Shown here piece by piece: positions 1 through 64,000 of a stretch of 64,000 nt of DNA; the first letter of the stretch is position 1, and each line of letters begins with the position of its first letter. This stretch comes from Tubulanus polymorphus. Lineage: Eukaryota; Nemertea; Palaeonemertea; Tubulaniformes; Tubulanidae. Made by a program: the position numbers and the translations under genes. The stretch lies in NCBI RefSeq assembly GCF_964204645.1, contig NC_134028.1, positions 620,001 to 684,000 on the forward strand, in the 5' to 3' direction. Under the pieces are notes generated by a model, which made no database searches, was not told the DNA's origin, and worked only from the letters and a program-made list of their open reading frames with translations.

Positions 1-531
1 TCAGACCCTGATATATACAGGTTTATATGTTCAGACCCTGATATATACAGGTTTATATGTTCAGACCGTGATATATACAGGTTTATATGTTCAGACCGTG
101 ATATATACAGGTTTATATGTTCAGACCGTGATATATACAGGTTTATATGTTCAGACCGTGATATATACAGGTTTATATGTTCAGACCGTGATATATACAG
201 GTTTATATGTTCAGACCGTGATATATACAGGTTTATATGGTCAGACCGTGATGTATACAGGTTTATATGTTCAGACCCTGATATATACAGGTTTATATGT
301 TCAGACCGTGATATATACAGGTTTATATGTTCAGACTGTGATATATACAGGTTTATATGTTCAGACCCTGATATATACAGGTTTATATGGTCAGACCGTG
401 ATGTATACAGGTTTATATGTTCAGACCCTGATATATACAGGTTTATATGTTCAGACCCTGATATATACAGGTTTATATGTTCAGACCCTGATATATACAG
501 GTTTATATGTTCAGACCGTGATGTATACAGG
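1..531. repeat. 30-bp minisatellite, about 18 copies
   Basis: Near-perfect tandem copies of a 30-bp unit containing GATATATACAGGTTTATATG, running in from the left window edge. The main variants are CCCTG/CCGTG and TATGT/TATGG. Because 30 is a multiple of three, one frame stays open and gives a repeating YTGLYVQTVI peptide, which I regard as an artefact. It lies in the intron or flank upstream of the first visible EFA6 exon. Confidence 0.95.
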
Positions 532-540
532 TTGTTTAGA

Positions 541-919
541 CCTGGTTGAGTTTCTACTGATGCTAATGATAGTCATAAATTGACTCAGTTCTCATCTATT
601 TAATCTGATTTCATTTAATGTTTATTATCAGTAATTGTGTGTGTGTGTGTGTGTGTACAGTATTGTATTAATGTTAGAGGATTCCTTGATTGCCACAGTA
701 TCATTCAATCCACTGGGGACAACAGGCCGCCGGCAATAGATGCTTCCACGTGACCTTTCTAAACTCTGGACACTTGATGTTGATTTCACTTGTGTTCACT
801 GTACTGCCTGTAGTTTATATTCATGATTCAGGACCATTTTGAAAATTTAGTGATATGTTGTATTTATAGATGTGTAGCAGGAAAATCATTAACTTGTATT
901 TGATTTGTTTATATTTCAG
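541..919 (+). other. Intron sequence before the first visible EFA6 exon
   Basis: No coding signal seen. Holds a (GT)n run at 636-656. It ends in the acceptor TTTATATTTCAG at 908-919, which precedes the first visible EFA6 exon. Confidence 0.6.
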
Positions 920-6915
<5,996 letters not shown>

Positions 6916-7060
6916 GAGGATGGGGACCGGGACCGGGGTTGAGTATTTTTAGAAATGGAAGAAAAAAATTGATGGCTTTGGATTGTTTCATATACAACAC
7001 ACACTTCATCCTGTATAATTCATGACCCGTCGGATTCTGGGGTGACATTGAATTCTATCA

Positions 7061-7066
7061 AATAAA
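7061..7066 (+). promoter_or_regulatory. Polyadenylation signal of EFA6 (short 3' end)
   Basis: AATAAA lies 146 nt after the TAA at 6913-6915 and is the first canonical signal downstream. Confidence 0.6.
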
Positions 7067-7384
7067 AGTGACACATTTTTGCACCCGGTTAATTAAAAAG
7101 TCATCTCCCTCTCCACTTATACAATGTATCATAATTAACTCCTATGTTATTATTAGGTAACTGCAGAAACATGTTGTTTATTACTGAAATGTATCACAGC
7201 ATTGAACCATGTATTAAAGTGCAGTCAGTATCTGGGATACATCATGGATACATCACATCACTCAGTGTCTTCAATTCTTCTAGCATGACAATGAGTTAGT
7301 TTTAACAACTTTACCTATCTATGAATAACAAACCTGACTTCAGATCAACTAAAGCAACTTGATTGATAATTAGTTAATGAATTT

Positions 7385-7456
7385 AAACTCAATTCCTCAC
7401 CCCCATCTCCTCCCCCTCCCCATCTCCTCCCCCTCCCCATCTCCTCCCCCTCTCCC
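7385..7456. repeat. 17-bp pyrimidine minisatellite
   Basis: About four copies of CTCCTCCCCCTCCCCAT. A G9 run follows at about 7644-7653. Confidence 0.8.
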
Positions 7457-7755
7457 TGATATAACAGTGTTTGAATGTTTGTTATTGTAAGATTTGATGA
7501 TATAAAGAGCAATAATGTTTTCTATTTCATACACAACACAAACAATTTCTATCAGATCTATTTTAACTTTTCTATAATAAACGAAGTTTAGAGGGATGTT
7601 TTACATTTTAATATAGTAAAGCACTAGCAGCTGTGGTGTGTAGGGGGGGGGGGTTCGTAGCATCCCTATTAACTCCTAGCCCACAGCTCAACTGTTGAAT
7701 TCATCACTTGTTGAACAGACATCAGACTGTCTGCTGCTGGTCAACTTATATATGT

Positions 7756-8055
7756 AAACAAACTGACCACATTCCCCTAGGGTTAATGAACCAACCCTAG
7801 CTGATTAACCCTAAGGTTACTATGGAATAACCCTAGCTGATTAACCCTAGGGTTAGAATGAACTTACCCTAGATTGTGATTGGTCTGTAGGTGGTCACCT
7901 GATATAAACAAACTGACCACATTCCCCTAGGGTTAATGAACCAACCCTAGCTGACTAACCCTAGGGTCAGAATGGAATAACTCTAGCTACCTAACCCTAG
8001 GGTTAGAATGAACTTACCCTAGACTGTGATTGGTCTACAGGGGATCACATGATAT
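7756..8055. repeat. Two tandem copies of a ~150-bp CCCTAG-rich unit
   Basis: Segments from about 7756 and 7906 align across about 150 bp with scattered substitutions. Each starts at AAACAAACTGACCACATTCC and contains several CCCTAGGGTTA motifs, so the unit is internally semi-palindromic. Confidence 0.8.
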
Positions 8056-8214
8056 ATATAAACAGGTAATTCCGTGTATTTCGAGGGGTTAGGCTTTTTT
8101 ATGACTATTCAAACCAAGGCTAGATACTGATACTGATACTGATACTGACATATCTATCAATCTGTTGGTTGTTTGTGATTTCATGTTCATAACATGTATA
8201 TAATTTAATAAGCC

Positions 8215-8432
8215 AGTCCTGCATCAGTGCTTACTGCAGTGACTGAGGTCAGGTAGTTATCAGCGCTTACTGCAGTGACTGAGGTCAGGTAGTTATCAGT
8301 GCTTACTGCAGTGACTGAGGTCAGGTAGTTATCAGCGCTTACTGCAGTGACTGAGGTCAGGTAGTTATCAGCGCTTACTGCAGTGACTGAGGTCAGGTAG
8401 TTATCAGTGCTTACTGCAGTGACTGAGGTCAC
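8215..8432. repeat. 36-bp minisatellite, 6 copies
   Basis: Units contain GCTTACTGCAGTGACTGAGG followed by TCAGGTAGTTATCAG. The period is a multiple of three, so a spurious open frame appears on the minus strand. Confidence 0.92.
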
Positions 8433-8639
8433 GGTAGTAAAATGATGAAATTGTTTTTTTTAATTTATTTATCATTAGGTGCTAAAATTATTCGCAACAA
8501 AGTCACTTTTTAAACTATTACAAAAACGTCTGTAGTTTTAAACTCCAAATAGTGGTGAATATTGATAAAAATTGATAGTTAAATAAACCTTCACTAAATA
8601 TTAGAGATCAGTTCAATACTACAGTTATACACGTTGAGT

Positions 8640-9440
8640 TTACTGTAAGAGTTGTAGAGGAGTTCTGTAATGCGAGTTGTAGAGGAGTTCTGTAACGCGA
8701 GTTGTAGAGGAGTTCTGTAATGCGAGTTGTAGAGGAGTTCTGTAATGCGAGTTGTAGAGGAGTTCTGTAACGCGAGTTGTAGAGGAGTTCTGTAATGCGA
8801 GTTGTAGAGGAGTTCTGTAACGCGAGTTGTAGAGGAGTTCTGTAATGCGAGTTGTAGAGGAGTTCTGTAATGCGAGTTGTAGAGGAGTTCTGTAATGCGA
8901 GTTGTAGAGGAGTTCTGTAATGCGAGTTGTAGAGGAGTTCTGTAATGCGAGTTGTAGAGGAGTTCTGTAATGCGAGTTGTAGAGGAGTTCTGTAATGCGA
9001 GTTGTAGAGGAGTTCTGTAATGCGAGTTGTAGAGGAGTTCTGTAATGCGAGTTGTAGAGGAGTTCTGTAATGCGAGTTGTAGAGGAGTTCTGTAATGCGA
9101 GTTGTAGAGGAGTTCTGTAATGCGAGTTGTAGAGGAGTTCTGTAACGCGAGTTGTAGAGGAGTTCTGTAACGCGAGTTGTAGAGGAGTTCTGTAACGCGA
9201 GTTGTAGAGGAGTTCTGTAACGCGAGTTGTAGAGGAGTTCTGTAACGCGAGTTGTAGAGGAGTTCTGTAACGCGAGTTGTAGAGGAGTTCTGTAACGCGA
9301 GTTGTAGAGGAGTTCTGTAACGCGAGTTGTAGAGGAGTTCTGTAACGCGAGTTGTAGAGGAGTTCTGTAACGCGAGTTGTAGAGGAGTTCTGTAACGCGA
9401 GTTGTAGAGGAGTTCTGTAATGCGAGTTGTAGAGGAGTTA
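8640..9440. repeat. 25-bp minisatellite, about 32 copies
   Basis: Unit GAGTTGTAGAGGAGTTCTGT plus AATGC or AACGC. The TGC and CGC variants are grouped: mixed at the left, a solid TGC block at roughly 8850-9130, then a solid CGC block at roughly 9140-9410. No stop occurs on the minus strand in any phase of the unit, which produces a long meaningless open frame (8594-9592). Confidence 0.95.
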
Positions 9441-9657
9441 ACTGTGTTCAATGATTGTATATAAAGGGGTATATACTGTGTAAAAAGTGTATAATGATGT
9501 GTGTATATAGTCCGTTCTATGTTTACTGTGTTTTCATCTCCGCCAATCAGAAAAACTATTTTTCGTCTCGTCAATCGAGAAGTTTTTTCCAAACGAATGA
9601 AGTTTATTCTTTTAAAATTGTGACTGGTTTCGAATAAGAAGTTTTAACTGGAAATGA

Positions 9658-9713
9658 ACTAGTGTGATCGCACTAGTCAGTGTTAGTGGTGCACTCATCA
9701 ATATTAATGAGTG
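9658..9713. repeat. Two adjacent short hairpins
   Basis: ACTAGTG (9658-9664) pairs with CACTAGT (9671-9677); CACTCAT (9692-9698) pairs with ATGAGTG (9707-9713). The following 100 bp repeats GTGGAGTC and AGTCACTC motifs. Possibly the remains of a foldback transposon. Confidence 0.5.
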
Positions 9714-10886
9714 TTTTTAGTGAAATTATTGTTTTTGAAGTAGTTTTAAACTCTCTCCAGTGAGACTCACTGTGGAGTCACTCACACTAAGTGGAGTCGA
9801 GTCTATAGAGAGTCATTCACACTTGCGGCATAGTCGACTCCAGGAGTCCAATGGGTATTAGGGTATATATCGTTATATTGTATTTGTAATAATTCTTAGA
9901 TGCAGTTCATAGTCTGTTCTGTATTAATAAATAAATGACAGTCAAAAAACTAGAAAATCACTCTTTTTCAAACTTATATTTCATGTAGAATTGTAGTTAA
10001 TCAGTTAGTCAGTACTGGTAGTCATTTAGTCAATGCTAGTAGGATCAGTAGTCAGTCAGTCTTTGAAGGAATGGGCTGCTGTAGGAATGGGCGTCATGTC
10101 AATGCAGGATAGATGGAAGAGGAGCCTGTAATGTATGTAACACTGATACTGTATGTATGTATGTTAGTGCGTATGTTTGTTACTGTGTTTTAATTGTTTG
10201 TGATATTTTTCAGTGAGAATTATATCTACATAACGCATTTATAAATGTAAGACAAAAACCGCCTTTCTATAATAACTAACTGTAAAACTGGATGCGATAA
10301 AACACACGCCTGACGAGTTCGAGTTGGCGATAGAATTCACTTGTGTTGTAGTTGATTTCACAGTTTTATACTAACAGATTTAAAAATACCACTGCGCCAT
10401 CTGTGGTATTTAATGATAATTAACTTTCTCCGCTCTAACTATAGTAAGTACCATAGACAGGACTGTACGTAGGTAACCAAGGCAACAGGGCAGTGCTATG
10501 TCTGTGTTCTGTAAAATGTCTTGTATTTTGGTTTTGTTTGGTCAGTTGTTCGTTCATTAATAATTTTGCACGTGTTTTTGTGGTTTTTCACTTCGGTTCT
10601 AGTTGCTTTTTTCATAGTTCAATAGTCAGTTAGTTTAAACCCTTTTTATATTTATTAGTTTTCAGTTGATATCAGGTTATTACTCTTATTACAATTATTG
10701 TATTTGCTTGAATATAAACAATTCGATTTCTATGTGTATATTTATATATGGCATGGTTGGATCAGCGATGTTCTCACCACTGCTTGCATCTTATCATAGC
10801 TTTCTAGTAAATACTGATCTACATATCACTATTTGCAGTCAGTATTATTAAACGATGCATAAGATATGTTTTGATTATATTTTCAG
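9714..10886. other. Long intron or 3' region of EFA6, no coding signal
   Basis: AT-rich sequence with a few short direct repeats (for example GTATGT near 10140-10170). No exon with acceptable borders and similarity was seen before the acceptor at 10881-10886. Confidence 0.5.
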
Positions 10887-11016
10887 AGTTTCGCGGAGCT
10901 GTGAAGATGTTGAGTTAGATTTCAGCGGGTCGGGATTCGTCGTAAAAAGGCATCCTCCAAATTCTCCGGAGATTCGACCCAGAGTCAACAGTCTTTCATA
11001 CGAAACATCTCTTTAA
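10887..11016 (+). CDS. PSD: Probable alternative last exon of EFA6/PSD
   Basis: A good acceptor (TATTTTCAG, ending 10886) opens a 130-nt reading frame ending in TAA at 11014-11016. It encodes VSRSCEDVELDFSGSGFV, then KRHPPNSPEIRPRVNSLSYE and TSL. The last EFA6 exon contains an internal donor, GATAG|GTATAG, at 6860/6861. Splicing 6860 to 10887 keeps the frame exactly (phase 2 to one completing base) and gives ...RSLSDR-VSRSCEDV... in place of ...RSLSDRYSYRAA.... The exon is too short to stand alone and no other plus-strand gene lies between. Assignment to EFA6 is inference from phase and position; a different gene with unseen upstream exons is possible. Confidence 0.55.
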
Positions 11017-11036
11017 AATAGAACTCTGTTCTTAAC

Positions 11037-11209
11037 CCCAGTGAAGTTCATTACATGTTCCTTATTCCTTATTCTGTTACTTATTGAGAATTCATCTCCC
11101 GATAAGGAACAAGGAACAGTTACTTGTTCTTTGCTCCTTATTGGGAGATGAATTCTCGGTAAGTAACGAGAAAATCTGAATAATGAACAAGTAATGAACT
11201 TCACTCGGG
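11037..11209. repeat. Foldback element (~173 bp)
   Basis: Terminal arms AGTGAAGTTCATTAC (11040-11054) and GTAATGAACTTCACT (11191-11205) are exact reverse complements. Inner arms around GAGAATTCATCTCCC and GGGAGATGAATTCTC pair as well. A non-autonomous inverted-repeat transposon is likely. I saw no clear target-site duplication. Confidence 0.75.
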
Positions 11210-11667
11210 TATATTTTAATCAATATTCTGACGATATGTAATAATTTATTGTATATAGTTTTATATGTTTTCCTCTGAATTATCAAATCTTCTGTTACAC
11301 TTAAATCAATTTATATTTAATGAGTTTTTTATGAATCGTTCTCTTAAGTCATAAATAAGACTTTTCTATGCGTTATAGTTAACATCAGAACTGTGCAAAA
11401 TTTTCTGACAATTTGAATTTTAGTTCACATAGTTCACAACTCACAGCGCTCTTTAATTGTACTGTATTGAAAGCATCACAAAGTCGACCGTCGACTACCA
11501 CATTAGTGATATAGAATGTTAATGGTATAGAGAGTTATGAGCACCGGTACCAAGGCTTCAGCAGGGATTTATGGGAGGAGGCGTCCGGGGGTCGATGACG
11601 GGGGGCGTCCGGGGTTGACTGCTGTTTATTTATGTGAGTTTCGGTGCTTGCTTAGAGGATGAAGATG

Positions 11668-11677
11668 AATAAATAAA
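11668..11677 (+). promoter_or_regulatory. Possible distal polyadenylation signals for EFA6
   Basis: Two overlapping AATAAA hexamers (11668 and 11672) lie about 650 nt after the alternative stop. They would suit the long isoform. Confidence 0.4.
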
Positions 11678-12569
11678 GGTTTTAAATTTGAATTCGATGT
11701 ATTTGACATTTTAGTTTTTGGATGGTGGTTTTAAATGATTCCTCGATGTGAGGATGCTAGCTAGGATGGCATCGTCACTTTCAGCACAATTCCTTATTCA
11801 ACTGCAAGTTGGAACCTCCAGTATTCAAAGCTCAAGGCTCCATTCAATTAAGGATATTGGTTGCATCACTTGAACCTGGAAATGTGGCTTAAACTAGATC
11901 GAGCACCTCTGTGCCCAGAGGTCAGGAAAAATGTAAAGACAAGATATATAAATGTATTCTCCTGACTAAGAAATGATAGTATAAAGAGGTCTAAAAGGAT
12001 CAGAAAACAGAAAAGATACAAAATAATACAGACTAGTGATTCTATAGTTTTCGCTTGAAAATACAATTGTTTAAGCATATTTATTTGACTGTTTTGACTT
12101 CACTAATTCATTAACCTAAAGGAAACCACATCGCCATCAAGTTTGAGAAATGATCAGCTCGCCTTCTAATGGTAAGCTCACTGACGGTGTCATTACACCG
12201 TCGCCATCTATGAATACAGGACTAATGTCTATTTCAGCTGCAGAATGTCTGGCCAGTGGCTTAGCTCAGTCAGTTTTAGCAGTTTCAGTGGTAGTATTAA
12301 ATCAGGACCACTGCCCGTCCCAGGATTGATTCACTAATTCAGTGAAATAGCAAGCGGTTAAAATTGGCAGAGGACCGGCAATAATGCAAACGCTCAATGA
12401 AGACTTTTGGCAACTTCGTTACAGTCTAAAATGGATAAATCGATGTTTTAGTTCTACGCATCGATGCTGGTCTGTGTAGGATACCACCGGCTGACAGCGG
12501 GAGGCTCCGCACGGCCGCCCGCCACCTGGAAACAGTACCGTCTAGTGCTGCCACGCTGTGGCTGGTAAA
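11678..12569. other. Intergenic region before the carboxypeptidase gene
   Basis: No gene seen. Segment 12248-12330 has weak tRNA-like A- and B-box resemblance (TGGCTTAGCTCAGT ... GGATTGATTC) and may be a worn SINE. GC-rich sequence from about 12480 probably marks the promoter-proximal part of the next gene. Confidence 0.4.
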
Positions 12570-12577
12570 TGACGTCA
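12570..12577 (+). promoter_or_regulatory. Perfect CRE (TGACGTCA) upstream of the carboxypeptidase gene
   Basis: The palindromic CREB/ATF consensus TGACGTCA lies 154 nt upstream of the start codon, in a locally GC-richer stretch. CREB control of neuropeptide-processing genes is known in other animals; its use here is inferred from position only. Confidence 0.5.
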
Positions 12578-12730
12578 GAACCAGGAAGTAAATAGCGCTG
12601 TGTTTCTCCTCAGTTTGACAGCTGGTGCATTTTCTCAGTTACAGTAACAGCTGCAGTTGATCTAACACCCGAACACCGGCAGATTGAACAGCGATTTTCT
12701 TTAACACTAAAACAGCGGTTGATTTAAACT

Positions 12731-15700
12731 ATGAATCATGTTCGAAGTTTGATAGTAGTTTTAGTAGTAGTTTTAGGGCTACAGCAAAATGCAGCCGCTG
12801 CTGGATCGGAATATAACTTAAAACATCATCACAACTACAAGCAATTAGTGGCAACGTTGAATCGAGTTCATCAGAAATGTCCTCATCTAACTCGAGTCTA
12901 CAACTTGACGGCATCGCCGAAACCAGATACAACAGTTGGTGGAAACAAGTTAACAGTCATTGAGTTCTCAAACAACCCAGGAAAACATGCTCCGGGTAAG
13001 TCAGTCAAAATAACAAACAGAGATTGACGACTCATCGGGAAAAGGGGATAAAATTTGAGACAAAAGAAAGGAGACCTGCTTTACTTTTAGGCCCTATAGA
13101 GATGATAGAGTGATGTGGGCTACACAGTCACGACCAGATAATTTGTTGTTTACTTATTTTTGTCTTGAGATCAGTTTCATATCAGTTATTAAACTCTTTA
13201 AAAATGTATATATAGTTTGATAGATAAGCTTTGTTACGATCTCCTGAAAATAGCTGTAGTTTTGTATGTGACCTGCCTCTCAGATGCCTCACAGCAACTG
13301 ATTTCACAGTTATACTGAATTATGGCAAACTAAATATTTCACTACGAGGTTCTTAAATAACTATTTGATTTAGAGCTTTGTAATAAATAGCCTCCCGAAA
13401 ATCCATCATTCAATTATCATTTCATGCTAGAGAACTCAAACTGTCCCCTGATTCTTATTCTAATAACATTATCAGCTGGAAAATATCTGAAAAACTGAAT
13501 GAAAAATATCTAAAACTGAATGGAAAATATCTCTGAAACTGAATGGAAAATATCTCTAAAACTGATTGGAAAATATCTCTAAAACTGATTGGAAAATATC
13601 TCTAAAACTGAATGGAAAATATCTCTAAAACTGAATGGAAAATATCTCTAAAACTGAATGGAAAATATCTCTAAAACTGAATGGAAAATATCTCTAAAAC
13701 TGATTGGAAAATATCTCTAAAACTGAATGGAAAATATCTCTAAAACTGAATGGAAAATATCTCTGAAACAGAATGGAAAATATCTCTAAAACTGAATGGA
13801 AAATATCCCTAAAACTGAATGGAAAATATCCCTAAAACTGAATGGAAAATATCCCTAAAACTGAATGGAAAATATCTCTAAAACTGAATGGAAAATATCT
13901 CTAAAACTGATTGGAAAATATCTCTAAAACTGAATGGAAAATATCTCTAAAACTGAATGGAAAATATCTCTGAAACAGAATGGAAAATATCTCTAAAACT
14001 GAATGGAAAATATCTCTGAAACTGAATGGAAAATATCTCTAAAACTGAATGGAAAATATCTCTGAAACAGAATGGAAAATATCTCTAAAACTGATTGGAA
14101 AATATCTCTGAAACTGAATGGAAAATATCTCTGAAACAGAATGGAAAATATCTCTAAAACTGAATGGAAAATATCTCTAAAACTGAATGGAAAATATCTC
14201 TGAAACAGAATGGAAAATATCTCTAAAACTGAATGGAAAATATGGATAATATCTGTTGGTTAATCAGTGATTAAAGATGATTTTAGGCTGATTGTTCATA
14301 TGGATATTTTCTGTAAGAGAGAGAGAGAGAGAGGTGTCAGTCCCTGTTACTATGACAACCGATGACGTACTGCCTGTGACACGCTACAGCAGCAGCAGCA
14401 GCAGTAGTAGTTAGTGGTCGTATCTATCTCTGATATTGATCAATTCTCTGGTGTTTATTACATTTTAATGGTCATCTTTATATCGGTTCCTAATGACAAT
14501 GATTTCAACCTGTAACTTTACATACTATTTGTGAAATCTCGTATTTATCGAGATATGCTTTGTTGGCAGTTATAGCAGTAAAAATTGTATGAATCAAATA
14601 GATTTGAGTTGCGTGAATTTTGATAGATTTCAGTTGAAATGGTGTCAGTCAATTATTAGTTAGTGTTTGTGTTTTTTTCAGGTAAACCGATGTTTAAGTA
14701 TGTAGGTAACATGCACGGTAATGAAGTCGTAGGAAGAGAATTACTCTTAAAACTTGTCGATTATTTGTGTGAAGAATATAAAGCTGGAAACGTAGAAATT
14801 CAGAAATTGATAAATAAAACTGAGATTCATATAATGCCCAGCATGAACCCTGATGGATGGCAGTTAGCCAGTGAACAGGTATGTAACAGCTGAAACTAAG
14901 AAAAAAAAATTGTTCTGCTCAATTCAGGAACTTATTTCTAATCCTAGCGCTATCAGTAGCCCCAGCCCCAGTAACCCTGACCCTAATTTCTAACCCTAAC
15001 CCTAACTCCATCTCCATTGCTAACCCTAACCCTAACTCCATCTCCATTGCTAACACTAACCCTAGCTCCAGCCCACCCGGGATTTGAACCCGGGTCTCTC
15101 ATTTGCCAGTGCATTCTCCTAACCACTAGACCACTGTGCTCTAGTTAATGTCTGTGTTTGTCAGTTAGTCTGGTCAATGTGGTGACCCATTGTGCTGTGG
15201 TGACCAGTCAGGTGTGGTCAAATCTATTCACTTATCAATTTCCCATCAATCTCTTTTGATAATTATTCTTATCTGACCCAATAACCTGGAATTTTCATAA
15301 ACAATCCTTGATTCTATAGGACAATATTTCCCACCAGTATCTCGAGATCTTGAATGAACAAACTAGAACAGAAAACTGAATTGAAAATATGACCGAATAT
15401 TCCATCAGTTTTTTACAAAAGGCTAATTTAAAAAATGTTTGTATTTATGTATAGAAGGGTAAGAAGGATTGGTTAGTCGGACGAGCGAATGGTAACGGCG
15501 TCGATCTCAATAGAGATTTCCCAGACATGGATCGAATAGCTTTCAGATTACAAGAACAAGGTTTTGACGATGAATATCACCTCGATCATCTGTTAGATTA
15601 TAAAGATATTCTCGCCGCATTTGAACAGAAATTTGAAGAAGTAAATATTTTAATAAACAGTCGATTCACGAATGAAATACTTGAAGATTTTGTCGAGAAA

Positions 15701-18700
15701 TTTTTTTTGCGTTTGATTAATTTTAGGTTCAGATCGAAACTCGATTGGTGATTCACTGGTTACTGTCGTATCCGTTTGTACTGTCAGCTAATCTTCATGG
15801 GGGGGATATAGTAGCTAATTACCCGTACGATGAGAGTAGAGATCGTCATATACAGAAAGAATACAGTAAATCACCTGATGATAAAACATTCAGGTAAGAA
15901 CTGATTAAACATCACGATTCAGTTCCACAGTTCTCCACATCGTTTTACAGGCTTTACTCTAAAATATTGCAAATCGAGAATTGTGGAGCTTTATCCAGAA
16001 CTGTGGAACTGGATCTAACTGTGGAACTGGATCCAGAACTGTGGAACTGGATCTAACTGTGGAACTGGATCCTGAACTGTGGAACTGGATCCAGAACTGT
16101 GGAACTGGATCCTGAACTGTGGAACTGGATCCTGAACTGTGAAACTGGATCCTGAACTGTGTAACTGGATCCTGAACTGTGAAACTGGATCCTGAACTGT
16201 GAAACTGGATCCTGAACTGTGAAACTGGATCCTGAACTTTAGAATTGGATCCTGAACTGTGGAACTGGATCCAGAACTGTGGAACTGGATCCTGAACTGT
16301 GAAACTGGATCCTGAACTGTGAAACTGGATCCTGAACTGTAGAACTGGATCCTGTGTTCTATTCTATTGCTGATTTCTTGCTAAGTGAATCAATCTGTTT
16401 GTTGCATAGTTTTAAACTGTTTGCTGTTATTTATTGAGATTTAGCTACAACTTTACAACGTATTTTTAAGACATTATCAGTGCCTACCATTCTCCCCTCA
16501 CGCGATGGTATTATCAGTGGTTACCATTCTCCCCTCACGCGATGGTATTATCAGTGCCTACCATTCTCCCCTCACGCGATGGTATTATCAGTGCCTACCA
16601 TTCTCCCCTCACGCGATGGTATGATCAGTGCCTACCATTCTCCCCTCACGCGATGGTATGATCCATTCTCCCCTCACGCGATGGTATGATCCATTCTCCC
16701 CTCACGCGATGGTATGATCCGTTCTCCCCTCACGCGATGGTATGATCCGTTCTCCCCTCGCGATGGTATGATCCATTCTCCCCTCACGCGATGGTATGAT
16801 CCATTCTCCCCTCACGCGATGGTATGATCCATTCTCCCCTCGCGATGGTATTATCCATTCTCCCCTCACGCGATGGTATGATCCGTTCTCCCCTCACGCG
16901 ATGGTATGATCCATTCTCCCCTCACGCGATGGTATGATCCATTCTCCCCTCGCGATGGTATTATCCATTCTCCCCTCACGCGATGGTATGATCCATTCTC
17001 CCCTCGCGATGGTATGATCCATTCTCCCCTTGCGATGGTTCACTGAGTTTCCATCAGTTGTTCTAATATCATTGATCTAACTGTAGTTTTATCCTCACAC
17101 TGGGATTACTACTCGGTCTAAAAAAACATTATTGGTATTTAATCTTAACGCTGATGCATCTCGTGGTGATAATGTGTCACAGAAAAACACCACACAATTC
17201 TGCTGTTTACAAATCAGATTTATATCTCACTCGCCCGGGCAGGTTTCTATCTATTATATCTATCGGTCTGTGATCAACTCCGCCCTAGACTCCATCAGTA
17301 CCGGTAATTACTGACTTTAATTAATAATGCGTAGTGATGTGAAATGTGAGAGATCCTGAGAGTGAAGGGGGTTTTTAGGGAGTGGTGATTATAATATGAG
17401 GGGTTGATTTATCTAGTAATGATGTAAGTTTGCGGTGTATGGTTGTATCAACACGATTACAGTGTCACCTGTCTCTCTCTCCTCTCTCCCTGTCTCTATA
17501 CTAATAATACCTGCAGTAAGCTGCATCAGATTACAATACTGCATTAGACATACCTTATCATCTCAGAAACCTTCAAAATCAAATATCACACATGCAGCAG
17601 CACCAGCAGCACCAGCACCAGCAGCAGCACCAGATAATTTCATTTGACAAAACTGTTGCTCCTTCAGTATAATTTAAGATATCTGAAGTTAATTTAATTA
17701 GTGTCTAATTACATGTGTCTAATTACGTAGTGAGTTAAATGTGAGATAGATTGTAATTATTTCATGAAATGTTGATCTCTCATTGTTCACATTACACACT
17801 ATTTATTTATTACCAGCAAAATGAGTTATTTTTGTGTTGAAGCAAACGATGTTAAACGGAAAGTGAATATAGGATATGTGACGTGTTTAATCTATATTGA
17901 TTGATTGAGTACTGACGAGTTAATCGTGATGTCCACGTGATCCTCACAGAATCCTCACAGAATCCTCACAGGATCCTCACTCCTGCTATATTTATATAAT
18001 ACAGGAAATAGAAGATTCCAATAATGGCATATTCTCAAACAGGATTAATGATTCTCCTAACGGACGGACGGATGGACGGACGGACAGACGACACCCGGTT
18101 CTCCGGATATCTTCACCTATTGCGAAATATTCCACAGATTCTTCATTATGACATTTCTGCACACAGAGTGTATTCACACTCCCCATTACTCCCCTCCACT
18201 CCCTCCCCCTTCACTCCCCTCCCCTGGGATACACTCAACGCTGATAAACGCTATTTGTTACGCACTCATCTGGCTTATCTATTTATTAAGATATATTTCA
18301 TTTGATTATTAAATTCTGAGTCAGTTCAGCAAATATTACCAATCCAGCCACTCACAAACAGGACGACCTCCAACTCACAAACAGGACGACCTCCAACTCA
18401 CAAACAGGACGACCTCCAACTCACAAACAGGACGACCTCCCTTCAACTCAAACAGGACGACCTCCAACTCACAAACAGGACGACCTCCCTTCAACTCAAA
18501 CAGAACGACCTCCCTCCAACTCAAACAGAACGACCTCCCTCCAACTCAAACAGGACAACCTCCCTCCAACTCACAAAAAGGACGACCTCCAACTCACAAA
18601 CAGGACGACCTCCCTCCAACTCACAAACAGGACGACCTCCAACTCACAAACAGGACGACCTCCCTTCAACTCAAACAGGACGACCTCCAACTCACAAACA

Positions 18701-21700
18701 GGACGACCTCCCTTCAACTCAAACAGAACGACCTCCCTCCAACTCAAACAGAACGACCTCCCTCCAACTCAAACAGGACAACCTCCCTCCAACTCACAAA
18801 AAGGACGACCTCCAACTCACAAACAGGACGACCTCCCTCCAACTCACAAACAGGACGACCTCCAACTCACAAACAGGACGACCTCCCTTCAACTCAAACA
18901 GAACGACCTCCCTCCAACTCAAACAGGACAACCTCCCTCCAACTCACAAAAAGGACGACCTCCAACTCACAAACAGGACGACCTCCCTCCAACTCACAAA
19001 CAGGACGACCTCCAACTCACAAACAGGACGACCTCCCTCCAACTCAAACAGGACAACCTCCCTCCAACTCACAAAAAGGACGACCTCCAACTCACAAACA
19101 GGACGACCTCCCTCCAACTCACAAACAGGACGACCTCCAACTCACAAACAGGACGACCTCCCTTCAACTCAAACAGAACGACCTCCCTCCAACTCAAACA
19201 GGACAACCTCCCTCCAACTCAAACAGGACAACCTCCCTCCTACTCAAACAGGACGACCTCCAACCACTGGCCACCTCTCTCCTCCATAACAGATTAATCA
19301 ACCTCAGTAATATAATAGTTCATCAGATTTTGATATTTGAGCAGTTTTTAATTTCCTCTCAGATATTTAATGTTTGATTGTTATCAATATTTACTGACTG
19401 TCACTTAGTGTTTGTGTTTTTTGATCTATAAGAGACAGACAGACCGACACAGACAGATGGATGGATATTTCAGTAATTGCCTCAAGCAGATTTTTTAAAA
19501 TGTGCAGACGAGTTTAATTTGATGACGACAAAATTCTGTAAATCATAAACTTCAAAGTGTTAATATTCTGTGTATAGAGTCTCGTGAGTTCAACTAAATG
19601 TAAATAATTCTACACGTTCAGGGAATTCTATTAGTTTTAGAACAGGAAATTTAGGATAACTGTTTAATTTCAAAGTCACCAGTTTTTGTGATTCATTCAT
19701 TTATTTATACATTTTTCCTTTCATTAATTTTCTAAAATTCATCAGTTGAAAATGTTTGGATATAGAATCAGTAATGACGTGTTGTATAGGCCGTTCTGTC
19801 CGGTGACAGCTGATGATGTTTAATATTTATTCAGACTTCATTGATTCATCATAAAATATTAATTCTATTATCTATTTATATGAGATATGACTAGTTATAG
19901 TTAAACAGTTGTGTATTGAGGTTAAATCCATATTTCATGTTCATCGGAATTATTTACCGGTTAATGAAGAAATTAAATCGAGTTTTTGTGAAATTGGCCA
20001 TGATGCCATTTCATAAAAAACCCGCTTTGTAGTTGCCATTTGTGGCTCAAATAGACAAAGAATATTCACCTTGTCACTTTATCTTCTAGAGTTTACAACA
20101 TGTTTTTATTATGTTGACATTTCTATAAATCTTAACCGAGAGATGATACTAAGATATCAGTTAGTACCGGGATCAGTGAGGCACCATTTATAGCTATTTA
20201 AAAGCTTCTATCGACCCACGCATATAACATGTATGAATACCGCTAATAGAACATCGAGAGACGACTGAGAGCTGTGCGAATATTCGAAACTTTTTTCTTT
20301 GATCCTGTTTTATCCCCACATAAAGACATCTGCTGCAGCTGTGATTATCACGACATTAGCAATGTTTTTATTCCGTTATATTTCATAAAATATTCATAAG
20401 AACAAATTATCATCACATGAAATAGATATAAACAGCCCCCGGTGATGGAGGGGGTATTAATATCCCCCCTCCTCCGCCCGAGTGCTGGGAATTTGTTAAT
20501 ACCCTCATAAACGGATTATAACCACGATGTATTTATGTGCAGGTGAATAAATCACATCTTATCGCGCTGCCCTCTATTGTTTATTAGTCTCATTACTGGT
20601 TTTGAATCTAATGTTGTTGTTGTTGTTGTTTTGTAGACATTTAGCTTTAGCTTACGCTGTTCCTCACAAAGTAATGGGAAAGAAAGATAAAGCTTGTGGA
20701 GAGGATTCATTTAAATATGGTATCACTAACGGAGCTAAATGGTATTCATTGGCTGGAGGTTAGTATCCTCCCCATTACACCCCTCCCTTTCCCTCTCCTC
20801 CCCCTCTGAGCTGCTGTACCCTCTCCCCCCCTCTGAGTTGTTGCACCTCTCCCTCCCCCTCTGAGCTGCTGCACCCTCTCCCTCCCCCTCTGAGCTGCTG
20901 CACCCTCTCCCTCCCCCTCTGAGCTGCTGCACCCTCTCCCTCCCCCTCTGAGCTGCTGCATCTCTGACGGCTTCACGTCATGTAGGAATTCGCTAGTTAT
21001 CTCACACTGCAGTCTGCAGCAGATGAACTATTGATCAGAAGTTTAATTTTGTCTCTGTCTGTTAAAAGCATCTCTCAAATTCCATAATTGTGAATTCATT
21101 TCTGAAGATCTTGACGCTGAAAGCATTCACTGATTACGTTTTGAATTTTATCAAATTCTTTGAATTTCTTTAAGTTAATGAATTATTGAAATTACTTTTA
21201 ACATTTTTAGCAGTTTACTTTAAACTGATTAAAACTTTGTTTCTACTCTACAGTCATTGTGTTCACTCATCACTTGAACTATAAATACTTCACATTTCTG
21301 AAATACACTTGAAGTTATCTATTTGTTGACATCATGAACTAACGTTTGTTCATTAATCTTCAAATTGAGTTGAGATGTTATTATTTTAAGCGATAACTTT
21401 TCAAATGAGAAAATTGTGTTCGAGCAAACGTGATTTATTTATTAATTAATTGTATCGTTTTAAAGGTATGCAGGATTTCAACTATCTCACCACAAATTGT
21501 TTCGAGTTGACGATCGAATTGAGTTGCATCAAGTTTCCGAATGCTACAACTTTACCGAAATATTGGAATGATAATAAAGCTTCATTGATCAATTATATGT
21601 GGCAGGTTAGTGATTTACTACATCGTTAATTAATGTTCTTATAATTTCAATATAGCGTGACAGAAATAGCAGAAATATCTATCAAATATATTTCCACTGC

Positions 21701-22798
21701 GTGATTCTGGATCCAGTTACTCATGAAGAGAGAGTTTACTCTATCGACTAAAAACATTGAAAATGAATTTTTTGTCTCACAGTTAAACCGACTAGACAAC
21801 TGTCGACCTACAGTTCTGTATTTTTATACCGTTAGGGTTTTTAAAAAGGCAGACAGATGCTATAGCAGATGCGCTATCACTCATCAGCTACCGATGTAGC
21901 TGTCAGCTTGTGGTAATATTTTTAAATGTATTTGTTTTTCAGGCCCACATGGGATTGAAAGGTTTTGTGTATGACAGAGAAAGTGAGAAACCGATTGAAG
22001 GAGCTTCGATTTCAGTAAATGATGATAAAACAGGCAAAACTATTAAACATGATGTGAAATCAGGTAATTACTGTCAGTTTAATATACTGATCACATTTCA
22101 GACACCAACACTGAGAACTTATCATATAGATGACTGAACATGAGTTTCACTGTAACTCTATTCTAATCTATTTGTTGACTGAACATGAGTTTCACTGTAA
22201 CTCTATTCTAATCTATTTGTTTACTGAACATGAGTTTCACTATAACTCTATTCTAATCTATTTGTTTACTGAAATGAGTTTCACTGTAACTCTATTCTAA
22301 TCTATTTGTTTACTGAAATGAGTTTCACTGTAACTCTATTCTAATCTATTCGTTTACTGAAATGAGTTTCACTGTAACTCTATTCTAATCTATTTGTTTA
22401 CTGAAATGAGTTTCACTGTAACTCTATTCTAATCTATTTGTTTACTGAAATGAGTTTCACTGTAACTCTATTCTAATCTATTTGTTTACTGAAATGAGTT
22501 TCACTGTAACTCTATTCTAATCTATTTGTTGACTGAAATGAGTTTCACTGTAACTCTATTCTAATCTATTTGTTTTATGTGTATTTCAGCTGAAGCCGGT
22601 GATTATTGGAGATTATTGACCGATGGTCAGTACACGCTGACCGCTACAATGCCCGGATATCGACCAGTGAAGATCATGTGCATCAACGTAATGAATGAAG
22701 CGCATAAATTCCTATCAGCTAAAGTAGTGAACATCCCACTTGAACCGACTATCGATGATATCGATACTATAGACATCGATAGCAGTCGATGTCATTAA
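12731..22798 (+). CDS. CPE: Carboxypeptidase E-like M14 metallocarboxypeptidase (complete)
   Basis: Exons 12731-12995, 14682-14878, 15455-15640, 15727-15893, 20637-20758, 21466-21605, 21943-22063 and 22590-22798 join in phase to 468 aa. A signal peptide (about 1-24) predicts secretion. Zinc ligands are H100 and E103 in NMHGNE and H240 in SANLHGG; the catalytic glutamate is E330 in FELTIELSC. Substrate-site motifs [15 protein letters not shown] and GGMQDFNYL are present. A transthyretin-like domain follows ([10 protein letters not shown] to about 450). By family knowledge, regulatory carboxypeptidases trim C-terminal Lys/Arg from propeptides in secretory granules. It resembles CPE most, with CPN/CPM-type enzymes as alternatives, and lacks the long acidic helical tail of vertebrate CPE. 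Intron 4 is 4.7 kb, mostly repeats. AATAAA follows at 23031-23036. Confidence 0.88.
13480..14245. repeat. 23-bp minisatellite in carboxypeptidase intron 1, about 33 copies
   Basis: Unit AACTGAATGGAAAATATCTC plus TAA. Variants (GATTGG, GAAACAG, TCCCTA) are interspersed. A (GA)n run (about 14315-14333) and a CAG/TAG run (about 14388-14412) follow in the same intron. Confidence 0.95.
14940..15141 (-). mobile_element. tRNA-derived SINE with a telomere-like tail, copy 1
   Basis: On the minus strand an A box (TGGTCTAGTGG) is followed by a B box (GGTTCAAATCC) inside a strong T-arm, ACCCGGGTTCAAATCCCGGG. The region downstream on that strand is rich in GGGTTAG units interleaved with GCAATGGAGATGGAG. 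The anticodon arm does not fold well, so this is a SINE head and not a tRNA gene. It lies in carboxypeptidase intron 2. Confidence 0.65.
15985..16350. repeat. 20-bp GTGGAACTGGATCC minisatellite (carboxypeptidase intron copy)
   Basis: About 18 units of GTGGAACTGGATCCTGAACT with GTGAAAC variants. It begins about 90 nt after the donor at 15894. Unit length, core and orientation match 5775-5918. Confidence 0.93.
16480..17036. repeat. 28-bp minisatellite with longer leading units
   Basis: Core CCATTCTCCCCTCACGCGAT plus GGTATGAT. The first five units carry an extra CAGTGCCTA insert; later ones lose it and some lose CA before CGCG. Confidence 0.93.
17037..18344. other. Unique part of carboxypeptidase intron 4
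   Basis: No convincing exon. Contains a CAGCAGCACCAGCAGCACC run near 17595-17630, AATCCTCACAG triplets near 17945-17975 and a GGACGGACGGATGGACGGAC run near 18060. The small open frames here show no family features. Confidence 0.5.
18345..19265. repeat. Higher-order minisatellite in carboxypeptidase intron 4
   Basis: Basic 23- and 27-bp units around CAAACAGGACGACCTCCAAC are arranged in longer blocks. A distinctive CACAAAAAGGACGACC unit recurs at about 18573, 18796, 18946 and 19072, marking successive, shortening copies of a multi-unit block. Confidence 0.92.
19266..20636. other. Remainder of carboxypeptidase intron 4
   Basis: No coding or structural RNA signal seen. Ends with a (TTG)n run at about 20611-20630 directly before the acceptor TTTTGTAG. 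Confidence 0.55.
20775..20962. repeat. ~30-bp minisatellite beginning just after a carboxypeptidase donor
   Basis: Units contain CCCCCTCTGAGCTGCTGCAC followed by CCTCTCCCT. The array starts about 15 nt downstream of the donor at 20759. Confidence 0.92.
22130..22573. repeat. 44-46-bp minisatellite, about 10 copies
   Basis: Units contain GAGTTTCACTGTAACTCTAT then TCTAATCTATTTGTTTACTG. It fills the last carboxypeptidase intron almost to the acceptor at 22589. Confidence 0.93.
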
Positions 22799-24908
22799 AA
22801 ATACATCATTTCAAACATCTGACCTGAATATTCGTTTAAAACATCCTGATTGTTTTATTGAATTGTAAACCCGATGTCATCATGAGCCAATCAGCATTCA
22901 GCTCATTATATATTCATAAATAATTGGAAAAATGATGTCAGGTCATATTTAGGGAGATGTGTAGAGTTTGTTCGTAAAATGTTTGTGATGTGTGAAATTA
23001 ACCCACCAGTAAAAATACCCAACTGACGGAAATAAAGTGCTCGAAAGTTAACAAATCTGTGTATAAAAACTTGTACAGAATCATTGTTTGATATTATTTT
23101 GAGGTGTAAATATAAGAAATAACTCAGTGAAAATAGAACAAAACAATGAATTACAGAAGAGAGTGTAATCAATGATTGAATCTCAACACAGTGCATTTAA
23201 TAGTAGAGTTGTGAGATCATAGTCAATCAGGGAGGAGAGTACCTCCTGCTCCGCAGTGAGGGGGAACTCCTGCTCCGCGGTGAGGGGGAACTCCTGCTCC
23301 GCGGTGAGGGGGAACTCCTGATCCCAGTGAGGGGATCTCAGTGAACTCCTGTTCCGCGGTGAGGGGGAACTCCTGTTCCATTCCATACAGCCTTCCATAC
23401 ATAAAAAACCCATTCACTTCTATCCTCAGAGCACAACATCACACTACTACCCGGGTCACTTACTCTGAAAAAGGGTCAAACTATTCTCAGTGATGTTGGA
23501 AGTGCAGCGACTGCAGTGGCAAAAAGCAACGGCAATAATTTACTGAATGACATTATTTTTCTTTCATGTGTTTTGACTAAATTTAATTAAATTTGCTGTT
23601 CTAAAATTGCTTCCAATGCGCTTGATTTTTAGAGGCTAAACTAAAATTTCTTCACGTACTCGATAAACTTGGATTTAATCACTGCGAACCTTGATCTTAC
23701 ATTACTTACATTAACATCAATCTTTCAAACCTCACTTTTAAAACAATATTCTAACATTGTTGTCATTAAGTGTTAAATAATATCATGTATTTACATTGTT
23801 TTATTGTTTATTGTTATATATGCATGTATTATATAAAAGGATTAACGCTGGTGATTGAGATGAGATTGGAATTTTTTCTTCTGAAAATTGGGTTGTTTTT
23901 CGCTACATTTTGTGTCAAAATAAAAATCTCTCATGGGCAAAATGGAATCTGCAAATTCATTCAATCAAGGACAAATTATAAAGTAGCTTAATCTGATAAC
24001 AATTGGAAAATCAAAAAAAGTTTTAGAATCATAAAGATGAATATTGACTGTGATATACGGTATTATTTGGGGCTGTTGACTGCCAGTTGGCAAATGGTTT
24101 GTTGCTGGAAATTATTTTCTTTCTGTTTTCCTTGCTGTGTGTAACACTATTGTAATAATCAATGTATCACTAAATTCTATGAATCTGAATCAGGCATGAA
24201 ATCAAAGAGGAAAAAACAAGAAAAATTTCAACTTGGACCAAGATTCTAACCAAGAGTCCCCGGATTCTCTTTTGGAAACCACTTTATTTTGTGCATATAA
24301 TAGTGTACAATAAAATTAAATATTTGTGGGTAAATGTGTCTTATTTTGATTTCTTTATTCTCTGGCAGTGATGAGACTATAAACACTAAGGGGTTGTCAT
24401 GATTTTGCCATGGTGTATGTTGCTGTGGAACGAAGTTGAATTGATTCAAAGTATTAACGAGTCAAATCTGACATTTTTTACTCTCAACAGTTGCTATGGA
24501 TACGGTGACCTAGATTTGATGCGGTTTTATGCTTACAGCGGCAATCGAGGAATTCCACTTGTGGCAAGCGAGAAATTCAATTCAATAATATTTTATTATT
24601 CATTTTGTTTGGGTAAACAAAATGCCAAATAACTTCAGTGGGTATTATAATCGATGGCAAACTTCTTTAAGCAATAAAGATAATTTGATGATGCTTCTAT
24701 GGCAGTCCAGGATTTCCACTTGTGGCAAGCGAGTAAATTCAGTCCATAATTTATATAGAAACCAATTCAATCATTGTGCAATTTTTTAATTGCATTTCAT
24801 AAGAATCTAAAATGTTCCGTGACATTTATATTTAGACCTCGTCGCTTTATACGCGTTTCAACCAATTTATCTTCAATAATCTTATATTGAATTGTTTTGG
24901 AAGTCAAG
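22799..24908. other. Spacer between carboxypeptidase and TYW3
   Basis: Holds the carboxypeptidase 3' end (AATAAA at 23031) and a 24-bp minisatellite at about 23225-23385 (CTCCTGCTCCGCGGTGAGGG). A segment containing CCACTTGTGGCAAGCGAG occurs twice, near 24557 and 24718, so the 24.5-24.8 kb stretch includes a partial duplication. No other gene seen. Confidence 0.5.
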
Positions 24909-27087
24909 ATGGCCGCCGCTGAAAAAAGTTCGAGTTTATTCGTGAAACAAAAACATTTAGTATTAAATTCCGTTGATTTAAGTCGTAAAGGATCAATAGA
25001 TGAACCGATAATAGAATTGATTAAACTCATTAACTGTAATGACAGTTATTTTAGTTTGAGTTCCTGTTCAGGGAGATTGTTATGTGTGGATAATCAGGTA
25101 AAATCGATAGTCTGTGTAAGAGTTGTTCGGTGTAAACTCGCTCCGTCTAGTAGAAATGAATTATTTATTTATAGATCGCAGGTGCTGTGCAGAAAAAAGG
25201 CTGTAATTGGCTGATGGTATCACATGATAAAATACAAGTTGAGGATTTGGTGAGGAAGTAACAAGGTTTTTAGTCCAGGGAGGGGAGCATCCATCATGAG
25301 CCTGGAGGAGGGAGGAAGAGGGAGGAGGGGCATGTCTATCACACCACACTGTCACTGTTTACAGCAAAGATAACCTCAACAGACATGAGACCCCAGACCC
25401 AGCAGCCCAGGCCCCAGTAGCCCAGACCCAGCAGCCCAAGCCCCAGTAGCCCAGCAGCCCAAGCCCCAGTAGCCCAGTCCCAGCAGCCCAAGCCCCAGTA
25501 GCCAAGACCCAGCAGCCCAAGCCCCAGTAGCCCAGACCCAGCAGCCCAGACCCAGTAGCCCAGACCCAGTAGCCCTAGCACTGGTTGTAGGCTTTAGTTG
25601 TAAAATGTTTTTCTCTGAATTTGTAGATAAAACACAGTGAATTATTAGAAGGAAATGCAGTGTTTAAATTTGAACCATTTGTTCTTCATGTTCAATGTAA
25701 AACATTAAAACATGCACAAAATCTGGTAAGTGGAGCCACCTATTGTCTACTGTCTCACCGTCAGACTCAGTTGAAATGATGATATATTTGTAGCATGCTG
25801 TAGCAGTTGAAAGTGGATTCAGAAACTCAGGAATTACTGTCAGTAATAAAGGTAAAATTGTTGCTGTAAGTATCAGGATTTATCACCTACCCTTCAGGAC
25901 TCCCTCCCCTCTCCTGGGGCTCCTGGTCCCTCCTCTCTCTCCTTGGACTCCTGTCCCTCCTCTCTCTTCTGGGGCTCCTATCCCTCCTCTCTCTCCATGG
26001 ACTCCTGTCCTTCCTCTCTCTCCTTGGACTCCCTCCTCTCTCCTGGGGCTACTGTCCCTCCTCTCTCCTGGGGCTCCTATCCCTTCCCTCTCTCCTTGGA
26101 CTCCTGTTCCTCCTCTCTCTCCTTGGACTCCCTCCTCTCTCCTGGGGCTCCTGTCCCTCCTCTCTCCTGGGGCTCCTATCCCTTCCCTCTCTCTTTGGAC
26201 TCCTGTTCCTCCCTAGTTTCACCCTCTGTCACTGATTCATCTATTATCTGTATGTGTTTATGTTGATAGGCTGTGAGAAGCACGCACTCAATGGAGGTTC
26301 CTTTATCTAAACATGGGCGACTTTTAGTCTCAACAGAGGTGCGTGTGTCTGTCAATCACTGTCTGTAACTCCGCCTCCTGTTTACAATTAAATCTAATCA
26401 TTGTTGATTGTATTTTTCAGTATTTGGAGTTTATAGCTGAAATAGCGAACAGTAAAATGGATGAAAACTTAGTTCGTATTGAAAGGTTAGTTGAAGTCCC
26501 CTAACCTCCCTTCATCCTCCCCTCATCCCTCCCTTCATCCTCCCATCAGCCCTCCCTTCATCCTCCCCTCATCCCTCCCTTCATCCTCCCATCAGCCCTC
26601 CTTTCATCCTCCCCTCATCCCTCCCTTCATCCTCCCTTCATCCCTCCCTTCACCCTCCCCTCAGCCCTCCCTTCACCCTCCCATCAGCCCTCCCTTCATC
26701 CTCCCCTCATCCCTCCCTTCACCCTCCCCTCAGCCCTCCCTTCATCCTCCCATCAGCCCTCCCTTCACCCTCCCCTCAGCCCTCCCTTCACCCTCCCATC
26801 AGCCCTCCCTTCATCCTCCCCTCAGCCCTCCCTTCATCCTCCCTCGTATTGTATTTCACACTGATGATAATGCTGTTGTTGATGTTTTTAGGTTTTATGA
26901 GAATTTCAAGGCGATGTTGAATAGATCAGAAACTGCATCTGAGAATAAACATTCTCTACGTGATGAAAGGAAAACCTGTAAAAACAAGAGACAATTGCGC
27001 GAAAAATCACCTGGTAAAGAATGTATTCAAGATATTGAAACTGGAATCGAAAATTTATTTGAAAACGATAGTAAAAATTTTACGTGA
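24909..27087 (+). CDS. TYW3: tRNA wybutosine-synthesizing protein 3 (complete)
   Basis: Exons 24909-25097, 25175-25249, 25627-25725, 25794-25865, 26270-26338, 26421-26485 and 26892-27087 join in phase to 254 aa. The start is the ATG of MAAAEKSSS. TYW3 signatures: DLSRKGSIDEPIIELI near the N-terminus, SSCSGR, KKGCNWLMVSHD, FKFEPFVLHVQCKTL, VAVESGFRNSGITVSNKGK, AAVRSTHSMEVPLSKHGRLL and RIERFYENF. By family knowledge TYW3 performs an AdoMet-dependent methylation step in making wybutosine beside the anticodon of tRNA-Phe. The C-terminal 50 residues are charged and diverged, as usual. The last three introns carry pyrimidine-rich minisatellites or short spacers. AATAAA starts only five bases past the stop. 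Confidence 0.93.
25375..25578. repeat. CAGCAGCCCA/CCCCAGTAGCCCA minisatellite in TYW3 intron 2
   Basis: Degenerate units alternating GCAGCCCAAGCCCCAGTAGC and CCCAGACCCA, about 24-28 bp, lying before the acceptor at 25626. Confidence 0.88.
25885..26215. repeat. Pyrimidine-rich minisatellite in TYW3 intron 4
   Basis: Units of about 27-30 bp such as CTCCTGTCCCTCCTCTCTCT and CCTTGGACTCC or CTGGGGCTCC. Starts about 20 nt after the donor at 25866. Confidence 0.9.
26500..26845. repeat. CCCTCCCTTCATCCTCCC minisatellite in TYW3 intron 6
   Basis: Alternating CCCTCCCTTCATCCTCCCCT and CATCAGCCCTCC units. Starts about 15 nt after the donor at 26486 and ends about 45 nt before the acceptor. Confidence 0.92.
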
Positions 27088-27092
27088 ATTTG

Positions 27093-27098
27093 AATAAA
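27093..27098 (+). promoter_or_regulatory. TYW3 polyadenylation signal
   Basis: AATAAA begins six nucleotides after the last base of the TGA codon (27085-27087), implying a very short 3'UTR. Confidence 0.6.
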
Positions 27099-27279
27099 CA
27101 TCAATTGAATCAGTTATTTATTTGTTTGATTTTATTTGTTTTTGGTTCTTCTATAACATTTTCCTGCAGCATTTCAACATAGTGACCCCTGATTGATCCC
27201 TGGATCGAACCCAGTAATTACTGACACTGAATTACTGAGTGGTCCTGATGCTGAATAAAGGATGTACAGGGGTTTCCCG

Positions 27280-27456
27280 ACCGTACAGTGCTGCCGCTAT
27301 GCTCATCGTTAGCGGGATTTTCACACACTAACTAAAGTCAACTCTGGCAATCGATGTGCTGTCCAGTTATACTCCTTAACCCTAGCTTGCCAGAGTTGAC
27401 TAATGTTAGTGTATAAAAATCCCGCTAACGATGAGCATAGAGGCAGCACCGTACGG
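27280..27456. mobile_element. Foldback element F1, copy 1
   Basis: Arms run from ACCGTAC...GCTGCCGCTATGCTCATCGT and TAGCGGGATTTT through AGTCAACTCTGGCAA, and return as TTGCCAGAGTTGACT ... AACGATGAGCATAG ... GTACGGT. About 80-bp imperfect arms. A near-identical copy with the same flanks is at 49796-49973. Confidence 0.85.
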
Positions 27457-27948
27457 TAAAATGTTGATATCTTAACAAAAATAATTACTGATAACTGATT
27501 CAGAGTGGTACTGATGCTGAAAAGAGGATGTACTGGGGTGTCCCGGGTTCAAACCCAGTAATTACTGACGCTGAATTACTGAGTGATACTGATGCTGAAT
27601 AGAGGATGTACAGGGTTGTCCCGGGTTCAGTAATTACTGATACTGATTCAGAGCGGTACTGATGCTGAATAGAGGATGCACGGGGGTGTCCCGGGTTCAA
27701 ACCCAGTAATTAATGATACTGATTCAGAGTGGTCCTGATGCTGAATAGAGGATGTACAGGGTTGTCCCGGGTTCGAACCCAGTAATTACTGATACTGATT
27801 CAGAGTGGTCCTGATACTGAATAGAGGATGTACAGGGGTGCCCCGGGTTCGAACCCAGTAACAATTGATACTAATTCAGAGTGGTCCTGATGCGGAATAG
27901 AGGATGTACGGATGCCCGACATGGAGAGGATATCAAGATTTTTTAACG

Positions 27949-28184
27949 TGATCGCCATCTATTGGAATTTGGCTGAACTGACTAGATAGCTCTTACTTGT
28001 CTTACTGACTCTTCTTTAATGCGTTGAAATCAAACTCGCCAACTGGTGGATATAACCATCATTAGTCTGTAGTGGCATAGAAATCCACCAGTTGGCGAGT
28101 GTGATTTCAACGCATTAAAGAAGAGTCAGTGAGACAAATAAGAGCTATCTAGTCGGTTCTGCCAAAATCCAATAGATGGCGATC
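27949..28184. mobile_element. Foldback element F2
   Basis: About 110-bp arms: GATCGCCATCTATTGGA...TTTGGC at the left and TCCAATAGATGGCGATC at the right. The centre pairs CCACCAGTTGGCGAGT with its complement, ACTCGCCAACTGGTGG. Probably a MITE inserted in the satellite. Confidence 0.82.
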
Positions 28185-28664
28185 ATAGCATCATTAAACT
28201 GAAGCGGATGTCCCGGGTTCGAACCCAGTAATTACTGCTGCTGCGGAGATCAGAGTGGTCCTGATGCTGAATTAGAGGATAGGTGTGTCCCGAACTATAG
28301 AAGTTCGATCAATACTTATAACTTATAGCTGCGAGTTTTAAACTAGAAAAACAGGTTTTCAGAGAAAATTAGGACACAAATAGTCAGCATTAGAATTTCA
28401 GTAGAGGGCGGGTCTACGGTCATATAACAGCCGCCTCAATAACAATAAGACATTAAAAACAACTTGAGTGATTTATTGATCTTCCACGAAATAACAGAAA
28501 TCTAAAGAATATGAAAGTATTTATGTACATATAATTTTCGGCGAATGAATTCACAGAATGATATAGAAAAACAGTTTGAAAGGGATTTATCTATTAAAGG
28601 ATTGTTCCGAAATCAATCGTTTATTGGATAAAACCAACACATGAAGGTAAGACTAAATGAGTAA

Positions 28665-28790
28665 AGGATAGTGTGATCGAGGTTGAGGACAGTACAGTGT
28701 GATCGAGGTGTTTATGAGGACAGTGTGATCGATGAGGATAGTGTGATCGATGAGGATAGTGTGATCGAGGTGTAAAGTGTGATCTCGAGG
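28665..28790. repeat. GTGTGATCGA tandem repeat upstream of the membrane-protein gene
   Basis: Six to seven irregular copies of AGTGTGATCGAGG or GAGGATAGTGTGATCGATG, ending about 35 nt before the start codon of the next gene. Confidence 0.75.
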
Positions 28791-28827
28791 TTTTCACTGC
28801 GTATAATTTGTTGTTTTAGATCACATA

Positions 28828-30786
28828 ATGGTTGTTATAAACGGAAGTATTCTATTAGGAATCGCGATTCCTGCTGCTTTTTTACTTGGTTTACTGATTA
28901 TTGTTCTCATTCTCTGGTGTAGAAGGTACGTTTTTCATCTTAATTAGGACTTTCACTTATAGGTTGGGAGGGAAGCGAGGTTAGGGTACACTAGTTTAAC
29001 AGGTTGGGAGGGAAGCGAGGTTAAGGTACACTAGTTTAACAGGACAGGGCCACTGAGAGTCAATAACATTATAGACTAATTGCTTTTTTTCATAAGGAAA
29101 AGATTGCGAGAAAAGAAATTACGAAAACTCGAAGATAAGAAAGCGTTAGCAGCTTTACAGGGTAAAATAGTGGCACATCAGCTACAGCAGCAGCAGCAGC
29201 AGCAGCAGCAGCAAGTTGAGAAAACATCGCCACAAAGATTCTTATACCCGGATAATATAAATCCTGTATTTCCGGGTGTTAATCCTGAAAGACTACGGAC
29301 ACTTTCAGCAGGAACTTTACCACTTCCAAACCGTCCTCAATCAACTTTAAATAATCCAACAGCTCATTGGCATTGGAAACCTACAAACCATCAATGGAAG
29401 TCATTACCGAGACCGGCAGCAGCAGCAGCAGCAGCAGTAGGCAGGCAAAGGTAAGACAGAAATCATTCGACGATTCCCAGATTTATTAACGTGTGATAAT
29501 GAACCCACTTAAAATGACTTGTTGTTTTGTTTTATTTCAGAGACGAGTCAGAATTTGAGACGAAGGCAAGTATTAAGATAAAATGGATCGAGTGCTAGAT
29601 ATTCCGTGAATCATGGTTGGAATTCTGTCTATTTTAATAGGAAGGTAATATTCAACTTGAAAATGAAATGGAAGGAAGTCCAGAAGCCAGGGTAACTGTG
29701 ACAAGTAAGGTTAAATTAAGGAATCCAAATATAAATATAAAAAAGTTTATTTCCATTTCAAAAAAGATTGCAGTGTTTTGCAAATGCAAATTCGACCACA
29801 GCAACAAAACTGTTTATATTTCGCAAATTTATTAAACTTCAGATGAATATCTGTTTGAAGATGATGAAACCGGAAGTGCATTGAATCGCTATGAGACGGA
29901 CTATGCAGGCGACTCGACAGCGGCTACTGGTATCAATGATACAATGGCGTTTCTAGATGAACAGATTGAATTCGATGAACCAGTTAATAATGATAATTTC
30001 CCTTCTATCGCGTCAGCTGTAGATTCCCTAAAAGCTAAAGGACAATATCGTAAAGCGAGTGCGAACTGGAGCACAGCAGCAGCGGCGTCTGAAGGGGATT
30101 CATCATTGAGTATTACTGATTATAGTATATTCGATCGTGGCTTCAATATCGTAGAAATAGATGACCCACCGGACCGACCGGCGGCTCCTACATCTTTGGA
30201 TCAATTATTCAAGGGCAAACGGGAAGGTCCAACCGCAGGAGCCACAGGAGCCATGGAAACTCCTGCTGCCCCAGGAACAACAGCAATCGAGGGAACATCA
30301 AAAACACCAGGAGGAGTTTCACCTTCTTTCAAACAGCAACGAGATCTAATTTCTGCATTCCTTGAAAGACAAATGGGGTCTTCAGAGAAAACACCAGGTC
30401 ACGTGACGCAGATTACTCCTGCAGGTCCATCAGCTTCCGGTAGCGATACTGATTCTAAACTTCCCAGAATTCAGGTCACAGCAGACGACGAGCGAGGGTC
30501 ACGTGAGCCAAGTGAGGAGAATTCTGAAACCGGTCAGCAGTTAGAGCCAGTAAAACTCAGGCGACGGGATACTGGATCCAGCGGTCTGCAACCCCCTGCC
30601 GCTGATGAGGAGGATGATGCGGAGAGCGCGACCAGCGATGTTGAACTGGATTACGAGAGAAATTGGTATCGATTAACCAGTGCGCATGAGCCGCAACCTG
30701 ATTATAAACAGGATAAAAAACATCATCACCGGTCTAATTCACATCATAGAATGAGACAATCTGATCTCTTAAAAACCCATCTTTAA
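28828..30786 (+). CDS. Unrecognised single-pass membrane protein with an acidic cytoplasmic tail
   Basis: Exons 28828-28925, 29097-29450, 29541-29565, 29641-29704 and 29843-30786 join in phase to 494 aa. MVVINGS precedes one hydrophobic helix (about 8-31, ILLGIAIPAAFLLGLLIIVL), then CRRKRLREKKLRKLEDKK. By the positive-inside rule this predicts N-out/C-in topology without a cleaved signal. The tail is low complexity: Q10, an A8 stretch, then Ser/Thr/Pro/Asp/Glu-rich sequence with blocks such as DEEDDAESATSDVELDYERN. No enzyme or folded domain recognised. The 75-nt intron 29566-29640 starts with GC (AAG|GCAAGT), a GC-AG type; retaining it introduces a TAG. A scaffold or receptor-associated role is possible but unsupported. 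A 40-bp duplication lies in intron 1 (about 28960-29042). Confidence 0.7.
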
Positions 30787-31386
30787 ATTGGCACGCGCGC
30801 GCCTCTCGATTCCACCAGGTTCGAATCCCACATAGATCATCGAAATACATGTATTAGTTCGGACCTCTGCCGAGGTATGACGCCATAAACAAATGCCCGA
30901 CCTGTTGACCTGTGGTGGATTTCAATCGTCTGTCCTCGTGGCAGTCAAGTGTAAATGAGTCTCAAATTAAACAATAAAACAATAAACTCTCGATATTTAC
31001 AAACTGTGTTTATATATATTTTGTTTCCATTATAAATATGTTTATATTATTCATACAGGTTTATTTATATACACATGATTAATTAATAAAACATCCATCT
31101 TTCATGTCTTATTAATGTTGTATCTTCACGTTTTATTCTAATATCTTTCTGTTTCAATTGTTCGCAGTTTATAGAACAACAAATTACAAGAGTACTTTAC
31201 ATGTAATAAAACACAATCACATTGTGAGCACCATTAAGAATATACCAGTTTAAAGTTTCAAAACCTTATCATATAACCATATTCATATTCCAGTTTAAAG
31301 TTTAACAATTACAATGTGTAACTGCATTAAAACAATCAGTATTTCAATAGAAACTTAAGTGTTTAATGTTATAGATAATTTGGGTA
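30787..31386. other. Convergent spacer between the membrane protein and folliculin
   Basis: Contains tandem AATAAA signals at 30973-30986 for the plus-strand gene and several TTTATT motifs that could serve folliculin on the minus strand. GGTTCGAATCCC near 30819 is a lone B-box-like remnant. No gene seen. Confidence 0.5.
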
Positions 31387-31805
31387 ATAAAACTATGTTC
31401 CAGATGCAGCTGCCTGTCCCCGAGACATTGAGGCTATGTTCCAGATGCAGCTGCCTGTCCCTGAGACATTGAGCCTATGTTCCAGATGCAGCTGCCTGTC
31501 CCTGAGACATTGAGCCTATGTTCCAGATGCAGCTGCCTGTCCCAGAGACATTGAGCCTATGTTCCAGATGCAGCTGCCTGTCCCAGAGACATTGAGCCTA
31601 TGTTCCAGATGCAGCTGCCTGTCCCTGAGACATTGAGCCTATGTTCCAGATGCAGCTGCCTGTCCCAGAGACATTGAGCCTATGTTCCAGATGCAGCTGC
31701 CTGTCCCCGAGACATTGAGGCTATGTTCCAGATGCAGCTGCCTGTCCCTGAGACATTGAGCCTATGTTCCAGATGCAGCTGCCTGTCCCTGAGACATTGA
31801 AGCTG
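31387..31805. repeat. 41-bp minisatellite containing the folliculin stop codon
   Basis: About ten units of CTATGTTCCAGATGCAGCTG plus CCTGTCCCTGAGACATTGAGC. The unit nearest the gene encodes, on the minus strand, the end of folliculin ([11 protein letters not shown] and TAG at 31764-31762). The other units form the 3'UTR. Confidence 0.92.
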
Positions 31806-34429
31806 AAAGCATATGTGTTTTATATTGTACACTTAATCCAGTCATCCAGTATTTGAGAACTCTTCGATCTTCCTCTTGAGCTCCGAGAACTTGTAACAGT
31901 TTCTTAGTTTCATCTTCAGTTCTATTTCCACCAGCTTTAGTGAACATGAATAACACTTTCACTTTACTGAAATATACACAAACATATAAACACAACACGA
32001 CCTAAATCGAATACAACTCAATCATCGATACTTACTTCATCCATTCCTCTTTTTGACAAATCAGACATTGAACGATGACCTCATTAGATAATTTATCATT
32101 CATCAGAGCAGCCTCCATCTTAGACAGGACAGTCGGACCTAATAATATACAACAATGCAGTTTAATCTGATTGTAATGATCGTGAGTAATCTGTTTGTGT
32201 GATTTGTGTAAATACCTCGTTCAGGAAGTTGTGCTTGTGAATGTAATGAATAAATTAACTGATTCACGTCAGGATTTTCGATATGATGCGATTGTTTTAT
32301 ATCCATCAATAAATAAAGTTCAGTTCGTAGAACGTGAGCAGGAATCACCGTATCCGGATACAATCCTAAAAAACTACATCTCCACGAGTCCTGATACTGA
32401 TCGCTGTAATACAGTATCTGACAGCAACCTTTAGGAAGCAGCATCTAAAAAAAATTCAAAAATATCATAGCTTCGCAGGTGACCTCTATAGGCGATCGCA
32501 GACATCACGAACAAACCTTCAAACAATCAATAATAGATCTGACGAGGTTCCTATTGTTCGATCTCAGGATGATTTGGTTTCCGATAACGACGTGATGAGC
32601 CAACAGATGAAACTTCTGGTAACCTAGCACCTGAAAAATACAAGCAATACAAGTGATACAATAGACTTATAGCCGGGTAAATCAAATAGAATGATAGAAT
32701 GAATTACTGAGAATACCTTTAACATGTGTTGTAGATTATTGAAATAAGGTTGTTCCTCATTACAATTAGATTCAATATCACTCGTATCTGTTACACTCAT
32801 TTTCTTAGTGAATACTTTAATAAATCCTTCATCAGTTTCTGCAATAACATAAAATTTCATATTCGTATTTTCAATTCAATTTACTAAGTGTAAGTCGTCA
32901 TTTGGAAATCATTAACATAATGACAGGGTCCGATCTAAGCACTTGTCCGATTGCACGGGACAAGTATATTCTCATCAGGGCTAGTAGGTAATCATTATCA
33001 CTTATCCCCCGGGCTAGTGCAATTTTATGGCACAAAGCTTTTTTTCCACTCGATACAACAAATGATAGTGCCACCGAGCGGACTGCCTGTGAAGGGCAAG
33101 TATTTTTTGGAGGGGACAAGCAATATTTCAGATATGCTTGCCCCTGGGCAATTGGCTTTCATTCCTTAGATCGGACCCAGAATAATCATGATAACTATAA
33201 CAATTTCAGTAGAGAACAAACAAACCTTCTTGTTTCTCTAGATCGACTATAGAATCCTCGGTAGGAGGTCCTTCCAGCAGTTTCTCAGTAAGTCTATTAC
33301 TACAAGCTTTTAGGATCCACGTGAATCTCAGATGAAGTTGACTGAAGATGTTTTTATCTCGTGTCAATTCGATCAGAGATCTCGCAGGTTTATTCTCCCC
33401 GCGATGTTGCCTGAAGTTCGCCGGATTCATACTAACCGCTAACCGGTGCGCCCTCTGGGGGCATTTAGCTTGCTCTTCCTCGTAAACTTTCGAAGCTTTC
33501 TCTTGTAAATGGTCGATGATTTCGCGGATGTGCTGAACTAAAAACGGCCACGAATTCAACAAATAAATCTTATCCATCATGACGACTAGAATACTATACC
33601 AGCGACTGAGTCCACGAGCGTGACTGTCTTTAATATAGAACGTATGAGAGAACACGTGACCTCTACTGTCATCGCCGAAAAAAAACGGTCCTTCTCGTCC
33701 GGGACAGACCTCACAACTGAGACTGCGTACGCACGCCTGACGCACCATACTGAATACCTGCGGGTGATCGGGATATTGATTACTGACGTAACTCACTTTA
33801 GCTTCGTGATCATTACTAATAAACCCCGGTTGAGTTGGTTCTAAAGACCTACAAGCCTGAAATAAATAAATACAAATATTCAAAACATCTTTCTCTTTTT
33901 ATAAAACTTTATCAGTGGTTCAGTTGTGACTTAGTTCAAGTGATGTTAAATGACTGATGTTGTTGTTAGACAGGCTATAGAACTGAGATGGTCTTAGACT
34001 GGTCTTGAATCTGACTGTAACCAGCTCCAGCAGTTGTTTAAACTTAACCAGCGGATAGTCGACATAGTGACAATTGAAGGTTCATTGTTACTATGGTATT
34101 TATCAGCTGGTTATCTTTAACCAACTGGCTGATGGTTTAACCCGACAGTTACAAACCTCACATAAATCAGCAGTTTTAACTTTTGTATGATTCAACATCG
34201 CCGCTGCAGCTCCCCCTGGTGGTGGTTGATCGTTATACGAGCTGGACGGAGACCGAGCTCCTCCTCTTTCCCGTACATAGTACGAGGCAGTAGAATCCTC
34301 ACGAGGAGAAGGAGGAACAGTACAATCTAACAGCTGGTGAGGATCCTGTGAGTGAAACGCTTGAGTACAGAATAAAACACTGGGTCCGTGAAGTTCACAG
34401 AAATGACATAATGAAATCACAGCGTTCAT
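31762..34429 (-). CDS. FLCN: Folliculin (complete)
   Basis: Minus-strand exons, in coding order: 34429-34157, 33856-33226, 32838-32717, 32630-32517, 32444-32216, 32138-32036, 31966-31762. They join in phase to 558 aa, close to the 579 of the human protein. Family hallmarks: [20 protein letters not shown] start; [34 protein letters not shown], with the arginine (about R172) equivalent to the human RagC/D GAP arginine finger; [60 protein letters not shown]. Longin domain about 1-290, DENN-type domain about 330-545. Folliculin with FNIP acts at lysosomes in amino-acid/mTORC1 signalling. The vertebrate acidic linker is shorter here. The last codons are minisatellite-encoded. Confidence 0.95.
32926..33178. 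mobile_element. MITE in folliculin intron 2
   Basis: Exact 14-bp terminal inverted repeats, GGGTCCGATCTAAG (32926-32939) and CTTAGATCGGACCC (33165-33178), with further inner complementarity around ACTTGTCC and GGACAAG. The superfamily cannot be assigned safely from the ends. Confidence 0.75.
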
Positions 34430-35012
34430 CTTTACTATTATTACTACGGTACCGCACCAATACCAGTCACACACAGACACAGTCTCAGACTCAGGTCAGT
34501 GCTGCCTGCCTGCAACAAATACAAACATCATCAATCACACTGATTTATCTAAAGCAATAGTTTGAACTGTTAGGAAGAATATTTTACCTATCAGTCAAAT
34601 AGAAACGATCCTTGATTTGAAAAGCACTAAGGTTAGTAGTGGAAATTCGATGCGTAAATAACCAAAATAAATGGGAATGTCATAACCGGAGCAACGACCT
34701 TGATTTGCTGTGACCTTTAACCTAACCCAAATCTAGCCCCAAGATGTCGTGTACTTTGTGTCCCCACTGCTCACGATCTGTAGTAATTTGTTAAAGGAAA
34801 TCGATATCACATATTGGCGAGGTCAATACCAATTTTAGTGCTATGTTTGATAAAAACCTGGATCAAATCCGTTTAGTAGGGAATTATCCGCGCCCCGATG
34901 AATAGAGGATTCTACTTCCTGCCGCTGGGTGGTGCACCGGTCGAAAACTGCAGTTTTATATAGTCATTAGACATTATTGCATTGCGAATTGGTAAATCGA
35001 TCTTAAGCCGCG
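34430..35012. promoter_or_regulatory. Divergent promoter region, folliculin / TXNL1 copy
   Basis: Head-to-head start codons at 34429 (-) and 35013 (+) leave 583 bp. No TATA box stands out. A shared promoter is inferred from layout. Confidence 0.4.
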
Positions 35013-35655
35013 ATGTCTGGTAATTTAAAAGTTTTAAACGATGATGCTGAATTTCAGGCTGAACTGAACAGCGCTGGTTCAAAACCAGTCGTCGTAGATT
35101 TGTTCGCAACCTGGTTAGTTGCCCGAAAGACCTGACCACCACCAAAAAACAAATAAACAAAAATCCATTCCGATTTTTCCATCAATCGGTGGTTCCTTTG
35201 ATAAACTATTTACAAATTGATTGAGATGTCAAGAAAAACATATGCCGTATTTGCTTTAACCCTAACCCTATCACTTAACCTCTGTGTACTAACAGATCTG
35301 TTTGTATTTGTTGATTTACCTGTAGGTGGCGCCCTTGTCATCAAATCGCGCCTGTTTTCGAAGGAGACGCCACCAAATATTCTAATGCCGTTTTTCTAAA
35401 AGTTGACGTCGATAAATTGACCGTAAGTCCATGAGAGACGGGTTCGACCGTACTTTAAGCTTCCAAAAAATCCGTCGTATTTTGCTTTAATGATTTATTG
35501 GTCGGTTTTTTAGGAAGTGACGAATCGGTACAATATCACAGCGATGCCGACCTTCACCTTCTTCAAAAACAAGGTCAAAGTCGAAAGGAAAACATCAAAA
35601 AGCATTATCAAGAGCCAGGAGAAAATGATGAAACAGTCGAAGTTTAAGGCCATGT

Positions 35656-36605
35656 AAGTTTGTGAAATACAGTAGACTCTGTCTCTTACTGCGGTAAAGT
35701 TGAGACCGGTAAAATTCTACCCCGAGTTGATGTCAAATACCGAGTAAGAGTTTGTGATATACAGTAGACTCTGTCTCTTACTGCGGTAAAGTTGAAACTG
35801 GTAAAATTCTACCCAGAGTCGGTGTCAAATACTGAGTAAGAGTTTGTGAAATACAGTAGACTCTGTCTCTTACTGCGGTAAAGTTGAGACTGGTAAAATT
35901 CTACCCTGAGTTGATGTCAAATACTGAGTAAGAGTTTGTGAAATACAGTAGACTCTGTCTCTTACTGCGGTAAAGTTGAGACTGGTAAAATTCTACCCCG
36001 AGTTGGTGTCAAATACTGAGTAAGAGTTTGTGAAATACAGTAGACTCTGTCTCTTACTGCGGTAAAGTTGAGGCTGGTAAAATTTTACCCAGAGTTGGAG
36101 TCAAATACTGAGTAAGAGTTTGTGATATACAGTAGACTCTGTCTATAACTGTGGTAAAGTTGAGACCGGTAAAATTCTACCCCGAGTTGGAGTCAAATAC
36201 TGAGTAAGAGTTTGTGATATACAGTAGACTCTGTCTCTTACTGCGGTAAAGTTGAGACCGGTAAAATTCTACCCAGAGTTGGAGTCAAATACTGAGTAAG
36301 AGTTTGTGAAATACAGTAGACTCTGTCTCTTACTGTGGTAAAGTTGAGACCGGTAAAATTCTACCCCGAGTTGATGTCAAATACCGAGTAAGAGTTTGTG
36401 ATATACAGTAGACTCTGTCTCTTACTGCGGTAAAGTTGAGACTGGTAAAATTCTACCCCGAGTTGATGTCAAATACTGAGTAAGAGTTTGTGATATACAG
36501 TAGACTCTGTCTCTTACTGCGGTAAAGTTGAGACTGGTAAAATTCTACCCCGAGTTGATGTCAAATACCGAGTAAGAGTTTGTGAAATACAGTAGACTCT
36601 GTCTC
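35656..36605. repeat. 92-bp satellite in TXNL1 copy intron 3, about 10 copies
   Basis: Units contain ATACAGTAGACTCTGTCTCT then TACTGCGGTAAAGTTGAGAC and ...CCCGAGTTGATGTC. TACAGTAGACTC-type ends are common on Tc1/mariner/pogo MITEs, so the array may be an amplified MITE. It begins two bases after the donor. Confidence 0.9.
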
Positions 36606-36907
36606 ATTCCTCAGCTGTTAACTGATTGGCCAATTACGAATATTTAAGATTAAACTCATGAATATTCAAACATACCTCATCAATATTGAAATGAACCTCA
36701 TGAATATTTACAGATTGATTTATCCAAGATGATACAGATGAACGGTTTGGAATGTTTAAACGAATCGGACGATCATACGTTGAAACTCGTTCTCTCTCCT
36801 AAAGGCGGATATTTACAGTCGGACTGCGATGAACAGTTGATAATTTCCCTCGAATTCTCACAAACTGTACCGGTACATTTGTTAAAGATGTACGACCCAG
36901 ACAGTAA

Positions 36908-37475
36908 GAGACTCCAGCGTCCCTAAGACTCCTTGATTCCTTTAAACAGCGTCCCCATGAATCCTTGATTCCTTTAAACAGGGTCCCTAAGACTCCTTAA
37001 TTCCTTTAAACAGGGTCCCTAAGACTCCTTGATTCCTTTAAACAGGGTCCCTAAGACTCCTTGATTCCTTTAAACAGCGTCCCCATGAATCCTTGATTCC
37101 TTTAAACAGGGTCCCTAAGACTCCTTAATTCCTTTAAACAGGGTCCCTAAGACTCCTTAATTCCTTTAAACAGGGTCCCTAAGACTCCTTGATTCCTTTA
37201 AACAGGGTCCCTATGACTCCTTAATTCCTTTAAACAGGGTCCCTAAGACTCCTTGATTCCTTTAAACAGCGTCCCCATGACTACTTAATTCCTTTAAACA
37301 GGGTCCCTATGACTCCTTGATTCCTTTAAACAGGGTCCCTAAGACTCCTTGATTCCTTTAAACAGGGTCCCTAAGACTCCTTGATTCCTTTAAAACAGGG
37401 TCCCTAAGACTCCTTGATTCCTTTAAACAGGGTCCCTAAGACTCCTTGATTCCTTTAAAACAGGGTCCCCATGTC
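36908..37475. repeat. 32-bp minisatellite, about 17 copies
   Basis: Unit AGGGTCCCTAAGACTCCTTG plus ATTCCTTTAAAC. It starts within about 5-10 nt of the donor at 36904. A GCGTCCCCATGA variant recurs three to four times. Confidence 0.94.
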
Positions 37476-37884
37476 TCCTTGAAAGTTTCTGCCTTAAAAC
37501 TCCTTACATTCAAACTCAAATTATTCAACTGAATTTTTCAGATGGAACTGCAGCAAAAACGATTAAACTTTTCACGACTCAACCGCAAACTTAAGACTTC
37601 GACTCGGCAGAGAGTATGGACGCAATTCAGAAAATACGGTAAGTTTTAAACGTTTGTCCCCTCCCCCAATCTCTCTCCCTGAGTCTCCCCATCTCTCTCT
37701 CTCTTCCTGAGTCTCTTTCATCTTGTTTCTTTTTGATCGCAGATTGACCCTGGATGATGTAAAAGAAGGAACTGTAATACCGCTACGATACGTCAAATTC
37801 AAAAATGTTTCCACCGTTTCGGTGAGAATGAAAATCATCATAAGTTTCAAATGCCGACGAAGGCGCCCGTCGTAAGATTGTTTT

Positions 37885-38110
37885 TTTCGTCGCCCGGTGA
37901 AGATCGATTTTAAGATTGTTATTTTCAAGATGGTTTCGTCAGATGTTATTTCCATTGGTGAAGATCTTTATTTTCGCGATGATGTTTTCGTTAACGGGTG
38001 AAGATTATTATTTTCGTCGACCAGCATAGATCAATTTTAAGATGTTATTCTCAAGATGGTTTTGTCAGATGTTATTTCCATTGGTGAAGATCTTTATTTT
38101 CGCGTAATTT
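37885..38110. repeat. Two ~125-bp direct repeats
   Basis: Segments from about 37899 and 38025 share AAGATGGTTTCGTCAGATGT (or ...TTTTGTCAG...) and ATTTCCATTGGTGAAGATCT. Together with the frame at 38112-38313 they lie where the missing TXNL1 exon is expected. Confidence 0.75.
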
Positions 38111-38554
38111 AGATAAATGACGCTGATGATGCCGACAACGGATGCGGTTGCTGCGGCAACGCAAATGATGATAACAATGATGATTATGATGATTATTTAA
38201 CCGAGGAGGAAGAACATGAATTTATTAAAACGCGTTTTCAAATGATTTTAATGAGGTTTAATATTGAATATAGACAACCGAGTTTCTTAGGTCATTATTT
38301 CTCCCTGCCCTAGTAGAGTTTATAAACAAATTTCCGAAAGGGTTGATTTATGAGGATATTTGGTGGATGTTAGGCTCCCCCTTCCTTCTCCATTCAGATT
38401 AGATATTTTTGAAATTTACATTTTTCTTATGGCCACTTACGTTTTGTAAAATTGTGTTATTGTTTATTTCACGTATGTTAAGATATTTCAGTCACGGATT
38501 TATTTGGAATTTCAACCTGAATTGAGACAATGAATTCTGAGATATTTTCACCAT

Positions 38555-38707
38555 CTGTGGAACCTCGTTTTAACAATTTATCAGTTATTACAAAACTAGA
38601 ATTTCATTCCAGATAAGACAAAATCAATTTTTTCCACACTTGATATAACGAATTATAATTAACAGATTTTCTGGTGCCCTGAAGTTCGTTGCAACGAGGT
38701 TCCGCTG
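38555..38707. mobile_element. Probable pogo/Tc1-type MITE
   Basis: Ends TGTGGAACCTCGTTTTAAC (left) and, on the opposite strand at the right, CAGCGGAACCTCGTTGCAAC. GGAACCTCGTTNNAAC is typical of pogo/Tigger-like terminal repeats. About 150 bp, no coding capacity. Confidence 0.55.
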
Positions 38708-38825
38708 TATAATTTCCTAGATTCTAAGAATGTTTTACAGACTTATCGACGACAATGATTAACCACTAAGAAATACTTTCTTTTTATTATTTCAGGTGGC
38801 AGGAAAGAAAGGCAAGAGTCATTGA

Positions 38826-40075
38826 TGGCGAGGGTCAATATGCAACGTACATTATTTCACCAAGCAACAAAGATTAGGAACTTAAGGGATTAATTTCACC
38901 AGAGAAATGTGACCACATTACAACAGCGAGCGTATGAATTTGTGCGAGGCAAATTGAAAATAACCACTTTTATTGCATTGTGATTAATAAACTCAATATT
39001 ATCATTATCATTTACTGAATGGTTTTTCTTTTGAGTTTATATTTCTTCTATCAGAGAGGACCGGCATCAATGATGACGTGATTTTTGTAGGCTTAAGCAA
39101 AATTTAACACTTAATGTGGAAAAAAAGTGGCAGGTGGCAGTTTTTCACTTAGTGAATTGCATCAATGCCTAATCATGACTTGTCTGACTTATCACAACTA
39201 GTATCCTCATGGACAGACTGACCCTGTACGCATGATTTGATACCGCCATACTCTGACCAAAATCAAAAATTGGGATAAGAGTAAATTGGAACATCAAGAA
39301 ACGAAATTCTAATATGGACTTTCCTAAATGTACATGATGATGTACCGTTTAATCTCCAGTTGAGTATCAAAATTAAAGAAAACAATTTGTTTTTTTTTTA
39401 AATTATGAGTGGTAAGCATGAAGTTTTTGGCAGAATTTCAGAGGATCGGTGCTCCAAGTAATTAAAAATGCCTCATATATCTCCCCTCAATTGAATCGAG
39501 GAGTTTTTTTTAATGAAAATCTGTCTATTGACGGGATTCTGTGATAACAGTATGAATGATGAATAACCGTGAATACATGGTATTAGTGGGTTTTCCCCCA
39601 ATGACTCAAATAGACCGCTTTCCTCGTGCATGTGAGGTAGTTATCTCGGGGTGCATGAACTGTCCGTGACTAATAAACTAATTTCATTAGTAAATTTACG
39701 CGGTTTCTATGATATGAACCCTGTGTTGGTGTGAATCTTTAACTGGAAGTGCTATCGGTCGGTATAATTTATAAATTATTCTAGAATTTAAGAAAAAAAA
39801 AACAGGAAACATAAATTCGGAAGTAGCTGTCGGGAATCAAGTAATTTATTTCATGGCCTTATTAAAGTTCCTCCACTATATTGTTCAGCTGACTACTGGC
39901 GCGTATTCAACCCGGCGGTGGAACCTCATAATGTAATCCATTCAACAATAGAGACACAATTGCGGTCTTTCAGAGTTGTTGATAGCATTCATACGCGCTA
40001 TTGAATACGTCACCGGCTGACCACGGTGTACACACAAGCATAGACCATTCACCTCTGCACACTCACACTGTGAAC
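38826..40075. other. Spacer after the TXNL1 copy
   Basis: Apart from the AATAAA at 38986, no gene, array or clear element was recognised. AT-rich unique-looking sequence. Confidence 0.5.
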
Positions 40076-40465
40076 ATGCTACCGTGGATTCTCCTCCTGG
40101 CGATTTTCGCTCCGCTCCCGCTCCTGCTCCTGTTCCTGCTTCCTGAGGAACGACGTCTTTATGTTTTATGTGTTACTGTTCGTCTCTGTACTGTCCTGTA
40201 CTGTTCTGTGTTAATTAATCCGTTCTATTTTTCAGCAATTAACCCGTTTTATTTTTCAGGGCCGATTCCTCTGTCGAATTTCAACGTTTGCTGGAACAAA
40301 ACTAATGTCCGAAAGCGTCGGCCCTCCTTCGCCGGTCATGGGTCGAGGATGTCAGACAAAGAGTCGGTCAGGAAATTCTGCCCTCTGCACGCCCTCATAC
40401 GGAACACGAAAACCAGGATGACGAGGCCTCACTGCCCCCACCTATCTACAAAGTGTGCTGAGTGA
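40076..40465 (+). CDS. Small open frame with an N-terminal hydrophobic segment (doubtful)
   Basis: The ATG opens a 129-codon frame beginning MLPWILLLAIFAPLPLLLLF, a plausible signal peptide or membrane helix, followed by an Arg/Cys-rich stretch. Its 3' half is the left arm of a large inverted repeat (40285-40485). A short motif (TTCTATTTTTCAG / TTTTATTTTTCAG) is duplicated within. No family resemblance seen. Chance ORF or element-encoded sequence is as likely as a gene. Confidence 0.15.
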   Translation: MLPWILLLAIFAPLPLLLLFLLPEERRLYVLCVTVRLCTVLYCSVLINPFYFSAINPFYFSGPIPLSNFNVCWNKTNVRKRRPSFAGHGSRMSDKESVRKFCPLHALIRNTKTRMTRPHCPHLSTKCAE

Positions 40466-41070
40466 TGTCAATGACGGGCATATCTGCGGGATTGCGCGGG
40501 ATACAAATGGAGCGGTTATACTGGATTGTCACGCTACTAGCATTCATTGTGTCCTTGTGACCACCCGGATGAGGGATGATTCTACTGTCACGCTCTTTGT
40601 TTCTGGTATTCTGAGTCGGCTGAGGGATGATTCTACTGTCACGCTCTTTGATTTCTAGTTTGAGTGCTAGTTTTCATTGTGTCCTTGTGATAACCTCGGT
40701 CAGTGGATGAAGTCTCTCGTCGGCTTGTGAGTGCTAGTTTCATTGTGTCCTTGTGATAACCTCGGTCAGTGGATGAAGTCTCTTGTCACGCTTTTGAGTG
40801 CTAGTTGAGATCCTGAATCTCAACCCGGTCAAGCTGGTTGTACTGCACTATTTGTGTTTCGTGCAATTTTACAGGTGTGTCCGTTACTGACGTCGCCCAG
40901 TACATCCTGCAGTTAGATGGGGAATGTGAGGCGTTGTCATCCTGGTTTTCGCATTCTGTGTGAGGGCGTGTAGAGGGCAGTATATTCCTGGCTGGCTCAT
41001 TGTCTGGTGTTCTCGGCATGTGACCGACAACGGAGAGCTTAAAAGCTTTCGGACATTAGTTTTGTTCCGT
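40285..41070. repeat. Large imperfect inverted repeat (~200-bp arms)
   Basis: Left arm (about 40285-40485) contains GGAACAAAACTAATGTCCGA, CTGCCCTCTGCACGCCCTCA and ACGAAAACCAGGATGACGAG. The right arm (about 40875-41070) is its complement, with TCGGACATTAGTTTTGTTCC at 41049-41068. Between lie two small duplications: GATTCTACTGTCACGCTCTT at about 40578 and 40630, and a 60-bp GAGTGCTAGTTT...GATAACCTCGGTCAGTGG unit at about 40660 and 40725. Confidence 0.75.
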
Positions 41071-41110
41071 ACCAGGTTTTCATCACTCTTCTCTTTTTTT
41101 TTATTTCAGG

Positions 41111-41480
41111 ATTCCCAAGATGAAGAAGAAGATGCTGAAGGCGACTACAAAGAAGACTATGCCGAAAAAAGAACACTGAACTCAGCAATATTGAAAGTTA
41201 AGTTGATACACATGTAAATTACGATGTATGATACAGAAAGGATTGTGTAACTACAGAATATCATTCTTTTACTCATTTCAGCTAAACTAAATCTGGAAAG
41301 GCCCAGCGTGATATCAACCTAAAATCTACCCACCAGAAGTGACCACAAAAGACTCCACCTTGAATAAACCAACCACCGAGAGACCTGCTGCAACCGAACC
41401 TGGCAGTCTTGACCTCATTCTGCATAAGCAACAGGAATGCATACATACTGGGACATAAAGCTAAGTTGATTATTCATACC
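41111..41480 (+). other. Exon-intron-exon-like module, copy 1
   Basis: After a strong polypyrimidine acceptor (TTTTTTTTATTTCAG, ending 41109) comes an acidic open stretch DSQDEEEDAEGDYKEDYAEK ending near TTGAAAG at 41195. About 85 nt later a second acceptor (TCATTTCAG) precedes CTAAACTAAATC. The whole arrangement aligns with 45700-46080. Here the donor site reads GTTAAG rather than GTAAGT. Could be a spliced non-coding RNA or a fast-evolving gene; neither is shown. Confidence 0.35.
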
Positions 41481-41559
41481 TGGAGCAAAATGCATAGGCA
41501 CTGGAAAGGATAGAGACGCTGGTCCAACTCGGCATCGTGGCCGGTATATTGTTGATAGT

Positions 41560-44350
41560 AAAATGAAATATAACTAGGGCAATGATTGCTTAAATATTTA
41601 CACTATTAGACGAAATCAATGAGTGAGGTCCCTTATATATATATATATATATATATATGTACAATTAAGATAAATTCAATATCTTATGTGACATTTGAAA
41701 TTTTTCGAATGTACCGTAGATATTTCAGGCCTCATATGACTATTGTTTAACTGACAATCAAGATATAGAGATAGGACAATTTACTAATTAACCAATCGCT
41801 TAGATATTAGCAATCATTCAATACTTATAATGTTTGATAAAAAATTTTTCTGGTCTAGATATTTTAGGGCCCCGTTTACATAAAGGCTGGCTTTACTTGT
41901 AAAGATATATATCAATTAAACTTTATCGTCGGTTAATAGATTTTTTTACAAATAGTTTATTGATACATTTATAAACATTCAGGCACTTTACAGTATATAT
42001 TATATGCTGCTTTACCCATTGCATTAATGAATTTCTGGGGGAAAGATGTATAAAATAGTGTCTAGGGCTCTATCGAGATCTGGTGTAATATGGGGAAAAC
42101 TATGGACTGTGCATCTTTTAGAAACTATGATTACGTCTCAGCACTTTGACAAATCTAGAATGAAACAAAGCTTAAATTGATTCAAATCATTCCCCAGAGC
42201 CATACTCTGTGCCTTGTTTTGCGCTATGATTATTGATTAACTGACAATTATCATATATATAGCTTGGACAAATTGCTCATTAACAAATGGCTTAGATATC
42301 CATAATTAAGATTCCACAATCAATATTTCATGTAAGATCAAAAACTATATGTAATACAGGTCCATAATATAAATGTCGTTAAACTGAAAATTAAATATAG
42401 CTGATATATGTATGAGCACATCTGAATCAGTTTCATCGACTGATCAGTACTTGCATCTCAAACTGCCGTACTTACGGCGACTGGTCATGCTGTTCAATAT
42501 TGCCAAAATTTACCAAAACTTAACTGATTCAAATAATATCTAAAAGACACACTGTGTGTCGAGTGACGCATAATAGATGTAGTTTAACTGACAATTAGAA
42601 TATAGCTTGAATTACTCATTAACGTATTACTAAGATATCTACAATTAAGGTATATTCAATTGTTATGTGAAAATATTTTTAATTCAGGTCCATGGTCATT
42701 TAAAGCTGATACATGTGTATCTGAGCACATTTATTTATCTGTATCTAATGAACCTATTGTGTCTTCATACAGCTGTATTAACGCAGATTTACTTCCGATC
42801 GAAGGGAGATAAAACAAATCTGTGCACAAATACATTCCTGAATTTGGAAGGGGGATTATTTCAATTTCACTGTGTATGTCAGATTGAGAGCCTTATTCTG
42901 ACAGGATATCCTAAACTTAGGTCTTATTCCTCTTGCTAATAGCTCTCTTTTACTAACCCCTCTCCTTCAAACTATTTTCTAGCATCATGACTCGCACCGC
43001 ACCAGGGAGGTCCGGTCATAACAAGGTCTTTTGGTCCTTATACACAGTGTACTATATAAGGTAAATAAAGATTATATAGCAATTCGTTTAAGGGAGTTTC
43101 TAATTTACCACTAAAAATGTGCTATATTTATCTTTAATTTCTGATGAATTCAAATAGTGACGAATTCACCACATCTGAAATTCTACTCATGTAGATTTTC
43201 AGGCTCCATATAAATATTGTTCAACTGACAATTAAAATATAGCTAGTATGATTACTAATTAATGGTTCGCTTAGATACCTAGAATTTAATTAAAATTAAT
43301 TCAATGTAATGAATATAAGTGAAACTTATTCAAAATTTCACAGTGGATGAGACGACTGTATTGCGCAATGTCATCTGCGTCTAACTGGGCCACATGTGTG
43401 TGTGTGTGGGATCTGTTGAATCAGTTAGGTTTTGGAGGATTCTGGGTTAGTTAAGCTAGGTATCAAAAGCTCTGATGCAAAATCAGCGGTTCAAATAGTG
43501 ATTAATTCAAATTCGTACCAGATCTGAAATTCTTCTCGTGTAGAAATTTCAAGCCCCATATAAAATATTGTCCGAGACAATTTCAATTATAGCTAGGACA
43601 TTAAGGACATTATCAATTAACTAATTGATTTGGTATCCAATTCAGCATCTTAATATAAGGCAAAAGTGCTCAAATCTAAACCATAGGGGTTGATAAGACA
43701 ACTGTTTTATTTAATATTGATTGATATATAAAGAATACTGGGTATGTTTTAACTCTGTCTCTTGTGCGTGGGATTTATTGAATCTTTAAGGCTTTGCAGA
43801 ATTCTGGATTTGTCGAGTTGTGGGAATGATTCGAGGTTTCTTAAATCTGTAGAACCATGTTACTTATAGGATCAGTGTGCTCAATGCTGGCAGCGCACTC
43901 ACTCTTCAGTTAGTTATATTATCATAATTACAAAATCATTGTATATATTAGGAGCAATATTTAGAATTAATGAAATGGATTAGAATACCATTCACTGGGT
44001 ACAGATGTCGCCATCTGTGGGTAGAAAACATCTCTTAAGTTTATTAACTGACGATGAAGAAAACTTGATAATACGAACATGGTTTAGCTGACAATCGAAA
44101 TATATATAGGCCAATATTACTAGCAGGTTTGCACTGTATGATGGGCCTGGGTTTCAATAAAAAACACATCAAGAATTTCAAGAAGATAGAAGAGAAAACA
44201 GTTCAAAAACGATTTGATAAGATTGATTATGCATTACTAAATTTGTTGTAACTCTGGTATTCCTAGAGATGACTATAGATGCTTTAGTTGAATTGTTGTT
44301 AAACTATAATAATCAACCATTGCTTAGATATTTAGGATATAGATGAATTA
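41560..44350. repeat. Decayed long-period AT-rich repeat
   Basis: A diverged motif close to TTTCAGGCCCCATATAAATA then TTGTTTAACTGACAATTAAA, TATAGCTAGGACAATTACTA and ATTAACnnnTNGCTTAGATA recurs near 41735, 42235, 42585, 43205, 43555 and 44085, with partial copies near 41570, 42360 and 44300. Spacing is 350-650 bp. No coding capacity. A (TA)n run lies at 41635-41658. Confidence 0.65.
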
Positions 44351-44529
44351 CTATATGCGTTGAATTTCATAAATATCATTTAAGACTATTATTAAAATCT
44401 ATGTAGCTTGCCGTTTCAGACTGATTGGAAGATAGTTTGAATGAACCGGAATCAAATTTCCCAATTATGTACTCCGATTTCAGACATACTCGAGAAAAAC
44501 TACAATAAACTTTAAAAAATTAGACAAAT

Positions 44530-45430
44530 TTAAACGGTGAAAATGACAAAAAAATTAAAGTTAGACAAAATTCTCCCACCTTGTAAACTTCCGGACTAGT
44601 TACATGAAAAAAGACCAAATATTGTAAAATATAGTTATTTCCAAAATCTCGATGTATTAAATTAGGCAGAAAAAAAATAGATAAAATTATTCAACCTTGT
44701 AAACTTTCGGACTAGTTACATGAAAAAAAGACCAAATATTGTAAAATATAGTTATTTCCAAAATCTCGATGTATTAAATTAGGCAGAAAAAAAATAGATA
44801 AAATTATTCAACCTTGTAAACTTTCGGACTAGTTACATTAAAAAAAGACCAAATATTGTAAAATATAGTTATTTCCAAAATCGCGATGTATTAAATTAGG
44901 CAGAAAAAAATAGATAAAATTATTCAACCTTGTAAACTTTCGGACTAGTTACATGAAAAAAAGACCAAATATTGTAAAATATATTTATTTCCAAAATCTC
45001 GATGTATTAAATTAGGCAGAAAAAAAATAGATAAAATTATTCAACCTTGTAAACTTTCGGACTAGTTACATGAAAAAAGACCAAATATTGTAAAATATAG
45101 TTATTTCCAAATCTCGATGTATTAAATTAGGCAGAAGAAAAAAAATAGATAAAATTATTCAACCTTGTAAACTTTCGGACTAGTTACATAAAAACAAGAC
45201 CAAATATTGTAAAATATAGTTATTTCCAAAATCTCGATAAATTATTAAATTAGGCAGAAAAAAAGTTAACCCCAATCAGTCACTTAATATGTGCTTCGAC
45301 TATTTAAACGGTGAAAACGACCAAAAAAATTGAAGTTAGACAAAATTATTAAACGTTGTAAACTTTCGGACTAGTTACATAAAAAAAGACCAAATATTGT
45401 AAAATTATCTTCAACCTTGTAATATAGTTA
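44530..45430. repeat. ~117-bp AT-rich satellite, 6-7 copies
   Basis: Units contain CTTTCGGACTAGTTACATGA, AAAAGACCAAATATTGTAAA and TTATTTCCAAAATCTCGATG. The GGACTAGTTACAT motif recurs at 116-118 bp spacing from 44593 to 45177, with a more diverged last copy. Flanked by similar GTTTGAATGAACCGGAA segments at about 44436 and 45467. Confidence 0.93.
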
Positions 45431-45699
45431 TTTCCAAAATCAGAATTAGGCAGAATAAAAGATTGTTTGAATGAACCGGAACCGAATTACCAATTATGTT
45501 CTTGGACTTAAAAAAAACGACCGCCGATCAGGCAACTATATCTGTACTTCGATTTCCGATTTTGAAAAAAACCGCCGTTTCGCTCCCGGCAGGTGTGGTA
45601 GGTTTGTAAGGGACACCAACTCAAACGAGAGCTTGAGGTCAACAAATCATCAGAAATCTGCCGATTAGAGAACAGCGCACAGAAGGGGCCGATTCGAAT

Positions 45700-46080
45700 G
45701 AAACTCAAGAACCAACCAACGTAGGAGATCCGATAATGAACACAGCAATCATAGAAGGTACAACTTGAATTGAATTCATCAACTACCATGGAAGAGTCCA
45801 ACGAATTTAACTCATGAACCAACTAGGACAATCCTAGCCGATACTCGGCAATCTTGAAAGGTAAGTTGATTCACATGGAAATTATTATGATTAATGTTAT
45901 ATGAAATATTGTGTGAATACAGGATATTGTCTTTAACTCTTTTCAGCTGAATCACATCTATGAGAAAAAGCCCAACTAAGATCAACTAACCATCTAGAAT
46001 CTACTGATTAAAACAGTCAGCAGAATGAATCCAACTTGAATTTAACTGCTGAAGTCTAGATGAGAAATTCAGCCAGCATC
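45700..46080 (+). other. Exon-intron-exon-like module, copy 2
   Basis: Aligns with 41111-41480. CTTGAAAG|GTAAGTTGATTCACATGG at about 45852-45875 is a good donor; an intron of about 85 nt ends TCTTTTCAG before CTGAATCACATC at about 45948. The stop-rich flanks argue against conserved coding. Confidence 0.35.
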
Positions 46081-46109
46081 GGTTTATCGCTCACTGATGG
46101 ATTTCTTCT

Positions 46110-46250
46110 ACAATTGGTGGAGCAGAGACATTGCGTCTCTCATTACAATTATTCAGGAGCAGCAGAGACAATGCGTATCTTATAAACACTTATTCAGGAG
46201 CAGCACAGACAATGCGTATCTTATAAACACTTTTTCAGGAGCAGCAACGA
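46110..46250. repeat. Three tandem ~57-bp units
   Basis: Units contain TTCAGGAGCAGCAGAGACAA then TGCGTATCTTATAAACACTT; the first copy is more diverged. Confidence 0.8.
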
Positions 46251-48681
46251 CAGTAGAATATGTGAAGTATTGATTTATTTTACGTATCACCTTTTTACAA
46301 ATCAGTCTGATGTGTCTTTACAATCAGTCTTTACAAAATTCACTATCTATTTGAAGGGGCGGAATAAACTAAAGAATAGTTGATTAGTTGTTGAAATGTT
46401 GATTATTAAAATTAGGTAATTTGGGCCCTGGGCCTGAGAAGGAACTATTCATGTTTGAATATTTCAATAAAATGGCATCCTCCTGATTCTTTATACTGAG
46501 TAGGCAAACTGTTTAGATTTGTTAAACAGATGAGTCATTTAAGTCCTTAAAGTTCCTTCTTGGAGTCTCATAAAATTTACGCTCCATTAATTCATGGTAT
46601 CGATCGAGTTCAGCGTATCAGTTTGACTCGTAGGTCGGTTGAAATACACGTAAATTGAGATATAATATCGACAGGATAGTTCAGATAAGCTTCATACTTT
46701 AGTTAAACATAGCTTTGCTTAATTTGTAATAATCATATAGTTCATAGAATGAATTACTCTCTTAGTCTTTATTCGATTATTAATATTAGAAATAGTGATT
46801 TATTTTATATTTTATTGAGTGAAAATGATTTGCATAGCCTAAATGTTCAAAAGGGAGAGCGTAGTCAGTTAAACAGTTGCAACTTTTAAACGCAATAAAG
46901 GATATTGGAACGTTATTAGTTTGATCTCTTGAACTTGATTTTGATCGTTTTAATTTTGTTTATAGCTGTTTTAACTTCTTTCATTGTCATCCACATCATA
47001 AGGTTGAGTGGCTTTCATACTAATCGGGGTGTTTTATAATAAACTATTATTTAGGTGCAGCAGTGAATTTGTAGCACTTTTTTAAAGTGAGCCCATAATT
47101 TCACCGATAAAAAATTCCTGATGATGTAGATTGTAATAATTAGTACAAAATACATGGAACATAATTAAGAAAAATACATTAAAAAAAACAATTAATAAAA
47201 AAAATACATAACAAAAAAAAACAAATTAAATTATAAGTAATAAAAATAAATGAAACCAACAAACAATTAGTAAATATTCTATATAGGGCCTTCATCATCA
47301 GGCATTTTTTCTAATCACTTTAATCCAATTATTAAAGGTTCTTCTTTCATAGAACAACCTTCTCCGTGTTTCCCAACCTCTTGAGATCCTTTCTGTTGTT
47401 GTTTTAAGCATTCTATCGGCTCAGTAATAAACAAAACAAATAACCATAAACCTTAACTAAATCAAACACACTAAAAAATATCTGTTTCGATAGAATGCTT
47501 CAAATAACTGATGAAAGATCACGCGTCCTTTTACCTATATATCACACCCTATCACTGCTGTAACTGTTAATTGTTTTAGGGATAATATCTGGGAGATACA
47601 TTTTACTCTTTTAGAAAGAATGTTAAACAGCTATAAACGTGATTAGTTATCGATAGTAAAATTATTGTCATGTTCTCCCTGAAATAACGTTGTATTAAAT
47701 GAGCGAACTGATAATGTTTGAAAATCTCAGGCAAAGTTAGAAAAACTCTAGTTATCTTGTAAAACTCTAGTTATCTTGGAAAATAATTTTAATGAAAATG
47801 AAAATAAAGATTGATTAGCTAATCTCAAGCTTTCCAGAGTTAATCTTTAGGTTTTATCTCTGATTTTAATGCTTTTATGTTGAACTGTTTTTTTTTTTCA
47901 AATACAGTTCACCCATTGGTTAACGAAGAACTGATAATTCCTCGAATACAAAGCAAAGTTTGCAAAATTTCAGTTTTCTTGTAAAAATAATGTTAATGAA
48001 ATGAAATTAGAGATTGATTATTTGAATGAATTTGTGGTTTTATGTCCAGCTTTAATGTTTATATACTAGAGATATGTTTTGCAGTTTTTTGTATAAACAG
48101 AAATCTTTCTTACATTTTCATTTGCTGTATAGTTGATATGATAGAATGCTTCATATTTCATTAAATAATCAAGTGTCACTCATGCCCGGTGACATCATGA
48201 AATGTCAAATTAATAGTCTTAGACATTCGGACTAGTCCCAATTGTCGGTGTTTTATGGATCAAAGTTTACAATTCTTTGTGTAAATTTGTTATTTTCCTA
48301 TTGATTCAAATTGTATGAATCAGTTGCAGTGGAAATTTGAATAAAAACTTTGAAATACCTTGCATGATATGTGATATTAAAAGCTAGTAATTTTATAATT
48401 GAATAATCTAAGTCATTATTATAAGGCTAAAAATGATACCTTGTTTTTCCTGATCAGGCGGGTCATTTCATAAATCAATGAAATTTGTAATCAGTTAGCC
48501 TAATTTCTATCTGCCGGGTCTGTTATGGTTAGCTTATCATGATTTTAAAGTAATACCTTGGTAGATAGGTGGCCGGCCGGGTCAAATTTTAAAGAGTAAA
48601 AATGTAAATCAGATTGATTCATTAAATCTTACGCTTTCCAGAGTATTTGGCCAGGTTTATCTCTGGTTTTAGTGCGGGGAG
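46251..48681. other. AT-rich gene-free stretch
   Basis: No exon seen. A-rich low-complexity sequence at 47155-47240. AAGCATTCTATCG (47409-47421) and CGATAGAATGCTT (about 47490-47502) form an inverted repeat; TGATAGAATGCTTCA recurs near 48138. The segments at 47685-47810 and 47890-48010 share CTGATAAT and CAAAGTT motifs and look like an old duplication. Confidence 0.5.
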
Positions 48682-48796
48682 CCATGGACTCCAACAGTTT
48701 AGAGTCCATGGTTGTAGGCCATAGACGTTTCTGTTTTGAGTCTATGTATGGACCATGGATGTATAAACTCTAGTTTATAGTTTATACATCCATGGT
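48682..48796. repeat. Two adjacent perfect hairpins sharing CCATGG
   Basis: CCATGGACTC (48682-48691) pairs with GAGTCCATGG (48702-48711). ACCATGGATGTATAAACT (48752-48769) pairs with AGTTTATACATCCATGGT (48779-48796). Both arms are exact. Mechanism unknown; foldback element or cruciform-prone site. Confidence 0.85.
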
Positions 48797-49185
48797 TGGA
48801 CGGTTTTTGAAATACAGTCCACGTGTTTGAGGAGCTTACGTTATAATTCCTCGAGCACAAACCTGGCATTTTGTATAATTGTTGTACACTGTATGAGAAT
48901 AAATGTGATTGAAATTCTTTATCTGTTTAGCTGCTCTGAACTTTGTTAGTTCACCAGTCAGTGGTTTTTTGTTATCTTGCAATCCACCTCTTTTTTCAAC
49001 CCAATATTCCCACCAACATTGTGCGGAGACGAGGATGTCCGGAAAACATGATAATCGAATATTGGCAATACAGCTTACCACTTCAACCCGGACACACTAA
49101 CACTAGTTGATCGGTTAGAAGCGAGTGTTGAGCTGCCGAAGAGTAATTAGGAAATTAGCAATCGTTTTGATTGTCACTATAGCCA

Positions 49186-49262
49186 TCAGGGGCGGATCCA
49201 GACCGTATTGCCCAATACATTGTTTCTACGGTCTAAAAATTTAAGTGCCCTTCGGCAATATT
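49186..49262. mobile_element. hAT-like element end
   Basis: CAGGGGCGGATCCAGA at about 49188 is typical of the terminal repeat of hAT-family MITEs. The opposite end was not found, so this is a fragment at most. Confidence 0.4.
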
Positions 49263-49344
49263 TTGTGACGGCATATATATTTCCACTGATGATCGGTTTG
49301 ATTTTTATATACAGAAGCAGAGTCCTGAATAGTTAATCGTCTCT

Positions 49345-50242
49345 AAGGTTCGAACCCAGTAAATACCGATACAGATTCAGAGTTGTACTGATGCTGAATA
49401 GAGGATGCACGGGGGTGTCCCGGGTTCAAACCCAGTAATTACTGATACTGATTCAGAGTGGTCCTGATGCTGAATAGAGGATGCACGGGGGTGTCCCGGG
49501 TTCAAACCCAGTAATTAATGATACTGATTCAGAGTGGTACTGATGCTGATTAGATGATGTACAGGGGTGTCCCGGGTTCAAACCCAGTAATTACTGATAC
49601 TGATTCAGAGTGGTACTGATGCTGAATAGAGGATGTACAGGGGTATCCCGGATTCGAACCCATCAATTACTGTGATTCATAGTGGTCCTGATGGATAAAA
49701 GATAAACTGGGGTGTCCCGGGTTCAAACCCAGTAATTACTGATACTGATTCAGAGTTGTGCTGATGCTGAAGAAAGGATGTACAGGGGTGTCCCGACCGT
49801 ACAGTGCTGCCGCTATGCTCATCGTTAGCGGGATTTTCATACACTAACTAAAGTCAACTCTGGCAATCGTCGTGCTGTCCAGTTATACTCCGTGACCTTA
49901 GCTTGCCAGAGTTGACTAACGTTAGTGTATGAAAATCCCGCTAACGATGAGCATAGAGGCAGCACCATACGGTAAAATGTTGATATCTTAACAAAAATAA
50001 TTACTGATAACTGATTCAGAGCGGTACTGATGCTGAATAGAGGATGTACGGGGGTGTCCCGGGTTCAAACCCAGTAATTAATGATACTGATTCAGAGTGA
50101 TACTGATGCTGAATAGAGGATGCACGGGGGTGTCCCGGGTTCAAACCCAGTAATTACTGATACTGATTCAGAGTGGTACTGATGCTGAATAGAGGATGTA
50201 CGGGGGTGTCCCGGATTCGAACCCAGTAATTACTGATACTGA
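49345..50242. repeat. 76-bp satellite block B with nested foldback F1
   Basis: Same 76-bp unit as 27190-28290 (spacing of GTCCCGGGTTC measured at exactly 76 between 49417 and 49493). About nine units, interrupted at 49796-49973 by a second F1 copy. Confidence 0.92.
49796..49973. mobile_element. Foldback element F1, copy 2
   Basis: Nearly identical to 27280-27456, including the outer flank TCCCG on the left and AAAATGTTGATATCTTAACA on the right. Shared flanks mean the element was amplified with its satellite and did not insert twice. Confidence 0.88.
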
Positions 50243-50376
50243 CGTGGTTTCTGCGTCTGGAGGATTTCACTGTCAAAGTTGAATCCGTTTCTTCAGTAGA
50301 ATTAACTGCGGTATCACTTGTTGGATGCAGGCTCTCGTCTAACGGATCGACGGTATCAGTTGGATACAGCAGTAGT

Positions 50377-50503
<127 letters not shown>

Positions 50504-50533
50504 GAACCATTGTTAGGTGTTGATTACTGATAT

Positions 50534-51381
50534 ATGAATGATCTACCGATGGAATTATTGAATTCACAGCTTGTTTCACTAATTCTATATGTAATGATCT
50601 TTCCTCTAGTTGTTCAGTTCTATCTCTCGATCCTGACGCCAGCAGCACGGCCATTAGTTAGTTACCTAATCGTCAGCGGTAAGCTTTTTATAATCGGATG
50701 GGCTTATACCATGTGGTTTGTGAAAATATCCGATCGTGAAACTAAACCACAGACAAGTTACTGACTACACGGCCATCGTCAATTTGAGTTGATGTTTTTT
50801 GACAATCAATTGCTCTTTATTGACAATCATCGGGATCTGTTCCAGCCGTACAATTCGTCTTGTGATTTTCTAGTTTCTCTTCTGTTTCATAAAGCCCTCT
50901 ACACTTTCCGCAGCAATAAAACACGCAGTCCATTGCAATAAAACTGGTTCATTTCAATAAATGTGTGAATACTCCACCACCTAGGACATCCTGCTCCCTC
51001 CAACTAACTGCTCCCTAACTTCACTTCAGTCTTTTAAAACTTGTGACCAGTAAATGAATACTTATTTACAAATATTCTGTTGATTGTCTATTGTAGGTCA
51101 TTGATTGTGTTCTGATGAAGATTGTCTGAGATACAACTCAGGTTTTCTTAAGAATTAGAAATTAAACGTATTAAATTGAATGAGCTCAATATGTACAGAA
51201 TGAATTGTTGTTGTTGTATCATAGTCAGTTTGAAAAACGGATGAAACATGAATTGAAAAGTCAATCCAGGTCTAATTGTTAGTATATGTATATTGATTTA
51301 ATTTCAGAAAGTAACGTCAATCACGAATCAAAGAGATTAACGAATCCAGCATTAATCATCATGAAATTAGATTCCAAATAA
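50534..51381 (+). CDS. Possible two-exon 72-aa membrane peptide
   Basis: ATG at 50534 opens MNDLPMELLNSQLVSLILYV, then MIFPLVVQFYLSILTPAARP and LVSYLIVS, with a hydrophobic stretch about 13-33. A strong donor (GCG|GTAAGC) follows 50678 and a good acceptor (TTTAATTTCAG) ends at 51307. Joining them keeps the frame and adds ESNVNHESKRLTNPALIIMK and LDSK before TAA at 51379-51381. Without splicing the frame runs to 50764. I recognise no family. The exon overlaps, on the opposite strand, an Asp-repeat open frame. Support is limited to phase-compatible splice sites, which happen by chance one time in three. Confidence 0.35.
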
Positions 51382-52531
51382 CAAGTGGTGAAACTCCTTG
51401 ATTCTGATGCAGTGATGAGATTTAAAGAGCTGGAATTTATGGATAACTACTCGAGCGAGTATGTAGTTGGAATTGAGATATTGAATAAGATTTTGTACTA
51501 GAAGTGGACAATAAATATAGAATGGCAGTAAAAAAGAGTTTGTCGTGATGGATTGTATACCCAATTTCTAGCAAAAATCATTTTTGGTCCACGAGGAGAG
51601 GAAAATATTGCGAATATCCAGATGATCTGAATCACTGGTTTTACCCAAGTCTGTCCCAACTCACTGTCTGTGTCGAGAATATAAGTAGAGATGTTGCGGT
51701 GGATCCAAATATCTGATCTCACAAAACACTGACGAGGAGTTCAACTACTGTAAACTTTATTCAGACTTTAGTGAGTTTCACATCATAAACACAACAATTC
51801 ACTGAATATATTCCACATACACTTTATAAAGAAAGCATGTCCCCCTTCGGCCAAGTTCCTTCAGAATGACTATCGCGGCTGAGCCCTTTTTCTTACCTAC
51901 AAATTGAATAAGTATTAATCAGTTGTCTGTTTGAATTTCGAGTAAATATCAGCGGATTATTTCGCGCGATACTTACAGGAATTAATGCATTCTCTTCGGT
52001 CTTTGAATTTCCTTTTGTTTGCTGATTACATTTATGGTCCATAGATTATCAGCTGATTTTCCAGTGCGATTTTGATATTACTCCTAGTTTCGCTCATTCG
52101 ATGAGACGCCATTTTAACCCGGAAGTAACTCGACACTGACATGTTTGACATGCATCGAAAATGTAAAATGGAGGATGGGATCAACCGGTCTCTTACTGAA
52201 GGTAGAGACCGGCAACCAGTCTAACCCAAATCCTCACCCTAAACCTAAACCTAAACCTTAACTACTTGTACCCGATAGTTTAAGGAATACAAAATTGACA
52301 ATACAAATGAAGTTTTATTTGATAAGATATTTATGATTTATTACAAAATTATAAAGTAAATCACGGAATCGAACTATAATGAAAACACGGAATTGGCATG
52401 AGTCTTACTCGCGACGCGGGCGGTCAAATCAAATTTATAAAAAGTGAAATTGTGTTTTCATCTACGCATTACAACACCAATAAACTCTGAAACGAAAATG
52501 AATTAAAACCGTGAACCTCGAGACAATAGTT
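51382..52531. other. Spacer before the EF-hand gene
   Basis: No gene seen. CCTAAACCTAAACCTAAACC near 52230-52260 is telomere-like. TTTATT at about 52314 and 52337 are AATAAA signals on the minus strand, suitable for the EF-hand gene. Confidence 0.5.
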
Positions 52532-53518
52532 TTACGATAAATCTGGGGAGACGGGTAGAGGTGAGTACACACGGCGGCTCACAGTCCCTAAATCAAATGG
52601 GTTAGATGTTTAGGAACCGTTGCACTAGCTCAGTGAGATCCCTCAGAAATAGCCCCACCCACCTTCATAATCCAAACGACCTTCTTTATCTATGGTTAAT
52701 TCTTTTAAAAGTTCGTCAACTTCATTTTCAGTTAATACGTCTCCCATTGTGGTCATAGTAGTTCGGAATTCATTCACGTTTAAAGTTCCACATTTCGCTG
52801 GATCCATTTGTAAAAACGCCTCTTTCAATATCTTCTCCAAAGCGTCCGTTGATTTCATATTGCGTGACATGATCGTAGAAAAATCGTCCAAGTCAATGAC
52901 ACCGTGATCTACAGAGCGCGAAATAGAATGGTGAGAAATGACGGAAAATAGTTTAATTCTAAGTCACCTTACCGAACTTACTGTCACGATCCATCTCTTG
53001 AAATATATTACAAATTTGATTCTCTGTTGGCGCTTGCATCAAGCTGCGCATTGTCGACGCCATTTCATCTTTATCGATAAATCCATCTTTATCGGTATCA
53101 AACTGTTCAAACGCCGTCGTTATATCTACAAGTATTTCATAGTTTAGACCCTATATCCAGACACCACGTGCTTTACTTAAATAGATAGATGATTTTTAAG
53201 ATTTTCAATACTGACCCGTGATCTGCTCTTTGCTGAGTTCTATCTCCACCGGGGGTTCTGCATTAGCGTCAGTTGTTTCTGTTGGATTCTCTGCTGACTT
53301 GAGTAGAATAGTTACAACATAATTTATAGGATCTACAGTTAGATCTCGTCCAAATCGGTATCAAAGGTAAAGGTATCACGTTAAAGTTGATACCGGACTG
53401 CGAATCCAGGAAACTGAAGAGTTACCAAATAAATGTTCGTAAGAATCACCGAGTTTTGACCGGTACCGAGTAAGGATGAGTCTACTGTAGGCCTATGAGT
53501 CGGTGGTAGACTTACCAT
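52532..53518 (-). CDS. Calmodulin-like EF-hand calcium-binding protein (complete)
   Basis: Minus-strand exons 53518-53516, 53297-53216, 53125-52982, 52908-52663 and 52542-52532 join in phase to 161 aa. The first coding exon is only the ATG, followed by GTAAGT. The protein starts MSAENPTETTDANAEPPVEI, then four EF-hand regions. Loop 1, DTDKDGFIDKDE, is canonical. Loop 2, DRDNHGVIDLDD, is assembled across an intron and canonical. Loop 3, DPAKCGTLNVNE, is weak: asparagine stands at position 9 and alanine at 3. Loop 4, TIDKEGRLDYED, lacks the first aspartate. It ends directly after loop 4 with LS. Layout and spacing match the calmodulin/troponin C/centrin superfamily, with a 20-residue acidic N-terminal extension. 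It may bind two calcium ions through the N-lobe. Target unknown. Confidence 0.85.
53333..53490. mobile_element. MITE-like element in EF-hand intron 1
   Basis: The left end, TACAGTTAGATCTCGTCC, and the right end read in reverse, TACAGTAGACTCATCC, are similar, and CGGTA motifs lie inside both. The ends resemble the TACAGTAGACTC unit of the satellite at 35656-36605. Confidence 0.45.
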
Positions 53519-54107
53519 GTTTCTAATTTCTTTCTGATCAACAAGCGATTACGTTATTTCAAACATACGTTGCCATACGCAGTTTCAAATTGTTAGCAGT
53601 TTAGGTTCTGTAAATAGCAATTCCATCCGAATTTTATTTCTAATGTGTGACAGAAGCTAAAACTTTTTCTGCCATGTGGAATATGTGCACTAGGGGCAAT
53701 TCAAATCATTGTACCAGCTCGTGAATCACCATGTGAGTTGATAATAAACTCTGTTAACATAGAATAATTAAATGATCCTTAATTGACACATGTTTATTGA
53801 AGGGAGGAAGAAATGCGCCATCTTGGATGACGTCACATGTCATTGATCGCCGGGTGTAGCTATAGCCATAAGACCATTGGCCAAGTTAATGAAATAATTA
53901 GATATATTGTTTTATTTGCACTGACCCTTCATTTTCATAATTCCTGGACCTTACTACATACAGATATTTCGTTACATCCGTTGGTAGCAAATATGATATC
54001 TGGTTTTATGTTTTAAATCTGCGACAAACAGGAAGCCATATTGTAATCGACATATGTGTCACTGTTAGTCGGTGACGTGGCTTGTTTGCTGTTAATCGTT
54101 ACAAAAA
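53519..54107. promoter_or_regulatory. Divergent promoter region, EF-hand / GalNAc-transferase
   Basis: The start codons lie 589 bp apart in opposite directions. TGACGTCA occurs at 53829-53836. Shared regulation is inferred only from the arrangement. Confidence 0.4.
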
Positions 54108-57100
54108 ATGCCGCTGAGAAAGTTATTAAAACTCTTCAAAACAGTGATTTTATTCATTTGTCTGCTTTTGATTTATAAAGCGTTTGAAAATGTAACGATG
54201 AATCATCGACAAAATGAACGCCAGGAGGAAATAGTGTTTGCGAAACAACTGGAGCAAAAAGTTTTAAAATCGAAACCAAAAGAGAAATTAGCACCTTATT
54301 TCGATCGGTATTATAAACTACTAGCCGAACGAGGAGATAACCTAAACGAACCAGGACAAGGCGGAAAACCCGTGATTTTATTTGGAGATGAGAAAATTCG
54401 AGGTACTGTATTCATATTATCCTGAAATATTGAAAGAAACGTTTTTAGATATTTTTTATCATTTCTTCATTGATCCATTCCTAAATTGGTGATGAACACA
54501 ATCTAACTAGTTATAGGCGTCTAATCGCTTGAACTTAATTTGCGAATGATTTCCTATATAATGCACAATTTGGTTGAGAAAAAAAAGATTACAATTTCAT
54601 ATAGTTTTCACTATGGGCGGGTTAGCGTTCTGGGGCCAGTTGCTCAAAAGCTGGTTACAAATTACAAATATATAATTGATGCAACACAGGAGATAAATCA
54701 TTCAAAGAAACAGCAGTAAATATTGTGGCGAGCGATAAGATTCCAGCTTGGAGAACGTTAAAAGACCTAAGACTTCCTCTGTGAGTTCAATTTCGAAAAA
54801 AGACGATAATTTAATCAATCTACGACGCAACTATTTATTTTTTTCTTGTGTATTTTTCCATAATTAAAGTTGTCATAACATCACGTACGGACCGGAACTG
54901 CCTTCAGCGACGGCAATCATCATCTTTCACAACGAGGACTGGTCACTTTTACAACGTACAATTCATAGCATCGTTAACAGATCACCTCCGCAATATCTGA
55001 AAGAGGTTTTACTGGTTGATGACGCGAGTGATACAGTCACCAGACGTGAGTAAAGTCTATTCCAGGTAAAGCGCGGTTGTTTAGCGGAATTTCCATTTGC
55101 CGAATGATTCTTTTCTGAATATGATAAATATTGTGTTGTCTCCAGTTACCGATATGGGGGCAGCATAGAACTGATGTAGGTAGGCGTTTGAAACTTCCAT
55201 TAGATGTTATGTTCAAGCTATTCGATGTGTGTGTGTCGCTCTTATCGCTATGTATGCATGCGAGGTTTGGGGTTATGAAAATCTTGATTTATTAGAGAAT
55301 CTCCACTCGTTGTACTGCAAAATTTTAATGAAAGTGACAAAAAATTCTCGTAATTTGCAAGTGTTATCAGAACTAGGACGTTATCCTTTATGTATAGAAG
55401 TCAAGCGAAGAATGATTAATTTTTGGATAAAGACAGTATCGGGAAAGGAAACTAAACTAAACTCAATCCTTTACAAAATGTCTTACAATCTGTATCTAAA
55501 CGATAAACATAAGAGTCATTGGTTATTATTTATTAAGAAACCTTTGATGATTGCGGTTTATCTCATATTTGGACACAACAATTTATGGGGAACAGTAGGA
55601 CCTTCTCAAGGCGAATAAAACAGATTCTTTGTGATCAACACCTTCAAAATACCATTTCCACAATAGATGCTAGCCCGACATACATCAATTATAGACAATA
55701 CAAAAATGATATTAAATTAGAAAGATATATTAGTGAACTTGATGAAGTTTATTCGAATTTAGAATTGGGTCTTATCTCTTGCCTGTAAATAATTATCAAA
55801 CCTTCCGTTAGATAGAAATGATAGATTATGTTCGGCTTGTAATGGTTTAGGTGATGAATTGCATTTTATTTTTAACTGCATCCTACTGAATGAAATCCGT
55901 GAAAATATTTTTAATCTGAACTCTTTTGTTTTGGCAATCTTGATATTCTAAAAAATCCTACAATCCACCTTGCAAAATTCATTAAAAAAGGCTTAGATGT
56001 ATATAGATCCCTCCAATAATTAGTATGTTGTAAATAGTGTATGTATATATTGTTAATAACTTTGTTATATTTTATCAAAACAAGTTTATGCATTCTGTTA
56101 ATTGTAAATATTGTATACTTTGTATAAGTCTGCCTCCATGTACCATAGAAATGGTTGGAGTGTAAATAAAATCCTTATCCTAATCCTAATCCTAAGTTCC
56201 CTTATTTTCGGTTATCAAATGTTTGATGATTCATGAGGCATCCGTCACTTGATCCAGTTTTATTTGCAGCATACCTCGGTAGAGAACTGGATGAATATAT
56301 CAGTAATAACTGGCCGGAACCAGCAGGATTCGTGAAGATTGTACGTCAACCAATACGTCAAGGTCTAATCCGTACGCGATCACGTGGTATACGTGAAGCT
56401 ATCGGAGATGTGGTGATTGTGTTAGATTCGCATTGTGAAGTAACGGATGGATGGTTAGAGTTTATACTAGAGCCTCAACTTCCTGGCCTCACCTCAACTC
56501 CCTGGCCTCACCTCAACTCCCTGGCCTCACCTCAACTCCCTGGCCTCACTTCAACTACATGACCTCACTTCAACTCCCTGGCCTCACTTCAACTACCTGG
56601 ACTCTCCTCAACTCTCTGGCCTCACCTCAACTCTCTGGCCTCACTTCAACTACATGACCTCACTTCAACTCCCTGGCTTCACTTCAACTACCTGGCCTCA
56701 CCTCAACTTCCTGGCCTCACCTCAACTACATGACCTCACTTCAACTCACTGGCCTCACCTCAACTCCCTGGCCTCACCTCAACTCCCTGGCCTCACCTCA
56801 ACTCCCTGGCCTCACTTCAACTCCCTGGCCTCACTTCAACTACATGACCTCACTTCAACTCCCTGGCCTCACTTCAACTACCTGGACTCTCCTCAACTCT
56901 CTGGCCTCACCTCAACTCCCTGGCCTCACTTCAACTACATGACCTCACCTCAACTCCCTGGCCTCACCTCAACTCCCTGGCTTCACCTCAACTCCCTGGC
57001 CTCACCTCAACTTCCTGGCCTCACCTCAACTCCCTGGCCTCAACTCTCCTCAACTCTCCTCAAATCCCTCGCCGCAAAGGTAGCATCTATTTCCTATTCT

Positions 57101-59706
57101 CATAAATCCATTTTATTTGGATAAATGAAATTGCAAGTGTATTTAGGCAGGGTGTGGTTCAGTGAATTTGTTGACGGTTACATAATGATTATCAACATCA
57201 ATATCAGATGAGTTAAAGTTTAAATGTATTGTTTGTTGAAGGTTGGAGCCGTTATTAGCCAGGATACACGAACACAGGACGGCCATTGTTACACCGGAAA
57301 TGTACGCAATATCAGCGCAGAATCTGGAATTCTGGGAGGGCGGTGCTTGGTCGTGGGCGTTCACGGGAAGTTTCAAATGGGATTTACGTTTTGAATGGAT
57401 CAGAATTAAACAAACTCGTGATGTTAATCACGTATCTAGTATTGAACCAGTTCGGTAAATTAACGATTCGAATATTATTCTATATGATTGTTTAATATGA
57501 TGTTATTCTAATAACGATATTTTCTTATAGATCTCCGACTATGGTCGGTTGTGTATTCGCGATGCGAAGAGATTATTTTCTTGAACTCGGAGGTTACGAC
57601 GAAGGAATGGATATTTGGGGTGGAGAAAATATCGAATTACCTTTCAGAGTAAATTGTTTGAAGCTCGAGTCTAATGTTTTGGATCATTAAAGTATTGAAT
57701 GATCTCTGTTCTATGTTTCTCTTATGATTAGGCTTGGATGTGCGGGGGCAGTCTCGAAATTATACCCTGTTCGAAAGCTGGTCACATCTGGAAGCCTTTC
57801 CATACTTACAGTTCAACCGGTAGGTGGCATTACGGTGGTCAACACTTAATATATCTCATTTCAAATAAATATTTTGAGGATTGTCGGAGAGGATAGGCGG
57901 CATAGGGTGGTGTGGGGGAGGGGTGGAATAGGCGGGCGGTTCTTTATGCCAAAAAGGAAAACTTTCCCACCAAATAGGGATTTCAAAACATGGTTGCGCC
58001 CAGTGAGCTGAGCATGAGCCCTAACCCTAAGTCAACCCTAACCCTAGCTCGACCGTAACCCTAACCCTAGCAGGACTCGAACCCGCAAACTCGAGCACGT
58101 CAGCCGAGCATGCTAACCACTAGACCATAGTCGACTGGCGATTTACTGGGTCTGTGAGTTTGACTGGTCAGTGGAGTGACTCTATTTACATAATACACGC
58201 TATCATTCTCCCTTTCTTATCAGACCCTACAACCAGGAGTTAGGGGACATTTTTCAACCTAAAACGGCATCTTTCAGGGATAACTAAAAAGTAAATAAGA
58301 CACTGAATACACGAAATACATTTTGCAAGTATTTCACAAACAGCGAGAGTATATAGCATCATTGATTTTCACGTAGTTCAGTTGTCGCAATCATTGCCCT
58401 CGTTACGCCTCAGTGTACCATGTGTAGAAAGCCCTCGTTACGTCTCAGTGTAACATGTGTAAAATATAGCTTTAATTCTAGTTTATGTCGTGCTGTGACA
58501 TGGATGGCAGCCAAGAATTGTATTCCGCCTTCAGCTGCTTTTTTACAACCGTCGCAACTCAATATATACCGATCTTATACTTTAAGGTGATACAATGAGC
58601 ATCAACTCTAAACGGGTCGCTGAAGTTTGGATGGATGATTATAAACATTACTTCTATGAGTTCATTCCAAACATGAAGGTATGAAGTCCCACAAACAAAG
58701 TTTACCAGAATTAATATAAGTTATTCATTCTGAACTCAAAATCTTCAGGAATACAAACTTCCGGCGAATATTGAAAAACAACATGAACTCAGACGGAAAT
58801 TGAATTGTAAATCTTTTGATTGGTATCTCGAAAATGTGGCTCCCTTCAAATTCGTCCCATTGAAACATGCCGTTATCTATGGCCAGGTAAAACCATAACT
58901 CAGATTTTATCATCTGTAAATTGAATGATGAAATCAACGAGTATTTATCAGTTGTATTTTCTATTTCACAGATAAGAAACGGTAAAACAGGTTTGTGTTT
59001 GAGTAAACCTGATATTGGTCCATTCAGTCATAAAACATGCTCGACTGAGAAGGATTATACACAGGTAAGATCAATCTTCGATATCTTTTATTCATCATTG
59101 AATTATTGTTCATGAATTCAGAAATCCTTGAAAAAAATTCTCATTTGCATTTGTTTGGTTTACTGTAATTCTTTCTATATGTACATATGGCTGGATAACC
59201 AGTCAGTGTCCCATGGAACCATGGTCTCATTGCGGCTTGAAGCATCATTGAGCCATGGGCCTTTTGAACTACTGACTAATGTTATGGTATTTTCTATGAC
59301 GTCAGATGTTCGCGTACGCTAAAGACAATAGATTAAGAACAGAGTATAGATGTATAACAGCGGAAGGCAAAGAAGGCGAAGAAATAATCGATACTGATTG
59401 TACAGATGACCGGAAGCGAATGGAATGGCAACATTCTCCGGTAAATAATACTTCCGGTGAAAAAGTGTATTTGATAATGAAATATACGAAGCTAATTTCA
59501 ACGTGAAATGAAGTTAGTTCTGTAGATAACGATGTTTCATGTATTTTCAGAGCGGAGGACAATTCAAACACACACTCAGTGGTAAATGTATCGAGGCGCA
59601 AATCGATAAAGCGGCGATTGTTTTAAAGACCTGTTCCCTAGATCAACTTCAATCGTGGACATTTATAGAAAGACGCGACATGCTGTCTTTAGGTGTCGGA
59701 CTATGA
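54108..59706 (+). CDS. GALNT: Polypeptide N-acetylgalactosaminyltransferase (complete)
   Basis: Exons 54108-54402, 54690-54780, 54870-55045, 56270-56453, 57242-57454, 57531-57648, 57732-57819, 58587-58678, 58749-58886, 58972-59064, 59306-59440 and 59551-59706 join in phase to 592 aa, the usual size. Type II topology: short basic N-terminus, anchor about 11-23 ([13 protein letters not shown]), stem, then catalytic domain. Motifs: [27 protein letters not shown], the metal-binding D240-S-H242 in [27 protein letters not shown] and [15 protein letters not shown], whose histidine is the third metal ligand. A C-terminal ricin-B-type lectin domain follows ([10 protein letters not shown] to QLQSWTF). 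By family knowledge it starts mucin-type O-glycosylation in the Golgi by moving GalNAc from UDP-GalNAc to Ser/Thr. The isoform class is unclear. Intron 3 holds a LINE, intron 4 a minisatellite, intron 7 a SINE. Confidence 0.93.
55150..56200 (+). mobile_element. 5'-truncated non-LTR retrotransposon in GALNT intron 3
   Basis: Frames at 55229-55618 and 55585-55788 and a later stretch ([20 protein letters not shown]) together resemble the C-terminal region of a LINE reverse transcriptase [43 protein letters not shown] and a Cys/His end. Frameshifts separate them, so it is inactive. The 3' end carries AATAAAATCC followed by CTTATCCTAATCCTAATCCT, a short tandem tail. Orientation matches the host gene. 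Confidence 0.8.
56460..57075. repeat. 20-bp minisatellite in GALNT intron 4, about 30 copies
   Basis: Unit CCTGGCCTCACCTCAACTCC with TACATGA, TACCTGGACTCTC and CTTCAACT variants in block order. It starts within about 10 nt of the donor at 56454. The exon's own frame runs on into the array, giving a false long ORF. Confidence 0.95.
58015..58140 (-). mobile_element. tRNA-derived SINE with a telomere-like tail, copy 2
   Basis: On the minus strand TGGTCTAGTGG (A box) and GGGTTCGAGTCC (B box) are followed by GCTAGGGTTAGGGTTACGGT and further AGGGTTAGGGTT. The organisation matches 14940-15141, though the middle differs. It lies in GALNT intron 7. Confidence 0.65.
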
Positions 59707-62700
59707 AATAATCGGTCACAATTCACTCGGATTTATATAAATATGAAAATAAAGTATTCTATTTATCAGAAACGACCGAATTTCTAGACGTAGTAGCGTA
59801 TATGGTAGTTCTGCTAATAGTTGAAAGATGTCGCTAGTGTTCACAGTTCAAGTTGGTTGAAACATGTCTTTGACTTCATCTTCAATGATTGCAATCTGTT
59901 TCATTTGCTAATAGCTTAACGTATAGAATAACTGTAGCGGGAAACTTGACGCCATACGAGATTAGAACTCGTTACACAACATTTAAAAATCACACACATG
60001 TCTAGAATTCGCGATTGACCGCCGAGTATCTCTGAATAAACACTGGAAACAAGTCTAGATCACGAGCCGATTCGGTTAGATTGCTTAGAAACTGGGTTAT
60101 GTTACTGAGTGACGTCACCGGTATCTGTAGGTCTGGGTTAAGTCGTTGGTTTAACGGTTGATCGATGGAGGTCATGTTATGTGTAACGGAGTGTAAATAT
60201 GTATTCTACGTGAATGGACTAGCCAATCAGATCGAAGCATTCCATCTTTTGGCGTATACTTTTTTTATAAACAAACTGAAATGAGCCCCGGCACGTGAGT
60301 TTAGACAGTTAGTTTATCTCATACGCTTTGTAACACAGTGCAGCGTGGAGCGGGAGATGGGGAGAGATTCTGCAGCCCGACTTTTGAATAATTGATTCCA
60401 ACCGTTTTTCATCTTCTGCGTAGGAGTGAATATTCGAATAGGGGAGTGAGGGGGCGAAGAATGAGGGAGTGAGAGGTGGAGAATGAGGGGATTAAGAGGC
60501 GGAGAATGAGGGGGAGTTATTAGTTAGACCTGATTCTCTGCGGTCCAACTGCGGCAGAATAATCCGTAATTTACTGTTACCCAAACCATGAGTTAAACAA
60601 TGTAATTTATACCGGTGTAAATTAATCACAAAATTCGATCTCTCGGGAATAGAGCTGTAGCGAGCGACTAACTAAATTTAGTATTCACTTCCCCAAACAA
60701 CTGGCCGTCAACGCCGTCAGGCAATTTGTTCAGACGCCTATAAAACAACATCGTAAATAAACGAACGAGTTTTATTTACAAAAGAAATTCGATTGAATGT
60801 AAATATTCTTGGCGTTTGGGGACATTTGTAGCGCAGCAAATCTCCGTTCGAAATTGCGGTTGTTTTTCCTTGGCGGCGTGTTATTTGTGAATTCCTTGTT
60901 TTCTGTCAATTCAAAACTATTACACGAAACAGGTTTTTCTTACACATTCAAAATTCCTCTTACCAGATTTACCGCTGTATGAGTAAACGACATTCTTACT
61001 AATATATACAAGTATTTAGTTCCATCTTTAGTTCATTAATTCAGGAAATCTTAATTCACTCCAAATGGCGCTAATTCATATAAATGCGTTCGTGTAAAAA
61101 TGCGCATATTTTCATACATTTTTTAGAGTGCGTTTATTCTTGAAAAGTACAACTTGAATAGAAAGTAGAATCGTCGTTAGTTTTGAATTTAGGAAGGACT
61201 TCTTGGATTTAATCTGATGATTCATTATTTTACACTCTTGTGGTGATTAATTGAAAATGAATACTTTGAACAAACTCTGACAAACAACAACTCGGAGACT
61301 TCCCGCAGAACCCTGACTACCTCCTACAACTCGGAGACTCCCGCCCAAACCTCATTTGGGTCTGGCTTTATTGCATCATAAAGGATTTGAAACGAATAGT
61401 CCAACTCCAGTTATTAATTGTATCCATTATGAGTTCCGTGGATATGGGAAGGGTAGGGGCTGAGGGAATATGGGAAGGGTAGGGGCTGAGGGGATATGGG
61501 AAGGGTAGGGGCTGAGGGGATATGGGAAGGGTAGGGGCTTAGGGGGTTTGTTTGTTTATTTGTATTAGAAAGCTATTTATTTTCAATCGCAGATCATTAT
61601 CAATAACCCGACGTACAGTGACACTGTGACACAGTGTCATAAAGTGACTGACTGTGGCTTCATTTTCATATCCACACGATAATTGAGTCCCTGGTTAAAA
61701 CAATAAATCACGTGATCAGCACGTCGTTACAATGTTTACTGTAACTGGTGGTAAATCAAAGGCAATCAGTTAATCGTATAACAGGCTGTATATACATTAT
61801 TAACCAATCTACAGTCGGGCTGTGGTCTTAATCAGGTCGTCACTAGTAATTATTCATTGTTATGATTTGTATCGAGGGGATTATTTGTTCCCAAATGTAA
61901 CTGGTGTATGTCGCAATATGCCATCAAAGGGACAAAAACTGTGTAACACAGTGTAACAAATCAAACATCCATCTCTCTATCGTGTTACGTCTAAACTGTT
62001 GAATATATCAATCTTCGAATCCAATTGCACGAGAGATAAAGCCTGAGTGGACTCAGTTGATTCAGTTCCACAGTTCCATGATGGTGATGAGTTTGAGTTC
62101 ACTCTGAGTTGCAGTGGAACTGGATCAGTGATTCTGATAGTTTACCACACTAGGATAGTTTATAACCAGTGGCCTGCGATTTCTCTCAGTACAGATTTGT
62201 TGCTTCTCTCACTCTCTCCCTCTCCCTCTCTCGCTCGCTCTCTCGTCTCTCTCTCTCTCTCCCTCTCCCTCTCGCGCTCGCGTCAGAGACAATAGGAAAT
62301 ACTTGTAGACGAACGACCACATTTAAAACTTATTCATCGCATAAAAACATGCGTATATAGATTATGTTATGAAGTGCACTCGAATCAGTGCAACTCATGC
62401 AATTCGAAGAGAAGCACTTGCTCAGAAACACAGGAATAATAACCGTTAAAAAGATTTTTATCGGGTGGCAGACTATTTTTCTTCTGTTGAGTGTTATCAG
62501 TTTTAAACCAGCGCAGATTAGAAGTAAATTCGGGATTAGTGTTTAGATATTAGATATGGTTTCACTGCGCTAAACACTAAATTTCATAATTATATATAAT
62601 ATGGTTAACAATAGATGGACGTTGTTGGACCAATCAGAGAACAGCTGCATGACGCTGGAGTATATGGTCAGTTAGACGTATATTATAACAGGGATCAACT

Positions 62701-63061
62701 CTCACTGATTTCAATTCCCTTTTGCAATCAGCAACAAAACCAACACCAGCATCATTCGTCAGAGTAGAAATAAACATCACAAAACTGTGGTCGCGTCGAG
62801 ATCGCTGCGGCAGAGTCAGAGAGAGCTGCGGGTGATTAACTGCCGTGGATTGTGTGTAGACACTGGAACTACCAGTTAAGTGCACCAAACAAATCCAAAA
62901 AAAAACTTAGAGAAAGACAAGTTCTCGGGATTAGCGCTGGATTTAGTACTTTACTGCAGAGATAAACCCGACAGATAAGAGTTATATAGATTCACACGAG
63001 AAAGACAAAACGACAGTGGGAATTAGCTGTCGCACGCACTGCGCCCGTAGATAGAGAGAGA
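59707..63061. other. Spacer between GALNT and the GPCR
   Basis: AATAAA at 59748-59753 serves GALNT. Also present: GGAGAATGAGGGG-type repeats at about 60430-60515; four copies of a 27-bp GATATGGGAAGGGTAGGGGC unit at about 61440-61550; a relic of the GTGGAACTGGATC motif near 62112; and a (CT)n-rich run at about 62205-62275. No gene recognised. The last few hundred bases probably hold the GPCR promoter and 5'UTR. Confidence 0.5.
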
Positions 63062-64000
63062 ATGATTAATGATTCGGATATGGATGGAATTAATGCGACT
63101 GCCTCGTTTGGTGTAAGTAACAATACTATAGTGAATATAGTTGCTCAGATATTAGTTTATGGCATCCTTCCTTTATCGTTCGTTATCGGAACAATCGGTA
63201 ATATCTGGGCATTGAAAGTATTACTGTCTCCTCACTATACTAAATCATCGACTGGTATTTATATGATCGCTTTAGAGATATTCGATATATCTGTCGTGTC
63301 GATCGCGACTCCCGTTCTATTTGTGAGGATCGTTTTCGAAATGGAAGCGCTGAGTAATGAATTCTGTCAGTTTTATTATTTCCTGTTGATGTTTACTTCT
63401 TCGTCGTCGAATTTAACGATGGCTTTTATGAGTATCGATCGATTGTTTGTCGTCTGGTCGCCGTTCAGAGCTAAAGCGATTTGTACGCCGAAAAAAGCCC
63501 GGATCGTTCTGGCCATCATGGTGATTCTGTTAACAGGATATAGTGTCGGTAGAATCGTTCCCGTTCGTATGTACGACTACGGAACATTGAAAGATTGTGA
63601 TTATCCACTCGGTGGAAATGCCAGACTTTTCGTGTCTTTTTTCCACAACGTGATTCAATTTTTGTTGCCGTTTGTCATCATATTTACTTGTAACGTCACG
63701 ATCGCCACAATACTCGTGTTACAAGCTGGAAAACGTAAAGATATGACAACTGGAACTTCTAAATCACAGAAAAACTTAACTATCATGTTGATTAGTATTT
63801 CTACTGTGTTTCTCGTGTTGAATCTACCTCTGTTCGCATATCGTATATTAAAGTATATGTCGAATGTTGACAGGATAGTATTGAATCTAACCTACTGGGT
63901 GGCCAGGGGTTTCACCGGTTTAAATTCAGCTGTGAATTTCTATCTTTATTGCATGACATCTCAAAGATTTCGAGCACAACTTTGTAAACGTGGTCACAGA
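63062..64000 (+). CDS. Rhodopsin-class (class A) GPCR, 3'-partial
   Basis: An uninterrupted frame of 313 codons starts at ATG 63062 and leaves the window with no stop. The N-terminus has N-glycosylation sites (NAT, NNT). Seven hydrophobic segments follow: TM1 with GTIGN; TM2 with the acidic residue in EIFDISV; TM3 ending in SIDRLFVVWSPF, where DRL replaces DRY; TM5 with QFLLPFVIIF; TM6 with FLVLNLPLFAYR, keeping the proline but with Asn for Cys; TM7 with NSAVNFYLY in place of NPxxY. Cysteines in NEFCQFYYF and LKDCDYPL could form the TM3-ECL2 disulfide. Intronless so far. The layout suggests a peptide-type receptor, but I cannot name the ligand. Confidence 0.88.
   Translation, partial: MINDSDMDGINATASFGVSNNTIVNIVAQILVYGILPLSFVIGTIGNIWALKVLLSPHYTKSSTGIYMIALEIFDISVVSIATPVLFVRIVFEMEALSNEFCQFYYFLLMFTSSSSNLTMAFMSIDRLFVVWSPFRAKAICTPKKARIVLAIMVILLTGYSVGRIVPVRMYDYGTLKDCDYPLGGNARLFVSFFHNVIQFLLPFVIIFTCNVTIATILVLQAGKRKDMTTGTSKSQKNLTIMLISISTVFLVLNLPLFAYRILKYMSNVDRIVLNLTYWVARGFTGLNSAVNFYLYCMTSQRFRAQLCKRGHR

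Follow-up and report, generated by a model that had tools for sequence, protein, structure and literature searches.

The 64,000-nt stretch of DNA analyzed here (C4:620001-684000, hereafter the window) bears a broken, intron-containing copy of thioredoxin-like 1 (TXNL1) at 35013-38825, and it raises the question of whether a duplicate of the gene is dying or the animal has lost the gene altogether. A sequence-only reading had described the locus as a decayed TXNL1 with seven matching exons and clean splice sites, and our analysis agrees with it. Seven exons were recovered, the six donors are all GT and the six acceptors all AG, and Pfam matched the thioredoxin domain (E-value = 1.1e-20) as well as PITH in exon 4 (1.3e-13) and in exons 5-6 (3.9e-12). 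Concerning the PITH pieces, the top match among solved structures was TXNL1 itself (human TXNL1, 9.5e-31). A processed retrocopy is ruled out because the introns are kept, as had been stated before. The parts of the gene are the following:

35013-35113, + strand, TXNL1 exon 1, start codon retained
35326-35422, + strand, TXNL1 exon 2, active site WRPC, not CGPC
35514-35653, + strand, TXNL1 exon 3, with a 31-nt frameshift deletion and TAA at 35645
36714-36903, + strand, TXNL1 exon 4 (PITH)
37542-37638, + strand, TXNL1 exon 5, with TAA at 37592
37743-37821, + strand, TXNL1 exon 6
37841-37850, + strand, junction at which about 400 nt including the penultimate exon are missing, by comparison with other copies
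38796-38825, + strand, TXNL1 last exon, VAGKKGKSH followed by a stop
38986-38991, + strand, AATAAA polyadenylation signal

The lesions called from the letters are all present in the sequence. Exon 3 is 140 nt long, while that of the intact gene described below has 171 nt, a difference of 31 nt that causes the frameshift; both TAA codons (35645 and 37592) fall in TXNL1-matching frames; and the redox cysteine is lost, with WRPC standing at the CxxC site where the intact gene has CGPC. If spliced as annotated, the copy reaches a stop after 118 aa, short of the C-terminal histidine. This stop lies in exon 4, 171 nt before the exon end, and therefore nonsense-mediated decay is predicted: the copy would yield no useful protein, and its transcript, if any, should be degraded. 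It is very improbable that the truncated product, with its 118 aa or, when exons 4-5 are skipped, 148 aa, serves as a functional redox-dead thioredoxin. The frame is open across exons 1-3 and two of the 32 exon combinations do reach the native C-terminus, giving 148 aa (exons 1, 2, 3, 6, 7) and 75 aa (exons 1, 2, 7), but some in-frame skipping combinations are expected by chance, and both the position of the stop and the neutral substitution pattern presented below argue against a function.

The penultimate PITH exon, which had not been found by the first reading, is indeed absent. No credible tblastn match to it was obtained anywhere in the window, the three + frames of 37822-38796 gave no Pfam match up to E 1, and at about 37841-37850 the copies C6a, C8a, C8b, C9, C11b and C12 (named here by contig) hold some 400-480 extra bases together with this exon. 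The last TXNL1 intron of the window also contains a 66-aa acidic open stretch (38113-38313) with no Pfam match. Rfam, at the gathering threshold, and ARAGORN returned no matches in the window.

An intact paralog was sought across the genome (267.8 Mb, 77 contigs), as the first reading had advised, by PITH and thioredoxin searches and by DNA searches. An intact TXNL1 gene was identified on contig C12, with eight exons at 1003839-1006928 and encoding a 289 aa protein with a CGPC active site; 158 of 286 aligned residues are identical with human TXNL1. TXNL1 copies were located on C4 (the window), C5, C6 (three), C8 (two), C9, C11 (two) and C12, and among the copies read only that of C12 is intact. 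About ten broken copies, some of them incomplete, are thus found on six contigs other than C12. Several dispersed copies keep introns and flanks; C6c consists of exon 1 alone, and the C5 copy is known from DNA matches alone, with no exon-by-exon reading. Matches to exon 4 were limited to seven places (window, C12, C6a, C8a, C8b, C11a and C11b). A further PITH place on C2, presumably PITHD1, matches TXNL1 exon 4 poorly. Between the fates originally proposed, a dying duplicate or a lost gene, these data decide for a duplicate, and specifically a dispersed one; the animal has not lost TXNL1. A tandem duplicate within the window was rejected, tblastn having given no second copy. That the animal's only TXNL1 was lost, leaving the window locus as its remnant, would suit a locus broken in several ways, but it is scarcely credible given the intact 8-exon gene on C12 and the insertion signature at the window locus.

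The frameshift did not arise at the window locus. Its deletion junction in exon 3 is common to all seven broken copies that keep this exon (window, C6b, C8a, C8b, C9, C11a and C11b) and absent in C12; the broken copies therefore appear to stem from one defective master that was multiplied. C8a, C8b and C11a have lost one additional base at the junction. Concerning the other lesions, only the window has the two TAA codons among readable copies, that at 35645 being found in none of the six other readable copies (C12, C6b, C8a, C8b, C11a, C11b) and that at 37592 in none of five (C12, C6a, C8a, C8b, C11b). The cysteine-to-tryptophan change is not private, as it is present in five of the seven broken copies examined there; C6b retains CGPC, and C8b retains the start of the active site ahead of a deletion.

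Private coding changes summed over eight broken copies were synonymous in 14 out of 57 cases, with 14.1 expected (share 0.248), in a count with fixed frames that omits the C5 copy, takes exon 1 only from C6c and may include added changes from indels near some C11b exon ends. C9, the most conservative broken copy, had 4/8 synonymous changes (P 0.11), and C12 had 4/6 (P 0.037). Since the synonymous share is as expected, the private changes of the broken copies fit neutrality, and the mobile copies would be evolving as if nothing depends on them. Additionally, the window copy retains all residues aligned with E136, D162, R234 and H289 of human TXNL1, which are proteasome-contact residues (PMC12700798), and therefore its decay looks young. 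The two TAA codons, together with the kept splice sites and start, lead to d of about 0.036 (0.011-0.124) since decay onset, in agreement with the end branches of the 3'-flank tree (0.014-0.033). On a drift yardstick with a single replicate per level of d, the PITH pieces of the window scored 101.9 bits, human TXNL1 131.6 bits, and mutated human sequence 96.8, 96.3, 29.7 and 28.8 bits at d of 0.05, 0.1, 0.2 and 0.3, respectively.

The relevant unit is much larger than the gene remnant to which attention was first drawn, and extends over 34734-52223. Its components are:

34725-34733, no strand, left target-site duplication (TSD) ACCCAAATC, identical with the 9-mer at 52224-52232
34734-52223, + strand, probable 17,490-bp non-autonomous terminal inverted repeat (TIR) element with TXNL1, colinear with dispersed copies, right end common to many, left TIR cut to TAG
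39451-42600, + strand, element stretch occurring at many other places, most of them without TXNL1 among the matches listed
51001-52223, + strand, right-end module with a hairpin and the terminus ...GGCAACCAGTCTA, inverted repeat of TAGACTGGTCGCC
52224-52232, no strand, right TSD ACCCAAATC

We consider it highly probable that a non-autonomous TIR DNA transposon took up the entire host TXNL1 and that this unit is a single insertion of it. The 9-mer ACCCAAATC is located directly before TAG/CCCCAAG at 34734 and directly after 52223, and an edge match as good as this pair was reached in 22 out of 200,000 trials with random edges in the window. The right edge is sharp: from 165 candidates, 40 non-self matches to 51800-52420 were scored, of which 26 terminate at 52221-52227 and 14 stop before that, while none extends further. 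All 20 right ends fetched read ...CAACCAGTCTA (final CAGTCTA) and then diverge, except for two places on C3 with a common flank. Two of eight short relatives present both ends and a perfect TSD, with TAGCCCCACT (10 bp) and GAAAAGTAA (9 bp) around TAGACTGGTCGCC...GGCAACCAGTCTA; no TSD was seen in the other six. The exact left-end pattern occurs at 400 genome sites (187 + 213), with none for the reversed control, and clear TIR similarity spans about 13 bp. The TXNL1 copy C8a is also preceded, at a distance of about 260 bp, by a 63-bp miniature with both TIR ends.

In the window the right TIR is present and the left repeat is reduced to TAG. C11a bears an exact left TIR upstream of TXNL1, and C6c has one with two mismatches in front of it; in C6c, TIR-like sequence occupies the 107 nt ahead of the point where the window's left repeat breaks off, and thus about 104 nt were likely deleted from the window's left repeat after insertion. 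A TSD was sought for C6c, whose exon 1, its only one, lies between TIR-like ends, and for the C5 copy, and none was seen; no copy retaining most of TXNL1 was seen over its full length with a TIR on either side and a TSD. The stretch at 34736-34808 is common to about 30 other genome places, where CAGCAAGCGCCGC precedes it in 15 of the 20 fetched, often after a TCA/ATC run.

Homology to the other copies begins at 34736 in the longest cases and is colinear up to about 48.9 kb (C12, C6a) and 52.2 kb (C6b). Left edges vary among copies (34736, 34838, 34981, 35248). Up to about 44 kb, identity in the long matches is 83-94%; beyond it they are patchy, at 68-90% (C12, C6a, C6b), while 46.5-49.3 kb matches other places at up to 97%; the unit may therefore be mosaic beyond about 44 kb. 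For the 38.2-42.6 kb stretch there are 971 candidate genome places, of which 40 were scored, and most of the matches listed come without TXNL1. Nested inverted repeats were also observed within the element at 40293-41068, one pair of arms being perfect over 24 nt and another 74% identical over 142 nt. An ordinary segmental duplication, in which large TXNL1 blocks spread by recombination between repeats and the unit did not transpose, would account for the variable left edges, for blocks that are repeat mosaics and for the flank shared on C3, and the DNA examined around C12, C6a, C11b and C8b showed no TIR. It is nevertheless an unlikely reading, as the right end is fixed, the ends are inverted repeats and TSDs of 9-10 bp are found, also at the two edges in the window. 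A LINE inserted by TPRT, suggested by the variable left ends, was ruled against by the terminal inverted repeats and the two full-length relatives. Helitrons, for their part, have no TSD and a CTRR 3' end; the hairpin near the right end recalls them, but a Helitron was rejected, since TSDs are present here and CTA is followed by a variable base.

Folliculin adjoins the broken copy on the opposite strand (Pfam 2.6e-60), with its start codon probably near 34429 (taken from the ORF list, no domain match confirming the start). With ACCCAAATC at both edges of the unit, the head-to-head pairing that had been reported looks like an insertion accident.

Regarding its class, a Pack-TIR is the most suitable reading of the unit with TXNL1, and its TSD length is Mutator-like. 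Mutator-like elements leave TSDs of 9-11 bp, and here they are 9 bp in the window and 10 and 9 bp in two relatives, six of the eight relatives having none; as in a Pack-TIR, captured host sequence is accompanied by a separate parental copy, which in this case shares the downstream repeat. Among 56 MULE-domain matches in the genome, none was linked to the TIRs of the element. No TIR was detected within the 20 kb of C12, where about 9 kb downstream of the gene are the same repeat as in the broken copies. This can be explained by an element adjacent to the gene whose left end was bypassed: family sequence adjoining TXNL1 and the bypass of one end probably enabled the capture. A single event, after or together with the exon-3 deletion, would have taken up the upstream region, exons, introns and downstream DNA of TXNL1, a transposase would then have mobilized the composite, and each copy would have decayed as a passenger. 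Alternatively, C12 could itself be an element copy preserved by selection. C12 falls inside the 3'-flank tree, which has a star-like shape and weak support; together with the common downstream repeat, this means that parent and vehicle are not cleanly separated.

Two large satellite arrays occupy introns of the window copy:

35657-36605, + strand, 92-bp satellite of about 10.3 units in TXNL1 intron 3, a genome-wide satellite
36915-37482, + strand, 32-bp array of about 17.7 units in TXNL1 intron 4

Of the first 25 nt of the intron-3 unit, 23 agree with the start of C12 intron 3. No such unit is present in C12, while 2 to 11 were counted in each of seven broken copies, so the array grew in the mobile copies. 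The 92-bp satellite is also present at dozens of other genome places, and it possibly originated inside the captured gene. Derivation of the satellite unit from the TIR was rejected, with an alignment score of 23 and a shuffle maximum of 28. A different, 76-bp satellite unit was seen at three places of the window (27482-27909, 49347-49795 and 49998-50242); it contains GGTTCAAACCC or GGTTCGAACCC, which resembles a tRNA B box. Arrays starting just downstream of 5' splice sites were observed at 3824, 20791, 25901, 26505, 28961, 35657, 36915 and 56473. In a post hoc test, made after the pattern was seen and with some intron ends approximate, 8 of 15 intronic arrays start at most 35 nt from the donor, where 3.4 are expected if placed at random within introns (P 0.004). 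Mirages of amphioxus are described in PMC3087553 as minisatellites touching exon-intron boundaries; the arrays reported here are likewise near splice sites, but their units are mostly intronic.

Of the whole window, 20% consists of arrays that are at least about 80 bp long. The first reading had suggested that the satellites grew because selection was gone. In its favor, arrays are present in broken copies, C12 intron 3 has no units, and TXNL1 has the highest array share among seven gene spans (46%). Against it, arrays also occur in introns of the other six, presumably healthy genes (TYW3 with 38%, a carboxypeptidase gene with 33%, PSD with 21%, GALNT with 11%, an unnamed gene with 4% and FLCN with 1%), and the intron-3 array is genome-wide. 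Array growth in the mobile copies fits relaxed selection without proving the cause.

In plants, TIR transposons are well known to capture genes. Concerning animals, the cases in PMC8277862 are mostly short and single-copy: 370 Pack-TIRs were reported in 100 animal genomes, with inserts searched below 5 kb, four of them are multicopy, the illustrated multicopy one is a 291-bp UTR piece, and no Pack-MULE is reported there from the reference genomes. The element described here resembles these Pack-TIRs, with host sequence between DNA-transposon TIRs, a separate parental copy and TSDs, but it appears larger and multi-copy (about ten copies, some partial), with 17.5 kb that include an entire gene of eight exons and with a family repeat beside the parent, a situation that the pipeline may miss according to its authors (PMC8277862). 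The same source presents Ssk-FB4 of Drosophila as a Pack-MULE with 9-10 bp TSDs and several insertions. Both systems have captured a nearly complete gene with introns; however, FB4 has TIRs of about 700 bp and its family is argued to be functional (PMC8277862), whereas here clear TIR similarity extends over about 13 bp and all mobile copies that were read are broken. Plant Pack-MULEs (PMC6431247, PMC13317346) have in common with the element that genes are captured and amplified in a Mutator-like way; for them, PMC6431247 gives none above 7 kb in the survey of Jiang et al. (2004) and calls full-length gene acquisition exceptionally rare. Turmoil-1 of Caenorhabditis elegans is likewise an animal TIR element with transduplicated host coding sequence (PMC2572040), but it has fragments inside its TIRs and not a whole gene. 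In a partial coverage of the literature, mainly at title level, on TXNL1 pseudogenes, invertebrate TXNL1 loss and gene capture by animal elements, no report of such a case was found.

A fuller scenario can be put forward only tentatively: a Mutator-like animal transposon may have taken up an entire multi-exon gene, promoter included, through the bypass of one end and multiplied it as a cargo of 14-17 kb, and a 92-bp repeat that includes the 5' splice site of this gene may have arisen in the captured intron 3 and then spread as a genome-wide satellite. TXNL1, a gene with introns that encodes a proteasome cofactor, occurs about ten times in broken form, so a single genome that also has the intact parent allows its capture, its amplification and its neutral decay to be measured. 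The locus also calls for caution, since transposons can create intron-containing duplicates and tidy gene neighborhoods, and the effect of the copies on the parent TXNL1, for instance via small RNAs, is a testable question.
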